DNA from: Nocardia jinanensis
GTDB lineage: Bacteria; Actinomycetota; Actinomycetes; Mycobacteriales; Mycobacteriaceae
Assembly: GCF_014645735.1 (NCBI RefSeq)
Contig: NZ_BMMH01000002.1
Location: 1-64,000, forward strand
DNA: 64,000 nucleotides
Reading direction: 5' to 3'
Under the pieces are notes generated by a model. It was not told the origin of the DNA, made no database searches, and saw nothing but the letters and a program-made list of their open reading frames with translations. Positions 1 through 64,000 of the stretch are shown in pieces; position 1 is the first letter of the stretch; every line of letters begins with the position of its first letter. The position numbers and the translations under genes are program-made.

Positions 1-1033
1 CAAAACCTGCCACGCCGACCGGCGCTGGTCTGAAACCGAAGCCGGTCCCATATCCGTGACGGTTCAACGTGCTCAGCAGGAACTCGGCGGTCATCAGCAC
101 GCCGGTAGTAGTGCAGACGAAGAACACCTCGTCATGGCGGTAGTAGCGGTAGAGCAGCCACAATGACACCGCGACCAGCACGGCGAACAGCACCCGCAGT
201 GTCAACGCCAGCGGCGACGGAATTCCGTAGTAGAGAGCGTTTCCGGCGATGGAGGAGTTGAAATAGTCCCGTGCCTGCAGGCTGTAGGGCAGGGTGCGGG
301 CAAGGTAGTCGGCCGGGTCGACCGACAGCGGCCAGGCGATCGCGATGGCCGCGGCAGGGACGGTGAGCGCGGTCGCGACGGTCGTCCACTGCCGCCGTGC
401 CGCGGCGATCAGCAACAGCGGCACCAGGGTCGGTTTGACGGTGATCGTCACACCGAGAACGACTCCCGCCGCGAGGTCGCGCCGCAGTAGCAGCAATCGG
501 ATGAACGCGACTTGGGCGAGGAAGGTGACCCCGTTGATGTTTCCGAAGTTCAAGGTGTTGATCGTGGCTTCCGAGGCGAACACCGCGATGTAGCAGAGAG
601 GGGCAACAGGCGAGCGCAGCGAGTACCCAAACACCCGCAACAGCAGATAGGTCGCCGCGAGCAAGGCGCCGGCGTTGACGAGGATGAAAAACACCCGAGC
701 AGCGGACTCAGGGAGCAGCCCCAGAGGTGAGAGCAGCAGTGTGGCGCCCGGCGAGTACAGGTAGTGCGGGTTCACCCACGCCAGATTCGCGTCATAGACC
801 GGGCGATGGTCCAGAAAGGCCATGACCGCGGCGTGGACCGGTTTGAAGTCGTCGGTGATACCGGGGTTCAGACCGCGCACCACCCCACTCACGACCATCA
901 CCACAGCCAGCGGCCACGCTATCCGCCGGACCAACTGACCCACCGATACCGGATCGTCATTCCCCAGCAAGCCCCGCAGCACCGATGACTCCCCATACAG
1001 TCGCGCTCCAGATGCGCTCACCCTCCCGGACAT
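1..1033 (-). CDS. AftC-like GT87 arabinofuranosyltransferase, partial (3' end off window)
   Basis: An open frame of 344 codons starts at the ATG at 1033 and runs leftwards off the edge without a stop. It encodes a polytopic membrane protein. An ITDDFKPV motif near residues 59-66 carries the acidic pair expected at the first extracytoplasmic loop of GT-C enzymes. Later come NPHYLYSPG, NTLNFGNINGV and RDYFNSSIAGN. These match, from memory, the mycobacterial AftC/DUF2029 (GT87) family, which adds alpha-1,3 arabinofuranose branches to arabinogalactan and lipoarabinomannan from decaprenyl-phospho-arabinose. The last ~20 residues before the edge (HGYGTGFGFRP) look less like AftC than the rest, so an altered C-terminus is possible. 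A related GT87 mannosyltransferase is the alternative. Confidence 0.75.
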   Translation of the reverse strand, partial: MSGRVSASGARLYGESSVLRGLLGNDDPVSVGQLVRRIAWPLAVVMVVSGVVRGLNPGITDDFKPVHAAVMAFLDHRPVYDANLAWVNPHYLYSPGATLLLSPLGLLPESAARVFFILVNAGALLAATYLLLRVFGYSLRSPVAPLCYIAVFASEATINTLNFGNINGVTFLAQVAFIRLLLLRRDLAAGVVLGVTITVKPTLVPLLLIAAARRQWTTVATALTVPAAAIAIAWPLSVDPADYLARTLPYSLQARDYFNSSIAGNALYYGIPSPLALTLRVLFAVLVAVSLWLLYRYYRHDEVFFVCTTTGVLMTAEFLLSTLNRHGYGTGFGFRPAPVGVAGF

Positions 1034-1753
1034 CGCTCGATTGTGCTCTACAGCCCCATGCCACGCGGCAGATGGAGGCGCCTCAGCCTGAGCCCGTATG
1101 CAGATAGCCGGTATTCGGCCCATCGGGCCTGCCGGTAGCGATCAGCGCTCATGGTCGCCAGTGCGTAGCAGTTCCAGGTGCGCCGCCGCAGATGTTCATC
1201 AAACGATGCGTTCCTGGACGCTCAAGACGAGCAATCATCGCTGTTCAGCGATGTTCACGGTAGGGAATTGTTCGGCTATGACCCTTTTGTGGACACCCCA
1301 GAATTGGGACTGACCGGACTGTGCTCACCGGCCTGGCCTGCGCCGCGTGTCCGGATCGGCGGTCGGCGGCCCGCGGCATGGGTAGGGTCGCGGGATGATC
1401 GACCTAGATGAGTCCGGTGAGTGCGTGCTGATGGTCCGCTCGGATAGCACCGGTGCGGCGCCACCACCCTCATGCCAAATGCAGCCGCATACCCGGCCGC
1501 TGCAGCTGCTCGACACCCACCGGACTCAGCGGATCACTCCCGGCGCATCATGACCACGGAACCCGCCGCCCGGCGAACCGGCGCCAACCCCCCTAACGTA
1601 GTCCGCGCGCGTTCGGGGCCCGCGCACTACGCGGCACTGCTGACACCCCGGGCGCTGTCGGCGGCCGGATTACCTTTGCAGCGCGACGTCGGTCTGCGCG
1701 TTACGCAGGCGATCGCTGTGGCGAGAGCAGCACGACGCCCCGGCCGTTCGCGT
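1034..1753. other. non-coding stretch between divergent genes
   Basis: No convincing gene was found in this 720-bp interval between the divergent GT87 gene and the alcohol dehydrogenase. The dehydrogenase frame stays open upstream to 1472, but the added residues are Ala/Arg/Pro-rich and unlike the family, so they are treated as non-coding. The interval should hold both promoters; no clear -10/-35 pair was identified. Confidence 0.4.
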
Positions 1754-2809
1754 ATGAGGGGACTCATCGCCCGGCCTGGTGGGCGGCTGGCCTGGCAGTC
1801 GATACCGGCACCCGAACTGACCGGACCCGAGGCGGCCGTGGTGCGCCCCCTGGCGGTCGCCACCTGCGACCTCGATCGGGCGATGATGCTCGGCCGCACC
1901 CCTTTTCCGTTGCCGCTTCACCTGGGCCACGAGTGTGTGGCGGAGGTGACGGAGGTGGGCGAGGCGGTGACCTCTGTGCGTGTAGGGGATCGCGTTGTCG
2001 TACCTTTCCAGATCAGTTGCGGCCGGTGCCCGGCATGCCGGACCGGTTATACCGGTAGCTGCCGGACGGTCCCGCCGACAGCAATGTACGGCTTCGGTCT
2101 GGGCGGCGGCCTGTGGGGAGGAGCGCTGGGCGACTTACTCGCCGTCCCCTACGCCGACGCCATGCTGGTTCCGCTACCCCCCGGTGTGGACCCGGCCTCC
2201 GCGGCCGGCGTCGGCGACAACATCTGCGACGCCTACCGGCAGATCGCCCCCCACCTGCCCCGCCTGCTGGCTGCAGACCCCGCAACCGAAGTCCTCATCG
2301 TCGGCCGCCTCGACGACCACAACCCGCTCACCTCCAGCACCCCCCTCTACGCCGCACAGATCGCCCGCGCACTCGGCGCCCGCAACGTCAGCGTCGTCGA
2401 CGGCCGCGCAGCGGTCCGCAAACGCGCAACCCTTCTCGACATCCAACCGCTGGAACCGCGACGGCACCGCTCCTGGCCCACCGCCTCACTGACCGTGGAC
2501 AGCACCGGCACCCCACAGGGCCTGCGCCGCGTCCTGGCCCACACCGCCCCGGACGGGACCTGTACCTGCGTGTGGTCGCTGCACCGCCGCGCGGGCATCC
2601 CCCTGGCCGCGAGCTATGTCCGCAACGTCACCCTGCACATCGGACGCAGCCACGTCCGTACCGTCATGCCCGAGGTCCTCGACCTCATGGCAACCGGCCG
2701 CATTCAGCCCGAACTCGTCACCACCCTCACCACCACCTTCGACCGCGCACCCCGGGCGCTGGCCGAGCACTGCCATGACGACGCGATCAAAACCGTCCTG
2801 ACCAACTGA
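1754..2809 (+). CDS. zinc-dependent alcohol dehydrogenase (MDR family)
   Basis: About 351 residues from the ATG at 1754, where the family-like MRGLIARPGG begins. The GroES-like half has catalytic-zinc residues (TCDLD, LGHE) and the complete structural zinc knuckle CGRCPACRTGYTGSC. It is therefore a medium-chain dehydrogenase of the zinc alcohol dehydrogenase type, presumably oxidising an alcohol with NAD(P). The place of the nucleotide-binding GxGxxG motif is taken by VLIVGRLDDHNP, so cofactor binding is unusual or lost. No Shine-Dalgarno stands out at this start, and an upstream start at 1550 or 1472 cannot be excluded. It stands alone, convergent with the next operon. Substrate unknown. Confidence 0.72.
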   Translation: MRGLIARPGGRLAWQSIPAPELTGPEAAVVRPLAVATCDLDRAMMLGRTPFPLPLHLGHECVAEVTEVGEAVTSVRVGDRVVVPFQISCGRCPACRTGYTGSCRTVPPTAMYGFGLGGGLWGGALGDLLAVPYADAMLVPLPPGVDPASAAGVGDNICDAYRQIAPHLPRLLAADPATEVLIVGRLDDHNPLTSSTPLYAAQIARALGARNVSVVDGRAAVRKRATLLDIQPLEPRRHRSWPTASLTVDSTGTPQGLRRVLAHTAPDGTCTCVWSLHRRAGIPLAASYVRNVTLHIGRSHVRTVMPEVLDLMATGRIQPELVTTLTTTFDRAPRALAEHCHDDAIKTVLTN

Positions 2810-3056
2810 ACACCCGAGTCCAGTGGAACGCCGGCCCGCGGAGAGCAGGCCCCAATGCGGGCTCACCCCTTAATGAGCGGAACGCGCCCCCTCTAGCCAG
2901 GCCGCGGCCTTCGTCTCCCCTGATCACCTGTCCGTAAACCGATCGGTTGTTGCACACTGCCCCTCGGTGGGCTCAGCGCCCTGGTCGGTCGGCGCGGGGC
3001 GCTGTTCAAGAATCGTGTCGCCGGTCGGCAGCCCCCGAGAGGTGGCCATAGACAAA

Positions 3057-3087
3057 GGTCTGCCCCGCCATATAGGCGAGGCAGACC
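3057..3087. terminator. hairpin terminator between convergent genes
   Basis: GGTCTGCC..GCC and GGC..GGCAGACC pair around an ATATA loop, giving 8+3 bp with a small internal loop. It lies in the 347-bp gap (2810-3156) between the dehydrogenase and the convergent 3157-3982 operon. No other feature was seen in that gap. Confidence 0.55.
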
Positions 3088-3156
3088 GGGTCGGGGCTTG
3101 CCTGATGTAAGCACAGGCTGGGCAGCTTTTGCCGCGGCGGAAGCCGTCAGCTGCGC

Positions 3157-3603
3157 TTATCTGCTTTCGTACTGGTCGACGAGGTGGTGGTAGAAGCTGT
3201 TCTCCGGGTCTTCCAGCGAGATCGGGCGCAGGCCGACGATGACCTTTCGGTTGGCAGCTGCCGAGAATCCGTTCCTGGAGAGGCCGAGATCCTCAACGAT
3301 CGCCTTCGTGAGGTCGTCCAGTTCTTCGTCGGTCACGTAGACAGCGAGGCGGCATTCGACCGGGACGTCTTGCTGGTTGTATGCCTCTCCCCACGCACGC
3401 TGAGCGAACTCGTTGAGAGCAGTGACCTGACCGAACGCGGTGAAACACGGGATGCGGTTCGCTCCGTGGACGCGCTGGGCGCTCTCCTCGAGGAGCAACG
3501 CCACTGGGTGGATGCCCTCGCCGTCGAGCGCGCCCGGCCCCGTGGCCTCGGGCGGACCGAGCTCCACCGAGAGCTCCCACACTTGACGTTCGTCATCGTC
3601 CAC
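3157..3603 (-). CDS. hypothetical acidic protein
   Basis: 148 residues, unrecognised. ATG at 3603 has an AGGAAGG sequence about 10 nt upstream. The sequence is acidic (MDDDERQVWELSVELG, YVTDEELDDLTKAIVEDLG) with no signal peptide or membrane segment, so it is probably cytoplasmic. It begins 16 bp after the stop of the secreted-protein gene upstream and is probably co-transcribed with it. Composition and good third-position GC support it over the overlapping plus-strand frame. Whether it relates functionally to its secreted neighbour cannot be told from sequence. Confidence 0.6.
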   Translation of the reverse strand: MDDDERQVWELSVELGPPEATGPGALDGEGIHPVALLLEESAQRVHGANRIPCFTAFGQVTALNEFAQRAWGEAYNQQDVPVECRLAVYVTDEELDDLTKAIVEDLGLSRNGFSAAANRKVIVGLRPISLEDPENSFYHHLVDQYESR

Positions 3604-3619
3604 TCGGGACCTTCCTGTT

Positions 3620-3982
3620 CTATCGTTTCCATGCTTTTTCTTTGCGGCAGTGCTTCACCTTGCGGCCCTGGGGCGCGTCCGCTTGCGCCTGGTTCCAGGC
3701 GTCTTTCTCGGCCGCAGCCTCATTCTTCCCCTTACCCGTGAACTTCTTCGGTCCGGTGGCATTTGTCCCATCGAGATCCGTGAAGTAGCAGGACAACGTG
3801 ACGTAATGCGTGGCAGCGAACTCGAACTGCCACTCTGGCTGCACGACAGTGGCAGACTCCCCGGCGTTGACCGGTGCGTGGGCTGCGGCCTGCCCGACAC
3901 CGATCGATGCGGTCCCGGCAGCGCAGGCTGCCGCCACAGCTATCGCAGTAAGCATCCGGCGACCGGCCATAGTGAACTGCAT
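3620..3982 (-). CDS. small secreted protein
   Basis: 120 residues from ATG 3982, chosen because GGGAGG lies 6 nt upstream; a longer frame reaches 4051. The N-terminus is a clear Sec signal peptide: MAGRR followed by a hydrophobic AIAVAAACAAG core and AAAHA, a plausible signal peptidase I site. The mature part has two cysteines (one in LSCYF, one in VKHCRK) that could form a disulphide, and a very lysine-rich C-terminal half (KKFTGKGKNE, KVKHCRKEKAWKR). No family was recognised. It heads a two-gene operon with the acidic 148-residue protein. A secreted basic protein next to an acidic cytoplasmic one is compatible with a toxin/immunity pair, but nothing proves it. Confidence 0.65.
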   Translation of the reverse strand: MQFTMAGRRMLTAIAVAAACAAGTASIGVGQAAAHAPVNAGESATVVQPEWQFEFAATHYVTLSCYFTDLDGTNATGPKKFTGKGKNEAAAEKDAWNQAQADAPQGRKVKHCRKEKAWKR

Positions 3983-4191
3983 TGTGTCCCTCCCGAGAAT
4001 TTTGTCTGTTCTTCTCTTTCTTGGACGGGCCTGGAACGCAACAGGTTTCACGACCCACTGTGATGTGCGTCATAGACGAGGCGCGGTATCGGTCGAGGGC
4101 ATCGGCCCGATGCGCCGTTCGTGGCAAACAGGTCGCCGGGAGGTTGGCACGCAGACCCGCCTACTCCGACGATGCGGGGCCGGGACCGTGC

Positions 4192-4749
4192 TCACCGCAA
4201 TGTGGGAGCACGCAGGTAGTTGTAGACGGTCTGGCGCGTGACCCCGAACTCGGCTGCCAGCACCGACTTCGATTCGCCGGCCTCGGCCCGGGCCCGCAAC
4301 TGGCCGATCTGGTCGGCAGTGAGCGCCGGCGCGCGACCGGTGTAGGCGCCGCGGGCCTTGGCCGCGGCGATGCCTTCACGTTGGCGTTCCAGGATCAGGG
4401 CGCGTTCGAATTCGGCGAAGGCGCCCATGATCGACAGCAGCAGGTTGGCCATGGGGGAGTCTTCGCCGGTGAAGGTCAGCGATTCCTTGACGAACACCAC
4501 CTTCACGCCCTTGCTGGTCAGGGTGCGGACGAGCTGGCGGAGGTCGTCGAGGTTGCGGGCGAGCCGGTCCATGGAGTGCACGATCACCTCGTCACCTTCT
4601 CGGACGAACGCGAGCAGCTCGTCGAGCTTGGGCCGGCTAGCCTCCTTCCTGGAGGCCTTGTCGGTGAACGTCTTCTCGACCTCGACGCAGTCGAGCTGCC
4701 GCACGGTGTTCTGATCGAGTGTGCTCACCCGGATGTAGCCGACCCGCAT
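4192..4749 (-). CDS. serine recombinase (resolvase/invertase, Tn3 TnpR type)
   Basis: 185 residues, the normal length of small serine resolvases. The N-terminus MRVGYIRVSTLDQN carries the catalytic Ser9. HSMDRLARNLDDL and ERALILERQREGI are the usual catalytic-domain and E-helix segments. The C-terminal ~45 residues form the helix-turn-helix (SVLAAEFGVTRQTVYNYL). Such enzymes resolve transposon cointegrates or invert DNA at res/gix-like sites. The gene lies 5 kb from the truncated Tn3 transposase but outside that element's terminal repeats, so a common origin is only possible. The upstream intergenic DNA holds a candidate recombination site. Confidence 0.9.
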   Translation of the reverse strand: MRVGYIRVSTLDQNTVRQLDCVEVEKTFTDKASRKEASRPKLDELLAFVREGDEVIVHSMDRLARNLDDLRQLVRTLTSKGVKVVFVKESLTFTGEDSPMANLLLSIMGAFAEFERALILERQREGIAAAKARGAYTGRAPALTADQIGQLRARAEAGESKSVLAAEFGVTRQTVYNYLRAPTLR

Positions 4750-4773
4750 GCGAATTCCTTTCCCGCCGACCGA

Positions 4774-4814
4774 TTGTCAACTTGGACTCTAGGAACCCAG
4801 TGGACAACTGTCAA
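4774..4814. other. candidate res-type recombination site
   Basis: TTGTCAACTTGGAC and, in opposite orientation, GTGGACAACTGTCAA form an imperfect dyad about 25 bp upstream of the resolvase start. Serine resolvases usually have their res subsites just upstream of tnpR, so position and symmetry fit. Only one subsite is visible. Confidence 0.25.
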
Positions 4815-5022
4815 TTAACGCCGGAGGGGATTCTATCTTTACGCATTTCGTCTCGGTGGCTGTTGTCTATTTAGGCTCTACTCCAGATAGACGCACGCTT
4901 TGGGAAGGGTCATAGGGGAGCGACATTGGTTTTCGAGATCGTGGAACCAGCGGCCCGGCCGGTGCGTCTAGCTCTTCGTGGGTCGGGTATGAGTGGTCGG
5001 GAGTGTGATCGAGAGGATTGGG

Positions 5023-5361
5023 ATGGCAGAGGGGCAGCAGCCGGTCACTGTGGACCCGGCCGCGATGGCTGATGCTGCGACGTTTTTCGGGTCGATGGCG
5101 ACGACGTTGATCAATGCGGTCAAGGACGTGGACGCCAACATGGAGTTCCTGCAGGGTACGTGGCAGTCCGCGGCGGCGACCGCGTATGCCGGCGGTTGGG
5201 AGGAGGCTCGCACCGGTGCGTTGGAGGTGCTGGAGTCGCTGGGGGATATGGCCGAGTTGATGGGGGTGCAGGGGATGGACTTTCAGGGCACCGATTCGGA
5301 TCTGTCCGGCGATCTGGCCGACCATGCTGCTGCCGCCGCGCCGAGTTCGCTGCGGCTGTAG
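5023..5361 (+). CDS. WXG100-family (ESAT-6-like) protein
   Basis: 112 residues from ATG 5023 (GAGAGG about 6 nt upstream; an earlier in-frame start at 4993 lacks this). Two helices flank a W47-Q-S turn (EFLQGTWQSAAATAYAGGW), a mild variant of Trp-Xaa-Gly. This is the hairpin fold of type VII secretion substrates. It is followed 15 bp later by a canonical WXG100 protein and then by an ADP-ribosyltransferase toxin-like protein. The two small proteins could form the heterodimer that targets the large effector to an ESX apparatus. No secretion machinery genes (eccC, eccB) are in the window. Confidence 0.85.
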   Translation: MAEGQQPVTVDPAAMADAATFFGSMATTLINAVKDVDANMEFLQGTWQSAAATAYAGGWEEARTGALEVLESLGDMAELMGVQGMDFQGTDSDLSGDLADHAAAAAPSSLRL

Positions 5362-5376
5362 ACGGGCGGAGACGTT

Positions 5377-5703
5377 ATGGGTGGGCCGCTGGGCGGCGGA
5401 TACCGGGTGGACCTGACCGAGTTGGAAGCGGCAGGGGATCGGCTCGGCAACCTGATCGGGTTCTTGGAGGACTGTCTCGATCAGATCGAGAAGCGGGTGG
5501 GTGTGCTGCGGCAGGGCTGGTCCGGTGAGGCGGCAGGCGCCTACGACGACGCGCATGCCGACTGGCTTACCGGCGTGCAGGATATGAAGGACGGTCTGTT
5601 GCGGATGCAGGAAGCTGCTCGGACCGCGCACGCGAATTACACCAGCGCCGCGCAGACCAATGTGGCGATGCTGGGCCGCGGGCCGGTCCCCGGCGTGCAG
5701 TGA
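5377..5703 (+). CDS. WXG100-family protein with canonical WSG turn
   Basis: 108 residues. Two amphipathic helices are joined by the W48-S-G50 turn (VLRQGWSGEAAGAYDDAH), the type VII secretion signature. Its stop codon overlaps the GTG start of the downstream effector (GTGA overlap at 5700-5703), so translation is probably coupled. It likely dimerises with the preceding WXG100 protein or acts as secretion partner of the effector. ESX partner function is family knowledge; pairing here is inference from gene order. Confidence 0.88.
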   Translation: MGGPLGGGYRVDLTELEAAGDRLGNLIGFLEDCLDQIEKRVGVLRQGWSGEAAGAYDDAHADWLTGVQDMKDGLLRMQEAARTAHANYTSAAQTNVAMLGRGPVPGVQ

Positions 5704-7187
5704 CCGATACCGCCACGATTGATGTAGACCCGCAGGTCTACTACGACGCCACCACGGCGCTGACGAATGCTTCGATGGCGTTCGCTCGTGCGGTCGATGA
5801 TCGGTGGTCGGCGTTGGCCGACTGCGAGCAGATGGCCGGCTCCTACGACGATGCCAAGACCTGGGCTACCGACTACGACGCCCGCGCGAACGAGGCCATC
5901 ACCACGTCGAGGATGCTGTGGGAGGCGGCCTGGTCGTATTGCTCGCTGCTGGGCGAGATGGGCTACAACCACGCGATGGCCGACTGGTCGTCGGTGATCG
6001 GCAACACCGCCCCGCAACCGGCCTACCCACCACTGCCGAACTGGCTCAGCATCACTTGCCGTCCGGACCTCCCGTCGGCTGGCGGTCCGGGTAACGGCCT
6101 GGTGGCCGAGGGTCTTTCTGGTGCGGTCGATCTGCTGGACGAGATCGGGGTGGTGATCCCCGACGGCGACACCGGCAAGCTGGGCAACGCGGCCCGGATC
6201 TGGTCGGAGATGACCGCCGATCAGGCGGTGGCGAATTTCGCGGCCGAGTTGAACCGCATTGCCGACATGTTCGCCACCGTGACCACACCGGAAGCGGTAT
6301 TCATCGACGAAGACCTGCGCCGGATGGCCACCGCCGCCACCGAGGTCGCCGGGCAGCTCGGCGAAATCGGTACAGCGGTCAACGAACACCTCGTATCGCT
6401 GCAAGAGCTGCGTAACCAGCTCAAAGACCAGCTCATCGAGCTCGGTAAGGAGATCGGCAAAGAGGTCCTGATCGGTATCGGCCTGTCGGTGATCACCGCC
6501 GGTTTCGGTGCGGCGCTGGCCACCGCCCGCGGCGCCGCGGCGGTCAAGAAGTTCGCCGGGCCGATCCGCGCGCTGGTGGTCGCGTTCAAATCCGCGAAGA
6601 TCACCAAAGGAGTCAAGACCACCCATACGCCCGCCACACACCAGCCCACCTTGGCCGAGCTGGCGGCGCTGAAGCCGACGAAGGCCCCGACGAAGCCGAC
6701 CACGGCGGCCCCCAAGAAAGCTCTCACCGAAGACGACCACATCGCGATCAACTCATACACGGGTATGGGATACCGAAACCTCAACCAGGCACTACGCAAC
6801 CCGTTGACCGATCCTGACGCCTACACCCAGCAGCGTATCGACGCCTTGAACCAGGCTCTCGGCAAGCTGCCGGACCACCAAGGCCCGGTGGTCCGGCACA
6901 CGAACCTGCCCGAACAGGAACTGGCCAAATACCAGCCTGGTCAAACCGTCCTCGAAACCGGGTTCACCTCGACCACCAAGAACCCCAACGGGGCAAGTGC
7001 CCTGTTCGAAGGCGGCAGTAACGTGGAGTTTCAGATCATCTCCAAAACGGGCAAAGACGTCTCCGGACTGTCCAAGTCCCCCGAGGAGATGGAAGTGCTG
7101 TTCCGGTCCGGAACACCGTTCGCGTGCACACAGCGATGGACAGACCCAGCGACCGGCCGGACCTTCATCCGGCTCGTCGAGCAATAG
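5700..7187 (+). CDS. WXG-type effector with C-terminal ADP-ribosyltransferase domain
   Basis: 495 residues. Residues 1-260 are helical with Trp-rich heptads, resembling the N-terminal targeting part of ESX polymorphic toxins. Residues 255-275 are hydrophobic (LIGIGLSVITAGFGAALA), possibly membrane-inserting. A Lys/Pro/Thr-rich linker covers ~300-340. Residues 341-495 form an ART domain: ALTEDDHIAINSYTGMGYRNLN opening in two parts, R399 in VVRHT, the STS-like strand GFTSTT (421-426), and E463-M-E465, an ExE pair. R-S-E with ExE is typical of arginine-specific mono-ADP-ribosyltransferases of the VIP2/C3-like group. It would modify a host or rival protein using NAD. The small gene just downstream may encode its immunity protein. 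Confidence 0.82.
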   Translation: MTDTATIDVDPQVYYDATTALTNASMAFARAVDDRWSALADCEQMAGSYDDAKTWATDYDARANEAITTSRMLWEAAWSYCSLLGEMGYNHAMADWSSVIGNTAPQPAYPPLPNWLSITCRPDLPSAGGPGNGLVAEGLSGAVDLLDEIGVVIPDGDTGKLGNAARIWSEMTADQAVANFAAELNRIADMFATVTTPEAVFIDEDLRRMATAATEVAGQLGEIGTAVNEHLVSLQELRNQLKDQLIELGKEIGKEVLIGIGLSVITAGFGAALATARGAAAVKKFAGPIRALVVAFKSAKITKGVKTTHTPATHQPTLAELAALKPTKAPTKPTTAAPKKALTEDDHIAINSYTGMGYRNLNQALRNPLTDPDAYTQQRIDALNQALGKLPDHQGPVVRHTNLPEQELAKYQPGQTVLETGFTSTTKNPNGASALFEGGSNVEFQIISKTGKDVSGLSKSPEEMEVLFRSGTPFACTQRWTDPATGRTFIRLVEQ

Positions 7188-7202
7188 CAGGAGGTACAGA
7201 CG

Positions 7203-7457
7203 ATGCCCGACCGTTCCGCCGGAAAGGTCTTCTACACCCCTGAGGAGTGGGAGGCCGCCGGCCACAAAACGATGAGCCAAGAAGAGATGGACGCGGCAAA
7301 CGCACAGTTCGATGCGTGGGAACGCACCCGCGACCCCGACGCCCCCGGCCCGGTCCCCGGATTCGGCGGCAAGTTCTCCGACGACCTCGCCGGAACCGAG
7401 TACGACCCCGACGCCCCCGGCATCCCCGACCACCTGCGCAAAGACCCCGGACAGTAA
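7203..7457 (+). CDS. small acidic protein downstream of ART effector (immunity candidate)
   Basis: 84 residues. ATG 7203 follows a strong AGGAGG, 15 bp after the effector stop. It is acidic and Pro/Asp-rich (DPDAPGPVPGFGG, YDPDAPGIPDHL) with two near-identical DPDAPG segments, lacks a signal peptide or membrane segment, and has no recognised family. Being last in the WXG100-WXG100-ART operon, just before a terminator, is the usual place of a polymorphic-toxin immunity gene. That role is inferred from position only. An alternative is an accessory effector fragment. Confidence 0.7.
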   Translation: MPDRSAGKVFYTPEEWEAAGHKTMSQEEMDAANAQFDAWERTRDPDAPGPVPGFGGKFSDDLAGTEYDPDAPGIPDHLRKDPGQ

Positions 7458-7482
7458 GGGACGCCTCCCACGCACCCTCTTG

Positions 7483-7516
7483 AGCACTCCCGGCCGAAGA
7501 AGCAGCCGGGAGTGCT
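7483..7516 (+). terminator. terminator of WXG/ART operon
   Basis: AGCACTCCCGGC and GCCGGGAGTGCT form a perfect 12-bp stem around a 10-nt loop, 26 bp after the last operon gene. The remaining gap to 7839 holds nothing recognisable beyond a presumptive promoter for the protease gene. Confidence 0.75.
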
Positions 7517-7839
7517 GCCTATCTGGGGTGTACCCCATATAGACAGCTGTCCTCTCCTGCAACTGGCCTGTCCCCGGCAAGTGTCATCCTTCCGCAGTCG
7601 GGGCAGTTCTGATCACTGCAAGCGGCCTGTTTGCTTTCCACGACGCAACTCGGTGCGGCTACGGAGAGCGAGTAGGGCTTTCCACGCCCAGGTGCGACGC
7701 GACGCGCCGCCTTGCTGAATATCCAATTTCCGCTGGCAGACGTGATTTTATGCATAACATCTCGTGGTTTAGAACATCATTCCGGTAGTGCACCGCAGAG
7801 CCAGCTGAGCGCGCACGCTCATTCTGAAGGGCAGTGGTT

Positions 7840-9345
7840 ATGCATGGTGGAAGGCGCTGGCCTCGGGTCTGGGCCCTGTTGTGTGTCGCCATGCTGGCGG
7901 TCGCCGGAATGGCCGCTTCGGCCGGCGTGACCCGAGCGCAGGAGCAAGGACAGCGTCCGCTCCTACTCATCCTGCTCAGACCAACAACCAACAGCCTCAT
8001 AGCTCCCTTCGGGAGTTTGGCTCACGACCGGGCCTGGTATGAAGACCGGATCTTCGGGACAACGGGTGTTACTGGTTCACGCAACGTTGTCGACTACTAC
8101 TCGGCGTTGTCCCGCGGACGTTTCACCTTCAAAAAAGCCGCTACCGTCGAGGTTTTCGATGCCAGATCTCCCTCGCTTCTCCAGAAGGTCGGCGTAGACA
8201 ACGACGGCATCGACGACAACGGCAAGGCCAGCACGGCTGATGACGACAGCCCGACCACAGTAACGCGCAAGGTCACTCGATACCTCGCTGCCGAAGCTGG
8301 ATTCGACTACAGCGACTATGACTCGAACGGCGACGGAACCGTCACCACTGACGAGCTGACGATTCTCTCGATCGACAGCCTCTCCGATGGGTCGGGCCAA
8401 TCGGAGCAGGGAGGGGATCCACGAGGATTGGGCTGTCTCCCGCTGTCCGGGGTGAACGTCTGCTCCGGTGTGAGTCTTGCCGGACAAATGTCGGATCTGA
8501 TGAACTACGCGCACGAGCTCTCGCACCTGTTGACTCCAGGATCTATCGACCTCTACGGCTTCAATGCCTGCCACAGCAAGAAACTCACCCTCCTGTCCTG
8601 CACCCGTGAAGATCCTCCCGGCACAGGGCTACCCCTCGTGTCTCCGGACGAGGTGGACGGCTATTTCATGGATCCATGGCACCGCGCGAAATACGGCTGG
8701 GCAGGGCCCGACCGAACAGTCGCATTGACCGGCACCGGCTCAGAAGTGCTAGTACCGGTGAACGTTGCGGCGCCGGGCATCTTCGGTACCTTCGAGACCC
8801 TCACCTTGACCGGGCCCAACAATGAGGCGGTTACGTTCGAAGCGCGTGTGCGTAGCGCTAGTCCGTACGAGGACGGGCTCAGCGCAGAGGGCGTTCTGGC
8901 GTGGTATCGAAGCATCAACTCTTACAGCAACCCAGCGATCATTCCCTCGCTACTCAATTCGAGGAAGGAAGACAGGGCGCACTTCACACTCGCACCCGTC
9001 AGTTGCATCCTCGACCCCGATAATCAGGCGAGCCGGGGCGTCGAAACTGCGCTCGGCGCCGGCACCTACCGTCTCAATTGGAGCGGCGGGACAGATTCAG
9101 GCTTCCTGATCCAAGTGACGCCGATCTTCCCTCTCTACAGAATCTCGTGGAGCCCGTCGAGCAATGCAGCCTCCTGTGCACCAGCCACCCCGCCTCCTCC
9201 CGGACCGCCGATACCGCCACAACTGCAAGAACTGCCGGAACTGCCAACGTTGCCGCCGCCGCAGAGATTCCTCTGTGGCCTCCTTCCGCTGCTCTGTAAC
9301 CCCTGTGGACCTTTCGGATTGTGCCTACCCCCCGCATCCAGCTAA
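7840..9345 (+). CDS. secreted zinc metalloprotease-like protein (HELSH motif, M6-like)
   Basis: 501 residues from ATG 7840 (an in-frame GTG lies at 7834; AAGGGCAG precedes). The N-terminus is a Sec signal peptide (WALLCVAMLAVAGMAASAG, then TRAQ). The catalytic zinc motif is HELSH in MNYAHELSHLLTPG with DLYG downstream, reminiscent of M6 immune-inhibitor-type proteases. A calcium-loop-like DYDSNGDGTVTTDE (EF-hand-like) precedes it. The C-terminus is a Pro-rich stretch ending in a Cys-rich tail (CGLLPLLCNPCGPFGLC) that could anchor or cross-link it. It stands alone, shortly after the effector operon. M6 assignment is by motif resemblance, not alignment. Confidence 0.7.
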   Translation: MHGGRRWPRVWALLCVAMLAVAGMAASAGVTRAQEQGQRPLLLILLRPTTNSLIAPFGSLAHDRAWYEDRIFGTTGVTGSRNVVDYYSALSRGRFTFKKAATVEVFDARSPSLLQKVGVDNDGIDDNGKASTADDDSPTTVTRKVTRYLAAEAGFDYSDYDSNGDGTVTTDELTILSIDSLSDGSGQSEQGGDPRGLGCLPLSGVNVCSGVSLAGQMSDLMNYAHELSHLLTPGSIDLYGFNACHSKKLTLLSCTREDPPGTGLPLVSPDEVDGYFMDPWHRAKYGWAGPDRTVALTGTGSEVLVPVNVAAPGIFGTFETLTLTGPNNEAVTFEARVRSASPYEDGLSAEGVLAWYRSINSYSNPAIIPSLLNSRKEDRAHFTLAPVSCILDPDNQASRGVETALGAGTYRLNWSGGTDSGFLIQVTPIFPLYRISWSPSSNAASCAPATPPPPGPPIPPQLQELPELPTLPPPQRFLCGLLPLLCNPCGPFGLCLPPASS

Positions 9346-9534
9346 ACCGATACACCGGTGCCAGCGAAACCGCTGGCGTTGCACCGCCGCCGCCCTCCAA
9401 TAAGGGTCAATATCGGCAGCCAGAGATAGTTCGGTGTGCAATGCGATATGGAGGCGGCCGGGGGAGTGCCATGTCAGGGACGGCGTCAGGCGGGCGTCAG
9501 GGAGATATCAGCCCCGGTCTCGATAGTTGCTGAC

Positions 9535-9939
9535 ATGACGAACAACAACACGCTCACCGCCCAGGACAAAGCCACTCTGCGGACCGCCGCCTACGGTGCG
9601 GTCTCCCTGCTCGCCGCCACCGGCGCACCCCACCGGGCCGCCACCGAGGGCTCCATTGCCTTGACCACGGCGACCGGATTGGTCGGACATGTGCTGGCCG
9701 CGAAATCCAAGGACATCGAACTGAGGGGCAGGACCGTCGCCGAGCTCGCCGACCACGTCCTTCCCGCGCTGACCGCGGCGGTGGACCTGCTCGGCAGACA
9801 GGATCCGGCCGAGGCCGACAACTTCCGCCGGACCGTCCTGGTCGCCGTCGAAGCCGCCGGCCGGACCCGCAAAGGCGAGCCCGGCCCGGCCACGGTGGAG
9901 ATGACCCGCAAGATCACCGCGGCACTCCAGCCCGCGTAA
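9535..9939 (+). CDS. hypothetical protein
   Basis: 134 residues from ATG 9535 (the frame is open to 9436 but those residues look non-coding). Mostly alanine-rich helices (TAAYGAVSLLAATGA, VGHVLAAKSKDIELRG, ALTAAVDLLGRQ) with no signal peptide and no recognised domain. It stops 35 bp left of the terminal repeat of the Tn3 element and may be the gene next to its insertion site. Function unknown. Confidence 0.6.
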   Translation: MTNNNTLTAQDKATLRTAAYGAVSLLAATGAPHRAATEGSIALTTATGLVGHVLAAKSKDIELRGRTVAELADHVLPALTAAVDLLGRQDPAEADNFRRTVLVAVEAAGRTRKGEPGPATVEMTRKITAALQPA

Positions 9940-9974
9940 GGAAATCGCGGTATGCGGCCAGATTTCCGCGGTGT

Positions 9975-10014
9975 GGGGTCCCGGTAGTAATCGCGCGAAA
10001 AACAACACATATGG
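9975..10014 (+). repeat. left terminal inverted repeat of Tn3-family element
   Basis: Starts GGGGTCCCGGTAGTAATCGC and continues through GCGAAAAAC to ATATGG. Aligned with the right end read on the minus strand it matches at about 36 of 40 positions with two single-base offsets. Confidence 0.85.
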
Positions 10015-10101
10015 CTGGACCAGCAGGAAGAACCTCGGCGGGCGGGCAGTGCTTGGAGATCATCCGAGGAATGCACCAAGGCCGACTTTTCGCCTTCGTG
10101 C

Positions 10102-10422
10102 TCAGTTCGGCTGATCGAGAAGGTTGTTGGAGAGCATCATCGCGGCCATCGCCGCGCCGAGGAGCCCCGCGAGGATGGAGCCGAGCAGGGGGAACCCGGC
10201 GAGGGCGGTGATGAAGCCGAGTACGGTGCCGCACCAGATCGAGGTGATCAGGACGAACAGTCCGCGGGTGCTGGTGGGGTTGGCGCGTTTGGTCAGCCCG
10301 ATCCAGAGTGGTGTCGCGGTGAATACGACGAACCCGGTGAGCACGCCGACCAGCGGCGCCGGCACGGCCAGCCACGCCAGTACACCGACACCGACACCGG
10401 TGACGATGGCGTCAGTGAGCCA
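10102..10422 (-). pseudogene. 5'-truncated membrane-protein gene remnant
   Basis: About 105 codons of clear membrane protein: three to four hydrophobic segments (VGVGVLAWLAVPAP, VLTGFVVFTATPLWIGL, LFVLITSIWCGTVLGFI, GSILAGLLGAAMAAMML) ending LLDQPN. Upstream of about 10422 the frame continues to 10695 but through sequence that is out-of-frame reading of plus-strand genes, and no plausible ATG/GTG start lies at the junction. The 5' end therefore seems to have been lost or replaced. It lies just inside the left transposon end. A short functional gene with an unusual start is the alternative. Confidence 0.45.
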
Positions 10423-10424
10423 GC

Positions 10425-10721
10425 ATGGCCTGGTCGGATGCGGCCCGCCGCGAGGCAACTCCCCTGCCCGGGTGCGCCGGACACAAGAACTGCGCCAACT
10501 GCATCGTCTACGCCTTCCGGTGGCGCCAACGCATCCTCGCCTCGCTGGCCGGCCACGCCACCCGCACCCCTGCAAGGCCAACCCCGTACGCCGGTCGGTG
10601 TCCAGAAAACTGGACAGAAACATACGTACTTCGCAACGGCTGGCGCTGTCCGGGTTCCGCACCGCAGCAGCCCGGTTGGAGCGCGAGGCCTGCATCCGCG
10701 CCGCCCACCGCGAGGGAATGA
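10425..10721 (+). CDS. small Cys-containing ORF, possibly frameshifted
   Basis: ATG 10425 opens 98 codons. The first ~58 (LPGCAGHKNCANCIVYAFRWRQRIL in pieces: GCAGHKNC, ANCIVYAFRWRQR, ASLAGHATRT) look protein-like with three close cysteines. The rest (PENWTETYVLRNG..) appears to be out-of-frame reading of the HTH gene that overlaps it. A frameshift joining it to the gene at 10598, or a truncated gene, would explain this. No Shine-Dalgarno is seen. Function unknown. Confidence 0.3.
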   Translation: MAWSDAARREATPLPGCAGHKNCANCIVYAFRWRQRILASLAGHATRTPARPTPYAGRCPENWTETYVLRNGWRCPGSAPQQPGWSARPASAPPTARE

Positions 10722-10984
10722 GCGTGCGCGCGATCGGGTCCGCGCTGGATCTGAGCCCCGCCCGTATCGGCCAGATCCTCGCCCAGCCCGAACCCGGGCC
10801 GCTGCTGGATCAGTTGCGAGCCCTGCGGTTGCAGTGGGGAGTCGACGAGCACCCCGGTACCCGCGCGGCCGCCGACGGCATCATCGCCGACCTCGCCACC
10901 GACGAACTCACCCGACCCCGGACGTGCACCAGCGCACCCACGCCAAAGGCTGCAGTCGAGCCCGGCGAACCGCGCCTGTTCTAG
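10598..10984 (+). CDS. small HTH protein
   Basis: About 128 residues; the GTG at 10598 is a guess, since the frame is open much further upstream. The core RLEREACIRAAHREG..VRAIGSALDLSPARIGQIL is a sigma-70 region-4-like helix-turn-helix. The C-terminal part is of low complexity. It lies inside the Tn3-family element and overlaps the preceding Cys-containing frame by ~120 bp, hinting that one of the two is damaged. It is a plausible DNA-binding regulator of the cargo; target unknown. Confidence 0.45.
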   Translation: MSRKLDRNIRTSQRLALSGFRTAAARLEREACIRAAHREGMSVRAIGSALDLSPARIGQILAQPEPGPLLDQLRALRLQWGVDEHPGTRAAADGIIADLATDELTRPRTCTSAPTPKAAVEPGEPRLF

Positions 10985-11316
10985 GCGCCGTCCGGTTCGC
11001 GCGTTCCAAGGTTGCACGACGAAGCCCGGCCCCTGTGTCCGAGATCAGTTTTGCCGCACGCGGGGCTCGGTGAGGCCATTGCGGGCCTGAACTGATCCGG
11101 AGCGCCGCACTGCCACAGTGACTTACCTCACCGTCAGTGTCGGCGTACCGGCCGCGCGAAGTGCACGCGGAAATACGTGTACAACACTGCACAACAGTGT
11201 GCAGCAGTCAGGCTCCGCTCCGAAGGGGGCCTAGCGCATCACACACCGCGTAACACAAGTTGTGGTGCGACTCGGTGATTCGACCCCCAAGGTCTAGTAT
11301 TGCTGCCAGCCAACAA
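10985..11316. other. intergenic region with a short dyad
   Basis: No gene was found. ACACTG-CACAA-CAGTGT at 11184-11200 is a 6-bp perfect dyad in a run of CA/GT-rich sequence, a possible operator upstream of the structured leader. Promoters for the small cargo genes probably lie here. Confidence 0.35.
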
Positions 11317-11438
11317 CGTTCGAAACGAACGAGCCTCACACCGGGGCTCCGGCGTGAGGCACGTTGATGTTGCACTTTTAGCGGGGTGCTCCGTCAACGT
11401 ACCGCAGATGTGCTGTGCCCACAGGAGGTGGGAACAGC
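11317..11438 (+). promoter_or_regulatory. leader of four back-to-back hairpins (candidate structured RNA)
   Basis: Four stem-loops follow one another almost without spacing. A: CGTTCG-AAA-CGAACG (11317-11331). B: GCCTCAC/GTGAGGC (11333-11360) with an inner CCGG/CCGG stem. C: ACGTTGA/TCAACGT (11361-11400) with an inner GCAC/GTGC stem. D: GCTGT-CCCAC/GTGGG-ACAGC (11412-11438) with a 1x1 internal loop and an AGGAG loop that copies the ribosome-binding site sequence. The 33-codon gene starts 34 nt later behind AAAGGAGGT. This looks like a regulatory leader or small RNA; no known riboswitch class was recognised. Confidence 0.5.
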
Positions 11439-11472
11439 GCCGGTCGCGGACTTGGCGGAAAGGAGGTAACCC

Positions 11473-11574
11473 ATGGGTACTCGTCGTATCACGATCCGTC
11501 CGGGTCAGAAGAAGACGATCACGCTGCCCGGGCCGGTGCGCAAGATCACCATCCGCCCGGTAAAGCCGCGGTAG
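11473..11574 (+). CDS. 33-residue basic peptide with threefold repeat
   Basis: ATG 11473 lies 5 nt after AAAGGAGGT, one of the strongest ribosome-binding sites in the window. The product is very basic and consists of three similar ~9-residue units: RRITIRPGQ, KKTITLPGP and VRKITIRPV, then KPR. No family is known to me. It is too short for most gene finders. The preceding multi-hairpin leader and following YjzC-like gene suggest one small transcription unit ending at the terminator at 11928. Alternating hydrophobic/basic residues suggest beta strands or nucleic-acid or membrane binding, which is only inference. Confidence 0.6.
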   Translation: MGTRRITIRPGQKKTITLPGPVRKITIRPVKPR

Positions 11575-11690
11575 TCCCCTGAACTCGCGTGTGCCGCCCA
11601 GACCTTCGGGTTCCTGGGCGGCCACCGAGCCATCTCCTCACTGCTCACCGCATGTTCGGTGTGCAGCCTCACCATGCAAGGAGGGCCATC

Positions 11691-11885
11691 GTGCCTGCCA
11701 AGAAACCATTGAAGCCCGGAACCCCCGCCCCGAACTCGGGGCAGTACGAAGAGGTCGGTCCGCGCGGCGGCCGCACCGGCAAAGAAGCCACCGGAGTGAA
11801 GGGCAAGACCCTGCCGCCGACGTCGAAGCCGGGCCAAGGCTGGGACCTGGTAAACCCGACGAAGAACAAGTCCGGGAAGGGATAG
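11691..11885 (+). CDS. YjzC-like small protein
   Basis: 64 residues from GTG 11691, which has AAGGAGGG 5 nt upstream; the frame is open to 11589 without such a site. The sequence LKPGTPAPNSGQYEEVGPRG and a later Lys-rich SKPGQGWDLVNPTKN resemble the YjzC family (short, basic, KPG-x-APxSGxY opening) known from Bacillus with unknown function. It follows the 33-residue peptide gene and is 42 bp upstream of a strong terminator. Its location inside a transposon is unusual for this family. Confidence 0.6.
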   Translation: MPAKKPLKPGTPAPNSGQYEEVGPRGGRTGKEATGVKGKTLPPTSKPGQGWDLVNPTKNKSGKG

Positions 11886-11927
11886 CCCCGGCTACCGGAT
11901 CGGCTACACCGACCAACTGAACAAAAC

Positions 11928-11964
11928 GAAGGTGGCGCGGACCATGTTGGTCCGCGCCACCTTC
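11928..11964. terminator. strong terminator hairpin (17-bp stem)
   Basis: GAAGGTGGCGCGGACCA and its exact complement flank a 3-nt loop (TGT at 11945-11947). It lies between the YjzC-like gene and the convergent truncated tnpA, so can stop transcription from both sides. Confidence 0.85.
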
Positions 11965-12000
11965 TCGTCGCTGGTCTGCCGTGCCAGGAGTTCGGCACTC

Positions 12001-13101
12001 CTACTCCGCTGATGCGGCGTCCCACCCGATCGCATCGCCGCGGATCAGCGCGCCGATCTCCTCATCGGCCACCGCTGGGTCGGTGACGATGGCCAGGAGG
12101 TCGTCGAGGAGGGCCTGGCGGTCTTCTCCAAATTTGCCGCGTTCGGCCAGTTCCTGCTGCATCCGGCGTTCGGCGGCACCGAATTTCGCCGAGATCGCCT
12201 GATCGAACAACGCGACCACTTCATCGAGGACATCGGTGCCGGACTGCGCCAACACGGTGAGCAGGATCGGATACCGCCGCTGTGGGTCTCGGCGTTCGAG
12301 CGCCTGCGGGGTCAACCGGCGGCCCATCGTGGCCAGGAACCGGCGCCGCTCGGGGGGCAGCACCGACATATCCAGGCGATCCGCGCCCAGCCCGCGCAGG
12401 AACGCCAGCTTGTCGACCTCGGCGCGTACTGCGGACGCCGAGGCCTCCACCGGACCGGTCGACAGCCACCGCAACCGTGAAACCCCCAGCGAGGCATCGA
12501 CGGGCAGCAGCGCGTCCAATTCCGCGCAGCGGGCCGGGGTGAACTCGTGGGCCAGGCGGTCGTAGGTTTCTCGCTGAGCCTGCTCGCGGGCGTGGGCGAT
12601 GCGTTCGACCATGCTCACCGGGCCGGGGCGGATCACCCGCGCCGAGATCAGGTACTCACACCCCAACCGGAACAGCAGGTTCGGGGAGTCGTGTTCCATC
12701 GCTCGTGCGAGCAGGAACTCGTCGAGCTCCTCGAGTTCGAGCGCACCGGCCGCCCGCCAGCCCAAATACTGCGCGACCAGGCGCAAATGATCGGTACGGG
12801 TCTGGGCGCGGCGGCCGTAGGAACCGATCTCGGTACCGTCGACCCGCAGCTGCTCGGCCAACCTGGCTACCGCGACCGGCGGGGCGGTCACCACGCGATC
12901 GGGCACGAACCCCAACCACGGCAACGTGCACAACGCGATCGCGATACCGAGCCGATCAGCCGGACCCCGCCCACGCCCCGGATCCACGAACGCCAGATCC
13001 GCCGGCGAAAGCGTGAAGAACCGGAACAACTCCTCACGACCGATCCCCGGGAACTCCCGCAGCCGCGCCAACTCCCCATCCGCGAACACCCGCGTCGCCA
13101 C
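12001..13101 (-). pseudogene. Tn3-family transposase TnpA, N-terminal fragment
   Basis: 366 residues from GTG 13101 (GGGAGG 8 nt upstream). The sequence ATRVFADGELARLREFPGIG, LFRFFTLSPADLAFV and the following DNA-binding region match the DUF4158 N-terminus of Tn3 transposases (normally ~950-1000 residues). The frame stops after GALIRGDAIGWDA, well before the DDE catalytic domain, so the protein cannot catalyse transposition. It could still bind the terminal repeats and act as a repressor of related elements. The gene starts ~110 bp inside the right terminal repeat, and a terminator follows its stop. Confidence 0.9.
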
Positions 13102-13208
13102 GACACCGACCTCCCACACCAACCAACAGCGTTGGGAGCCAAGCCAACCAGCAACCCGCCTCCACCGCAGACCAAACCGGGCCTCACCGGCGGTCAGCTG
13201 CGATTACG

Positions 13209-13248
13209 CCATATCCGTTGGTTTTTCGGCGGTTACTACCGGAACCCC
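13209..13248 (-). repeat. right terminal inverted repeat of Tn3-family element
   Basis: Read on the minus strand from 13248 it starts GGGGTTCCGGTAGTAACCGC, continues CGAAAAACC and ends GGATATGG. It sits ~110 bp upstream of the truncated transposase start. Confidence 0.85.
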
Positions 13249-13399
13249 GTGCCCGTCGCTTCGGCGCGCTGGTGGCAACGGTGAACTCCGTCGACCGGAT
13301 ACTGCCGCCGGGCGTCAGGTACCCGTTGCGCCGCCGGACGAACCCGGCGGCGGGTTGCCCGCGCGCCGGTGAACTCGGCCGGTGACCGAGAGTCCGGGC

Positions 13400-15166
13400 T
13401 CAGCGCTGCCCGGCCCGCAGGAAGCGCCCGGTCCGGCTGGTGCCCAGGGCCGGGTCGGCAGTGCCGTCACCGAAGACATAGCGCCCGCCGATGTACACCG
13501 CTGATACTGCGGCGTCATTGCGGTTCACCATGCGTTCCAGGCCGCCGTACTGCGCCACCGGGCTCTCGGCGTACGCGTCGAGCGAATCGTCGAGTCCCGT
13601 GGGATCGATGACGACCAGATCGGCGCGATCGCCCTCGCGGAGGCGGCCCGCGTCGATGTCGTACCAGTCGGCGAGTTCACCGGTGAGCCGGTGTACCGCG
13701 CGCTCGAGGGGGATCACCGGGGTTCCGGCCTGTTCGGCCCGGTACATCCGGCGCAGGAAGCGGAGCCCGAAATTGTAGAAGGCCATGTTCCGCAGATGCG
13801 CGCCCGCGTCGGAGAAACCGAGTTGGATTCCGGGATGGGCGGCGAAGCGGTCCAGGATCTCCGGGCGATGGTTGGAAATGGTGGTGCGCCAGCGCAGTTT
13901 CGCGCCGTGTTCGAGAACCAGATCGAGGAAAGCGTCCACCGGGTGCAGACCGCCCCGGTCCACGCCGACCTGCCCGAAGGTCTTTCCCACGACGGCGTCG
14001 TCCGGGCAGTTCACGATCTCGGCGTCGAAGAAATCACGGTGCCAGACGCGCATTCCGAACTTCGCGTCGTAGTCCTTGCGGAAGCGGCGGCGGTAGTCCT
14101 CGTCGGCGAGTAGTGCGTCCCGCTCCATCCGGTCGGCCAGGTGCAGGGCCGCGGCACCGGAACCGAACTCCTCGAAGATCACCAGGTCGATACCGTCGGC
14201 GTACACCTCGAACGGTACCGGGAGGTGCTGCCAGCGGAAATCGGCGCCGAGCGCGTTCACCAGCCGGGCCAGCGTTGCGATCAGGACCACGGCGAACGGG
14301 TTGGCCTTGATATCGGCGGCCGACAACAGACTCGTTTTGAGCCTCCGGCGTCCGACACCCAGGCTGCTGAAGATCATCGCTGCGAGACTGCGCGGTGAGG
14401 TGATATCCGGTCCGCCCTGCAGGATCCGGCCGCGGCGGCGCAGGATCGCGTTCAGGCGCCGCCGCTCCGCTGCCCGCGCATACGTCGACGGCAGGGTGCG
14501 GGACCGGCACGTCTCGCCGTCGACCTTGTCGAAGAGCAACTGCTGGGCCGACATACCGACGAAACCGGCGTCGAGCGCCTCGTGCAGCGCCGACTCCATA
14601 TCCGCGAGTTCGGTACGGCTGGGCCGAACCTCTTTGCGCGTGGCGCGGTCCAGGCCGAGCCGGGCGGTGCGGATATCCGAATGGCCGAGCATGGCCGCGA
14701 TATTCGGGCCCAGTGCCAGCTGTTCGAGCGCGGTCACGTATTCGCTCGCCGAGTTCCAGGTCTTGGTGTCGTCGAGCGTTTCGATCACATGGCGGCGCGG
14801 TATGGCCTCGACGCGGCCGAAGATATCGCCGGCGCCGGTCGGATCGATATGCACCGTCGACAGCGAGCACGAACCCAGCAGGACAGTGGTGATCCCGTGC
14901 CGGACCGATTCCGCCAGTGCCGGGGACTTCAGCACCTCGATGTCGTAATGGGTGTGGATATCGATCATCCCCGGCAGCACCCATTTGCCCGCCGCGTCCA
15001 GCACGTCCGGGCAGCCGGTCTCGTCCAGCGGTGTTTCCGAGACGGTCACGAGCCGGTCGCCGCGCAGCCCGAGATGGCGAATCGCGGAGGCCGCGCCGGT
15101 GCCGTCGAACCAGCGGCCGCCTCTGATGATCGTGTCGTAGCTCACATCCTCATTGCAACTGGTCAT
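13400..15166 (-). CDS. N-acyl-D-amino-acid deacylase-like amidohydrolase
   Basis: 588 residues from ATG 15166; the frame reaches 15214. It opens with the composite-domain strand SYDTIIRGGRWFDGTG. Metal-binding HxH occurs in MIDIHTHYD, with LGHSDIR and the catalytic Asp in LGFSDAGAH. The C-terminal segment ADLVVIDPTGLDD..VYIGGRYVF closes the small beta-domain. This is the amidohydrolase superfamily group containing D-aminoacylase and dihydroorotase-like enzymes, hydrolysing N-acyl bonds. The precise substrate is unknown. It lies just upstream-side of gnd's 3' end on the same strand, 63 bp apart, so co-transcription is possible. Confidence 0.8.
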   Translation of the reverse strand: MTSCNEDVSYDTIIRGGRWFDGTGAASAIRHLGLRGDRLVTVSETPLDETGCPDVLDAAGKWVLPGMIDIHTHYDIEVLKSPALAESVRHGITTVLLGSCSLSTVHIDPTGAGDIFGRVEAIPRRHVIETLDDTKTWNSASEYVTALEQLALGPNIAAMLGHSDIRTARLGLDRATRKEVRPSRTELADMESALHEALDAGFVGMSAQQLLFDKVDGETCRSRTLPSTYARAAERRRLNAILRRRGRILQGGPDITSPRSLAAMIFSSLGVGRRRLKTSLLSAADIKANPFAVVLIATLARLVNALGADFRWQHLPVPFEVYADGIDLVIFEEFGSGAAALHLADRMERDALLADEDYRRRFRKDYDAKFGMRVWHRDFFDAEIVNCPDDAVVGKTFGQVGVDRGGLHPVDAFLDLVLEHGAKLRWRTTISNHRPEILDRFAAHPGIQLGFSDAGAHLRNMAFYNFGLRFLRRMYRAEQAGTPVIPLERAVHRLTGELADWYDIDAGRLREGDRADLVVIDPTGLDDSLDAYAESPVAQYGGLERMVNRNDAAVSAVYIGGRYVFGDGTADPALGTSRTGRFLRAGQR

Positions 15167-15229
15167 ATGACCCGGAGTCAAGAGGAGGGTGCCGCGCCGG
15201 GTGGATCCGACCACCCGGCGCGGCGGCGT

Positions 15230-16675
15230 TCAGTCGGCCGCGACCTCGGACCGGTCCTCGCTCCACAGCGTGTGGAACTTGCCCGCGGCGTCCACCCGCT
15301 CGTAGGTGTGCGCGCCGAAGAAGTCGCGCTGCGCCTGGGTGAGCGCGGCCGGGAGACGGTCGGCCCGCAGCGCGTCGTAGTAGGACAGCGAGGAGGCGAA
15401 GGCCGGTACCGGGATACCCAGCAGCGTGGCCGTCGCGACCACTCGCCGCCAGCTGTCGATCGCCGTTTCGATCGCGTCCCGGAAATAGGGTGCGAGGATC
15501 AGGCTCGGCAGCGCCGGATCGTTTTCGTAGGCCTCCTTGATCCTGTTCAGGAAGCGGGCGCGGATGATGCAGCCCCCACGCCAGATGGTGGCCAGATCGC
15601 CCGGGTGCAGGTCCCAGTCGTATTCGGCGCTACCGGCGGCGATCTGATCGAAACCCTGGGCGTAGGCGACGACCTTGGACGCGTACAGGGCCTGCCGGAT
15701 GTCCTCGGTGAACTGCGCGATATCGGTGGGTTTGGCGGCCAGTTCGCCGGCGGCCAAACCCTTGGCGGCGGCGCGCTGCCCACGCGACCCCGACAGTGCC
15801 CGGGCGAAAACGGCCTCGGCGATTCCGGTGACCGGCACGCCCAGGTCGAGCGCGGATTTCACGGTCCAGCGACCGGTGCCCTTCTGCTCGGCCGCATCCA
15901 CGATGACATCGACCAGGGGCTTACCGGTTTTCGCGTCGACCTGGTTCAGCACCTCGGCGGTGATCTCCACCAGGTAGCTCTCCAGATCGCCGGAATTCCA
16001 CTGGGTGAAGATATCGGCGATCTGCTTCGGATCCAGGTCCAGCGCCGCCCGGAAGAGGTGGTAGGCCTCGCCGATCAGCTGCATATCGGCGTACTCGATA
16101 CCGTTGTGCACCATCTTCACGAAATGACCGGAACCGTCCGGGCCGATATGGGTGCAGCACGGCGTACCGTCCACCTGCGCGGCGATGGACTCCAGTAGCG
16201 GTCCCAGCGATTCGTAGGATTCCGCGGGTCCGCCCGGCATGATCGACGGTCCGTTGAGTGCCCCCTCCTCGCCGCCGGAGATACCGGCGCCGACGAAGTT
16301 CAGGCCGCGGGCGCGCAGGGCGGCCTCGCGCCGGATGGTGTCGGTGTAGAGGGCGTTACCGCCGTCGATGATGATATCGCCGGTCTCCATCGCGTCGGCG
16401 AGTTCGGAGATCACCGCGTCGGTGGCGTCACCGGCCTTCACCATGATGAGCACCCGGCGGGGTTTCTCCAGCGCGGCGACGAACTCGGCGACGGTTTCGG
16501 TGCGGACGAAATCACCGTCGCCGCTGTGCGCGGCGAGCAGGGCGTCGGTTTTGGCGACGCTGCGATTGTGCAGTGCCACGGTGTAGCCGTGCTTGGCGAA
16601 GTTGCGGGCGATATTGCTGCCCATCACCGCCAGTCCGGTGACCCCGATCTGTGCACGCGCTGAGGAGGACGCCAT
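15230..16675 (-). CDS. gnd: 6-phosphogluconate dehydrogenase (decarboxylating)
   Basis: 481 residues, the length of the homodimeric long-type enzyme. An N-terminal Rossmann domain begins QIGVTGLAVMGSNIARN, and the substrate-binding segments GISGGEEGALNGPSIMPGG and GHFVKMVHNGIEY (catalytic Lys and the HNGIEY motif) are intact. It oxidises and decarboxylates 6-phosphogluconate to ribulose-5-phosphate with NADP, the oxidative pentose phosphate step supplying NADPH. NADPH would serve the lipid synthesis genes nearby, but that link is only circumstantial. ATG 16675 with MASSSARAQ preceding the Rossmann strand is plausible. Confidence 0.96.
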   Translation of the reverse strand: MASSSARAQIGVTGLAVMGSNIARNFAKHGYTVALHNRSVAKTDALLAAHSGDGDFVRTETVAEFVAALEKPRRVLIMVKAGDATDAVISELADAMETGDIIIDGGNALYTDTIRREAALRARGLNFVGAGISGGEEGALNGPSIMPGGPAESYESLGPLLESIAAQVDGTPCCTHIGPDGSGHFVKMVHNGIEYADMQLIGEAYHLFRAALDLDPKQIADIFTQWNSGDLESYLVEITAEVLNQVDAKTGKPLVDVIVDAAEQKGTGRWTVKSALDLGVPVTGIAEAVFARALSGSRGQRAAAKGLAAGELAAKPTDIAQFTEDIRQALYASKVVAYAQGFDQIAAGSAEYDWDLHPGDLATIWRGGCIIRARFLNRIKEAYENDPALPSLILAPYFRDAIETAIDSWRRVVATATLLGIPVPAFASSLSYYDALRADRLPAALTQAQRDFFGAHTYERVDAAGKFHTLWSEDRSEVAAD

Positions 16676-17018
16676 GAACCAGCTCTTTCGTTCGACTGTT
16701 CCAACATTTCGGCGGGTCCCACCGGGGCCGCGATGATCGTGGAGATCATCCGCGAGTCCGGCTACTGCCCTGTCCTCTTTCTACCGGGTGGCCTGTTGCA
16801 GATGTACGCGGACCCGCCGACAACCGTTTCGGCGTGTCCGGAACGACACGCGAGGCGCTGGGGCCGCCACGCCGAGATACCCGGAACTCAGGGCCTCGTA
16901 CACCCGCACCGGGCGGATCCCCGGGTTTGCCGCCCGAGCTGCGAATATCCACCGACGGCGGCGAGTCACGCTGGCGCACAACGGAACTTCGGCGCGACCT
17001 GTGACGGCACTCCGGCGT
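16676..17018. other. divergent intergenic region gnd / antigen-85-like gene
   Basis: The 343-bp interval has no convincing gene; the downstream esterase frame is open through part of it but the extra residues are Arg-rich and unlike an export signal. It should hold the promoters of both divergent genes. Confidence 0.4.
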
Positions 17019-17981
17019 GTGAATGGGTACACCGGAGAGGTGCGGTACAAATTCTTGCTCACGATGTCGACCGCGGTACTGGCCGTCGCGGCATCTCTGT
17101 CCACCGTCCAACCCGCCGCGGCCGCCCCGGGGCCGCGGGTCGACGCGGAGAAACCCATCGACGGTCGCGCGATCGTGCTCGAGGTGTATTCACCCGCCAT
17201 GGACACCGTGGTGACCAACCGGGTCATTCCGGCGGCGGGCGGGGGACCGGCGCCCACGGTGTACCTGCTGACCGGTATCGGTGGCGGGGCCGACGGTATC
17301 TCCTGGTGGGACGATACCGATGTCCGGCAGTTCTTCGGGGACAAGAACGTGAACGTGGTGATGCCGATCGGCGGTGCCTACTCGATGTACACCGATTGGC
17401 ATACCGACGATCCCGTGGTGGGGCGGGCACGCTGGCAGACCTACCTCACCCAGGAGTTGCCGTCGGTCGTGGACGCTCGTTTCGATACCACCGGCCGCAA
17501 CGCCGTCGCCGGGGTCTCCATGAGCGGCGGGTCGGCCGTCGACCTCGCGATCCAGGCGCCCGGCCGATACCAAGCGGTCGCGTCCTACAGCGGATGCCCG
17601 TGGTCCGCCGATCCCGCGGGAGTCGCGATGGTCAGCGCGCAAGTGGTGCGTGGGGGCGCCGATCCCGGCAATATGTGGGGTCCACCGGGAGCCGCCGGCT
17701 GGCAGGCGCATGACGCGTTCCTGAACGCATCCCGGCTGGCGGGTAAGACCGTATACCTCTCCGCCGCCTCGGGAATGCCCGGCGATATCGACCGCGGCTG
17801 GGGGTTCCCGCCCGTCGAGGCCGTCGCCAGCGCCTGCACCTCGGCCTTCGCCGGGCGCCTGGGGCAACTCGGGATCGGCGCGGTTCATATCGACCGTCCC
17901 GCCGGAGCGCATACCTGGGGCCAGTTCGAATACGACCTGCACGATTCGTGGCCGCATCTCGCGCGGGCCATCGGCGCCTGA
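17019..17981 (+). CDS. antigen 85-like secreted esterase/mycolyltransferase
   Basis: About 320 residues. The start is uncertain: GTG 17019 or GTG 17040; both give a Sec signal peptide (RYKFLLTMSTAVLAVAASL, cleavage near AAAA-PG). The mature alpha/beta hydrolase has the nucleophile elbow GVSMSGG, the GNMWGPPGA segment and C-terminal catalytic His in AGAHTWGQFEYDLHDSW, all characteristic of the Ag85/FbpC family. These enzymes transfer mycoloyl or other acyl groups between trehalose esters and to arabinogalactan in the cell envelope. The normal HSWxxW pattern is altered, so acyl specificity may differ. A terminator follows at 17998. A second copy flanks the PKS cluster on the other side. Confidence 0.85.
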   Translation: MNGYTGEVRYKFLLTMSTAVLAVAASLSTVQPAAAAPGPRVDAEKPIDGRAIVLEVYSPAMDTVVTNRVIPAAGGGPAPTVYLLTGIGGGADGISWWDDTDVRQFFGDKNVNVVMPIGGAYSMYTDWHTDDPVVGRARWQTYLTQELPSVVDARFDTTGRNAVAGVSMSGGSAVDLAIQAPGRYQAVASYSGCPWSADPAGVAMVSAQVVRGGADPGNMWGPPGAAGWQAHDAFLNASRLAGKTVYLSAASGMPGDIDRGWGFPPVEAVASACTSAFAGRLGQLGIGAVHIDRPAGAHTWGQFEYDLHDSWPHLARAIGA

Positions 17982-17997
17982 ACACCGATGTTCGACA

Positions 17998-18027
17998 GCC
18001 CCCACCCGGCAGCTGACGGGTGGGGGC
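17998..18027 (+). terminator. terminator after antigen-85-like gene
   Basis: GCCCCCACCCG and CGGGTGGGGGC form an 11-bp perfect stem with an 8-nt loop, 16 bp after the stop. The rest of the 391-bp gap to 18372 has no recognisable gene. Confidence 0.8.
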
Positions 18028-18372
18028 GCGGTGGCCGGTGCGTGCCGCGGTGGAGGTGGCCCGGGTATCCGCGGTTCCGCGGTCCCGGCCCATCGCCCGA
18101 TGGCACGCTCGGCCGGCTCCCGGAGGTGCTCGCGGTCCGGTCTGAGCGGGCCAGGGACCGGGCGATGACCATTCGCCCGTAACGAAGCCGCGGATACCAC
18201 CGCGGCGGCGGTGTTAAAAGTATGAGCCGGCACAGGGATTCGCCCGCGGCATAGCGCGATCGTTACCCATGGACCAGGATGAACCGGAATCGGAAGCACC
18301 GGCCCCGTGGGCCGGATCTGGGACGGGGATGGATGTGCGGCGAAACAGAACAGCCCGTCGGAGCGCGCGCTG

Positions 18373-20865
18373 ATGGCCGCGGTGTGGGACCGGTTCCGGT
18401 TGTTCAATATCGGCGATCTGATGGTGCACCGGGGCCGCAGCCTGCTGTCGCTGACGGTGATGGCGGTATCGGCGGCCCTGCTGGTGGCGGTGTTCAGTAT
18501 CTCCGGCTCGGTCACCGGGTCGGTGGACAAACTCGTCGCGGGGCTCGGCGGAAACGCCGTCTTGGAGGTCAGCGGTATCACCGACGCCGGATTCGGGCAG
18601 GACCTGCTGGGACCGATCTCGGCGACTCCCGGCGTCCGGACCGCGGTGCCGATGCTGCGCGCGCAGACCGGGGCCGATGCCGATCGGGCCCTGTTGGTCG
18701 GCGCCGACGCGCGGATCGCCGAACTGGGCAGTTCGCTCACCGGATCGCTCGGCAGTGGCGCCGCGAAACTGCTCACGGTGCCCCACGGCGTCCTGACCGG
18801 CGCGGCGATGGGTTATCGGGAGGGCGACACCATCCCGCTGGGTAACGGCACCGCCACCGTGGCCGGAATCCTGGACGCCGAGGGCGCGGGACAGCTCAAC
18901 GGTGGCTACCTGGTCGCCACCACGCTGGCGACCGCGCAGAACCTGACCGGCCGGGTCGGACAGCTGGATTCGGTGCAGATCATCGCCGAACCGGGCACCG
19001 ACCTCGGCCGGCTGCGAGCCACGCTGACCGATACCGTGGCGGGCCGGGCGGTAGTCGCCGATCCCGGGTTACGGGCCGCGCAGGCCGGTGGCGCGGTGCT
19101 GATCATCCGCTACTCCACCCTGATGGCCGCCGCGGCCGCGCTGATCGTCTCCGCGTTCCTGATCTACAACGCCATGGCGATGGCGATCGCCCAGCGTCGC
19201 CCCACCCTGTCGCTGCTGCGTGCGATCGGCGGCCGGCGCGCCCCGATGGTGCGCGATCTGCTCGCCGAAGCCGTACTGGTCGGGGTGGTGGGCGGCGTGA
19301 TCGGCGCGGGTGCAGGCGTTTTGATGGGCCGGGTGGCGATAGGACAGCTTCCCGCCGCGATCGTGCAATCGGTGGAGGCGCGCACCGAATATCAGGTACC
19401 CGGGTACGCCGTCCCGGTGGCGGTCGCGCTGTGCGTGCTGGCGAGTGTGTTGGCCTCGGCATTCGCCGCGCGCGCTGTATACCGGGTGCAGCCGATCGAG
19501 GCGCTGGTTCCGGTGGGCGCGGCCGGTGCCGACACCGCGCGGCCGGCCTCGCGCCGGGCGGCCGTGATTTCGGGCGCGTTGATGGTCGCGGCCGCGATCC
19601 ATCTGGCCGAGACCGATTTCGGACTGTGGTCGCTGGCCTCGATCTCGCTGTCTTTCGGCGCCGCGATCGTCCTGTGCTTCGCCGCGACCGGACCTATAGT
19701 GCGCGGTGCGGGTGCGATCGCCCGCTGGTTCGGCGGTCCCGGCGCCCTCGGTGCGACCACTCTCGAACGGGCCCCGCGCCGGGTGTGGGCGACCGCCATG
19801 ACGGTGCTGATCGGCGTCGCGGCGGTGGTGTCCACCGGGAGCGCCACCCGCAATGTGGTCGATTCGGCGGGGAAGAGTTTCGAGAATCTGGCCGCCACCG
19901 ACTTCTGGGTCACCCCGGGATCCATGGCGCAGTTCCCGACCGGCCCCCTGCTGCCCGCCGATCTGGAGGAGCAACTCGAGGCGGTGCCCGGTGTGGCGGC
20001 GGTGAATCCGGCCCAGCTGGCATTCGCCAGCGTCGGTGCGGGACGGGTACTGCTGCAGGGTTTCCCGGCCGCCGCCGACAGCACGCGGCTCAGCTCCGAG
20101 ATCACCCCGGAAGTGGGCCGCGAGCTCGTCACCGGGCAGGGTGTGGTGGTCTCGCGCGATGTCGCGCGGTCGCTGCGGGTATCGGCGGGCGATACCGTCA
20201 CCCTGCCGACGCCGACCGGCCGCCGTGAAGTCCTTGTCCTGCAGGTGATCCCGTATTTCTCCGCGATCGCGGGTGTCATCATGATGGATCTCGAACAGAT
20301 GCGCACCTGGTACGAACGTCCCGGCGAGACGACTCTCGCGGTGGATCTCGCGCCCGGCGCGGACCCGGAGACCGTTCGCGCCGCGTTGCGGAGTGTGGTC
20401 CCGCCGGAGCTCTATATCGACTCGGGTGCGGAGGCCGTGGCGGCTACCTCGGGCAGTTTGCGGCAGGGCACCGCGCTGGCGACGAATATCCTGTGGATCG
20501 TGGTGCTGGTCGCCACCATCGCCTTGCTGAATACGCTCATGCTGTCGGTACTGGACCGGCGCCGCGAGATCGGGGTATTGCGCGCCATGGGCACCAGCCG
20601 CCGCTTCCTGCTCCGGTCGGTGCTGGCCGAGGCGGCCGGAATCGGGTTGATCGGCGCCACCCTCGGCCTGCTGGTCGGGGCGGCGGTGCAGTACCTGTCC
20701 GCGATCGCCATCGGCCATGCGATGACCATCGACGTGGTCTACGAGCCGAGCCCGCTACTGGTGGTCTACGGCCTGGTGGCGCTACTGCTCGCGCTGCTCG
20801 GCTCGGTACCGCCGGCACTGCGGGCCGCGCGGATGCCGATCGTCGAGGCCCTCGCCGTGGATTGA
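18373..20865 (+). CDS. FtsX-family ABC transporter permease (MacB/LolC-like, duplicated)
   Basis: 830 residues from ATG 18373. Layout: one N-terminal TM, a large extracytoplasmic domain, three TMs around 265-400 with a first FtsX domain (ALIVSAFLIYNAMAMAIAQRRPTLSLLRAIGG), two further TMs, a second periplasmic-type domain, and a C-terminal FtsX domain (TLMLSVLDRRREIGVLRAMGTSRRFL). The two RRxxLSLLRAIG / RREIGVLRAMG coupling motifs are those of permeases that move lipids or peptides with a separate ATPase. No ATP-binding protein lies beside it. It converges on the PKS-MFS-PapA operon with 8 bp between stop codons. Export of the lipid product is an inference. Confidence 0.88.
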   Translation: MAAVWDRFRLFNIGDLMVHRGRSLLSLTVMAVSAALLVAVFSISGSVTGSVDKLVAGLGGNAVLEVSGITDAGFGQDLLGPISATPGVRTAVPMLRAQTGADADRALLVGADARIAELGSSLTGSLGSGAAKLLTVPHGVLTGAAMGYREGDTIPLGNGTATVAGILDAEGAGQLNGGYLVATTLATAQNLTGRVGQLDSVQIIAEPGTDLGRLRATLTDTVAGRAVVADPGLRAAQAGGAVLIIRYSTLMAAAAALIVSAFLIYNAMAMAIAQRRPTLSLLRAIGGRRAPMVRDLLAEAVLVGVVGGVIGAGAGVLMGRVAIGQLPAAIVQSVEARTEYQVPGYAVPVAVALCVLASVLASAFAARAVYRVQPIEALVPVGAAGADTARPASRRAAVISGALMVAAAIHLAETDFGLWSLASISLSFGAAIVLCFAATGPIVRGAGAIARWFGGPGALGATTLERAPRRVWATAMTVLIGVAAVVSTGSATRNVVDSAGKSFENLAATDFWVTPGSMAQFPTGPLLPADLEEQLEAVPGVAAVNPAQLAFASVGAGRVLLQGFPAAADSTRLSSEITPEVGRELVTGQGVVVSRDVARSLRVSAGDTVTLPTPTGRREVLVLQVIPYFSAIAGVIMMDLEQMRTWYERPGETTLAVDLAPGADPETVRAALRSVVPPELYIDSGAEAVAATSGSLRQGTALATNILWIVVLVATIALLNTLMLSVLDRRREIGVLRAMGTSRRFLLRSVLAEAAGIGLIGATLGLLVGAAVQYLSAIAIGHAMTIDVVYEPSPLLVVYGLVALLLALLGSVPPALRAARMPIVEALAVD

Positions 20866-20876
20866 CCGGCCGGTCA
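20863..20876. repeat. 14-bp perfect palindrome containing both stop codons
   Basis: TGACCGGCCGGTCA spans the TGA of the permease gene and the TGA (read on the minus strand) of the PapA-like gene. It might form a short bidirectional transcription-stop hairpin but has almost no loop; coincidence of stop codons is possible. Confidence 0.5.
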
Positions 20877-22265
20877 GCGCTCCCGGGCGGCTTCCCGGAG
20901 GACTCGGCCGAGCGTGGCGAGATAGCGGTCCACCGACTCGTGCGCGATCGAGTTGTCCGGATAGATCACGCTGATGGTCGTCTCGGCGGGCAGCCGGTTG
21001 ATCCAGATAAGGGCCTCTTCGCTGGCCGCCCGGTTGCCGTAGAGCCCGCCGCGCGCGATATCGAAGTATTCGCTGCCCGCGAAGTCACGGGCGTCGACGT
21101 AGGAGATCATCGGATTGGACCAGTTGGGGCCGACCTGGATTCCGCTATCGGGCGGTGCCAGCTCCAGCACGCGATGGATGGTCGCCGCTTTGAGGCGCAT
21201 CCCGTTCTCGTAGGCGCGTTGCGCCCGGGCCACGGTCCGCTCGAAAGTAGGGTGCACGCCGATCGGGAACGCCACCGGTATCAGCGCCACGTACCAGCCG
21301 ATCGAGGCCATCTCCTCGAAGGTCGACCGGGTGTTGAGCGGGGTGATACCGAAGTAGTAGTCGCTCTCGGTGAGGGCCCGTTCGGCCAGGGCCGCCGCCG
21401 CGAACACGCCGCCGGCGAATTCGCCGCCGTGGTCGCGGCAGACCTTCTCGAATCGGGCGGCCTCGTCCTCCCCGAACAGTGGCACAGTGCGATGGGCGCT
21501 GCGGTCGGAGTCACCACCGCGGATCCCGAGATCCAGCGGAAAGGACGGTAGCTCGCCGTCGTTGCCGCGCAACAGGCGTAGCCAGGTCTCGACTTCCGGG
21601 GAGGCGGGGGTCAGCCGCGCCGACGCGGTTCGTTCCCGGGCACAGTACTGCGTGTAGCTGGCCGGTCGCGGTATGGGCGGGATCTGCCCCCAGGCGTGTT
21701 TCGCGTACAGACAGGCGAGTTCGAAGCACGAGATATGCTGTCCCACACCGTCGGTGTGTAGATGGTCGACCGCCATGTACACGGTGGTGGACTCGTCGTG
21801 TTCGATCGTCCAGAAGGTGAAGCAGTCCCATTGGGACGGCGGCGGAGTCTGTTTCTGTACCAGATCGCGCACGGCCTCGGCATTGTCGATATGACCGTGA
21901 TCGACGGGGGCGAATTCGACCTGGCCGGGTTCGAGCAGATGCCGCCGGATCGTGCCGCCGGGTTCCAGCGCGAACCAGCTGCGGAACGTGTCGTGCCGGG
22001 CCAGGAATTCGTTGACCGCCCGGGTCATGGCATCCTGGTCCAGAACGGTGGGCACCTCCGCGGTTACCAGGCACAGCCCGGAGGTGCGATAGTCGGTGCC
22101 GGTATTGCGAGGGGACCGGCGCAGATAGTGTTCCTGCTGGTGCGACGGCGGTACATCGTGCACCGGCGCCGCCGCGGCGTACGCCAGGGACCGCGGTGTC
22201 GCCACCCAGCTCACGACCCGGCCGGGTGCCGGATTCCACTCGTCGATGAGTCCGAAATCGACCAT
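20874..22265 (-). CDS. PapA-type acyltransferase (condensation-domain fold)
   Basis: 463 residues, the length of PKS-associated proteins (PapA). The active-site motif HxxxDG is intact as HLHTDG in YMAVDHLHTDGVG, and the C-terminal half has the usual crossover segments (FGITPLNTRS, VGPNWSNPMISY). In mycobacteria PapA proteins take the finished chain from a partner PKS and esterify it to trehalose or phthiocerol; the PKS here lacks a thioesterase, so this enzyme is the likely release and transfer factor. It is third in the PKS-MFS-PapA unit, 10 bp after the MFS gene. Acceptor sugar or alcohol unknown. Confidence 0.87.
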   Translation of the reverse strand: MVDFGLIDEWNPAPGRVVSWVATPRSLAYAAAAPVHDVPPSHQQEHYLRRSPRNTGTDYRTSGLCLVTAEVPTVLDQDAMTRAVNEFLARHDTFRSWFALEPGGTIRRHLLEPGQVEFAPVDHGHIDNAEAVRDLVQKQTPPPSQWDCFTFWTIEHDESTTVYMAVDHLHTDGVGQHISCFELACLYAKHAWGQIPPIPRPASYTQYCARERTASARLTPASPEVETWLRLLRGNDGELPSFPLDLGIRGGDSDRSAHRTVPLFGEDEAARFEKVCRDHGGEFAGGVFAAAALAERALTESDYYFGITPLNTRSTFEEMASIGWYVALIPVAFPIGVHPTFERTVARAQRAYENGMRLKAATIHRVLELAPPDSGIQVGPNWSNPMISYVDARDFAGSEYFDIARGGLYGNRAASEEALIWINRLPAETTISVIYPDNSIAHESVDRYLATLGRVLREAARER

Positions 22266-22275
22266 CTCTCGTTCC

Positions 22276-23721
22276 TCAGTTCACTGTCGGCGCGGGCGCC
22301 GGTGCGGAGCGGTCCGGCGTCGGCGCCGGGTCGGGCAGAGCCAGCGTCACCGCGGCCAGGGTGAGAGCCACCACCGCGATCGCCGACAGCATGACGGTGC
22401 TGCCGCCCAGGGTGTGGGCGCGGAAGAACACCGCGGACAGCAGCGCCAGACCGACCCCGTTGCCGATCTGTTCGATAGTGGGCAGCAGCCCGGAGGCCTC
22501 GGCCATCTGCCCGTCGTCCAGACCGGACAGCATGATCGGCTGTAGCGGTACCGCGAACAACCCGGCCCCGAATCCGCACAGGAAAACCGGTGCGGCGCAC
22601 AGCAGCATGTTCACCCGGCCGTCGGTGATGTTCACATACGCCACGCCCATGATCACGCACACCGCGAACAGCGCCAGCCCACCGGCCAGCGTGCGGACTC
22701 CCCAACGCTGCACGAACACCGGCGAGACCAGCGCGCCGGCGCCGGCGCCGAACGCGAACGGAGTCATCGCGATACCGGTCTCCAAGGGGGAGAAGTCCAG
22801 CACATCCTGCAGGGTGATCGAGATGGCGAAGACGAACGCCGTGAACACCCCGAAGAACCCGGTGACCACGATCGATCCGATCGCGAAACCGCGGTCGCCG
22901 AACAGATCCAGGCGCAGCAGCGGTCCGGCTCCCCGGCGGGCCACCCGGCGCTCGTGCAGGACCGTCACCATCGCGAGCGCGAGCGCGGCCGCGATGATCA
23001 GGCAGGGAACCGGGCGCCAGCCGCGCAGATGGATCTCCGACAGGGCGTAGAGCAGGCCGAACAGGGTCACAGTGGACAGCAGGACACCCATGGGGTCCAG
23101 CGCGCAGCGCTGCCGCGGCGCGTCGAGCCACAGGTACCGCCAGGCCAGGACGAGCGTCACGACACCGAGCGGCAGATTCATCAGGAAGATGCTGTGCCAG
23201 CCGAACCCGCCCGGATCGGTGGTCAGCAGGGTGCCGCCCAGAATCGGCCCGAGCAATCCCGCGAAGCCGGAGGTCGCGCCGTAGAGCGCGAATACCCGGG
23301 TGTGTAGGTTCCGGGGGAACAAGGCGGTGAGTATCGCGATGGTCTGCGCCGCCATACCGGCACCGGCCACCCCCTGCGCGACGCGGGCGACGACGAGTTC
23401 GCCCGCGCTGTCGGCGGTTCCGCACCAGACCGAGACGGCGGTGAACGCCACGACCGCCGCCAGGAACATCCGGCGGCGGCCGGTCATCGCCCCGGCCCGG
23501 GCGGCCGGCAGCAGGGTGCAGGCGAAGGCCAGCGAGTACCCGGAGACGATGAGCAGTTGCTGTGCGGAGGAGGCGCGCAGATCCGCGGTGATCGCGGGCA
23601 GCGCGGTGTTGACGATCGTCACGTCGATCATCTGCATGAACACCGACAGCAGGCAGCCCGCGAACGCCGCCCAGGCGCCCGGGCCGGAAACGGCCCGCGC
23701 TGTGGCGGCGCCGGATGTCAC
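22276..23721 (-). CDS. MFS transporter, DHA2/EmrB-like
   Basis: 481 residues with about 14 hydrophobic segments. The family motif after TM1 is MQMIDVTIVNTALPAI, the motif-A-like GAMTGRRRMFL and the motif-C segment SGFAGLLGPILGG; this is the drug:H+ antiporter-2 type. Its start overlaps the PKS stop by 4 bp (ATGA), so it is translationally coupled to it. In mycobacterial PKS-PapA loci an MmpL protein holds this position; here an MFS protein may export the lipid or a precursor across the membrane. Drug export is the alternative. The gene ends 10 bp before the PapA gene. Confidence 0.88.
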   Translation of the reverse strand: MTSGAATARAVSGPGAWAAFAGCLLSVFMQMIDVTIVNTALPAITADLRASSAQQLLIVSGYSLAFACTLLPAARAGAMTGRRRMFLAAVVAFTAVSVWCGTADSAGELVVARVAQGVAGAGMAAQTIAILTALFPRNLHTRVFALYGATSGFAGLLGPILGGTLLTTDPGGFGWHSIFLMNLPLGVVTLVLAWRYLWLDAPRQRCALDPMGVLLSTVTLFGLLYALSEIHLRGWRPVPCLIIAAALALAMVTVLHERRVARRGAGPLLRLDLFGDRGFAIGSIVVTGFFGVFTAFVFAISITLQDVLDFSPLETGIAMTPFAFGAGAGALVSPVFVQRWGVRTLAGGLALFAVCVIMGVAYVNITDGRVNMLLCAAPVFLCGFGAGLFAVPLQPIMLSGLDDGQMAEASGLLPTIEQIGNGVGLALLSAVFFRAHTLGGSTVMLSAIAVVALTLAAVTLALPDPAPTPDRSAPAPAPTVN

Positions 23722-26700
23722 GAACGCGCCTCGTCGGCGAGTAGGACATCGCCGGCGGAGGTATCCACATGCGCCGACCCGTTCCCCGATCCCGCCATCG
23801 GGATGCCGGCGCCGCCGCCCCCGTTCGCCCCGTGACCGTTTCCGGACGAACCGTTCCCACCGGCTTCCGGCGGCGCGGCCGGTGCGGTAGTGGTTCCCGC
23901 CGTACCGTGCCCACCCGCGGCGGGTAGCGCCGCCGCGAAACCCGCTGCCGGGTCTGTCGCCAGGATCAGTTCGGCCACCTTGGGCCCGGCTTGCTCCAGG
24001 CTGAACGCCCTCCCCATCTGCAGCGACATCAGTTCGATACCGAGCTGTTTGCTCACTCGCGAACCGAATTCGACCGCCATCAGCGAGTCCAGGCCGAGTT
24101 CGGTGACCGGGACCGTCAGGTCGATGGTGTCGGGCTGTACCCCCATCACTACGGCCAGCTGCTCGGCGAGCATCCGTGCCATGGCCTGGCCGCGTCTACC
24201 GTCCTCGAGGGCCGCGAGTTCGGCTTTCAGTGTGGCCAGCATCGAATTGTCCTGCACCGACGCCGCGACCAGTGCGGCGAGTCGCCCGGTACGTCCCATC
24301 TGCGGGAACGCCGCGGTAAGCTTCGACCAGTCGGTCGGGATGACGGCCGCCCGCGTGACCCCCAGTCGCAGTGCCTGTTCCAGGTAGAGGGTGCCGTCGG
24401 CCATATCGATCGCCCCGAACCCGGCCAGTTCCAGATACTTCGCGACCTTGTCGTCGGCGGCCATACCCCCGGCGGCGCCGGACATATGCCCCCAACCCAC
24501 ACACAGCACCCGCTCCCCGGCCCGGGACCATTCCTCGGCCAGCGCCTCCACAGCGAGATTCGCGGCGGTGTAGTTGTACTGACCGAAGATGCCGAACATG
24601 GATCCGCCGGAGGAGTACAGCACGAACATATCCGGTTCGGCCCCGGCCGCGATCACCGCGTCGTGCAGGACCCGGGCCCCGTGCACCTTGGACCGGTACA
24701 CCCGGGCCAGCTGCTCTGCGTCCATATGCTCGACCCGGTTGTCGGCGACCGCGCCGGCCGCGTGGAACACCCCGCGCAGCGGGTGCGCCGCGTCGTGCGC
24801 CCGGTTCACCACCGCCGCGACCGCCTCGGGGCCGGCGATATCGGCGCGTTCCTCGATCACCGTGACATCGGCGGCCCGCCAGGCCGCGAGCTGCTGCCGG
24901 GCGGCCGGGGTGGCCGCGCCACTGCGCCCGACCAGCACCAGCCGCCGTGCCCCCTTGGCGATGAGCCAGGTGCCTGTGGCCATCCCGAATCCGCCGAATC
25001 CGCCGGTGATCAGATAGGTACCGTCGGGGTCGATCCCGAGTTCGGGCAGCATCGGTCGGACCGGCGGCGCCTCATCGGTCATCGACAGCGCGATCCGGCC
25101 GATCTTGCCGGACCGGATGGTGTCGTCGAACGCCTTGGCCACCTCATGGGTGCCGTACAGCTCGTAGGGCAGTGGACGGTACTCACCGGACCGGAACTTC
25201 TCCACCACCCGGCGCAGCAGATCGGCCAGTTGCAGTGGCCGGACCCGGCACATGCGGTCCAGGTCCATGGAGAAATAGGAGAGGTTCTTGTCGAAATTGG
25301 CGAGCTCGAGCAGCCCGCCGGTGTAGATATCGGCCTTGCCGACCTCGATGATGCGGCCGAATTCGCGGATCGCCTTGAAGTTCTGGCGCAATGCCTCGCC
25401 GGGCGCAGAACTCAGGATGACATCCACGCCGACGCCATCGGTGAGACCCAGTACATCGTCGGCGAAATTGAGCGATCGCGAGTTCAGTGCGTGATCGGCG
25501 CCGAGCTCGAGAATATGCGCGCGTCGCTCTTCGGTGCTCGCCGTCCCGATGATCCGGGCGCCGCGTGCCTTGGCGACCTGTATCGCCGCCGACCCCACCC
25601 CACCGGCGGCACCGTGGATGAGCACGGTCTCCCCGGGTTCCAGGCGGGCCAGATCCAGTAGCGAGTATTCGGCGGTACCGAATGCGGTAGTGCTGGTGCA
25701 CACCGCGGGGTCGGTGCCCTCCGGCAACGGGATGACCGCGCCGCGCTCCACCACGTGGTAGCGCCGCATCATGCCCTTGGCGGCCAGGGCCACGATATCG
25801 CCGACCGCGAGATCGGTGACCCCCTCACCCACCCGGGTGACCGCGCCGACACCCTCCATACCCGGACTGGTGCCGAAGAAGGTTTCGGCGAGTTCGCGTT
25901 CGCCGAGGATCCCCATCACCTTCAGCGGGTCCTTGTAGTTGAGTCCGATGATCCGCAGCCCGACCTCGACCTCGCCCGGTCCGGGGTCGCGGCGCGGGGC
26001 GCGCCGCCAGGCCAGCGCGGACAGCAGTTTCGATTTCGGTATCTCCAGCGCGAAATCGGCCTCGGGGTCGGTGAGTGGTTCGGCGGTCTCCAGCGCGTCG
26101 ATCCGCTCCGGTAGTGGCTGGGTGATCCGCGGCAGCAGGCGGCCACCGTCACGCAGCAGCACTTCGTCGGAGTTGTCGTATCGGAACGCACCGGGCACGG
26201 CGAGTTCAGCGATCAGTTCGGCGACCGGCGTGGCGGGTTCGGTATCGATCAGCCGCCACCGCAGGGCCAGCTGTTCGCTGAGCAGTACGCGGCGCGCGCC
26301 GGCCAGGGCGGCCTGCCGCGAATCCGGGGCAGCGGCGGCGCCGGGCAGCGCGAAGGCTTTTTCGGTCACCAGGGTGACGTGGCAGGAACCGTCCCCGATA
26401 CCGACCATCGGGGTCTCGCTCTCCCCGGGGGCGATGAACTGGTGGGCGGCGACCGCGATACGTTTCAGCATCCACAGATCCGCGAGATCGTCCTCGATGC
26501 GGCCGGCCACGACCACGAGGTGCACCCGCGCGGTGTCCGGGTCGTCGGTGCCCGCGCGCAACATCGTGGTGAGCTCGGTTTCGAGGTCGGAGTCCGCACC
26601 CGCGGTGAGCCGGTACCGCGACCCGGGCAGGCCCGCGGCGAGATCCCGGGCCCGCTCGCTCTCACCGAGCGCGAGCACGATCGTGGTGGCGGTACCGGTA

Positions 26701-29700
26701 TCACCCAGGACCGCCGGGTCGATCGGTTCGGCAGGCTCCACCGTCTCGGAGTAGTAGAAATCCGCCATTCGCTGCAGTGGGCTGCCGCCGGGAGTGAGTG
26801 CGCCCAGTCGGACGCCCCGCAGATGCAGACACAGGGTGCCGTCGTCGGCCAGCAGCCGGACATCGGCGAGATGGGCGGCATCCGGGTCGCGCCGGGCGAC
26901 CACGGTCACCTCCGCGGGTAACGGCCGATACATCCGGACAGCCGAGACCCCGACCGGCACCACGGCACCCTCGCCGAGACTGTCCTGCGCGAACAGCAGC
27001 GCGACCGTCTGCATGGCCGCATCGACAACGGCCGGATGCGCCAGATGCCCGGAGTCGGCCGCGATACCGCCGTCGACCGTGGCCACGACCGCATCCCGCC
27101 CAGCCCGGACCGCGGTGACGCGACGGAACGCCGGACCGTACTGCAGACCGCGCGAGGCCAGTGCGGCGTAGAAGAGGCCGGGTTCGACATCTATCGCCGA
27201 CTCCGGTTCGGGAACGGTCTGCACGACTGTCTCGTAGGCACCGGTGAGCACTCGCCCGGTGGAATGCACCGTCCACACCGACCCGGTGGCGCTGCGCGAC
27301 CGGATCAGGAATCGGCCACTGGCATCCTCGATCCCGAGCTCCAGGAACGACACATCGGGCTGGGCCATCACCAGCGGCGCGACGAACCGCACATCCTCGA
27401 GCGCGACCCGCCTGTCACCCGAGCGGGTGGCGGCGGCGCTGAGCGCGGCATCGAGATAGGCCGCGCCCGGCATGATCCGCATCCCGCCCACCACGTGATC
27501 GGGTAGCCAGGGCAGCAGTTCGGTCCCGACCTGCAGCAGCCAGCCCGGCCGGCCTTCCATATCGGGGTCGCCGAGCATCGTGTAGGTGTCGGGGCTGCCC
27601 AGGCGCAACTGTTCGAACAGCGGCAGCGGGTTGTGCAGCCGGGTGTTCTGCCACGGATAGCGCGGCAGCGGTAGATGTTCGGTGGCCCGCCGATCTTCCG
27701 GGAAGACGGCGCTCGTATCGAGGACACCGGCGGCGTACAAACCCGCGATGGTCCGGCGGATACTGTCGTGATCGTCCTGTTTGCGGTTCAGCGTCGCGAC
27801 GGTGGCGCCGTTCTCCCCGGCGGCCAGCAGGATTTCGCGGATATTGCCGGACAGCACCGGATGCGGGCCGACCTCGAGGAACACCCGGTGCCCGACCGCG
27901 ACCAATCCGGCGACGGCGTCGGCGAAACGTACGGGTTGCCGGACGTTGGCGCACCAGTACTCGGCATCGAACCCGTCCTCGGCTTCCACCACCGCTTCCG
28001 CGGTCACCGTCGACACCAGTGGGATCCGCGGTGCGGCGGGCCGCAACTCGGCGAGCGCGGTGCGTAGTTCGTCCAGGATGGGATCCATGAACCGGCTGTG
28101 GTACGGGACCTCGACCCGCAGCGCCCGCGCGAAAGCGCCTTCCTCGGTGAGCTTCTCGGCGATCTCGTCGAGCCGGTCCACATCACCGGCGAGGGTGAGC
28201 GAACCCGGACTGTTCACCGCCGCGATATCCACCGCGTCGTCCGCGCCGAAGTATTCGCGCACCTTGTCCGGTCCGGCACCCACGGCCAGCATTGCGCCTC
28301 TACCGGCCGTCTTCGCTTGTAGACGCGACCGGTGGTAGGCCACCGTGACCGCTTCTTCCAGGGACAGCATGCCGGTCACATAGGCCGCCGACACCTCGCC
28401 GACGCTGTGCCCCACGATCCGCGCCGCAGTGATGCCGTACTCGGCGAGTTCGGCCACCAGGCCGACCTGCACCAGGAAGTTCGCGGGCTGGGCCACCTCG
28501 GTCGCGGTCACCCGGGACTCATCCTCCGGGCGCAGCAGTTCCTCGATGATCGACCATCCGGCCACCTGCTGGAACGCCGCGTCGACGGTGCGTGCCGTCG
28601 CGGCGAAGGCGCCCTCGGCGGCGAGCAGCTCGCGTGCCATACCCCACCACTGCGGGCCCATGCCCGAGAATACGAAGACCGGCTCGCCGACGCGCTGGGA
28701 GACAGTGCGTACGGCATCACGGCCCTCGCCACCGGCGTACTGCCGGAGCTCGTCGATCAGTGCCACACGGTCGCGCATCGGCACGCCGGTCCGGAAGGCA
28801 TGGTGGGCCAGCCGTGTCCAGGCCGCTTCGGCCAGATGATCCGGGTCGGCCCCGTCTGCGAGCAGGTCGGCGTACCGGCCCGCCATGGCCCGTACCGCCG
28901 GGGCGCTGCGCGCGGAGACCGGCAGCACCCCGAGATGTTCGCGTGCACGCGGGGCCGGCGGCCCGGCGAGCGGCTGGAATTCCTGCAGGACGGTGTGCGC
29001 GTTGGTCCCGCCGTATCCGAACCCGTTGACCGCGATACTCATCGGCCCGGCACCGGCGGGCAGCGGTTGCGCCTCGACCTGGATGTGCAGGTTGAGGTCG
29101 GCGAACGGAATGTCCGGATTGGGTTCGTGCAGCCAGCCCTGCGGCGGAATCGTGCGATGGTGCAGGGCAAGAGCTGATTTGATGACGCTGGCGATACCGG
29201 AAGCGGCCTCGGTGTGCCCCAGGGTCGCCTTGAGTGATCCCACTCCGAGTGTCTGCTGCCGTACCCCGGCCGCGCCGTAGACCGAACCCAGTGCACGTAG
29301 TTCGATCGGGTCGCCGACCGGGGTGCCGGTACCGTGCGCCTCCACATAGGTGATCTGCTCGGGCGCCAGTCCCGACCGCTCGCATACCGTGCGCGCCAGC
29401 GCCTCCTGCGAATCGGCGTTCGGCACGGTGATGGCCGCCGTGCGGCCGTCCTGATTGGAGCCGGTGGCCTTGACCACCGCGTACACCCGGTCCCCGTCGC
29501 GCAGTGCGTCGTCGAGTCTCTTGAGCACGACGATGCCGCCGCCTTCCCCGCGCCCGTACCCGTCCCCGGCGGCGTCGAAGGATTTGCAGCGCCCGTCGGT
29601 AGCGAGGAATCCGCCCTTGCACATCATGACGAAGGTTTCCGGCTGCAGCATGACGTTCACACCGCCGGCCAGTGCCGTGGTGCAGTCACCGTTCCGGATC

Positions 29701-30263
29701 GCCTGACAGGCCAGGTGGAAAGCCACCAGCGACGACGAGCACGCGGTATCGACGGTGAGCGCGGGCCCGACCAGATCGAGTGCGTAGGCGATCCGATTGG
29801 AGAGCATGGTGTAGGAGGCAGAGGCCGCGGTGTGCATATCCACATGCGCCAGCGCCGGGCCCACCACCCCGACCACCGACTGGTCGACCACGAACCCGCC
29901 GATGTACACCCCTACCGATTCACCGCCCGCGCGCCCCGCGGTCCCGGCGTCGTCGAGGGCCTCCCAGGTCACCTCGAGCAGCAGGCGTTGCTGAGGGTCG
30001 AGACCGGTGGCCTCACGCGGGGAGATTCCGAAGAAATCCGGATCGAATTCCCACGGATCGGTGGTGAGGAACGCGCCGTGTCGGGTGTAGCTGCGGCCCG
30101 GGGTGCGTTTCTCCGGGTCGTAGTAGCGGCGGTAGTCCCAGCGGTCCGGGGGTATCTCGACGACTGCATCGCGTTTGTCGACGACGAAATCCCAGAAGGA
30201 TTCCGGGGAGTCGATTCCCCCGCCGAAGCGGCAGCCGATTCCGACGATGGCAATATCCGACAT
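23718..30263 (-). CDS. type I polyketide synthase, KS-AT-DH-ER-KR-ACP
   Basis: 2181 residues from ATG 30263 (GGGAGG about 8 nt upstream; the frame is open to 30491). KS ~1-425 with DTACSSS (Cys175), EAHGTGT (His310) and GHTEAASG (His350). AT ~525-830 with GHSVGE (Ser620) and His722 in VPYHSRF. DH ~890-1160 with HVVGGMRIMP (His923) and a second Asp1081 in AHPAVVDAAM. Structural KR-like region ~1180-1400. ER ~1405-1730 with HGAAGGVGSAA. KR ~1745-1930 with TGGFGGFG and Tyr1898 (YTAAN). ACP ~2020-2090 with GLDSL (Ser2060), then a Gly-rich tail. No thioesterase. The full reductive set gives saturated, probably branched or straight long acyl chains, as in Mas/Pks2-like enzymes; the VPYHS pocket does not clearly assign malonyl or methylmalonyl use. 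Confidence 0.96.
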   Translation of the reverse strand: MSDIAIVGIGCRFGGGIDSPESFWDFVVDKRDAVVEIPPDRWDYRRYYDPEKRTPGRSYTRHGAFLTTDPWEFDPDFFGISPREATGLDPQQRLLLEVTWEALDDAGTAGRAGGESVGVYIGGFVVDQSVVGVVGPALAHVDMHTAASASYTMLSNRIAYALDLVGPALTVDTACSSSLVAFHLACQAIRNGDCTTALAGGVNVMLQPETFVMMCKGGFLATDGRCKSFDAAGDGYGRGEGGGIVVLKRLDDALRDGDRVYAVVKATGSNQDGRTAAITVPNADSQEALARTVCERSGLAPEQITYVEAHGTGTPVGDPIELRALGSVYGAAGVRQQTLGVGSLKATLGHTEAASGIASVIKSALALHHRTIPPQGWLHEPNPDIPFADLNLHIQVEAQPLPAGAGPMSIAVNGFGYGGTNAHTVLQEFQPLAGPPAPRAREHLGVLPVSARSAPAVRAMAGRYADLLADGADPDHLAEAAWTRLAHHAFRTGVPMRDRVALIDELRQYAGGEGRDAVRTVSQRVGEPVFVFSGMGPQWWGMARELLAAEGAFAATARTVDAAFQQVAGWSIIEELLRPEDESRVTATEVAQPANFLVQVGLVAELAEYGITAARIVGHSVGEVSAAYVTGMLSLEEAVTVAYHRSRLQAKTAGRGAMLAVGAGPDKVREYFGADDAVDIAAVNSPGSLTLAGDVDRLDEIAEKLTEEGAFARALRVEVPYHSRFMDPILDELRTALAELRPAAPRIPLVSTVTAEAVVEAEDGFDAEYWCANVRQPVRFADAVAGLVAVGHRVFLEVGPHPVLSGNIREILLAAGENGATVATLNRKQDDHDSIRRTIAGLYAAGVLDTSAVFPEDRRATEHLPLPRYPWQNTRLHNPLPLFEQLRLGSPDTYTMLGDPDMEGRPGWLLQVGTELLPWLPDHVVGGMRIMPGAAYLDAALSAAATRSGDRRVALEDVRFVAPLVMAQPDVSFLELGIEDASGRFLIRSRSATGSVWTVHSTGRVLTGAYETVVQTVPEPESAIDVEPGLFYAALASRGLQYGPAFRRVTAVRAGRDAVVATVDGGIAADSGHLAHPAVVDAAMQTVALLFAQDSLGEGAVVPVGVSAVRMYRPLPAEVTVVARRDPDAAHLADVRLLADDGTLCLHLRGVRLGALTPGGSPLQRMADFYYSETVEPAEPIDPAVLGDTGTATTIVLALGESERARDLAAGLPGSRYRLTAGADSDLETELTTMLRAGTDDPDTARVHLVVVAGRIEDDLADLWMLKRIAVAAHQFIAPGESETPMVGIGDGSCHVTLVTEKAFALPGAAAAPDSRQAALAGARRVLLSEQLALRWRLIDTEPATPVAELIAELAVPGAFRYDNSDEVLLRDGGRLLPRITQPLPERIDALETAEPLTDPEADFALEIPKSKLLSALAWRRAPRRDPGPGEVEVGLRIIGLNYKDPLKVMGILGERELAETFFGTSPGMEGVGAVTRVGEGVTDLAVGDIVALAAKGMMRRYHVVERGAVIPLPEGTDPAVCTSTTAFGTAEYSLLDLARLEPGETVLIHGAAGGVGSAAIQVAKARGARIIGTASTEERRAHILELGADHALNSRSLNFADDVLGLTDGVGVDVILSSAPGEALRQNFKAIREFGRIIEVGKADIYTGGLLELANFDKNLSYFSMDLDRMCRVRPLQLADLLRRVVEKFRSGEYRPLPYELYGTHEVAKAFDDTIRSGKIGRIALSMTDEAPPVRPMLPELGIDPDGTYLITGGFGGFGMATGTWLIAKGARRLVLVGRSGAATPAARQQLAAWRAADVTVIEERADIAGPEAVAAVVNRAHDAAHPLRGVFHAAGAVADNRVEHMDAEQLARVYRSKVHGARVLHDAVIAAGAEPDMFVLYSSGGSMFGIFGQYNYTAANLAVEALAEEWSRAGERVLCVGWGHMSGAAGGMAADDKVAKYLELAGFGAIDMADGTLYLEQALRLGVTRAAVIPTDWSKLTAAFPQMGRTGRLAALVAASVQDNSMLATLKAELAALEDGRRGQAMARMLAEQLAVVMGVQPDTIDLTVPVTELGLDSLMAVEFGSRVSKQLGIELMSLQMGRAFSLEQAGPKVAELILATDPAAGFAAALPAAGGHGTAGTTTAPAAPPEAGGNGSSGNGHGANGGGGAGIPMAGSGNGSAHVDTSAGDVLLADEARS

Positions 30264-30561
30264 CTGTGTGTCCTCCCGAATCCCGGGGTTGGCCGCGGTT
30301 TCCCGCCGGGAATATCTGAAAGCAGGCTTACGCGCCGCGCATACCGCCGGATTTCCTGGTTGTGTCGAAAGTCCGGCAAGCCTGCCGAGAGTTCGCAAAA
30401 TATCCGGTGCCGCTACGACATTGGGGCCGAGACTACCGAGCGATTCCCGGCTGCTGGAACGGGTCGCGGGCAACCTTCTGTCACCGCACAACCGCGCCGG
30501 TGATCAATTGTGAAATAGCCCAGGATATTCGAATTCGACCCGCGGCGACCCGGCCCACAGC

Positions 30562-31605
30562 TCATTTCCACAGTGCCGCCGCGAAAATCTGCCAGGATTC
30601 GTGCAGGTCGCGCTGCCAGTAACCCCAGGAATGCGTGCCGTCGGGTCGCAGTGTAATGGTGGCCGGAATATCGAGTTCGCGCAGTCTGTCACGCAGCCGC
30701 GCCGCGCAACCCGCCGCGACGCTTTCCAATAGTCCGCCGACGAGTATCTGGTCGATGAGTTCGGCCGGGTCGTGGCGGATACCCGGCCCGTCCATAGTGT
30801 CCAGTGGTCCCGGGGCGCCGGTCCCGGCGGACAGGAAGAGGGCGGTGCCGCGCAGGGCCTCGGCGTGCAGGAACGGGTCGTTGCCGGCCCAGGTGTGGTC
30901 CTGCGGTGGGCCCCACATGTTCTGTGGATCGCCGCCGTTGCTCCGGACGACCAGTTCCACGATGGCACGCCCCTGCGGATCGCTGGTCCGCACACAGCCA
31001 CTGTAGGAACCGAGCGCCCGGTAGCGTCCCGGGGCGGCCAGCGCCAGCTGTAATACGGAGGCCGCGCCCATCGATATCCCGGCCAGTGCGGCGGCGCCGG
31101 TCCCGTGGAAACGGCCGTCGATCAATGGCGGGAGCTCCTGAGTGAGGAAGGTGGTCCAGCGCTGGCGGCCCAGCACCGGATCGTCGGCTCGCCAGTCGGT
31201 GAAATAGCTGCCCGCGCCACCGAGGGGATTGACCACGGTGACCTGCTCGTTCCGGAAGAACTCGGTGATATCGGTGCGGTCGAACCAGTTACCGCCGTCC
31301 GCGCCCCCGGTGATCCCGTTGAGCAGATAGAGGACGGGAGCCGGGCCCGCTGAGTCGGCCGCGGGGAGCACTCGTACCGGAATCACCCGGCCCATCGCGG
31401 CGGAGTACACCGCGAGCTCGAGTTCGCGAGTGCCGTGTGGGGTGATACCGACGATCCCGGATGCCGGGGCGGCCGGAAGTCCGGGTGGATCGGCGCGCGC
31501 CGGCGCGGCTGTGCCCGGATCCGCGGCCATGGGGGCCAGGGCGAGAACGGTGGCGGTGACGAGCAGTGCCCGGCTCGTACGGCGTGGCCGGCGAGGGTAT
31601 GGCAT
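30562..31605 (-). CDS. antigen 85-like secreted esterase/mycolyltransferase
   Basis: 347 residues. The N-terminus is a Sec signal (RRPRRTSRALLVTATVLALAPM). The nucleophile elbow is GISMGAAS, followed by PQNMWGPPQDHTWAGNDPF and the catalytic-His motif HSWGYWQRDLHESW, closer to the classical Ag85 HSWxYW pattern than its paralogue at 17019. Ag85 enzymes act outside the membrane, moving mycoloyl groups from trehalose monomycolate. It reads in the same direction as the PKS and lies 298 bp upstream of it. The gap, in which no gene was seen, should hold the PKS promoter, so the two are probably separate units. Confidence 0.88.
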   Translation of the reverse strand: MPYPRRPRRTSRALLVTATVLALAPMAADPGTAAPARADPPGLPAAPASGIVGITPHGTRELELAVYSAAMGRVIPVRVLPAADSAGPAPVLYLLNGITGGADGGNWFDRTDITEFFRNEQVTVVNPLGGAGSYFTDWRADDPVLGRQRWTTFLTQELPPLIDGRFHGTGAAALAGISMGAASVLQLALAAPGRYRALGSYSGCVRTSDPQGRAIVELVVRSNGGDPQNMWGPPQDHTWAGNDPFLHAEALRGTALFLSAGTGAPGPLDTMDGPGIRHDPAELIDQILVGGLLESVAAGCAARLRDRLRELDIPATITLRPDGTHSWGYWQRDLHESWQIFAAALWK

Positions 31606-31853
31606 CGCCGGAAGCTAATCCCCGTGGTGACCGCAGCGCCGCCGAACCCGCGGATTCTGTGAAGCGGGCCAGCACGGCGCGGTAATTCCTGCCCCCGATC
31701 CCAACCCTGACCCCGGCCAGACCGCTATGGACAGATGACTGGACAGGTGTAACCATCGGTGTGCGGCCGGGAGGGCGCGGCCGTACCGACCGACGAGAGG
31801 ATCCTGCGCATGAACGACCGGAAACAGGGGAGCGGATACGGCGGTGGCCGGCG

Positions 31854-32363
31854 ATGAGCACCTTGCGTCCGTGCGAGCGCGTCGGTCTCGAGTTCATCGA
31901 CGACGCTCCGCTGAAGTTCAGTAACAGTGTCGATCTCGCGATCACCCCCGCGCAGCTGTTCGAAGTGCTGGCCGATGCCGAATCGTGGCCGCACTGGGCG
32001 ACCGTGATCACCAAGGTCACCTGGACCAGCCCCGAACCCCGCGGGGTCGGTACCACCCGGGTCGTCGATATGCGCGGCGGTATCGTCGGCGACGAGGAAT
32101 TCCTGGCCTGGGAACCGAACACCAGGATGGCGTTCCGGTTCAACAGCAGCTCTACCAGTGCGCTGGCGGCTTTCGCCGAGGATTATCGCGTCGTGGAGAC
32201 CCCACAGGGGTGCCGGCTGACCTGGACTCTCGCGCAACGACTGGCCGGTCCCGCCCGGTTCACCTCTTTCGCCGCGGCCCCGTTGATGAACCTGGCGTTC
32301 CGCCGCTTCCTGGCGAACCTGCGCCGATACACCGATCGCCGCTTCGCGACCACAGCCTCCTGA
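31854..32363 (+). CDS. SRPBCC/polyketide-cyclase-like protein
   Basis: 169 residues from ATG 31854 (the frame extends to 31761). The helix-grip fold is indicated by FSNSVDLAITPAQLFEVLADAESWPHW, the START-like VTKVTWTSPEPRGVGTTR strands and the C-terminal amphipathic helix (LMNLAFRRFLANLRRY). Such proteins bind hydrophobic ligands or lipids in a cavity; no catalytic residues are identifiable. It stands alone with a strong terminator after it. Its nearness to the lipid locus invites a lipid-binding role, but nothing shows this directly. Confidence 0.72.
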   Translation: MSTLRPCERVGLEFIDDAPLKFSNSVDLAITPAQLFEVLADAESWPHWATVITKVTWTSPEPRGVGTTRVVDMRGGIVGDEEFLAWEPNTRMAFRFNSSSTSALAAFAEDYRVVETPQGCRLTWTLAQRLAGPARFTSFAAAPLMNLAFRRFLANLRRYTDRRFATTAS

Positions 32364-32366
32364 ACG

Positions 32367-32402
32367 CTCGAGCCGCGGCCACACAGCGGGCCGCGGCTCG
32401 AG
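32367..32402. terminator. bidirectional terminator, 14-bp perfect stem
   Basis: CTCGAGCCGCGGCC and GGCCGCGGCTCGAG flank an 8-nt loop. It sits in the 44-bp gap between the convergent SRPBCC and small membrane-protein genes. Confidence 0.85.
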
Positions 32403-32407
32403 ACAGA

Positions 32408-32800
32408 TCAGCCCATCAGTAGTGAACCCGCCAGCCAGGCGGCGAGTACCAGTACCAGCCCGAGCAGCGCGCCCGGATAGAGTGCGCGCCCGCTGCGCGC
32501 GGCGTTCACGGTGGTGGCGGCACCCACCAGGAATCCGAAGCAACCGCCGAGGACGATGATCCAATTGCCGGTACTCGGATCGGTGCTGCATTCCGCGCGT
32601 CCTTCGCACACCCCGGTGGCCAGTAGGAACCACGGGGAGATCGCGACCGAGACGATCGCCAGCGCCGCGAGCAGGAACCACAACAACCCGGTGATCACCA
32701 GATCGGGCTCGCGCGGCGCCGGAATGGGTGCGCCGCGGCCGTAGGCGTGGTCGGGGATGGGGGAGACCGGATAGTGGGTGGAGGTCTGGTCAGGGAACAT
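32408..32800 (-). CDS. small membrane protein
   Basis: 130 residues. A Pro/His-rich cytoplasmic-type N-terminus (~45 residues) is followed by three hydrophobic segments (VITGLLWFLLAALAIVSVAIS, cut here as two parts: ITGLLWFLLAALAIV; IIVLGGCFGFLVGAATTV; LLGLVLVLAAWLAGSLL). A loop between the first two has two cysteines (GVCEGRAEC) that may form a disulphide outside the membrane. No family recognised. It is convergent with the SRPBCC gene and divergent from ohr. Confidence 0.65.
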   Translation of the reverse strand: MFPDQTSTHYPVSPIPDHAYGRGAPIPAPREPDLVITGLLWFLLAALAIVSVAISPWFLLATGVCEGRAECSTDPSTGNWIIVLGGCFGFLVGAATTVNAARSGRALYPGALLGLVLVLAAWLAGSLLMG

Positions 32801-32969
32801 ATGCCTCGCGATCGCTCGAGCCGATGGGGGGCCGCCGGATGATACTCACAACTTTCCCCTGTGCCGCAACTGATCCGGCACCGCGCGCGACACTACACTG
32901 CGCACAGTCCCGTGGCATTCGCTGCGGCGGTATCGACAACCGTGCGTGACACGAGCAGAGGAGACGGCG

Positions 32970-33392
32970 ATGCGTGTGCTGTACACGGCCGAGGCGCTGG
33001 CCACCGGGGACGGCCGCAACGGCCATACCCGCACCACCGACGGCCGGATCGACCTGGAACTGGCGATCCCGAAGGAAATGGGCGGCAGCGGCGGCGGGGC
33101 CAACCCCGAACAGCTCTTCGCCGCCGGGTACGCGGCCTGCTTCCATTCCGCGTTGCGTCTGGTCGGTTCCCAGGCCAAGGCGAATGTGAACGATTCGGCG
33201 GTGGGTGCGAAGGTGGGTATCGGCAGTACCGAGGGCGGCGGTTTCGGGCTGACCGTGGTCCTCGAGGTCACCCTCCCGCATCTGTCCGCCGACGAAGCGC
33301 AGGATCTGGCCGATAAGGCGCATCAGGTGTGCCCGTACAGCAATGCCACCCGCGGCAATATCGACGTCGAGGTCCGGGTCGCCCAGGACTGA
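32970..33392 (+). CDS. organic hydroperoxide resistance protein (Ohr/OsmC family)
   Basis: 140 residues from ATG 32970 (AGAGGAGA upstream; a longer frame begins at 32946). Both redox cysteines are present: Cys57 in GYAACFHSAL and Cys121 in VCPYSNATRGN, the Ohr signatures. Ohr is a cytoplasmic thiol peroxidase that reduces organic and lipid hydroperoxides using lipoylated proteins. A cognate OhrR regulator is not adjacent; the MarR gene at 37775 belongs to an MFS operon. Monocistronic. Confidence 0.94.
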   Translation: MRVLYTAEALATGDGRNGHTRTTDGRIDLELAIPKEMGGSGGGANPEQLFAAGYAACFHSALRLVGSQAKANVNDSAVGAKVGIGSTEGGGFGLTVVLEVTLPHLSADEAQDLADKAHQVCPYSNATRGNIDVEVRVAQD

Positions 33393-33414
33393 CCGTATTC
33401 GGCGCGGCCGCGCG

Positions 33415-34446
33415 CTAATGCTTCGAGGGCCCGGCGTCACCAGTGGTGGTGTCGGGCCCGTCGGCCGAGCCGGCGCCGGGGGGTGGAGCCGGATCCGGAC
33501 CGGCAGCGTCAGGTATCACCTCGGTGGGGGAGGCCACCGCCGTCTCCACCGTAGACGCCGGTCTCCCGTCCGCCGGCTGTTCGGCGCCCGGAGCTAGGTA
33601 ACTCGCCGAAGCTTCCCGGGAGATGCTGACCCGCCACGGCATTCGCCCCCCGGTAGCATTGCGCGGGAGCGTCGCCACCGCGATCACCGCGGATCCCACC
33701 GCGATGATCACCGCCGCGATCGCGGCATTGGTGATCGTACCGCTGGCGACGTATTCCACCTGGTTCAGACCCGCGACCGGTTTCGACCCGTCGTTGACCG
33801 CCCAGTTGATCCAGGAACCGACCTGACCACCCAGGTCCCAGCGTCGGATCGTCATATTCTTCAGGTCTTTTTGCCGGGCGGTCAGGTACAACATATTCGC
33901 TATCACCAGCAGCGCGCTGATCACCGCACCGCCGGTGGCGATACGCGCGAAACGTTCGGAGTTGGTGGCGATGTGGATCGCGACCGCCGCGATGGTGAGG
34001 ACGATCATGCTGCTTGCGGCGACCGCCCACGAACCGGTCAGATCGGCCGCGGCCGGCGGGCCCTTGGCCGACCAGACGGTCAGGTAACGCGTGGTCGAGT
34101 CGATCTGTCCGAACGGGGTGGCGCCGGCCATACCGTCGGGCCCGTGCGCGACCATCCAGTGCTTGAACATCAGGATGAAGACGATGACTCCGCCGAGTGC
34201 GGAGAACACATAGCCCCATTTTCCGGTCATCCGCGGCGAGGTGCGGATATCGTCGGCACGGTCCCGGACGAGCCGTAGCCCGGTCTGGGCCAGGATTCGG
34301 CGGCGTTCCCACGCCTCGGCGCGTTCGCCGGCTGACGGTGGAGGGGATGTGGGCGGGGCCGACGCCGACGCCGCGGTGCGAACCGTGCTCGACGATGCGG
34401 CGCCCTCACCCGCGCTCGCTCCCCACGGGCTCGGTTTGACCATCAC
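33415..34446 (-). CDS. multi-pass membrane protein of unknown function
   Basis: 343 residues. A Ser/Pro/Ala-rich cytoplasmic N-terminus (~75) precedes four hydrophobic segments (GYVFSALGGVIVFILMF, SWAVAASSMIVLTIAAVAI, GGAVISALLVIANMLYL, NAAIAAVIIAVGSAVIAVATL). A long disordered Pro/Asp/Ala C-terminus follows. The extracytoplasmic loops are of moderate size. No family recognised. Its start overlaps the stop of the preceding small gene (34443-34446), so the two are translationally coupled. Confidence 0.7.
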   Translation of the reverse strand: MMVKPSPWGASAGEGAASSSTVRTAASASAPPTSPPPSAGERAEAWERRRILAQTGLRLVRDRADDIRTSPRMTGKWGYVFSALGGVIVFILMFKHWMVAHGPDGMAGATPFGQIDSTTRYLTVWSAKGPPAAADLTGSWAVAASSMIVLTIAAVAIHIATNSERFARIATGGAVISALLVIANMLYLTARQKDLKNMTIRRWDLGGQVGSWINWAVNDGSKPVAGLNQVEYVASGTITNAAIAAVIIAVGSAVIAVATLPRNATGGRMPWRVSISREASASYLAPGAEQPADGRPASTVETAVASPTEVIPDAAGPDPAPPPGAGSADGPDTTTGDAGPSKH

Positions 34447-34796
34447 CTCAGTTTAGTTCTGCGCCCACCAGTGGGAACATCCGCGATATCGCGGTGCGCC
34501 CGCGGTGGCCGCCGAACTCGAGCGGCATCCGAATGCTCGGCGTGGCCGTTGGCCACGAGATCCACCACGACGTCGCGGATCACGGTCTGGATCTGCTGTA
34601 CGTGCTCATGCAATGCTTCCGGCACCGGACCACCGTCTGTGGCTCCGATCTCGACGATCTCGACGAGATCGTTGACGGTATGACAGAGTGCGATCAGGCG
34701 TCGCACCATGTCCCGCCGCTCGGCCGGCGGTAGTACTTCGGGGTTCACATCCCTTTCATCGCCGATGACCTCGTTGTTGTTTCGTCCGTGCGCCAC
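34443..34796 (-). CDS. small soluble hypothetical protein
   Basis: 117 residues, predicted helical and acidic in the centre (ERRDMVRRLIALCHTVNDLVEIVEIG, in segments; LHEHVQQIQTVIRDVVVDLV) with a basic, Arg-rich C-terminus. No signal peptide or membrane segment. It is the first gene of a two-gene unit whose second product is the four-helix membrane protein. The two may interact; no function is recognised. Confidence 0.65.
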   Translation of the reverse strand: MAHGRNNNEVIGDERDVNPEVLPPAERRDMVRRLIALCHTVNDLVEIVEIGATDGGPVPEALHEHVQQIQTVIRDVVVDLVANGHAEHSDAARVRRPPRAHRDIADVPTGGRRTKLR

Positions 34797-34958
34797 CCCG
34801 CCGGATCATGACACCGCGAACTTCCGAAAACCACAGGGGCCCGGCTGGGTTCGGATCAGCGTTGTACCGCCGCTCGTACCGCGCCGCAGCCGGTCACGTG
34901 TCCGTCGGATACGGTGAGCCCGATCCAGTCGGACCACAGCCGGGAGACGAGGGTGACC

Positions 34959-36158
34959 ATGCGTCGGGCGCTGCTGTCGATGGCGAGTGTGCTGCTGTTG
35001 TGCGTACTCGTCACCGGATGCGGCGGCGAGGTGAACGACGAGGCGGATGGCCCCGCGCGCGGCAGCGTCGTATCGGTGACACCGGTATTCGAGATGACCG
35101 GCGCGGAGACCGCCGGCTACCTCGCCGAATGGAAGTATCCGGTCGCGGTCGCGAACGGGGTCCGCGCGCACCGGGTCCTCTACGAAACCGTCGCGGCCGA
35201 CGGAACCCCCACCACTGCCAGTGGCCTGGTTGTGATCCCGGATACCGATGCTCCGCGGTTGCGCCTGGTCTCCTACGCGCACGGCACCACGGTGCGGCGG
35301 GACGAGGCCCCCTCGGCGGACGGTGAGACCGAACGCGCCCGCACCGTCCAATTCGCCGCCGCCGGTTACGCCGCGGTCGCCCCGGATTATCTCGGTCTCG
35401 GTGAGGGACCGGGTTTCCATCCATACGCGCACGCCCCGACGGAAGGATCCGCGTCGGCGGATCTGCTCCTGGCGGCTCGCTCGCTGCTCGCCGACCAGGA
35501 CCGCGAACTGGATCCGAACGTCCTGGTGACCGGTTTCTCCCAGGGCGCCCAGGCTGCCCTCGCGCTCGGCCGCGAGCTGAACGGTGGCGCGGTGGAGGGG
35601 TTCGGCCTGGCTGCCACCGCCGCGGTGAGCGGGGCATACGCCGTGCAGGAGGTACAGGCCCCGTCGGCCCTCGACGGCCGGGTCGAGAGCCGACGGGCGG
35701 TGCTGTTCCTGGGCTATTGGATCACCGCGATGAACAGGATTTATCACCTCTACGACGATCCGGCCCAGGCTTTCCGGCCGCCCTACGCGCAGCGGATCGA
35801 AGCGCTGTTCGACGGGCGTCACGATCTACTGGCTGTCTCCTCGGGCCTACCCGCCACTCCGGAGAAGTTGCTCACTGCGCAGTTTCTGGAACTGGCGCGT
35901 AATCCCACGGGCGCAGCACTGCGGGCCATGGCCGACAGCGATACCGTCTGCGACTGGACACCGAAAACGCCGGTCCGGCTTTTCGCCGCGCGAGGTGATC
36001 GCAGTGTGCCCTTCGAGAATTCGCAACGCTGTATGAAGGCCGAACTGGGTGGATCCGCCGAGTTGGTCGATCTCGGCGATATCGATCACGGCGAGACTGT
36101 GCGGGTCGCGCTTCCGCAGATCCTCGACTGGTTCCGGAGAACGCAACCGCCCGCCTGA
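34959..36158 (+). CDS. secreted lipase-like lipoprotein (LIP family alpha/beta hydrolase)
   Basis: 399 residues from ATG 34959, with GAGGG upstream (the frame extends to 34914). The lipobox LVTGC near residue 21 marks a lipoprotein anchored outside the membrane. The body is an alpha/beta hydrolase: YAHGTT oxyanion strand, PDYLGLG, nucleophile elbow GFSQGA, Asp in FAARGDRSVPFE and His in IDHGETV. This matches the secretory lipase (LIP, PF03583) group of actinobacteria, which hydrolyses triglycerides or other esters. Monocistronic; a hairpin overlapping the stop separates it from a convergent MFS gene. Confidence 0.82.
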   Translation: MRRALLSMASVLLLCVLVTGCGGEVNDEADGPARGSVVSVTPVFEMTGAETAGYLAEWKYPVAVANGVRAHRVLYETVAADGTPTTASGLVVIPDTDAPRLRLVSYAHGTTVRRDEAPSADGETERARTVQFAAAGYAAVAPDYLGLGEGPGFHPYAHAPTEGSASADLLLAARSLLADQDRELDPNVLVTGFSQGAQAALALGRELNGGAVEGFGLAATAAVSGAYAVQEVQAPSALDGRVESRRAVLFLGYWITAMNRIYHLYDDPAQAFRPPYAQRIEALFDGRHDLLAVSSGLPATPEKLLTAQFLELARNPTGAALRAMADSDTVCDWTPKTPVRLFAARGDRSVPFENSQRCMKAELGGSAELVDLGDIDHGETVRVALPQILDWFRRTQPPA

Positions 36159-36182
36159 ACCAGGTCGGCTCGGGCGGGCGGT
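36146..36182. terminator. bidirectional terminator
   Basis: ACCGCCCGCC and GGCGGGCGGT pair over a 17-nt loop; the left arm overlaps the 3' end of the lipase gene. It lies between convergent genes. Confidence 0.65.
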
Positions 36183-36203
36183 GCGGTCCGGGATCGCTGG
36201 ATA

Positions 36204-37778
36204 TCAGTGCATGAGCACCGGCGCCGGCGACTCGGAATCGGATTTCGTGACCTCGCTCGCCTTACGCGGGAGCAGGATGGAGAATCCGAACGTGACCAGG
36301 CACAATGCGAACGCCACCCAGAAGGTTCCGGCGTAGGCGTCCGACATCTCGCCGAGCATGATGGATTCGAACTTCTCTCCCAGGCTCGCGATGTACTGCA
36401 GTACCGACGGGTCGGGCTGTTCTCCGGTCCGCTGGGCTTCCATCATCGCTCGTCCGGCCGATACAGCCTCGGAGTCCTGCATCCGATTGGTCAGCACCAC
36501 CGAGATCACCGCGACACCGACCGAACTGGCGATCTGCTGAATGATGTTCAGCAAGGTGGAACCGCGAGCGACCTGTGCCTCCTTCAGCGTGCGCAACGCA
36601 GCCGTCATCAACGGCATCATGGTGAGGCCCATACCGAGACCCATCACGAACAGCACGCCCAGTACATAGAAGTACGAGCTGTCGGCCTCGATCTGGGTGA
36701 GTCCGAACATGGTCGCGGCGAGGATCGCCATACCCACCGGTACCACCCGGCCGACCGGCAATTTGTCCACCAGCATGCCGGCGATCGGCATGGTGAGCAG
36801 CGAGCCGATACCCTGCGGTGCCACCAGCAGCCCCGCCAGCAGCGCACTCTCGCCCCGCACCTGCTGGAAGTAGGTGGGGATCAGCAGTAAGCCGCCGAAG
36901 AAGGAGGCGGAGAACAGGAACATCGTGACCGTGGCGACGGTCAGATCGCGGTTCTTGAACAGCCGCAGATCCAGCAGCGGATTCTTGGGCTTGAACGAAT
37001 AGAACACGAACGCGACTACCAATGCGCCGCCGACCAGCATGGTCGCCCACACCTTCGGAGTGGCGACGGTGCCTTCTTCCGGAATGGAGGAGATGCCGAA
37101 CAGGAACAGCGCCAGACCCGGCGACAGCATCAGCATGCCCACGAAGTCGAACGATTCACCAGCCCGCGGTTCGTCCCTGGGCAGCACGAACCAGGCGTAG
37201 ACGAGGGCGATCGCGCCCAATGGCAGGTTGATCAGGAAGATCCAGTGCCACGAAGCGTCCTCGATGAGCCAGCCACCCAGGATCGGGCCCAGGATCGGGC
37301 CGAGCAGCATCGGAACACCCAGGATGGCCATCAACCGGCCCATCCGCTCCGGGCCCGCGGCCTTGGTCATGATGGTCATGCCCAGCGGCATGAGCATGCC
37401 GCCGCCCAGACCCTGGATCACCCGGAACCCGATGAGCGCGCCGATGTTCCAGGACAGGGCGCACAGCACCGAACCGAGGGTGAACAGGACCAGGGCGGTC
37501 ATGTAGAGCCGCTTGGTACCGAAACGGTCCGCGGCCCACCCGGTCAGCGGGATGACGGTGGCGAGCGCCAGCGTGTAGGCGGTAACCGTCCAGGCCACCG
37601 TGGAGTAGTTGGCGACGTCGAATTCGGTCTGGAATGTCGGCATGGCGACGTTCACTACCGTGATGTCCAGGATGGACATGATGGCGCCGAGAACCACCAC
37701 ACCGGCCAGTTTCAGTACCGATGCGTCGATTCTGTCCGAAGCCCCCGCGTCGGTCGCGGGGGCTGGGCTTGCGTTCAC
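36204..37778 (-). CDS. MFS multidrug exporter, DHA2/EmrB-QacA family
   Basis: 524 residues from GTG 37778 (AGGAGA 7 nt upstream); the frame runs much further upstream as non-coding overlap of the regulator gene. About 14 membrane segments. The TM1 motif MSILDITVVNVAMPTF, motif A GWAADRFGTKRLYM and motif C GVPMLLGPILGPILGG are those of proton-driven drug exporters. The start overlaps the stop of the upstream MarR regulator by 4 bp, the typical arrangement of a repressor and its regulated pump. Substrates unknown. Confidence 0.92.
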   Translation of the reverse strand: MNASPAPATDAGASDRIDASVLKLAGVVVLGAIMSILDITVVNVAMPTFQTEFDVANYSTVAWTVTAYTLALATVIPLTGWAADRFGTKRLYMTALVLFTLGSVLCALSWNIGALIGFRVIQGLGGGMLMPLGMTIMTKAAGPERMGRLMAILGVPMLLGPILGPILGGWLIEDASWHWIFLINLPLGAIALVYAWFVLPRDEPRAGESFDFVGMLMLSPGLALFLFGISSIPEEGTVATPKVWATMLVGGALVVAFVFYSFKPKNPLLDLRLFKNRDLTVATVTMFLFSASFFGGLLLIPTYFQQVRGESALLAGLLVAPQGIGSLLTMPIAGMLVDKLPVGRVVPVGMAILAATMFGLTQIEADSSYFYVLGVLFVMGLGMGLTMMPLMTAALRTLKEAQVARGSTLLNIIQQIASSVGVAVISVVLTNRMQDSEAVSAGRAMMEAQRTGEQPDPSVLQYIASLGEKFESIMLGEMSDAYAGTFWVAFALCLVTFGFSILLPRKASEVTKSDSESPAPVLMH

Positions 37779-38257
37779 GAATTGTCTCCTGACGATGCTG
37801 GGGGGCGCGCCACGGCGTTGTGTATGGCCCCGGACTCGAGCACTGCGGCGAGAACCCGTCCGAGGTCCTCGCGTAACGCGTCGGGCAAGCGGTCGACGAC
37901 TTTGTCGATCGTCGCGCGGTGGATCGCGATCTGATCCCAGGCGAGATGGTGCCCGTGTTCGGTGAGGCCGACGAGCTTGACCCGCCGGTCGGTGGGGCTC
38001 TCCTGCCGCGTGAGCAGATCGAGGCGGACCAGCCGGTCGACATTGCGGCCGGCCGCGGTCATCGACAGGCCCAGATCGCCCGCGATGGTGTGGATCGGTT
38101 GTGGCTCGGCGTGCCGGACGACGCTGAACAGCACCCGGGCCTGGGCCAGGGTCAGGTCCAGCTCGGCCAACCGGTCGACCCCCCGCCACCGTCCCGGATC
38201 GCAGACGGCGAGCACGAAGTGCTCGATCAGGGTGCTCGTCTCCGACTCACTTGCCAC
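37775..38257 (-). CDS. MarR-family transcriptional regulator
   Basis: 160 residues. The winged helix is visible in LTLAQARVLFSVVRHAEP, HTIAGDLGLSMTAAGRNVDRLVRLDLLTRQESPTDRRVKLVGLT (read in pieces), with the wing DRRVKLVGLTEHG. It probably represses its own operon, including the MFS pump whose start it overlaps, and is released by a small ligand. The operator is expected in 38258-38412, but no obvious palindrome was picked out there. Confidence 0.9.
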   Translation of the reverse strand: MASESETSTLIEHFVLAVCDPGRWRGVDRLAELDLTLAQARVLFSVVRHAEPQPIHTIAGDLGLSMTAAGRNVDRLVRLDLLTRQESPTDRRVKLVGLTEHGHHLAWDQIAIHRATIDKVVDRLPDALREDLGRVLAAVLESGAIHNAVARPPASSGDNS

Positions 38258-38412
38258 CGCGCGATCATATGGGTGTCAGCAATAGTCGCGGAAGCGGGAT
38301 TATCGCGGATGTGACCGGAACCATAGTGGACAAGTGGCCGTATCGAGTCGGGTTATGGCGCGACAGTCTGCTCGGAGGAAGAAATCACGGTTCCGGCAGC
38401 GGGGGAGCAGCG

Positions 38413-39336
38413 TCAGTGCTTGTCCGGCGAATCGCCGACGAAGAAGTCCACGAGGAGTTCCGCCACGTGTGCGGGCTGCTCCAGATGCAGGAAATGCCCG
38501 GCCCCGGTCAGAGTTTCGCTGACCCCTCCCGCCGGTGCCAGCACCTCGCCCACCCCGGCGGTGAACGCCGGATGCAGGGTGGTGTCGGCACTGCCGTGCA
38601 GGTACAACATCGGAACTCGGGGCGCCTCGTCCCAGTGCCGGTGGAGCTCGGTATAGGGGGCGGGCGGTTTACCGGCGACCCGGACGAACGCCCGGTAGTA
38701 GGACAACGCCGCGGTCCGGTGGGCGGCGGTGGGCAGGGCGGCCAGGACATGGGCGATATCGGTATCGGCCCGATATCCGGGGGACCAGTCGTGCCACAAC
38801 CGGGGGATCAGCCTGTCGAGCGACCGCTCGGAGATCCCCGGCAGCTGGTTGAACAGGATGTACCAGCTGAACCGCAACTGCCGCAGGTACGCACCGACTC
38901 CGGCGTCCCGGCGCGGGCGCATGGCAGGAACCGGCGGCACCGCGAGCGAAGCCACCCGGCGAAACGGGCAATCCGGCTGAGCGGCGACCGTATTCGTGGT
39001 CAGCGCGCCCCAGTCGTGTCCGATCAGGACGGCGTCGCGCGGTGCGCCGAACTCGCGATACAGCGCGAGTGCGTCGTAGGCGAGAGCACCCAGGTCGTAG
39101 ACGCCGTCGTCCGGCACGGTGGTCGGCGCGTAGCCCCGGGTGAACGGGGCGATCACCCGGAAACCGCGATCGGCGAGCGCGGGGCCGAGATGGCGCCAGG
39201 TCCAGGCGCTGTCGGGGAACCCGTGCAGGCACAGGGCGAGCCGTCCCCCGGGATCACCCCAGGCGAGCGCCGTCATCGTCAGGTGCGGTAGCCGGTACTC
39301 GATCGTCTCGGGATGATCGCCCTCGTGCGCGCCCAT
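38413..39336 (-). CDS. alpha/beta hydrolase, epoxide hydrolase/haloalkane dehalogenase-like
   Basis: 307 residues. Oxyanion motif LHGFPDSAWTW, nucleophile elbow GHDWGA (catalytic Asp, as in epoxide hydrolases), charge-relay Asp in YLHGSADTTL and His in AGHFLHLEQP. The cap domain lies between. The Asp nucleophile suggests epoxide hydrolysis rather than serine esterase activity; which substrate is unknown. Monocistronic, divergent from lsr2. Confidence 0.85.
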   Translation of the reverse strand: MGAHEGDHPETIEYRLPHLTMTALAWGDPGGRLALCLHGFPDSAWTWRHLGPALADRGFRVIAPFTRGYAPTTVPDDGVYDLGALAYDALALYREFGAPRDAVLIGHDWGALTTNTVAAQPDCPFRRVASLAVPPVPAMRPRRDAGVGAYLRQLRFSWYILFNQLPGISERSLDRLIPRLWHDWSPGYRADTDIAHVLAALPTAAHRTAALSYYRAFVRVAGKPPAPYTELHRHWDEAPRVPMLYLHGSADTTLHPAFTAGVGEVLAPAGGVSETLTGAGHFLHLEQPAHVAELLVDFFVGDSPDKH

Positions 39337-39543
39337 AGGAGTTCCTCTCGTTCGGCCCCGCCACGGTAACCTGGGTCTATCGGCCGTGCCCCGGCGATAT
39401 CTCCGTCACCGGCAGCGGTATGCTCACAACCCCCGGACGAGGTCGCTGTGCCGGTGCTGCGGGCAGGCCCGAATCTTTCGCACAGCCGCGGGGTAGCTGA
39501 TGTCATATCTGGCAAGGTAATTGGGGATCGGAGGAGCAAGCCC

Positions 39544-39870
39544 ATGGCGCGCAAGGTCGTCATCAGTTTGATCGATGACCTCGACGGTGAATCAACCGCG
39601 GCCGAAACTGTGGTGTTCGCATTCGAGGGCGTGACGTACGAGATCGACCTAACCGAAGCCAACGCGGGGGAACTGCGCGCAGTCTTCGGTAAGTGGACCC
39701 CATTCGCCCGCAAGGCCGGACGGGCCGCGCGAACGAAGCGGGAGCGGCCGGCTCGGTCGGCCTCGGCGAAAGTCATCCGGGAGTGGGCGCTACGCAACGG
39801 ACACGAGGTGTCGGCGCGCGGCCGGATCCCGTCCGGGATCCTTGACGCGTTTCGCCGCGTCAACGGATAG
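39544..39870 (+). CDS. lsr2: Lsr2 nucleoid-associated protein
   Basis: 108 residues from ATG 39544 (GGAGGAG upstream; the frame extends to 39448). N-terminal dimerisation domain MARKVVISLIDDLDG..YEIDLTEANAGELR, a basic linker, and the DNA-binding C-terminus VIREWALRNGHEVSARGRIP with the AT-hook-like RGR (92-94). Lsr2 is the H-NS functional analogue of actinobacteria: it bridges DNA and silences AT-rich, often foreign, genes. It differs from many mycobacterial copies in detail, and such genomes often have more than one, so this may not be the only paralogue. Confidence 0.93.
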   Translation: MARKVVISLIDDLDGESTAAETVVFAFEGVTYEIDLTEANAGELRAVFGKWTPFARKAGRAARTKRERPARSASAKVIREWALRNGHEVSARGRIPSGILDAFRRVNG

Positions 39871-39896
39871 CGGCGGTCCGCCCCGGTATTGCGCGA

Positions 39897-40766
39897 TCAA
39901 TTCGCATGGTCGGTGCTGTTGTCTGCCGGTTTGTAGGCGACACCACCGACCATGGCGTTCTCCTCGGGATACCGGGGCCGTAATGGTGGTCCGGCGGGCC
40001 ACCACTCGTCCAGTTGCACCAGGCCGGGTTCGATGAGCTCGAGGCCGGAGAAATATTCGAGGATCTGCTCGTTCGTGCGGTACCAGCCCGAACCCAGACC
40101 CTTTTCGGTGAAGCGGCGTTCGAGCTCCTTGGCGAGCGCGTGCTGCTGCGGGTCGGCCGGTCCCGGATCGTAGAAATGGCTGAGCGCCAGGTAGGACCCC
40201 GGCGGCAGCAGTTCCACGTATTTGTGCATGATTCCGACAGGGTCGAGTTCGTCGTCGACATGATGCAGCAGTCCGCACAGGATCAGCGCGATCGGCCGGT
40301 CCATATCCAAGTACCTGGTCACATCGGAATTGCGCAGCAGGGTCTTGTCTTCGAGGAGATCGGCGGGTACGAAATGGGTGTTCTCGTTCTGTTCGAGGAG
40401 TACCCGCCCGTGTGCGTTGCAGACCGGATCATTGTCGACATAGACGACCCGGGCATCCGGATTCTGTTGCTGGGCGATCTCATGGGTGTTCGCGACGGTG
40501 GGCAGGCCGGCGCCGATATCGAGGAACTGGTCGATACCGGCCGCGCCGGCCAGATGCCTGGTGACACGGTGCAGCCAGCGCCGGTTCATGATGGATACAT
40601 CGCCCTGCCGGGGCGCGACTTCGAGGATCGCGGCGTAGGCGGCGCGGTCGATATCGTAATTGTCCTTGCCGCCGAGGCTGTAGTCGTAGACACGAGCGAT
40701 ACTGGCTCGGGTGGTGTCCACGCCGACCGGTTTGCGAACGCCGGTCCGGTGCGCCGGTTCGGCCAT
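39897..40766 (-). CDS. SAM-dependent methyltransferase (DUF574 type), copy 1
   Basis: 289 residues. N-terminus VGVDTTRASIARVYDYSLGGKDNYDID is the family signature (given as segments SIARVYDYSLGG and KDNYDID). The SAM-binding loop is FLDIGAGLPT, the acidic residue VVYVDNDPVC, and LILCGLLHHVDD is motif post-II. This SAM-methyltransferase-like family is expanded in Nocardia and Streptomyces and of unknown substrate. A very similar paralogue lies immediately upstream with a hairpin terminator between them, so the pair looks like a tandem duplication with separate promoters. Confidence 0.88.
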   Translation of the reverse strand: MAEPAHRTGVRKPVGVDTTRASIARVYDYSLGGKDNYDIDRAAYAAILEVAPRQGDVSIMNRRWLHRVTRHLAGAAGIDQFLDIGAGLPTVANTHEIAQQQNPDARVVYVDNDPVCNAHGRVLLEQNENTHFVPADLLEDKTLLRNSDVTRYLDMDRPIALILCGLLHHVDDELDPVGIMHKYVELLPPGSYLALSHFYDPGPADPQQHALAKELERRFTEKGLGSGWYRTNEQILEYFSGLELIEPGLVQLDEWWPAGPPLRPRYPEENAMVGGVAYKPADNSTDHAN

Positions 40767-40986
40767 GTCGACCCTTCCTTCGTGCGATGAAATCAGCTGG
40801 AAATGTGAGTCAGGTCACCACAGCGTAGAACGCGGTACCGGGGCGAGCAATCGGCGCCGATCGAACTGCGCGAGAAGATGGTTCGCGTCGTCGGAGTGGG
40901 CCGAGCCTATCCTGGATATGTGCGGCCGGCGAGGTGATCGAGTGCAGCTGTCCCTATTGTGAAATCGCTTGCGCGAAAGCGGCTTC

Positions 40987-41053
40987 GATTGTTGTCCGGT
41001 CGTGGCGGCCGCCGGGTGGAAAACCCGGCGCCGTGCACCACCGGACAACAATC
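40987..41053 (-). terminator. nested hairpin terminator after methyltransferase copy 2
   Basis: GATTGTTGTCCGGT and ACCGGACAACAATC form a 14-bp outer stem; CGCCGGGT and ACCCGGCG form an inner stem over GGAAA. It begins 6 nt after the stop of the upstream methyltransferase gene (minus strand). No poly-T tail. Confidence 0.75.
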
Positions 41054-41059
41054 CGCTTG

Positions 41060-41944
41060 CTAACCTTTTCCGTTCACGCTGTGCAGCCGGACCTTTTCGG
41101 CGGGACGTTTGTAGCCGACTCCGCCGATGACCACCTTCTCTTCGGGAAGTCGTGCCCGGGTGGCCGGTCCGGCGGGCCACCAGTCCTCGAGTTCCCCCAG
41201 GCCGGGCGGGATCAGTTCCAGGCCGTCGAAGTATTCGAGCTGCTGTGCGCGGGTGCGGTACCAGCCCGAACCCAGCCCCATCTCCGTGAACGCCTGTTCC
41301 AGTCGTTTCGCCAGCTCGTGCAGTTCGGGGTTCTCGTCTGCGGGATCCCAGAAATTGGTGATCGCGACATACGAGCCCTCGGGAAGCCGGTCGATGTACT
41401 CGCGCATCACCCGAGGCGGGTCCAAATCGTCATCGAGGTGGTGCAGCAATCCGCACAGGATCACTCCGACCGGGCGGTCCGGATCCAGGTATTGCAGCAC
41501 GTTCTTGTTCTCCAGCAGGGTGTTCTCCTCGAGGAGATCACCGGAGACGAAATGGGTGTTCTCGTTCTGTTCGAGGAGTACCCGCCCGTGTGCGTTGCAG
41601 ACCGGATCGTTGTCGACATAGACGACCTTGGCCTCGGGATTTTCCTGCTGTGCGATCTGATGGGTGTTGCCCACCGTGGGCAGGCCGGCGCCGATATCGA
41701 GGAACTGCTCGATACCGGCCGGCCCGGCCAGATAGCGAACCACTCGATGGAGCCAGCGCCGGTTCATCCGGGAGACATCACCCTGGCGCGGTGCGATCCG
41801 CTGGATCTGCTCGAAGGCGGCGCGGTCGACATCGTAGTTGTCTTTGCCGCCGAGGCTGTAGTCGTAGACACGGGCGATACTCGGCCGGGTGGTGTCCACT
41901 CCGACCGGTACGCGGACCCCTGTCTGAGGAGCCGGTTCGGCCAT
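41060..41944 (-). CDS. SAM-dependent methyltransferase (DUF574 type), copy 2
   Basis: 294 residues. It shares the N-terminal SIARVYDYSLGGKDNYD block, FLDIGAGLPTVGNTHQIAQQ, and VCNAHGRVLLEQNENTHFV with copy 1; some of these stretches are identical at DNA level, indicating recent duplication or gene conversion. Divergence is concentrated in the C-terminal third. Motifs for SAM binding (DIGAGLPT, VDNDP) are intact. Substrate unknown. Confidence 0.88.
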   Translation of the reverse strand: MAEPAPQTGVRVPVGVDTTRPSIARVYDYSLGGKDNYDVDRAAFEQIQRIAPRQGDVSRMNRRWLHRVVRYLAGPAGIEQFLDIGAGLPTVGNTHQIAQQENPEAKVVYVDNDPVCNAHGRVLLEQNENTHFVSGDLLEENTLLENKNVLQYLDPDRPVGVILCGLLHHLDDDLDPPRVMREYIDRLPEGSYVAITNFWDPADENPELHELAKRLEQAFTEMGLGSGWYRTRAQQLEYFDGLELIPPGLGELEDWWPAGPATRARLPEEKVVIGGVGYKRPAEKVRLHSVNGKG

Positions 41945-42010
41945 GAATACCTCTCTCTACGTTGCGAATCGAACAGAGCGATGTTAAGCCGTCTGTTCGG
42001 TGGTGTCCTC

Positions 42011-42466
42011 TCAGGCGTCCGCGTTGCGCTCGAGTACCTTGCCCGGCAGCCATCCGCCACCCAGATGAGTGACCCGCCACCAGTCGATATCGACCACGAT
42101 CGCAGTGACCGGGGTGGCGAAGAACGGTTCGATCTGAGGTTCCTTGCGCAACAGGGCCTGGAAGGTCTCGTCGCGATCGGCCTCGTCGCGCAGCGTCACC
42201 GTGCCCAGCCCCTGGGCGAAGGGTTCCGCGATCCCACCCGGCACGACCTTTACTCCGACGTTGGGGTTGGCCCTGAGCTGATCGAGGGTCCGGCCGCTGT
42301 TCTCCAGGATGAGGGTGAGCCGGAAGAGGTCTTCGTCGAGATTGGCGAAATAGGCACTGGTTGCCCAGTTGACGCCGTTCTTGGAGGTGGCCAGGTCGAC
42401 ACTGGAGTGGCCGAGTACTTCGGTGAGTTTCTTACGGATCTCGGTGGGAGTGATTTCGTCGGACAT
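42011..42466 (-). CDS. FMN-binding split-barrel (pyridoxamine 5'-phosphate oxidase-like) protein
   Basis: 151 residues from ATG 42466, chosen for GGAGG 6 nt upstream. The strands HSSVDLATSKNGVNWATSAYFANLDEDLFRLTLIL.. (in parts LATSKNGVNWATSAYF and DLFRLTLILEN) and VGVKVVPGG..GTVTLRDEAD fit the split-barrel flavoenzyme fold, whose actinobacterial members bind FMN, F420 or heme. No active-site assignment is possible. It lies downstream of the gene-free 42467-43234 stretch. Confidence 0.68.
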   Translation of the reverse strand: MSDEITPTEIRKKLTEVLGHSSVDLATSKNGVNWATSAYFANLDEDLFRLTLILENSGRTLDQLRANPNVGVKVVPGGIAEPFAQGLGTVTLRDEADRDETFQALLRKEPQIEPFFATPVTAIVVDIDWWRVTHLGGGWLPGKVLERNADA

Positions 42467-43234
42467 TTCGGGCCTCCGTTGTTCTTCGGTGTGCAGGGTC
42501 GTTTCCGCCCCGGATGCTCCCAGTGGGCTCATCCGGGTATTACCGTTACGTGAAAGGGAGCCGGGCGCCGAATGCCGCGCGAGGCGGTCGCGGAACGATC
42601 CGCGGCGGGTCGTGCGGCGGTCGGTGGAACATACGCGCGGTCGGGTCCTGTTCGTCGAGATCCACGGTGGAATCGGGCTGCCTCGGCGGTAACGGCCGGT
42701 TCCGGGTGGCTGCGGACCACCCTATCGGCCCGTAGACGTTCCGGCGCGGTGAAGATATGAGTAAAGTGTTGTCGGCCAACGTCTTACGTGAGAGGACGGT
42801 TCCGGTACGCGGGTTCGCGTGATTGTTGCCGGACTCGCGGGGACCGGCAGGGACACCTTCGCGAGTGGGGGAGATACGCGCTATGCTCGACGCAACTCCA
42901 GTGGTACTCGCTCCCTCTACCGATGCCGTCATCGGGTGTCGTCTCCCCAGGTCTTCGCGGTACAGGTGAAGCCGGACGTCGTGTTGTGGGGGAGTTTACG
43001 CAAGGAAACCTGATACCGCGCGCAAACAGGAAGATGCTACGAGTATGCGGCACTGTAGGATTCGAACAACATATCCGCGACAGCCGGTTGCCGGACGGCT
43101 GCCGGTCCCGTCCAGGGTGGGCGCGTTACCGGAATATCCGCCTACCGGAGAGTAAGATCGCCTGCCGACCGGTGCGGTTCGGCGGTGGCGGGCGCCGTAC
43201 GATGCAGCACAGCACGAACTGGCCAGAGGCGACC
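42467..43234. other. 768-bp gene-poor stretch before the XRE regulator
   Basis: The regulator's frame is open back to 42788, but the added residues are Arg/Ser/Cys-rich and not protein-like. A 21-codon frame (42757-42822, MSKVLSANVLRERTVP..) exists but has only a weak ribosome-binding site. It presumably holds divergent promoters. No hairpin or repeat was recognised. Confidence 0.4.
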
Positions 43235-44128
43235 ATGAGAAACGAGCACGACGATTCCGATCCCCCGGATCAGGCGGAAGCCGATCGCGGGCCGACAGTG
43301 TTGCGTATCTCGCTCGGCAGCAGATTGCGCCGGTTGCGGGAGGCGTGCGGGATCAGCCGCGAGGATGCCGGTGACCATATCCGCGGCTCGCACGCCAAGA
43401 TCAGCCGTCTCGAGCTGGGCCGGACCCGGTTCCGGGAGCGCGACCTGCTCGATCTGCTGAAGCTCTACGGTGTCGACGATCCCGAGAAACTGGCCGTCTA
43501 CCTCGACCTGATGAAGAAGGCCAACGATCCGGGGTGGTGGCAGCCGTTCAACGATGTGCTGCCGAACTGGTTCGAAACCTATATCGGCCTGGAACAGGCC
43601 GCGACGACCATCCGCACCTACGAGGCGCAGTTCGTGCCGGGTCTGTTGCAGACGGAGTCCTATGCCCGTTCGGTGATCACGCTGGGCAACGACGACGAGA
43701 CCGAACGCCGGGTCGGGATGCGGATGCGCCGCCAGGACATCCTGAGCCGTTCCGCCGCGCCGACACTGTGGGCGGTGATCGATGAGAACGCGCTGCGCCG
43801 TCCGATCGACGGTTATCCGGAGCTGCGCGATCAGATCGAACATCTCATCGCCGTCTCCGATCGACCCAACGTGAAGATTCAGGTGCTGCCCTATTCGGTG
43901 GGCGGGCATCCCGCGGCCGGTGGTTCCTTCAGCATCCTTCGCTTCCCGGAGCCCGAACTGCCCGATATGGTCTATATGGAGCAGCTCACCACCTCGCACT
44001 ACCTGGAGAAGAAGCCGGACGTCGAGGTCTACATGACGGTTATGAACAAGCTGAGCGTTATTGCGCTCACCCCCGGCGAGAGCCGGGACTATCTACGTAA
44101 AGTGCTCTCCGAGTTGCCCGTCGGATAA
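43235..44128 (+). CDS. XRE-family regulator with DUF5753 domain
   Basis: 297 residues from ATG 43235 (AGAGG upstream). HTH at ~30-75 (LRRLREACGISREDAGDHIRGSHAKISRLELGR in pieces: RRLREACGISREDAG, RGSHAKISRLELG) followed by DUF5753 from ~100 on (YIGLEQAATTIRTYEAQFVPGLLQTE split: LEQAATTIRTYE, FVPGLLQTESYA; YMEQLTTSHYLE). This architecture is typical of streptomycete and nocardial regulators such as WhiJ relatives, often paired with a small DUF397 protein, but no DUF397 gene is adjacent here. Likely DNA-binding; target unknown. The AT-rich gap downstream precedes the peptidase gene. Confidence 0.9.
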   Translation: MRNEHDDSDPPDQAEADRGPTVLRISLGSRLRRLREACGISREDAGDHIRGSHAKISRLELGRTRFRERDLLDLLKLYGVDDPEKLAVYLDLMKKANDPGWWQPFNDVLPNWFETYIGLEQAATTIRTYEAQFVPGLLQTESYARSVITLGNDDETERRVGMRMRRQDILSRSAAPTLWAVIDENALRRPIDGYPELRDQIEHLIAVSDRPNVKIQVLPYSVGGHPAAGGSFSILRFPEPELPDMVYMEQLTTSHYLEKKPDVEVYMTVMNKLSVIALTPGESRDYLRKVLSELPVG

Positions 44129-44397
44129 AGTACGCGGAGCCCGGGTCCGGGGGAGGGGATCGAGTTTCCGGGCCGGCGCAGGCCGGGGGAGCTGCGCGTC
44201 GACACCTGTCCGGCCAGTGTGTTCCCTGTCAGGAGCGCGGTCGTTTCTCGTAGAACATCCCGGCGAACACGCAGGCCGCCCAGCTCGATGCTCCAGTTAA
44301 AAATGCTCATACGTAGATATGCGCATCTAAGAATGTATTACGTCGGCGCGATCGATCCAAAAGGAAACAAAGACGCCCAAGATGGTAGGAAGGGGAC

Positions 44398-45756
44398 GTG
44401 GCCGCTACTGGTGATAATTCGGGTTCCCCTCGTTCTCGTGCCGTGGCGGAGGTAGTGGAGCTGGTCAGCACGCTGATCCGGTTCGATACCTCCAACACCG
44501 GCGATCTCGCGACCACCAAAGGCGAACAAGAGTGTGCGGAATGGGTGGCGCGGCAACTGGAGGACGCCGGCTACACCACGGAGTACGTGGAATCCGGTGC
44601 CCCGGGCCGCGGTAATGTTTTCGCGCGGTTGCCGGGCGCTGATCCGAGCCGCGGAGCACTCCTGATGCACGGTCACCTCGATGTCGTGCCGGCGCAGGCG
44701 GCGGACTGGAGTGTGCATCCGTTCTCCGGCGCCGTGCAGGATGGTTATGTCTGGGGTCGTGGCGCGATCGATATGAAGGATATGGTGGGGATGATGCTGG
44801 CGGTGGCGCGCCAGTTCAAGATCGAGGGGACGGTTCCGCCGCGAGATCTGGTCTTCGCCTTCCTGGCCGATGAGGAGAACGGCGGGAAATGGGGTTCACA
44901 ATGGCTGGTGGAGAACCGGCCGGACCTTTTCGAGGGAGTGACCGAGGCGGTCGGTGAGGTCGGCGGGTTCTCGCTGACCGTTCCGCGCCCGGACGGCACC
45001 GAGCGTCGTCTGTATCTGGTGGAGACCGCGGAGAAGGGGCTCGGCTGGATGCGGTTGCGCGCGAAGGCGCGGGCCGGCCACGGCTCGTTCCTGCACGAGG
45101 ACAATGCGGTCACCATTCTGGCGGCCGCGGTGGCGCGTCTGGGTACTCACACCTTCCCGCTGGTGATCTCGGATTCGGTGGCGGAATTCCTGGCCGCGGT
45201 CTCCGAGGAGTCCGGGCTGGTGTTCGATCCGGAGAGCCCCGATATCGAGGGCACACTGGCGAAACTCGGGTCCATCTCCAGGATCATCGGCGCGACCCTG
45301 CGCGATACCGCCAACCCGACCATGCTGAATGCCGGGTACAAGGCGAATGTCATTCCGCAGACCGCTGAGGCGGTGGTGGACTGCCGAGTGATTCCGGGCC
45401 GGCAGGCGGCCTTCGAGCGTGAGGTCGACGAACTCATCGGACCGGATGTGGAGCGGGAGTGGATCACCAAACTCGACTCCTACGAGACGACCTTCGACGG
45501 TCATCTGGTGGATGCGATGAACGAGGCGATCCTGGCACATGATCCGCAGGGGCGGACGGTCCCGTACATGCTCTCCGGAGGCACCGATGCGAAAGCCTTC
45601 GCGCATCTGGGTATCCGGTGTTTCGGATTCGCGCCCCTGCGGCTGCCGCCGGACCTCGATTTCGCGGCATTGTTCCACGGTGTCGACGAGCGTGTTCCGG
45701 TCGATGCGCTCGAATTCGGCACCGAGGTGCTGGAACACTTCCTGTTGCACAGCTGA
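44398..45756 (+). CDS. M20-family peptidase/deacylase (DapE2-like)
   Basis: 452 residues from GTG 44398 (GGAAGGGGAC upstream). Zinc ligands HGHLDVVP (His, Asp) and GRGAIDMKD (Asp), the catalytic Glu in FLADEENGG, and the C-terminal His. The dimerisation domain lies in the middle (~200-320). It most resembles the succinyl-diaminopimelate desuccinylase-like DapE2 (Rv2141c) group, hydrolysing an N-acyl or dipeptide bond. It is followed 21 bp later by the PEBP gene, the same pairing as Rv2141c/Rv2140c. The substrate is unproven. Confidence 0.88.
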   Translation: MAATGDNSGSPRSRAVAEVVELVSTLIRFDTSNTGDLATTKGEQECAEWVARQLEDAGYTTEYVESGAPGRGNVFARLPGADPSRGALLMHGHLDVVPAQAADWSVHPFSGAVQDGYVWGRGAIDMKDMVGMMLAVARQFKIEGTVPPRDLVFAFLADEENGGKWGSQWLVENRPDLFEGVTEAVGEVGGFSLTVPRPDGTERRLYLVETAEKGLGWMRLRAKARAGHGSFLHEDNAVTILAAAVARLGTHTFPLVISDSVAEFLAAVSEESGLVFDPESPDIEGTLAKLGSISRIIGATLRDTANPTMLNAGYKANVIPQTAEAVVDCRVIPGRQAAFEREVDELIGPDVEREWITKLDSYETTFDGHLVDAMNEAILAHDPQGRTVPYMLSGGTDAKAFAHLGIRCFGFAPLRLPPDLDFAALFHGVDERVPVDALEFGTEVLEHFLLHS

Positions 45757-45777
45757 TCCGATTCGAAAGAGGAGAAC

Positions 45778-46305
45778 ATGGCCGACAACCCTTACGACGC
45801 CCTGCCTTCGGTACCGTCCTTCACCCTGACCTCCGCCGATGTATCCGATGGTGCGTCCCTGAGCAACGATCAGGTGAGCGGTGTCTTCGGTGCCGGCGGC
45901 AAGGATGTGTCACCACAGCTGAGCTGGTCGGGTTTCCCGGCGGAGACGAAGAGCTTCGCGGTGACGGTCTACGACCCCGATGCACCGACCGCGTCCGGGT
46001 TCTGGCACTGGGCGGTAGCGGATATCCCCGTTTCGGTGACGGATCTGCCCGCGGGCGCCGGCAGTGAGGGCGGCGAACTGCCCTCGGGCGCGGTGACTCT
46101 CCGTAACGACGGCGGGTTCGCGGGGTATGTAGGTGCGGCCCCACCGGCCGGTCACGGTCCACATCGGTATTTCATCGTGGTACACGCGGTGGATGTGGAT
46201 TCGCTGGGGGTTCCGCCGGAGGCTTCCCCGGCTTTCCTCGGGTTCAATCTGTTCTCGCACACGCTGGCGCGTGCCGTGCTGGTAGGTACTTACGAACAGA
46301 AGTGA
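45778..46305 (+). CDS. YbhB/YbcL Raf-kinase-inhibitor-like (PEBP) protein
   Basis: 175 residues. Family signatures: [27 protein letters not shown] split as [10 protein letters not shown] and [21 protein letters not shown] and [15 protein letters not shown]. It binds phospholipid or phosphate-like ligands in a shallow pocket formed by Asp and His residues. It corresponds to mycobacterial TB18.6 (Rv2140c) by neighbourhood. Co-transcribed with the M20 peptidase gene; a 13-bp terminator follows. Confidence 0.92.
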
Positions 46306-46318
46306 GTCGCTACGTTCG

Positions 46319-46347
46319 GTGGCCCCGGTGGTATCCACCGGGGCCAC
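46319..46347. terminator. bidirectional terminator, 13-bp perfect stem
   Basis: GTGGCCCCGGTGG and CCACCGGGGCCAC flank a TAT loop, between the convergent PEBP and fatty-acid ligase genes. Confidence 0.88.
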
Positions 46348-46352
46348 AGGCG

Positions 46353-48185
46353 TTATCGGGCTCGGACCTCGACCACGGTTTCGGGCGGCGGGTCCGCGTA
46401 GAGGCCGGCGATCCGTTCCGCGTATTTGGTCGCGATCGGCACTCGTTTGAGCGACATCTTCGGGGTGAGCTCCTCACCGCCGGGTTCCCAGATCGTGTCG
46501 ACGATGACGAATCTCTTGATCTGTTCGACCCGGGACAGTTTCGCGTTCCCGGCCGCGACGGCCGCACGCACATCCTCGATGATCTCGGGCCGGCGTGAGA
46601 GATCCGCGATATCTGCCGAAGCCGCGTCTATCTCCTTCGCGCGCACAGCGGCCATATCGCCGTCGAGCACGATCAGCGCGGTGATGTAGGGCTGTGCTTC
46701 GCCGAGGGCGACGACCTGCCCGACAAGTGAGGACGCCGCTTTCACCGCGTTCTCGATATTGCTGGGAGCGATGTTCTTCCCACTCGCGTTGATGATCATC
46801 TCTTTCTTGCGGTCGATGATCCGGAGATAGCCGTCGTCCGCCAGCGTGCCGATATCTCCGGTATGCAGCCAGCCTTCGGAGTCCAGGGCCTCGGCGGTCT
46901 TTTCCGGCATGCCGCGGTATCCGTGGGTGACGATCTCGCCCCGCACGAGCACTTCGCCGTCCTCGGCGAGGCGGAGTTCGATTCCGTCGACCGGTCGTCC
47001 CACCGATCCGGGGCGGGGTCTGTCCAGTTCGGTGTAGGTGGCCACACCGCTGGTTTCCGACATTCCCCAGACCTCGGAGACGCAGAATCCGAGGCCCAGG
47101 AAGAATTCGAGGGTTTCCGGTGGAATCGGGGCGGCGCCCGAGGACGCGACCCGCAGTTCGCCGAGCCCGAGTGCGCCGCGGACCTTGCCGAGGAGTAGTT
47201 TCTCGGCGATACGATGTTGCAGGTCCAGCAGCGGTCCGCGTCCGGTACCGGCGAGATCTGCTCTGGCGGCGGCTATTCCGGTGGCCAGTGCCCAGTCGGC
47301 GATGGCTTTTTTGGCGCCGGTTTCGGCCGCCAGCTTCGTCTCGACGCCACCTTTGATCTTCTGCCAGACGCGGGGGACGCCGAAGAAAACGGTCGGCCGG
47401 GCGTCCGGTAGTGCGGCGGCGATCTCCCGGGGGTCGGGGACGGTGGTGATCTGGATCCCGGTGACGAGGTTGATCGTATGCCCGGAGATACGGTCGGCGA
47501 CATGTGCGGCGGGTAGGTAGGACAGCGCGCGATCGTCGAGTCCGACGTCCATGGGTCCGCTGTTGAGTGCTGTGATCTGGGCGAGCACATTACGGTGGGT
47601 GAGCTCTACACCTTTGGACGGGCCGGTGGTTCCGGAGGTGTAGATGATGGTGACGAGGTCGCCCGGCTCGACTGCCTGCCAGGCGGTGTCGAAGTCGAAA
47701 TCCGGATCGGGATTGTTCTCCAGGTCCGCGAGCGATCCGGCGCCGTCCGCGGGCCCGTCGACGACCACGATGTGTTCGAGGGGTACGCCCGCGGCGCGGA
47801 TGGTGCCGAGGAATTGCTGTTCGGTGAGAGCGACCTTGTTTCCGGCGTTGGTGAAGGCGTGCGCGATCTGTTCGGGGGAGCAGGTGTTGTAGACGGAGAA
47901 CGGGGTGGCACCGATGTGCAGGGCGGCGGTATCGAGGAGGTTGAATTCCGGGCGGTTGGTGAGCATCACGCCGATGGTGTCGCCGCGGCGTATCCCGAGT
48001 GCGGACAGTCCGGCGGCCAGCACGCGAACCCGGTCGCCGTATTCACGCCAGGTGATCTGCTGGGTCCCGCCGACGGTGCGCAGCGCGACGGCGTCGGGCC
48101 GGAGGGTGAGAGTCTGCTGGAAGGCCGCGGGCACGGTGTCGACGAGGGCGCCCGTGCGGTGCCGGTAGGCGGTTTCTGTGGTCAT
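46353..48185 (-). CDS. long-chain fatty acid-CoA ligase (FadD15-like)
   Basis: 610 residues from ATG 48185. Adenylation motifs are complete: IIYTSGTTGPSKG (P-loop-like), SGAAPIPPETL, VWGMSETSG, GWLHTGDIGTL and the hinge IDRKKEMIINASGKNIAPSNIE in parts. This is the AMP-binding family that activates long-chain fatty acids to acyl-CoA (or acyl-AMP). N-terminal TETAYRHRTG and overall length fit FadD15-like ligases. It may supply acyl starters for envelope lipid synthesis, but it is 16 kb from the PKS. It follows the PfkB-like gene by 234 bp. Confidence 0.92.
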   Translation of the reverse strand: MTTETAYRHRTGALVDTVPAAFQQTLTLRPDAVALRTVGGTQQITWREYGDRVRVLAAGLSALGIRRGDTIGVMLTNRPEFNLLDTAALHIGATPFSVYNTCSPEQIAHAFTNAGNKVALTEQQFLGTIRAAGVPLEHIVVVDGPADGAGSLADLENNPDPDFDFDTAWQAVEPGDLVTIIYTSGTTGPSKGVELTHRNVLAQITALNSGPMDVGLDDRALSYLPAAHVADRISGHTINLVTGIQITTVPDPREIAAALPDARPTVFFGVPRVWQKIKGGVETKLAAETGAKKAIADWALATGIAAARADLAGTGRGPLLDLQHRIAEKLLLGKVRGALGLGELRVASSGAAPIPPETLEFFLGLGFCVSEVWGMSETSGVATYTELDRPRPGSVGRPVDGIELRLAEDGEVLVRGEIVTHGYRGMPEKTAEALDSEGWLHTGDIGTLADDGYLRIIDRKKEMIINASGKNIAPSNIENAVKAASSLVGQVVALGEAQPYITALIVLDGDMAAVRAKEIDAASADIADLSRRPEIIEDVRAAVAAGNAKLSRVEQIKRFVIVDTIWEPGGEELTPKMSLKRVPIATKYAERIAGLYADPPPETVVEVRAR

Positions 48186-48419
48186 GATCCGATCCGGTGC
48201 TGGGTGTGCCGCGGACACGTGTGCTACCGGTGCCGTCGGAGACGGTCCGCCGCGAGAGTGATGTGTATCACATCATATTACCGAGGGTTCGGGGTCTTGT
48301 GCGGCGTTTTGCCTGCGTGAGCGCCTATAGCCGATTGCCGGTGGCCGCAGCGTGGCGTTCGATGGTGTGTTCAGCGGCCGGGGCCCGGCGGTCGCTGCCT
48401 GGTGGCGCGCATGCCGGGA

Positions 48420-49919
48420 TCAGTGTTTCTCGGAGGTCAGGCGGATGATTCGGTCCACCTCGTCGACCGTCGGCATCGTGCCCGGGATGTCCCCGGCGAA
48501 AGATTGTGTCGCGACCATGGCGGCGGTCGCCCAGGCGAAGTCGTGTTCGTTCGCGAAATTTCGCGCCTGGTCTTTCGTTTCCCGCTCGCGGGCCCCTGAC
48601 AGTAGGCGGTAGATGAGAGCACCGACGAAGGCGGACCGTGAGCCCGGAATATCGGTCAGCGCGGCCGCTTGCATGCGCGGAATATCGAGTGCCAGCCGGT
48701 CGGAGCGTACGGTGCAGCCGAAGTCTTCGACGACACAGACGGCTCGGGCGCCCAGCATGCGCAGTTGTTCCGCGATGTGGGGGCCTGAGCGCGCGGGCAC
48801 CTCCGGGACGAGATAGTCCAGTTCGCGAACGGATCCGATCAAGTAGTCGACAGCCGACAGGTACCGGTAGAGGACCTGCGGGGTGTCGACCTTCGCCGAG
48901 GTCACGAGCACCGGTGGCCGGTCCGCTAAGGCTTGGACTGTTGCCAGTGCCTGTTCGATCACCGGAAGTGGAGGTTCGAGGGTGATCAGGACTGCATCGG
49001 TGTCGGTGAGGGCGGATCGGACGAGCGGGGCGGTGAGTTCGGTATCGGTCAGCCGAATACGATCATCGGTGCACGCGATGGTGCCGGTGATCCCGGTGCG
49101 GCTCACGATGAGAGCGGTGATCGGGGTGGCCGCGTTCGGCACCACTTTCACCAGCGACGTATCGATGTTCTCGGATCGCAGGTAGTCGAGGATGCGCCTG
49201 CCGCTCTCGTCATCGCCGACCGAGGTGATGAATCGGACATCTACTCCGAGGCGGGCCGCGGCTACGACGCAGTTCAGGCCCTTGCCGCCGGGGTTCGCGG
49301 TGAAGCGCCCGCGGGCGAAACCGCGGGCGTCGGGGATGGTGTCCACTTGGTAGACATGGTCGATCACGGCGTCGCCGATGACGGTGAGTGTTCCCGTTCC
49401 CGCTCGGTCGGGGATGCGACCGTAGCGGTCGTCGGTGTGAACTGTGCCGGTGACCAGAAGTGCGGCCAATGCCGTGAAGGCACGGCGTTCCGGGGTGGCG
49501 CGCAGAGAACGCACGGTGGGAGCGGGTGGGATGGGGTCTGCGGCGGCGAGTTCGTGCAGCCGGCGCCAGTGCGCGGAGAGGTATTCGCGGCGTGCTCCGA
49601 GGTCCTGGGAGTAGAGCGCGGACGGATCGATCTCGGCCTCGCCGGTTTCTCGGAGAAGTCCCAGAGACAATTCGGCGTCGGTGATCACGCGATGCGTGGG
49701 TGGCAGTCGGCGAGCGTGCTCGCGCACCACGGGGAGGACGGATTGGAGACGGGTGAGGCTGTGGTCCTCCGCGTACCGCTTCACGACGGGCAGGTCGAGG
49801 AGGGGGCTTGTATCGATCTCGGTGGTCCGTAGCCGGTCCACGCTGAGGCCGGAGCGTTTGCAGAGCCGGGTGAGGATATTTCGGATCGCGACGATCGCCG
49901 TGTCGTCGTGGGGGACCAT
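48420..49919 (-). CDS. PfkB-family protein with N-terminal extension and degenerate active site
   Basis: 499 residues from ATG 49919 (AGGAAGG upstream). The first ~175 residues are an extra helical domain (AIRNILTRLCKRSGLSVDRL, LQSVLPVVREHARRLPPTHRV in part), possibly DNA- or effector-binding. The ribokinase-like fold follows (~178-499): TVIGDAVIDHVYQVD, ANPGGKGLN, ITSVGDDESGRRILDYL. The second PfkB signature, normally DTTGAGDAF with catalytic Asp, reads TDIPGSRSAF: the aspartate is Ser429. It may therefore be a sugar-sensing pseudokinase rather than a kinase. A dyad sits upstream at 50001-50033. Sugar unknown. Confidence 0.8.
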   Translation of the reverse strand: MVPHDDTAIVAIRNILTRLCKRSGLSVDRLRTTEIDTSPLLDLPVVKRYAEDHSLTRLQSVLPVVREHARRLPPTHRVITDAELSLGLLRETGEAEIDPSALYSQDLGARREYLSAHWRRLHELAAADPIPPAPTVRSLRATPERRAFTALAALLVTGTVHTDDRYGRIPDRAGTGTLTVIGDAVIDHVYQVDTIPDARGFARGRFTANPGGKGLNCVVAAARLGVDVRFITSVGDDESGRRILDYLRSENIDTSLVKVVPNAATPITALIVSRTGITGTIACTDDRIRLTDTELTAPLVRSALTDTDAVLITLEPPLPVIEQALATVQALADRPPVLVTSAKVDTPQVLYRYLSAVDYLIGSVRELDYLVPEVPARSGPHIAEQLRMLGARAVCVVEDFGCTVRSDRLALDIPRMQAAALTDIPGSRSAFVGALIYRLLSGARERETKDQARNFANEHDFAWATAAMVATQSFAGDIPGTMPTVDEVDRIIRLTSEKH

Positions 49920-50289
49920 GTGGCACGCCTTCCTGGTGTTCCGTCGCCGCCCGGGGTTTCGACCCGTTCGATATTGGCAATAACCATAGTGCAAAGGGCG
50001 TTTGACATCTGCATTGACCGATTACGTGTCAAATGACAGACTTGAAGAGAGTTTTTCCCTCGATCAAGAGGAACGGGAGGGCCTGGTGATCGCAGTGCGG
50101 AAATCCCTGGCCGGAGGCCGACGATACGAGGCGCGACGAGGTATCGATCGTGTGAGTGCGGATCCGGAGCCATCCTCCGCGAAGGCGCGCTGAGCGCCCA
50201 CGCCGATTCGTCGTCCCTGACGGCAGCGATGCCGCACCGGCCGATTTCTCCGGTCCGGTCTCGCTGCCGAGCCCCCCGAGGAGGCAGCT
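49920..50289. other. divergent intergenic region with operator-like dyad
   Basis: No convincing gene; a 63-codon frame with a TTG start at 50002 is present but doubtful. TTTGACA-N19-TGTCAAA at 50001-50033 is a perfect 7-bp inverted repeat and is the outstanding element, lying ~80 bp upstream of the PfkB-like gene start. Confidence 0.45.
50001..50033. promoter_or_regulatory. operator-like inverted repeat TTTGACA-N19-TGTCAAA
   Basis: TTTGACA (50001-50007) and TGTCAAA (50027-50033) are perfectly complementary. Position upstream of the PfkB-like gene suggests a regulator binding site or a promoter (-35-like TTGACA) under control. Confidence 0.4.
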
Positions 50290-50667
50290 GTGACCATCCA
50301 TATCACCGACTGGCTGATGACCAGTGGTATCTCCCCCGAATTCGCCGAACGTGCGCAGACCCGGCACGGGTCCCGGTGGCGGTTGAGCTGGTTGCCCGGC
50401 CGCGATCTGTCGTTCGACCAGGCCTATGCGGGCATGACCGTGGACGAGACCCTGTCCGATCCCGCGCTGGTGCACGACGAGGCAGCGCTGGCCCGTGCCG
50501 TCGCATCGGTGGATCTGCTGGGGATGGTATGGGAGCAGGTGGTCGTACTGCTGGCGAACCGGGTGGAGGCCCGGCTGCTGGAATCGCAGTTCATGAACGA
50601 CCGGATCGCGCCGGGCCCGGCGTACCGGGAAGACCCCGGCGCGATCCGCAGCGGTTCCGCCGCGTGA
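50290..50667 (+). CDS. hypothetical protein
   Basis: 125 residues from GTG 50290, preceded by GAGGAGG. Mostly helical (FAERAQTRHGSRW, LARAVASVDLLGMVWEQVVVLLANRVEARLLESQ in part), with no signal peptide and no known family. It converges on pyrD with only 13 bp between stop codons. Function unknown. Confidence 0.65.
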   Translation: MTIHITDWLMTSGISPEFAERAQTRHGSRWRLSWLPGRDLSFDQAYAGMTVDETLSDPALVHDEAALARAVASVDLLGMVWEQVVVLLANRVEARLLESQFMNDRIAPGPAYREDPGAIRSGSAA

Positions 50668-50680
50668 GGTCCCGGTCGGT

Positions 50681-51766
50681 TCAGCGGTGCGCGGTGTGGC
50701 CGGCGCCGACGGCGTCGGCCAGGCTGCGGTAACCACCGGCGCGCAGCTGTGCGGCGATCCCCCGGTGTATACGTCGTGTCCACAGCGGGCCGCCGTAGAT
50801 GAACCCGGTGTAGCCCTGGAGTAGCGAGGCGCCGGCCAGGATACGTTCCCAGGCTTGCTCGGGGGTTTCTATACCGCCCACGGAGACCAGGACCAGCCGG
50901 TCCCCGACCCGGGCGTACAGCCGCCGCAGTACTTCCAGGGCGCGGTCGGCCACCGGCGGACCGGACAGTCCGCCCGCCCCGATCGCGTCGATTTCCTCGG
51001 GGGCGCTGGCGAGGCCGGTGCGGCCGATGGTGGTGTTGGTGGCCACGATTCCGGCGACGCCGAGTTCCACCGCGAGATCAGCGGCCGCGTCCACGTCCTC
51101 GTCGGACAGGTCGGGCGCGATTTTGACCAGAACGGGTACCTGCACGCTGTCGAGGACGGCAGCGAGGACGGGGCGCAACGATTCCACGGCCTGCAGATCC
51201 CGGAGTCCCGGCGTGTTGGGTGAGCTGACGTTGACGACCACGAAATCGGCGAGCGGTCCGAGCAGGCGGGCGCTGGTGGCGTAGTCGTCGGCGGCGTGGG
51301 CGGCGTCGACGACTTTCGTCTTGCCGATATTCGCGCCGATCGGCACGGTCGTCTTCCGGCGGTGCAGCCGAGTGGCTGCCGCGGCTGCACCGTGGTTGTT
51401 GAAGCCCATCCGGTTGATCAGGGCCCGGTCGGCGGGGAGCCGGAACAGGCGGGGCTGCGGGTTACCGGGCTGGGCGGCGGCGGTGACGGTGCCGACCTCG
51501 GCGAATCCGAAGCCGAGGGCGCCCCAGGCGTCGACTCCGGTGGCGTCCTTGTCGAATCCGGCGGCCAGACCGAGCGGCGCCGAGAACTCGATACCGAAGG
51601 CGGTGGTGCGCAGGATGGGGTCGTCCACGCCGAACAGGCGATGAAGCAGGGCCCGGGTGGGGGCGAGGACAGTGGCCGCGCGGATCGCGCCGAACACGAT
51701 CCGGTGGATGCGTTCCGGCGGGAGCAGGAACATGACGCGGAGCAGTAGTCGATAAAGCACGCTCAT
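50681..51766 (-). CDS. pyrD: dihydroorotate dehydrogenase (quinone), class 2
   Basis: 361 residues from ATG 51766. N-terminal amphipathic membrane-associating helix ([22 protein letters not shown] in part), FMN-barrel motifs [37 protein letters not shown] (catalytic Ser region) and [22 protein letters not shown]. It oxidises dihydroorotate to orotate with quinone in pyrimidine synthesis, at the cytoplasmic membrane. It is the last gene of a three-gene unit with a DUF5703 gene (4-bp overlap) and an LppL-like lipoprotein gene. Confidence 0.96.
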
Positions 51767-52029
51767 AGCTCCGCGGTATGCCCTGCGGGGCTGGTGAGCG
51801 CGGTCTTGCGGCGGCGCAGCAGTACGCGGCGGCTGCCGTCGGTGTAGGCGCGGACGCGGGAGAGTTCCCAACCGCCGTATTCGGCCTGGATCGCCAGCCG
51901 CATCGAGGCGGTCACCCGGGTGACGTCGGGAGGCAGGCGCAGGGGGATGTATTCGTAATCGTCGCCACTGGTGTCCCAGCCGGCCGGGAGCACGGTGCGC
52001 GAGGTCGCTGCACGTCGAGTGGATGCCAT
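51763..52029 (-). CDS. DUF5703-family small protein
   Basis: 88 residues from ATG 52029 (AGAGGG upstream). The sequence [21 protein letters not shown] and [25 protein letters not shown] in pieces matches the conserved small protein next to pyrD and uppP in mycobacteria (Rv2137c-like, DUF5703). Its stop overlaps the pyrD start by 4 bp, and its start overlaps the preceding stop codon by one base, so the three genes are translationally coupled. Function unknown; strictly associated with this neighbourhood. Confidence 0.82.
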
Positions 52030-53096
52030 CACTGCCCTCTCTTGCGCTGGTCCGCGGGGATGCGCTGCAGACCCGGGTCGGTCGCGGAGCCGATGTAGAG
52101 ATCGCCGGTTGCGTCGTCGACGGTGACCGCGTTCGGCTGCCGGACGGTGGGGTACCGGCCCACCTCGCGCGGTGTTCCCGTCGACAGGTCGTAGCCGACG
52201 ATTTCGTTGCTCTGCGTGCACGTCGCCCATACGGTGTCAGAACGCCGGTCGTAGGCAAGTGCGTAAGGCGACGATCTTACCGGGTAGCGCTGACGCAGAA
52301 CGAGGGGATCGGTGGTGAACACCAGGAGTTGGCCGCTGTCGGGATCGGTGACCACTACCCGGTCGTAGGGGGCTTCGACGAGGTTCGCGGCTCCGGCTCC
52401 GGCCCGCAGCGCGAGCCCGAGTCGCTCGTATCCGGGCGCTATCTCGGTGAGCAGGGTCTGGCGGCGGTCCAGTACGGCGAGGGTGTCGCCGGTAAGGGCG
52501 ATGGCGTCGGCGGAGACCAGACCGGACACCGTCTGCCGGACACCGCCCGCCCGGTCGAGAACCACGATGCGGCCGTCCGCGGTCCCGGCGATCAGTGTGC
52601 CGTCGGGGCGGGACCGCACACTGCGCAGATCGCCGTCGACAGGGATACGGGTGAGGGCCCGGGTCGCGGCGTCGACGCGCAGGATCGCGCCGTCGGTGGC
52701 CGCGAGGATCTCACCGGGGGTCCCCGCTGCGATCGTGGCGGCGGGTGCGGGGAGCCGCACCTGATGAGTGGTGGGCGGTTCGGTGGCCGGGGTGAAGAGG
52801 GTGAGGGTGGTTCCGGTGGTATCGAGTCCCGCGAGATTGCCGCTACCCGCATCGCTGACGAGAGCGGTGAGCCGGGTAGGGGCCGGCAGGATCTGCCCGG
52901 CGGGTGTGGTGGCCACCAGCGGCGAGACGGCCGGGGCCGCGGGTTCGCGGGTGGGTACGTCGCCGGGGCCGGGCTCCGAGTCACCGGAGCAGCCGGTCAG
53001 CAGGACAACGGCGGCGAGCAATACCGCGGCGACGGTTACGCGTGGTTTCCGGCGCCGGACCCGCCGCGCTGTGTCCGGAAACGACCGATGCTGCAT
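52029..53096 (-). CDS. LppL-like lipoprotein with beta-propeller repeats
   Basis: 355 residues. The signal with lipobox VLLTGC places it as a membrane-anchored lipoprotein. The body has repeated propeller-type strands ([60 protein letters not shown]) typical of YncE-like seven-bladed propellers. It corresponds by position to mycobacterial lppL upstream of pyrD. Its role, possibly in envelope interactions, is unknown. It heads the operon, with the next gene's start overlapping its stop. Confidence 0.82.
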
Positions 53097-53222
53097 TCGA
53101 TTATCTGATCACGACGAGGATTGGCTGTGGTGGCAGGGGGGTATGTGGGGTGTCGGCAGCCGGGCTCCGCTGTGGGCCGGGTTACCGTACGAATCAGATG
53201 GTGCGGAGGTCAGGAGTTGACG

Positions 53223-53573
53223 ATGCACGAGGTGCCGGGTTTTTCTGCCGACGAGGTGACCACGGGCCCGTTCGCGCACGGATTCGGTCGTACCGGTGAC
53301 GGGCGGTCGTTCGCGTTCCGCACGGTGCGGGCGACGCTGCGGTTGGAGGTGTACCGGCCGGACCTGGATCCGGAGGAGGTACCGGGTCCCGAGGATGTGG
53401 TCGCTATCGCGGAAACCCATGTCACCGATACCGATCTCGACGACAGGCGCAGTGTGGTGGCGCTGGTGCGTGATCTGCTCCCCGCGGCCGAGCCGCCGCC
53501 GCGGGGCCGTAATGTTCCGACCGTGCGGGCGTTGCTGGCCCGGATCGGGTCGGTGATCGAGGGTATGCAGTGA
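53223..53573 (+). CDS. hypothetical protein
   Basis: 116 residues from ATG 53223 (AGGAGT upstream; the frame extends to 53121). Predicted alpha/beta, acidic, with FAHGFGRTGDGRSFAFRTVRATLRLEVYRPDL in pieces and DRRSVVALVRDLLPAAEPP. No signal or membrane segment. Its stop overlaps the start of the next lipoprotein gene, so it is the first gene of a unit leading to MmpL. No family recognised. Confidence 0.65.
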   Translation: MHEVPGFSADEVTTGPFAHGFGRTGDGRSFAFRTVRATLRLEVYRPDLDPEEVPGPEDVVAIAETHVTDTDLDDRRSVVALVRDLLPAAEPPPRGRNVPTVRALLARIGSVIEGMQ

Positions 53574-54154
53574 ATGATGGTATGCAGGACGTGATGCGGT
53601 ACACACCTGTTTTCCGGCTGGTGCGCGGAGTGCGCGCCGGATTTATGTCACTCGCGATTCTGCTCGCGGCGGCGGTATCGGTCAGCGCCTGCGGGTCCGG
53701 GGTCGACGAGGAGGCGGTGGCGGCGGCGCGGTCGTCGGCGAAGGCCGCGTTGACCTCGTCCGCATCGGCGACGTCGCGGGCATTGGCGGCGCGGGCACTG
53801 CCGACGGCGGCGGAGCTGGACGGGCAGATCAAACGGGCGCTGGACCCGGCGCTGCCGGATTCGGAGCGCGTCGCGCTGATCGAGGACGGGGAGGCGTTCA
53901 CCCAGGCGATCCCGGATATGTACAAGGCGTTGCAGGATAATCCGCGGGCGGTGTACGGGGTGACCGACCCGGTGTTCGACAACCACGACGGTACGGTCAC
54001 GGCGACGCTGCGGTTGGACAAGGACGGTTCCGGGAACGCGGTCCGTACGACGGTGGTGCATTTCATCTTCCTCGACGGCTCGTGGAAGCTGTCGCGGACC
54101 GATCTGTGCGGGATCCTGCGCTCGGCCGATTACCGCACCGCGGCCTGCGGCTAG
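53570..54154 (+). CDS. MTB12-like secreted lipoprotein
   Basis: 194 residues from GTG 53570, overlapping the preceding stop codon; starts at later Met codons are possible. Lipobox VSVSAC suggests membrane anchoring. The mature domain (ELDGQIKRALDPALPDSERVALIEDGEAF in part, GTVTATLRLDKDG, VHFIFLDGSWKLSR, CGIL) resembles the low-molecular-weight antigen MTB12/CFP-2 family of NTF2-like fold. It sits immediately upstream of an MmpL gene (16 bp) and may be an accessory protein of that transporter; this is positional inference. Confidence 0.72.
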   Translation: MNDGMQDVMRYTPVFRLVRGVRAGFMSLAILLAAAVSVSACGSGVDEEAVAAARSSAKAALTSSASATSRALAARALPTAAELDGQIKRALDPALPDSERVALIEDGEAFTQAIPDMYKALQDNPRAVYGVTDPVFDNHDGTVTATLRLDKDGSGNAVRTTVVHFIFLDGSWKLSRTDLCGILRSADYRTAACG

Positions 54155-54169
54155 GCGGGGCCTGGGGAG

Positions 54170-56272
54170 ATGCTCACGGCGGGGACTTACCGGTGGGGTC
54201 GTTTCGTATTCCGGCACCGGGTCGCGGTGCTCGTGGTGTTCCTGTTCCTGGTGACGGTATCGGGTTCGTACGGCCGCGATCTCGCGGATCGGCTGACGCA
54301 GGAGGGCTGGTTCGACGAGTCGAGCGAATCGGTGGCCGCGTCGAAACTGGCCGACGCGACGTTCGGCCGTGACACCGACAGTGACGTGATCGCCCTGTAC
54401 ACCGCGCCGCCGGGGCGCACGGTGGACGATCCGCAGGTGCGGGCGGCGGTGACCGCGCAGCTGGCCGGTCTGCTGCGCGAACATCCCGGTGAGGTGCTGC
54501 GCATCGACAGCTATTGGGATACCGCCTTGTCGGGACAGTTCGCCGACGCGTCGCGTACCCACGCGTTCGCCAGTATCGGCCTGCGCGGCGAAGGCTCGGT
54601 CACCGTCGACAATTACCAGGCGATTCTCGGGGATCTGGCGGCGGCCGGCCCGGGTACGGGTCCGGCCGGGACGACCGTGCAGTTGGCGGGGTTGCAGCCG
54701 GTGGTGGAGGGCATCAATACCGGAATGCAGGACGATATCCGGCGGGCGGAGATGATCGCGCTGCCGCTGGTGGCGATCCTGCTGTACTTCGTGTTCGGCG
54801 GGGTGGTGGCCGCGCTGCTGCCGGTGCTCGTCGGCGGGATGACGATCCTGGGCACGCAGGGCATCATGCGGATGCTCACCGGCTTCATCGATGTGAATGT
54901 TTTCGCCAGCGCCGTCGTGACGCTGGTGAGTCTCGGCCTGGCCATCGACTACGGCCTGTTCACCGTGACCCGGTTCCGGGAGGAGCTGGCGGCGGGACGG
55001 AGTGTGGAGGACGCGGTGGCGCGGTCGGTCGCTACGGCGGGCCGTACGGTGCTGTTCTCGGCGGCGATCATCGCGGTCAGTCTCGGTGCGCTGTTCATCT
55101 TCCCTCACGGGGTGCTGCGGTCGGTGCCCTACGGCGGAATCAGTTCGGTGTTGCTGGCCGCGGTGCTGTCGGTGACCGCGCTTCCGGCGATGCTGGCGAT
55201 CGCGGGAAGCAGGATCGATCTGTGGCAGTGGCGGCGGTTCGCGCGGGCCAGTACCGAAGCCGATATCGATCGCGGGATCTTCTCCCGGCTGGCGGTGTGG
55301 GCGATGGCGCGGCCGTGGGTGGTGATCGTGCCGGTGGTGCTGGGCCTGCTGTTGCTGATGGTGCCGTTCCGGCATATCGAGTTCGGGGGGTTGAGCGAAA
55401 AGTATCTGGCACAGGACAATCCGGCGCGGATGGCGCAGGAGGAGTTCGACGCGCTGTTCTCCGGTTTCCGGACCGAACCGTTGCGTCTGGTGGTAACCGG
55501 TGCGGACGCGGCGCAGCTGAGCGATATCCGTATCCAGGCGAACGCGACCCCTGGTCTGACCGGTCCGTTCGAACCGGCGGCGCCCACCCGGGACGGTATC
55601 AATGTGCTGGAGGCGGGCCTGATCGACGATCGGGCCGCCGATACCGCGATCGCGGTACTGCGCGGTATCGAGGAACCCGATGGTGTGCAGGTGATGGTGG
55701 CCGGGGTGCCAGCGCTGGAACGCGACAGTATCCATGGGCTGCTCGACGGGCTGCCGTTGCTGGCGGCGATCCTGGCGTCGGCCGCGCTGGCGTTGATGTA
55801 CGCGGCGTTCCGGTCGCTGGTCCTGGCGGTGAAGGCGGTGGCGATGTCGGCGCTGGGCCTGGGAGCCACGCTGGGAATCCTGACCTGGATCTTCGTGGAG
55901 GGGCACGGGGCGACGCTGTTCGATTTCACGCCCGGCCCGCTGATGTTCGCGGTACTGGTGCTGATCGTGACCGTGGTGTTCGGTTTGTCGACCGACTACG
56001 AGGTGTTCCTGCTGTCGCGGGTAGTGGAAGCACGGGCCGCCGGCGCCGACCCACCGGAGGCGATCCGGTACGGGATCGCGCACACCGGTGGGGTGATCAC
56101 GTCGGCGGCCGCCATCCTGATCGTGGTGACGGGCGCGTTCGGTTTCTCGGAGTTGGTGATGATGCAGTACATCGCCTACGGGATGATCGCGGCGTTGCTG
56201 CTGGACGCGACGGTGATCCGGATGTTACTCACCCCGGCCGTGCTGAAACTGATCTGGCGGCCCGGCCGATGA
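54170..56272 (+). CDS. MmpL-type RND transporter
   Basis: 700 residues, shorter than MmpL3/MmpL11 (~950) because the C-terminal extension is absent. Two RND halves, each TM1-periplasmic domain-TM2-6. Proton-relay Asp-Tyr pairs appear as GLAIDYGLF and FGLSTDYEVFLLSR. TM segments include IALPLVAILLYFVFGGVVAAL and VLSVTALPAMLAI. MmpL proteins export glycolipids or trehalose mycolates. It is last in a unit with an MTB12-like lipoprotein and converges on hmuTUV. The lipid substrate is unknown. Confidence 0.93.
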   Translation: MLTAGTYRWGRFVFRHRVAVLVVFLFLVTVSGSYGRDLADRLTQEGWFDESSESVAASKLADATFGRDTDSDVIALYTAPPGRTVDDPQVRAAVTAQLAGLLREHPGEVLRIDSYWDTALSGQFADASRTHAFASIGLRGEGSVTVDNYQAILGDLAAAGPGTGPAGTTVQLAGLQPVVEGINTGMQDDIRRAEMIALPLVAILLYFVFGGVVAALLPVLVGGMTILGTQGIMRMLTGFIDVNVFASAVVTLVSLGLAIDYGLFTVTRFREELAAGRSVEDAVARSVATAGRTVLFSAAIIAVSLGALFIFPHGVLRSVPYGGISSVLLAAVLSVTALPAMLAIAGSRIDLWQWRRFARASTEADIDRGIFSRLAVWAMARPWVVIVPVVLGLLLLMVPFRHIEFGGLSEKYLAQDNPARMAQEEFDALFSGFRTEPLRLVVTGADAAQLSDIRIQANATPGLTGPFEPAAPTRDGINVLEAGLIDDRAADTAIAVLRGIEEPDGVQVMVAGVPALERDSIHGLLDGLPLLAAILASAALALMYAAFRSLVLAVKAVAMSALGLGATLGILTWIFVEGHGATLFDFTPGPLMFAVLVLIVTVVFGLSTDYEVFLLSRVVEARAAGADPPEAIRYGIAHTGGVITSAAAILIVVTGAFGFSELVMMQYIAYGMIAALLLDATVIRMLLTPAVLKLIWRPGR

Positions 56273-56428
56273 TGTCCTCCACTGCGAAACCGCGTCGGAT
56301 CGAGCGGGGCCCGGGCCGCCGCTGCCGGTGAACCACCCGATCAACGGACTGGTATCGCGCGCACGGTGACCGCATCGGTCCCGATTCGGACGATTTCCAC
56401 GGCGATCGTCCCTGACCGGCCTACTTTC

Positions 56429-57310
56429 TCAGCCGCGCCCCCGGCGGGCGGGCAGTACGAGCTGCGCACCGGTTCCGGGATGGTCGAGAACCTCGACCGG
56501 GTATTGGTAGACGCGGCTGAGCAGCTCGCCGGTGAGGATCTCGCGCGGCGGTCCGGTGGCCGCGACCCGTCCGGCGTCGAGGACGGCGACACGGTCGGCA
56601 TAGGCGGCCGCCGATGCCAGATCGTGCAGGACCACCACCACGGCGGCACCGGCGGCGGCACGGTCGGCGGCGAGTGTGAGCACGGCTTCCTGATGGCCCA
56701 GGTCCAGGGCGGCGGTCGGTTCGTCCAGCAGCAGGGTCGCGGTGTCCTGGGCCAGTACCCGGGCCAGTGCCACCCGGGCTCGTTCGCCCCCGGACAGGCT
56801 CGGGAAGGCGCGCTCGGCGAGGTGGGTGCTGTCGGTGGCGGCCATGGCCGCCGCGATGACCTCGTGGTCGCTCTCGGCACGTGAGGTGCGCTGCCAGGGC
56901 GCACGGCCCATGGCGATCACCTCGGCGGCGGTGAACGGGAACCCGACGATGTGGGATTGGGGCAGCACGGCGCGGCGGCGGGCCATATCGATCGGTGTCC
57001 ACCGGTCGAGGGCACGGCCGTCGAGTTCGACACTCCCGTGCCCGGGTTCCAGTTCACCCGCCAGCACCGCGAGCAGCGTCGATTTCCCGGCCCCGTTCGG
57101 GCCGACCAATGCCACGACCTCACCGGCCGCGACCTCGAAATCGACCCCGTCGAGTACTCGCCGGGTGCCGCCACCGCCCCCGTGCCGGTCCAGCGTGACC
57201 CCTCGGGCACGCAATGTGACGCGGCCCGTTTCCGGTGTGCCGGGCAGCTCATGGGTGCGGCGCAGCAGCCCGGTGAGACCGTGGCGCACCGTGGCCGGGG
57301 CGGTCGTCAT
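56429..57310 (-). CDS. hmuV: heme ABC transporter ATP-binding protein
   Basis: 293 residues. Walker A GPNGAGKST, Q-loop LPQSH, signature LSGGERARVALARVL, Walker B LLLDEPTAALD and H-loop VVLHD are all intact, with the FecE/HmuV-type MGRAPWQR segment. It energises heme uptake with the permease whose stop overlaps its start (57307-57310). Last gene of the hmuTUV unit, convergent with mmpL. Confidence 0.93.
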   Translation of the reverse strand: MTTAPATVRHGLTGLLRRTHELPGTPETGRVTLRARGVTLDRHGGGGGTRRVLDGVDFEVAAGEVVALVGPNGAGKSTLLAVLAGELEPGHGSVELDGRALDRWTPIDMARRRAVLPQSHIVGFPFTAAEVIAMGRAPWQRTSRAESDHEVIAAAMAATDSTHLAERAFPSLSGGERARVALARVLAQDTATLLLDEPTAALDLGHQEAVLTLAADRAAAGAAVVVVLHDLASAAAYADRVAVLDAGRVAATGPPREILTGELLSRVYQYPVEVLDHPGTGAQLVLPARRGRG

Positions 57311-58389
57311 GCCCAGCCTCCCGCTCGCGCCCGGGTGCGGCGCAACAGCCAGAAGAAGAACGGGGCGCCGATGAGCGAGGTGAGCATGCCCAGCGGCAGG
57401 TCGGCGTTGTCGACCAGGGAGCGGGCGGCCACATCGGCGGCGAGTAGCACCACGGCGCCGAGGACCGCGCTGACCGGGACGAGAGCCCGATGCCCGGGCC
57501 CGACGAGCATCCGCACCACGTGCGGGACGATCAGGCCGACGAACAGGATGATCCCGGTGAACGCCACTCCCGCGGTGGTGAGTACCGCGACGATCACGAT
57601 CACCGTACGCCGCAGCTGTTCCACATCGACGCCGAGATGGCGGGCTGCGGATTCCCCGAGCGCGAGCAGGTCCAGCCGGGACGCGACGGCTATCGCGGCG
57701 GCGATTCCGGCGGCCGTGAGTACCGCGACGACCGTCACCGCGTCCCAGGTGGCGCCGTTGAGGCTGCCGAGCTGCCAGAACACGATCTGGTCGCGGGCGG
57801 CGGGTGAGGCGACGAACAGCAGGAACGCGATGAGACCGCCCGCGAACGCGTTGATCGCGACACCGGTGAGTACCAGGGTGACCACCTCGGTGCGGCCGTT
57901 GGCCCGCGACAGCATGTACACCAGCGCGGTGGTGACCAGTCCCGCGGCGAACGCGGCGGCCGCGACCGACCAGGCGGCGACGAAGGCGCCGCCGAATACG
58001 ATCACCGCTCCCGCACCCACCGCGGCACCCGCGGACACACCGATCACCCCCGGTTCGGCGAGCGGGTTGGCGAACACGCCCTGTAACAGCGCGCCGGCGG
58101 TGGCGAGGGCGGCCCCCACCAGGATCGCCAGCACCACCCGCGGGAAGCGGACTTCCCAGAGCGTGACCTCCCCGGCGGGGTGCGCGGGCAGCGGCCCCCA
58201 GTCCAGCCCGATGCGGTGAGCGACGCTCCCGGCGACCTCGGCGGGAGTGGTGGGCACCTGCCCGATGGCGGCGGAGGCCAGTGCCAGCGCCACCAGTGCC
58301 ACCGCGGCGACGTTGAAGACGAGGACGGCGCGGCGTCGCTTATGAGTGGTGACCGGGGGTGCTTGTGGTTTCTCCAGCTCTACGGTCAT
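57307..58389 (-). CDS. hmuU: heme ABC transporter permease (FecCD family)
   Basis: 360 residues with ~9-10 TM segments. FecCD signatures include PRVVLAILVGAALATAGALLQGVFANPLAEPGVIGVSAGAAVGA, read in parts (GALLQGVFANPLAEPG; GVSAGAAVGA), ESAARHLGVDVEQLR and FVGLIVPHVVRMLVGP. It forms the membrane channel of heme import with HmuV. The stop overlaps the hmuV start by 4 bp, and a long-stem hairpin separates it from the hmuT gene upstream. Confidence 0.94.
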   Translation of the reverse strand: MTVELEKPQAPPVTTHKRRRAVLVFNVAAVALVALALASAAIGQVPTTPAEVAGSVAHRIGLDWGPLPAHPAGEVTLWEVRFPRVVLAILVGAALATAGALLQGVFANPLAEPGVIGVSAGAAVGAGAVIVFGGAFVAAWSVAAAAFAAGLVTTALVYMLSRANGRTEVVTLVLTGVAINAFAGGLIAFLLFVASPAARDQIVFWQLGSLNGATWDAVTVVAVLTAAGIAAAIAVASRLDLLALGESAARHLGVDVEQLRRTVIVIVAVLTTAGVAFTGIILFVGLIVPHVVRMLVGPGHRALVPVSAVLGAVVLLAADVAARSLVDNADLPLGMLTSLIGAPFFFWLLRRTRARAGGWA

Positions 58390-58402
58390 GCCGGGTCCGT
58401 AC

Positions 58403-58465
58403 GCATGAGGGAGAGCCCTCCGTGGTTACGCTGCGCTGCCGCCTCCGGGCCCGACTCCCTCATGC
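58403..58465 (-). promoter_or_regulatory. intercistronic hairpin between hmuT and hmuU
   Basis: GCATGAGGGAG (58403-58413) and CTCCCTCATGC (58455-58465) are an 11-bp perfect inverted repeat with a 41-nt loop. The right arm contains the hmuT stop codon. It may reduce read-through or stabilise the hmuT mRNA, giving more binding protein than transporter. Confidence 0.55.
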
Positions 58466-59497
58466 GCCGGTTCGGCCGTAGACGGCGTCGGACAGGGCGG
58501 AGATGACGCGGCCGGTGTTGGGGCCGAACGACAGCAGTACCGCGTCGGACATGTCGACGATGCGTTTGTTGCGTCCGGCGGGGGTCTGCGCGATCCCGGG
58601 GATCTGCGCGATTCCGTCGACCCCGCCGATCGATTTCATCCCATCGGTCATGACCAGCAGGACGTCCGGGGACGCCGCGATCATGGCTTCGCTGGTGATG
58701 GCGGTGAACGGTTCGGTGAGCCCGGCCTGCTGTCCGGCGTCCTCGGCGTGGAGCGCGGCGATGAGCGCGTCGGCGCCGGAGCCCGGTCCGGCGAGCATGG
58801 TGATGGCGCTGGATCGCAGATACAGGAACGCGATCCGCAGCCGCGGGTCCGGGGTGGGTACGGCGGCGGAGGCGGCCGTGATCTCATCGCTGGTGCGCCG
58901 TCCGAGTTCCTGACCGCGCTGGGGTACGCCCAGGGCGGCGGCGACCGCTTCGATCTGCGGGACCACACCTTCCATGGTGCGCTGCGGGTCGAAGTACACG
59001 ACAGTGATCCCGGTGGCGCGCAACTGTTCCCGGACCGCGGGGGAGGCGCTGGTGGTGTCGGTGAGGAACACGCTGGGCCGTAGCGCCAGAATCGATTCGA
59101 CGTTGAGTGCGCCGTTGCCGCCGGTGACGTTCGGCAGATGCGAGACCGCGGGGAACGCCGCGGCGGTGCTGCGGCCCACCAGGTTCTCGCCCAGCCCCAG
59201 CGCCCATACGATCTGGGCGAGGGTGCCGTACCGGTCGGCGGCGACGATGCGGCCGACGTCGGTGACGGTGACATCGGTGCCGTCGAAAGAGCGGACGGTA
59301 GCCGGTAGTACCGGAGTAGGTGCGGGGGTGATGGGTACCGGGTCCAGGTCGTCGAGGACCGCGGTCGCCGGGCCCTGCTGCCCGGCGGCACCGGCGGGTT
59401 CGGGGCTGTCACAGGCAGCGGTGAGTACGAGCAGGCCCGCCGCGAGTCCTGCCAGCAGTGCGCGCGCCCGTCCGGATCGGACCCGGTGATACCTCAT
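58460..59497 (-). CDS. hmuT: heme ABC transporter substrate-binding lipoprotein
   Basis: 345 residues from ATG 59497; the frame is open far upstream through antisense sequence. Lipobox VLTAAC anchors it outside the membrane. Periplasmic-binding-protein class III motifs (GRIVAADRYGTLAQIVWALGLGENLVG in parts, NVESILALRPSVFLTDTT, VVYFDP, ADALIAALHAEDAG, DVLLVMTDGMKSIGG) match HmuT/ChuT heme-binding proteins. It delivers heme to HmuUV for iron supply. A weak DtxR/IdeR-like sequence overlaps its ribosome-binding region. Confidence 0.92.
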   Translation of the reverse strand: MRYHRVRSGRARALLAGLAAGLLVLTAACDSPEPAGAAGQQGPATAVLDDLDPVPITPAPTPVLPATVRSFDGTDVTVTDVGRIVAADRYGTLAQIVWALGLGENLVGRSTAAAFPAVSHLPNVTGGNGALNVESILALRPSVFLTDTTSASPAVREQLRATGITVVYFDPQRTMEGVVPQIEAVAAALGVPQRGQELGRRTSDEITAASAAVPTPDPRLRIAFLYLRSSAITMLAGPGSGADALIAALHAEDAGQQAGLTEPFTAITSEAMIAASPDVLLVMTDGMKSIGGVDGIAQIPGIAQTPAGRNKRIVDMSDAVLLSFGPNTGRVISALSDAVYGRTGA

Positions 59498-59510
59498 GAC
59501 GGCAAGGCTA
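59498..59510 (-). promoter_or_regulatory. weak DtxR/IdeR-box-like half site upstream of hmuT
   Basis: Read on the minus strand, TTAGCCTTGCC matches 9 of 11 bases of the central/right part of the iron-box consensus TTAGGTTAGCCTAACCTAA. The left half does not match. It overlaps the ribosome-binding region, so repression by iron-loaded IdeR is plausible but uncertain. Confidence 0.25.
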
Positions 59511-59547
59511 ATCCGTACGGGTGTGTGTGGTGATCGCCCGCCCCGGT

Positions 59548-60522
59548 CTATGGGCTGGAGCTCACATCGTCGAGGGCGGCGGCGATCGCGCGCGGCAGTT
59601 CCAACGTCTCGGCGGCCAGCACCCCGGTGAGCTGTCCCATATCGCGGGCGCCCACCAGCATGCTCGCGACTCCGGGCCGGTCCCGCACCCACGCCAGCGC
59701 GACGGCCAGCGGTGAGGTGGCGAGGCCGTCGGCGGCGGTGACGAGGGCGTCGACCACGGCGGTGGCGCGGTCGTCGTCGAGGCGGCCGCGGATTTCGGCG
59801 GCGGTGGCCTCGTCGGCGGCGCGGGAATCGGCCGGGACGCCGTCGCGATATTTGCCGGTGAGGATGCCGCCCGCCAGCGGCGCGGTGGCCACCAGCCCGG
59901 CCCCGTGATGGGCGGCGGCGGGCGCGGTATCGTCTTCCGCGCCCCGGGTGAGCAGCGAATACGAGGTCTGTACAGCGGTGATCGGACTGACCGCGGCGAG
60001 GCTGGCCAGCTGCCATGCGGTGAATCCGCGGACCCCCGCGTAACGGGTGCGCCCGGAGGTGACCGCGTACTGGAGGGTAGCGGCGATCTCGTCGAGTGGG
60101 GTGCCGGGATCCCAGGCGGTGATCTGCCACAGGTCGAGATGGTCGGTACCCAGTTCGAGCAGGGTGCGGTCGAGTTGCCGCAGCAGGGTGCGGCGTGAGC
60201 AGTCGACGCTGATCCGGGTCTGCCCGTGCGGCGGCGAATCGCTGCCGACGGGAACCGAGGGCAGATGCGGTACCGTGCCGGCGCCGGCACACAGCACGAG
60301 TTCGTCGCGGGACACCAGATCGCCGAGGAGGTCGGCGAGGATTCGCTGCGCGGCGCCGCCGGTGTAGGCGGGGGAGGTGTCGACGAGGGTGCCGCCGGCT
60401 TCGGCGAACGCGATCAGTTGCGCGGCGGCGGTATCGGGATCGGTGTGGCTGCCCCACGTATGGGTGGCCAGTCCGATCCGTGAAACCCGCAGCCCGCTGC
60501 GGCCGACGGTGCGCTGTTCCAT
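59548..60522 (-). CDS. aldo/keto reductase
   Basis: 324 residues from ATG 60522 (a GTG at 60525 is adjacent). The barrel opens [25 protein letters not shown] in parts, with catalytic region [10 protein letters not shown] (Asp, Tyr) and [11 protein letters not shown]. The AKR usual His in strand 4 is replaced by Gln (DLWQI), as in some family members. NADPH-dependent reduction of a carbonyl is expected; substrate unknown. It lies 50 bp upstream of hmuT on the same strand and could be co-transcribed with it. Confidence 0.86.
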
Positions 60523-60779
60523 CACCGAGTCTCCGTGCCCGGCACGGTTCGACGTTTCCTCACGGCGCCCAGCCTAGAGCGTGTCGGCGTGGGGGTGGTC
60601 CGGGGCGAACCGTCCGCGCGGCGTGTCCCCCGCACCAGCGGCCGCCGCGCGGGGCCGGGGGCGGGCACTGTAGGGTCGCTGCCGGTCGTGGCCGAGCCCG
60701 TATGCGGCCGGGGTGCCGTAAGACCGAAGGCGGAGCGGGTTTTCGGCGTTGTACAGGAGGATGTGTGGTTGGCGAGTCG

Positions 60780-61715
60780 ATGACCTGGGTGCAGGCGTTG
60801 GTACTCGGATTGGTGCAGGGTCTGACGGAGTTCCTGCCGGTTTCGTCGTCGGGGCATCTGCGGATCGTGTCCTCGGTGTTTTTCGGCGACGATGCGGGCG
60901 CCTCGTTCACCGCGGTCACCCAGCTCGGAACCGAGGCCGCTGTCCTGCTGTTCTTCGCCAAGGACATCTGGCGCATCGTGTGTGTGTGGTGCGCCACGGT
61001 GTTCGCGAAGCTGACCGCGCGTTCCCGGAAGAATGTGCCGGTCAGCGAAATGGTCACCACCAAACTTCCGGTCGTCACCGGATCGGGTCCCGCCGGGTAC
61101 GACCCGGGCGCGGAGGCGCAGCGCGAACTCGATTACCGCATGGGCTGGTATGTGATCATCGCCACTATTCCTATCGGTGTGCTGGGGCTGGTCTTCAAGG
61201 ATCAGATCCGTACCGGTGCCCGGAATCTGTGGCTGGTGGCGATCATGCTGATCGTGTTCGCGCTGGTGATCGCGGCCGCCGAGCATTTCGGCCCGAAACA
61301 GCGGCCGCTGGAACAGCTCACCACCCGTGACGGCCTGGTGATGGGTTTCGCGCAGTGCCTGGCACTGATCCCCGGGGTTTCCCGCTCGGGCGCCACCTCC
61401 AGCGCGGGCCTGTTCCTCGGTTTGAAACGTGAGGCGGCGGTTCGGTTCTCGTTCCTGCTGGCGATCCCGGCGGTCACCGCGTCCGGACTTTTCAGTCTCC
61501 CGGACGCTTTCGAACCCGCGGGCGAGGGCCTGAACGCGTCGGGCGCGCAGTTGCTGGTGGCGACTCTGGTCTCGTTCGTCGTGGGTTACGCGTCGGTGGC
61601 ATGGCTGTTGCGGTTCGTGGAGAAGCATTCGTTCTACTGGTTCGTCGTCTACCGGATCGTGCTGGGGTTGGTGATCATCGGTCTGCTCGCGGGCGGAGTC
61701 GTGTCGGCCACATGA
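60780..61715 (+). CDS. uppP: undecaprenyl-diphosphatase (bacitracin resistance protein BacA)
   Basis: 311 residues from ATG 60780; an alternative GTG at 60765 lies 4 nt after AGGAGG and would add five residues. Motifs [17 protein letters not shown] (loop with catalytic Glu) and [14 protein letters not shown] are the two UppP signatures. Eight membrane segments. It removes phosphate from undecaprenyl diphosphate to recycle the lipid carrier of cell-wall synthesis. Its stop codon overlaps the start of the following small repeat ORF (61712-61715), and it heads a coupled operon matching the Rv2136c-Rv2133c neighbourhood. Confidence 0.95.
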
Positions 61716-61924
61716 TCGGTACTGGTGCGGCCGCCGGTCGCGGGTCCGCCGCCGGTGCGGGCACGCCTGCGCGTACCTCCGCATTCGCTGCGGCCGTGCG
61801 CCCTCTGCGTACCTCGGCATTCGCTGCGGCCGTGCGCTCTCTGCGTACCTCGGCATTCGCTGCGGCCGTGCGTGGACTCGCGGATGGGCTGCGCCCGACT
61901 GCGCCCATTAGGCTGGCCGCATGA
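61712..61924 (+). CDS. 70-codon repeat-containing ORF bridging uppP and the phosphatase gene
   Basis: ATG 61712 overlaps the uppP stop and the TGA at 61922-61924 overlaps the phosphatase start, both as ATGA, so ribosomes could pass through all three genes. The product is Ala/Gly/Arg-rich with three 12-residue copies, [24 protein letters not shown] and [12 protein letters not shown], made by a 36-bp DNA tandem repeat. No family. It may be a linker produced by repeat expansion that keeps translation coupling rather than a functional protein. Confidence 0.4.
61771..61878. repeat. 36-bp tandem direct repeat, three copies
   Basis: Units start at 61771, 61807 and 61843 (GCGTACCTCNGCATTCGCTG core, then CGGCCGTGCG). 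The first two differ at two positions; the third matches for 30 bp. Coding frame is kept since 36 is a multiple of 3. Confidence 0.9.
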
Positions 61925-62622
61925 CGGTGATCCTCCTGCGACACGGTGTGTCGACATCCAATACCGGCGGTACTCTCGCCGGCCGTAGTCCCGGTGTGGA
62001 ACTCACCGACCGCGGTGGTGAACAGGCTCGGGCCGTCGCCGACCGGCTCACCGGGTTGCCGATTTCGCGCATCGTGACTTCGCCGCTGCTGCGTTGCCAG
62101 CGCACCGTGTCCCCGCTGGCTGCCGAATTGGGCTTGGAACCGGTGGTCGACGATCGCCTCGCCGAGGTCGACTACGGCGAGTGGACCGGCCGCAAGATCG
62201 GCGACCTGCTGCAGGAACCGCTGTGGCAGGTGGTGCAGCGGCATGCCTCGGCCGCGGTGTTCCCCGGTGGTGAGGGCCTGGCGCAGGTGCAGGCTCGGGC
62301 GGTGTCGGCGATCCGGGAACACGACCGGGCCCTGACCGAATTGCACGACGGAGACCAGCTGTGGGTGGCCTGCACCCACGGTGATGTGATCAAGTCGGTG
62401 CTCGCCGATGCGCTCGGTATCCACCTCGACGGATTCCAGCGGATCATGGTCGAGCCCGCATCGCTGAGCGTCATCCGCTACACCCGGACCGCGCCGTTCG
62501 TCACCCGGATGAACGACACCGGCGCGGACCTGTCCGGTCTGGCGCCTGCCCCGAAGGCCGAATCCGGGACTTCGGGGCCGGTGCCCGGTGGGGAGATCGG
62601 TGCGGGAAGGAAAGACGGATAA
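61921..62622 (+). CDS. histidine phosphatase family protein (MSMEG_4193/Rv2135c-like)
   Basis: 233 residues. The catalytic RHG occurs in VILLRHGVSTSN, with SPLLRCQRT, EVDYGEWTGR and second His in VACTHGDVIKS. This is the histidine-phosphatase superfamily member that accompanies uppP in actinobacteria. It removes phosphate from an unknown metabolite. Start overlaps the preceding ORF's stop, and downstream DUF3090 and SCO1664-like genes continue the operon. The C-terminal ~35 residues are Gly/Pro-rich. Confidence 0.9.
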   Translation: MTVILLRHGVSTSNTGGTLAGRSPGVELTDRGGEQARAVADRLTGLPISRIVTSPLLRCQRTVSPLAAELGLEPVVDDRLAEVDYGEWTGRKIGDLLQEPLWQVVQRHASAAVFPGGEGLAQVQARAVSAIREHDRALTELHDGDQLWVACTHGDVIKSVLADALGIHLDGFQRIMVEPASLSVIRYTRTAPFVTRMNDTGADLSGLAPAPKAESGTSGPVPGGEIGAGRKDG

Positions 62623-62745
62623 TGGGTATGCCCGATACCAGCGGACGCGGCTCGGATCGGCGGCATCGGGTGAATCGGCGTCCGCGCCGGGATACGGCGC
62701 AGCGGAGCACCGCAGCCGAACAGGGTCACGTATCAGGAGGTGCAT

Positions 62746-63330
62746 GTGTCACGCGCAATCCATGTTTTCCGCACCCCCGAACGTTTCGTCGCCGGAACTG
62801 TCGGTGAGCCGGGCGATCGCGCGTTCTACCTGCAGGCGGTGGAGGAACCCCGGGTGGTGAGTGTGCTGCTGGAGAAGCAGCAGGTCAAAGTTCTCGCCGA
62901 CCGGATGGGGCTGCTGCTCGACGAGGTAGCGCGGCGTTTCGGTGCCGAGGTACCGCCGCAGGCCGATGAGGTCAACGACAACGCGCCGCTGGTGACACCG
63001 GTCGATGCGGAGTTCCGGGTCGGCACCATGGGACTGGGCTGGGACGCCGACGCGGGCGCGGTGGTGGTGGAACTGCTGGCGATCACCGAAACCGAGGTCG
63101 ACGAATCGGTGGTCCTCGACGATACCGAAGAGGGCCCCGACGCGGTGCGGGTGTTCCTCACCCCCGATCAGGCGCGCGAATTCGCGCTGCGGTCCACCCG
63201 GGTGATCGCGGCCGGGCGGCCGCCGTGCCCGCTGTGCGGGGAACCGCTGTCGGCGCGCGGGCACATGTGTGTACGTACGAACGGGTACAAGCGCGGTGAA
63301 CTGTTCGGCGCGAGCGATCTGGAGGAATGA
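62746..63330 (+). CDS. DUF3090-family protein
   Basis: 194 residues from GTG 62746, 5 nt after AGGAGG (an alternative GTG at 62740 overlaps the site). Sequence blocks SRAIHVFRTPERFVAGTVG, GDRAFYLQAVEE and EFRVGTMGLGWDADAG are those of the conserved actinobacterial DUF3090 family. The C-terminal CPLCGEPLSARGHMC is a zinc-ribbon-like knuckle. Function unknown. Always near the phosphatase and SCO1664-like genes, and here its stop overlaps the next start. Confidence 0.9.
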   Translation: MSRAIHVFRTPERFVAGTVGEPGDRAFYLQAVEEPRVVSVLLEKQQVKVLADRMGLLLDEVARRFGAEVPPQADEVNDNAPLVTPVDAEFRVGTMGLGWDADAGAVVVELLAITETEVDESVVLDDTEEGPDAVRVFLTPDQAREFALRSTRVIAAGRPPCPLCGEPLSARGHMCVRTNGYKRGELFGASDLEE

Positions 63331-64000
63331 CCGTGCCCGGCACCGTGGACGCGCTACGCGCGGGTGAGCTGACGGTGCTGGGCCGGGTGGGGGTCGCCAG
63401 CAATGTGACGCTGGTCTGCGATCTGGCCACCGGCGACGGTGACCTGCGGGTGGTGTACAAACCGATCCGTGGTGAGCAGGCGCTGTGGGATTTCCCGGAC
63501 GGGACGCTGGCCGGGCGTGAGGTGGCCTCGTATCTGATCGGCGGCGCGCTCGGGTGGACGGTGATACCGGAAACGGTGTTGCGGGACGGGCCCTACGGTC
63601 CGGGGATGGTGCAGCGCTGGATCACCACCCGGGAGCCCCGGGATCCGGGTAGCAGCCGGTTGGATCTGGTCGATCTGTGCCCGCCCGAGATGGTGCCGGA
63701 CGGTTTCCGGGAGGTGCTGCGCGCCTACGACGGCTCCGGGGTCGAGGTGGCGCTGGTGCATGCCGACGATCCGCGGTTGCTGCGGATGGCGGTGCTGGAT
63801 GTGCTGTTGAACAATGCCGATCGCAAGGGCGGGCACGCCCTGGAATCGGTCGACGGGGATGTGTACGGCGTCGATCACGGGATCTGCCTGCACCAGGAGA
63901 ACAAACTGCGCACGGTGTTGTGGGGTTGGGCCGGGGAACCGATTCCGGCGGATCTGCTCGCCGATATCGCCGAGTTCACCGAAACCCTGCCCGGTGAACT
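63327..64000 (+). CDS. SCO1664-family protein (kinase-like), partial
   Basis: 224 codons from ATG 63327 (ATGA overlap with the DUF3090 stop) are open to the right edge. VVYKPIRGEQALWDFPDGTLAGREVA in parts, the catalytic-loop-like LNNADRKGGH and YGVDHGIC (D-x-x-x-x-N and DHG like PI3/4-kinase-type folds) identify the conserved SCO1664 group found just upstream of the mycothiol gene mshC in actinobacteria. Its function is unknown; kinase-like fold is inference. Confidence 0.88.
   Translation, partial: MTVPGTVDALRAGELTVLGRVGVASNVTLVCDLATGDGDLRVVYKPIRGEQALWDFPDGTLAGREVASYLIGGALGWTVIPETVLRDGPYGPGMVQRWITTREPRDPGSSRLDLVDLCPPEMVPDGFREVLRAYDGSGVEVALVHADDPRLLRMAVLDVLLNNADRKGGHALESVDGDVYGVDHGICLHQENKLRTVLWGWAGEPIPADLLADIAEFTETLPGE

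Follow-up and report, generated by a model that had tools for sequence, protein, structure and literature searches.

Organization of the cassette

The window, a 64,000-nucleotide stretch of Nocardia jinanensis DNA, contains a compact cassette in which a putative promoter and a hairpin-rich leader precede a gene for a short basic repeat peptide and a YjzC-like gene. The cassette and the features that surround it are as follows.

9975–10015, plus strand: left inverted repeat of a Tn3-like remnant (repeat comparison)
11253–11268, plus strand: NrdR-box-like palindrome 1, ACACAAGTTGTGGTGC (11/16 consensus positions)
11285–11300, plus strand: NrdR-box-like palindrome 2, CCCCAAGGTCTAGTAT, overlapping the predicted -10 (10/16 consensus positions)
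11301–11472, plus strand: conserved 5′ leader (models R1 and R2, ten copies), with transcript start predicted near 11307
11309–11313, plus strand: 5′ arm of stem P0 (GCCAA), predicted partner 11452–11456 (arm-swap permutations, pair probability in the window fold)
11317–11331, plus strand: hairpin H1 (fold z-score, arm swap, double-sided changes)
11333–11360, plus strand: hairpin H2 (fold z-score, double-sided changes)
11362–11399, plus strand: hairpin H3, conserved core TGCACTT...GTGC...CAACGTACC (fold, ten-copy comparison, arm swap, double-sided changes)
11401–11444, plus strand: hairpin H4 (fold z-score, arm swap, double-sided changes)
11452–11456, plus strand: 3′ arm of P0 (TTGGC), immediately 5′ of the Shine–Dalgarno (SD) sequence (ten-copy comparison, arm swap, double-sided changes)
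11460–11466, plus strand: ribosome-binding site AAGGAGG, a strong SD (sequence)
11473–11574, plus strand: 33-codon basic repeat peptide (ORF translation, conservation)
11594–11621, plus strand: intergenic hairpin between the peptide gene and the YjzC-like gene (by eye)
11691–11885, plus strand: YjzC-like gene, 64 residues, GTG start (PF14168, 26.3 and 27 bits)
11928–11964, no strand assigned: 17-bp hairpin at the cassette end, terminator-like on the minus strand (sequence)
12001–13122, minus strand: N-terminal third of a Tn3 transposase, part of the setting and outside the cassette (profile match)
13208–13248, minus strand: right inverted repeat of the Tn3-like remnant (repeat comparison)

A sequence-only reading of this DNA had described four consecutive hairpins, then a strong ribosome-binding site and a 33-codon ORF made of three units of about nine residues. 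The ribosome-binding site and the ORF, which translates as MGTRRITIRPGQKKTITLPGPVRKITIRPVKPR, are present in the sequence as described, and the hairpins were borne out at 11317–11444: the predicted RNA fold of 11317–11472 has a free energy of -77.7 kcal/mol (z-score -4.49), equalled by none of 200 shuffled sequences. Two parts go beyond that description, namely the promoter at 11253–11300 and P0, a fifth stem that closes H1–H4 and joins the transcript start to the bases just 5′ of the ribosome-binding site. The pair probability of P0 in the window fold is modest (0.42–0.60), and the analysis turned up no alternative fold, ligand or protein partner for the leader.

Conservation and covariation of the leader

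Searched at the DNA level, 13 of 150 Nocardia genomes had a match at E <= 0.001. In one of these (L007) the match was to the peptide gene alone, and in five others (L010–L014) it covered 30–55 bases lying, by eye, inside other coding stretches; the latter were rejected. A covariance model, R1, was built from seven aligned leaders. Over 148 Nocardia genomes it returned ten at E <= 1e-9, comprising the seven used for model building and three new ones, and 35 at E <= 0.1. Over a 401-genome sample of the family, E <= 1e-9 was reached only in the N. jinanensis genome itself, with 29 genomes at E <= 0.1, and an order-wide search with model R2 under strict filters (n=219) likewise matched only this genome. 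Eight of the weaker R1 matches were read (L034–L038, L054–L056); they look like GC-rich hairpins of the terminator type and were set aside. A pattern search with the H3 core matched N. fusca, N. abscessus, N. alni and two further Nocardia species.

The sequence-only reading had proposed that covarying homologues be sought, and they were found. In the R2 alignment, from which the pair counts were taken after fitting to the model, 20 of the 41 pairs carry changes on both sides, compared with 8.4 (sd 1.8) in shuffles, none of 500 of which scored as high. Of 405 cells in the same alignment, 88.6% are paired; when the partners are shifted by 1–3 columns, the share falls to 26–42%. An arm-swap test on the R1 alignment gave permutations as good as the true pairing in 0 (H4), 32 (P0), 194 (H1) and 205 (H3) of 20,000 each; since the ten copies are related, the swap and shuffle results are not exact probabilities. 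Some pairs of P0, H1 and H4 are broken in some copies (77–83% of cells paired). The arms of P0 pair as TAGCCAAG with CTTGGCTA in L009, as AGCCAAT with ATTGGCT in L032 and as CCAGAT with ATCTGG in L033. In the last of these, compensatory changes replace both stems of H3 and leave the ACTT stretch unchanged. Across the ten copies the sequence itself of the H3 core and of the TACC after H3 is kept, beyond what pairing accounts for. In all ten the structure spans the interval from just 3′ of the -10 to the SD, whatever gene comes next. We conclude that the hairpins are arms of a conserved 5′ leader that, judged from sequence comparison, likely folds as a closed multi-helix RNA.

One element of the sequence-only reading did not survive comparison. 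The AGGAG loop of H4 had been suggested to act as a decoy for the ribosome-binding site; the loop differs in relatives, reading ACAG in L006 and CGAA in L009, and the idea was rejected because the loop is not conserved.

Riboswitches and protein-binding leaders are kinds of structured 5′ leader, and the present one shares with them a 5′ UTR of several helices that is conserved, covaries and extends to the SD. It differs from them in matching no Rfam family: no match to the window leader was found at gathering score or at E <= 10, nor to five related loci at E <= 0.1, in agreement with the earlier statement that no known riboswitch or leader class was recognizable. Outside Nocardia, R2 gave weak in-position matches only, at four repeat-peptide loci (L121, E 8.7e-5; L158, 2.4e-4; L122, 1.3e-3; L087, 7.9e-3), with E-values computed over just those four, which had been preselected as earlier R2 matches. 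No full R2 match was obtained on the leaders of DUF2188 genes in other genera (L016, L017, L018, L088, L104, L106) or on that of a metallo-β-lactamase (MBL)-fold gene (L120), the L088 leader matching in part (E 0.42). These seven leaders share the promoter and, by eye, a core reading GAACTT...GTTC...CAACGTA; RNAalifold on them gave a weak signal, with 9 of 37 pairs changed on both sides and a covariation term of +0.48.

Genes downstream of the leader

The leader is not peptide-specific: other genes come next in five of the ten loci. It is followed by the peptide and YjzC-like genes in the window, L003, L004 and L005, by YjzC alone in L006, by DUF2188 and then the peptide in L008, by DUF2188 in L032, by a 44-residue basic protein in L033, and by proteins of 106 (L009) and 263 residues (L031), neither of which matched Pfam or NCBIfam. 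The sequence-only reading had proposed a search for a similar peptide behind a similar leader in relatives; a conserved repeat peptide is present at half of the ten loci, namely the window, L003, L004, L005 and L008. Several leader products besides the peptide are likewise short and basic. Neither the peptide, YjzC nor the 263-residue protein had a PADLOC match.

Absence of selection on the 33-codon ORF had been named as an observation that would speak against the reading. Between the window and N. fusca, the ORF carries 0 nonsynonymous changes over 55.7 sites and 3 synonymous changes over 22.3 sites; pairwise among ten core sequences, two of which are identical in protein, mean pS is 0.47 and mean pN 0.18. 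The ORF thus looks to be under selection, as far as substitution patterns can tell. A structure model of the peptide has a mean pLDDT of 79.4 and a pTM of 0.33, with no secondary structure assigned.

The second gene of the cassette belongs to the YjzC-like type (PF14168), clearing the curated Pfam cut-off narrowly (26.3 and 27 versus 25 bits), while the gene downstream of the leader in L032 and L008 belongs to the DUF2188 family (PF09954). Hairpins of different sequence occupy the place equivalent to 11594–11621 in L003, L004 and L005. A YjzC-like open frame was also seen in L080 (genome G016) with no evident leader or promoter of the window type; it is possibly a decayed cassette.

The promoter and its relation to nrdH

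NrdR boxes have been described as following the consensus acaCwAtATaTwGtg, typically in two copies (PMC4009431), and as 16-bp elements 15–16 bp apart that are bound with ATP and dATP (PMC12051234). Upstream of the leader lie two 16-bp palindromes separated by 16 bp, the second overlapping the predicted -10 (TAGTAT, 11295–11300). They fit the consensus partly, at 11 and 10 of 16 positions. As a pair they score 21 of 32, with a runner-up of 17 among the 127,904 window positions scanned (both strands of 64 kb, 16-bp spacer). The window has two palindromic 16-bp boxes near a predicted promoter with a spacer in the 15–16 bp range, placed before genes for a peptide and YjzC and not before a ribonucleotide reductase gene. 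Box-pair scores were 20–25 in 22 non-nrdH promoters and 23 in three nrdH promoters, including that of the N. jinanensis genome; in these sets the 16-bp spacer follows from a frame fixed by anchoring on the -10. Locus L087 lacks a good box pair, its best scoring 15. Gap-free alignment on the -10 was possible for 21 promoters, ten of the leader family and eleven from the peptide, DUF2188 and plasmid searches.

Within the N. jinanensis genome, a search with a consensus pattern allowing up to 3 mismatches found the nrdH promoter alone; the window copy is therefore a diverged one. In genus g23, a pattern derived from the consensus of the aligned promoters matched 25 of 28 genomes at up to 2 mismatches. 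At the 29 places read there, the next gene was NrdH in 25, DUF2188 in two, a 49-residue repeat peptide in one and an unidentified gene in one, with NrdH identified by NCBIfam for L134, L163 and L188 and by likeness for the others. Among 59 Nocardia genomes, 57 have nrdH. The window promoter and the NrdR-regulated nrdH promoter of Nocardia and g23 have in common two 16-bp NrdR-box-like palindromes, a 16-bp spacer and the position of box 2 over the -10, but the window-type promoter precedes unrelated small genes, and its folded leader is not that of nrdH: R2 was run on 22 loci, including 20 nrdH loci, and returned three matches at E <= 10, namely L158, a site in L149 away from the promoter, and the 5′ region of the own-genome nrdH (L188) at E 7.3, which is chance level. 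On the basis of the box layout, the window promoter is likely tied to NrdR control.

The Nocardia nrdH genes (L162–L191, the own-genome copy being L188) have an extended 5′ region in which some stretches, CTGGAAG...CTTCCAGGGGTTTGCGCA...GCACTGCATACGGATC, look conserved between species by eye; this region may itself be a structured leader.

A DNA-damage promoter motif of the PafBC type, TGTC(GG/AG/AC)-N10-TAnnnT (RecA-NDp; PMC8151990; for PafBC and related regulators, PMC6789036, PMC8223512, PMC11804915, PMC10693628 and PMC12340889), occurs in 15 of the 21 aligned promoters. It is absent from the window copy, which reads TTCGAC-N10-TAGTAT at this position, and from five others (L003, L033, L017, L088 and L120); the N. 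fusca copy is among those without it. Upstream of nrdH, TGTC[AG]-N11-TAnnnT was present in all 30 Nocardia loci read, the own genome included. A loose PafBC-like match lies within 480 bases at 14 of 30 DUF2188 loci, and eight DUF2188 genes with short upstream regions carry such a loose motif (L091, L093, L103, L109, L110, L111, L114, L119). At L121, L122 and L158 the same promoter type precedes threonine- and arginine-rich repeat peptides of 47–49 residues, like the window peptide in style and unlike it in sequence.

Genomic setting and probable mobility

The sequence-only reading had placed the cassette on a Tn3-family element. Inverted repeats of 41 nt (80% complementary) do enclose the cassette together with a TnpA remnant, which is incomplete, matching only positions 3–334 of a 954-position model; no target duplication was seen, the five bases outside the two repeats being different. 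The remnant is only the local host: when the window's first 25 kb were compared by blastn with nine neighbourhoods of 8–16 kb (E <= 1e-8), homology with N. fusca was restricted to the cassette alone (11247–12022, beginning shortly upstream of the boxes and extending beyond the terminator hairpin) and homology with N. abscessus to 11253–11867, while the window's flanking genes matched none of the nine. The description of a compact cassette ended by a 17-bp terminator stood as regards compactness and the presence of the hairpin; the T-run lies on its minus-strand side.

The neighbourhood of L124 contains a resolvase, and those of L129 and L132 encode TraB-like proteins scoring under the curated cut-offs, with about 2 kb of genes of this type in common. 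The peptide was found in four plasmid records, from Rhodococcus, and the window leader in none. On the Rhodococcus plasmid L120 the same promoter type precedes an MBL-fold gene matching the PADLOC candidate PDC-M48B; at 2500–3729 of this locus, the promoter and a second kind of leader stand directly before the gene, with a ThiF gene nearby. Loci on Rhodococcus plasmids with DUF2188 and peptide genes have as neighbours a CBASS-type cyclase and effector (L088) or an Abi-like gene (L089). These observations suggest that the cassette is likely portable or mobile.

Phage records contained no match for the peptide or the window leader. A DUF2188 query hit three of them, two Mycobacterium abscessus prophages and one Streptococcus phage; in the two that were read, no good box pair (15 and 14) or PafBC motif lies upstream. 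In one prophage (prophiT48-1, Mycobacterium abscessus, L194) a gene annotated as an antitoxin, next to a BrnT-like toxin, contains a DUF2188-like stretch. Among viral contigs, the promoter pattern was found in one and the H3 pattern in none.

Elsewhere in the window, a serine resolvase gene lies on the minus strand at 4192–4749, outside the Tn3-like inverted repeats, and 4993–7187 holds two WXG100 genes and, after them, a gene for a 495-residue protein with a domain of the ADP-ribosyltransferase type, together likely a type VII secretion substrate set.

Alternative explanations

The simplest alternative is that the leader is a passive 5′ stabilizer or insulator, its hairpins protecting the mRNA and shielding it against transcripts arriving from upstream, without any ligand or switching. 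The hairpins are very stable and stacked almost without spacers, no second fold is apparent, and the genes downstream vary, all of which would fit; the preservation of the H3 core and TACC as sequence in ten copies exceeds what a passive role needs, and we regard this alternative as unlikely, if still deserving of some weight. That the leader acts also or only as a small RNA in trans, or as a binding partner of the basic peptide, might be suggested by the short, basic nature of the peptide and several other leader-borne products. Nevertheless, in ten copies the SD and start codon directly follow the leader, without an intervening terminator, and half of the loci lack the peptide, so that we hold either role to be quite improbable.

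The hairpins might instead work as DNA, forming a recombination or transfer site that mobilizes the cassette, which is indeed found with unrelated flanks and adjoined by recombinase or transfer-like genes. Yet the homology is bounded by the boxes and the region past the terminator, not by the hairpins, and G-U pairs outnumber A-C pairs by 13 to 3, a count biased by having been made in arms hand-picked to pair; this we consider very improbable. As for the promoter, the palindromes could belong to another repressor and not be controlled by NrdR, their NrdR-box likeness reflecting shared descent from, or chance likeness to, an nrdH promoter. The fit to the published consensus is partial, but two boxes with a 16-bp spacer stand in the same layout before nrdH of the same genome, which makes such an origin improbable.

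A model for cassette control

The reading that we favour, and think probable, is that of a compact cassette in which a pair of NrdR-box-like palindromes, laid out as before the genome's own nrdH, is combined with a covarying leader likely tuning the translation or stability of the peptide and YjzC-like genes. According to this model, NrdR would repress the cassette when dATP is plentiful; a drop in dATP, as in replication stress, phage infection or DNA damage, would cause NrdR to leave the boxes and permit transcription from near 11307. Many relatives could receive additional activation from PafBC through TGTCR-N10-TAnnnT, the motif that is missing in the window copy. The leader would then fold as P0 and H1–H4 with the ribosome-binding site just outside P0, and a protein or ligand that decides whether P0 closes would likely make contact at the conserved H3 core, through which translation or stability would be controlled. 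The basic peptide may bind nucleic acid, and the same leader would serve different small, often basic, genes in different genomes.

More tentatively, and as a possibility that we rate below even chances, mobile elements of Nocardia and Rhodococcus may carry a portable copy of the reductase switch of their host, an NrdR-box promoter joined to a new class of ligand- or protein-sensing leader. Depletion of the dNTP pool by an invader or by replication stress would then induce small proteins that bind nucleic acid or act in defence. A limited literature search found no description of a leader of this kind or of cassettes under NrdR, and no paper on YjzC or DUF2188 behind such a leader. NrdR is described as the repressor of ribonucleotide reductase genes. 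If its box pair, spaced as in reductase promoters, indeed stands ahead of small genes of other kinds on likely mobile cassettes, such elements would read the nucleotide pool of their host. The leader would constitute a further RNA family, one whose conserved core can be tested, and it gives a handle on short basic peptides and on the YjzC and DUF2188 proteins.
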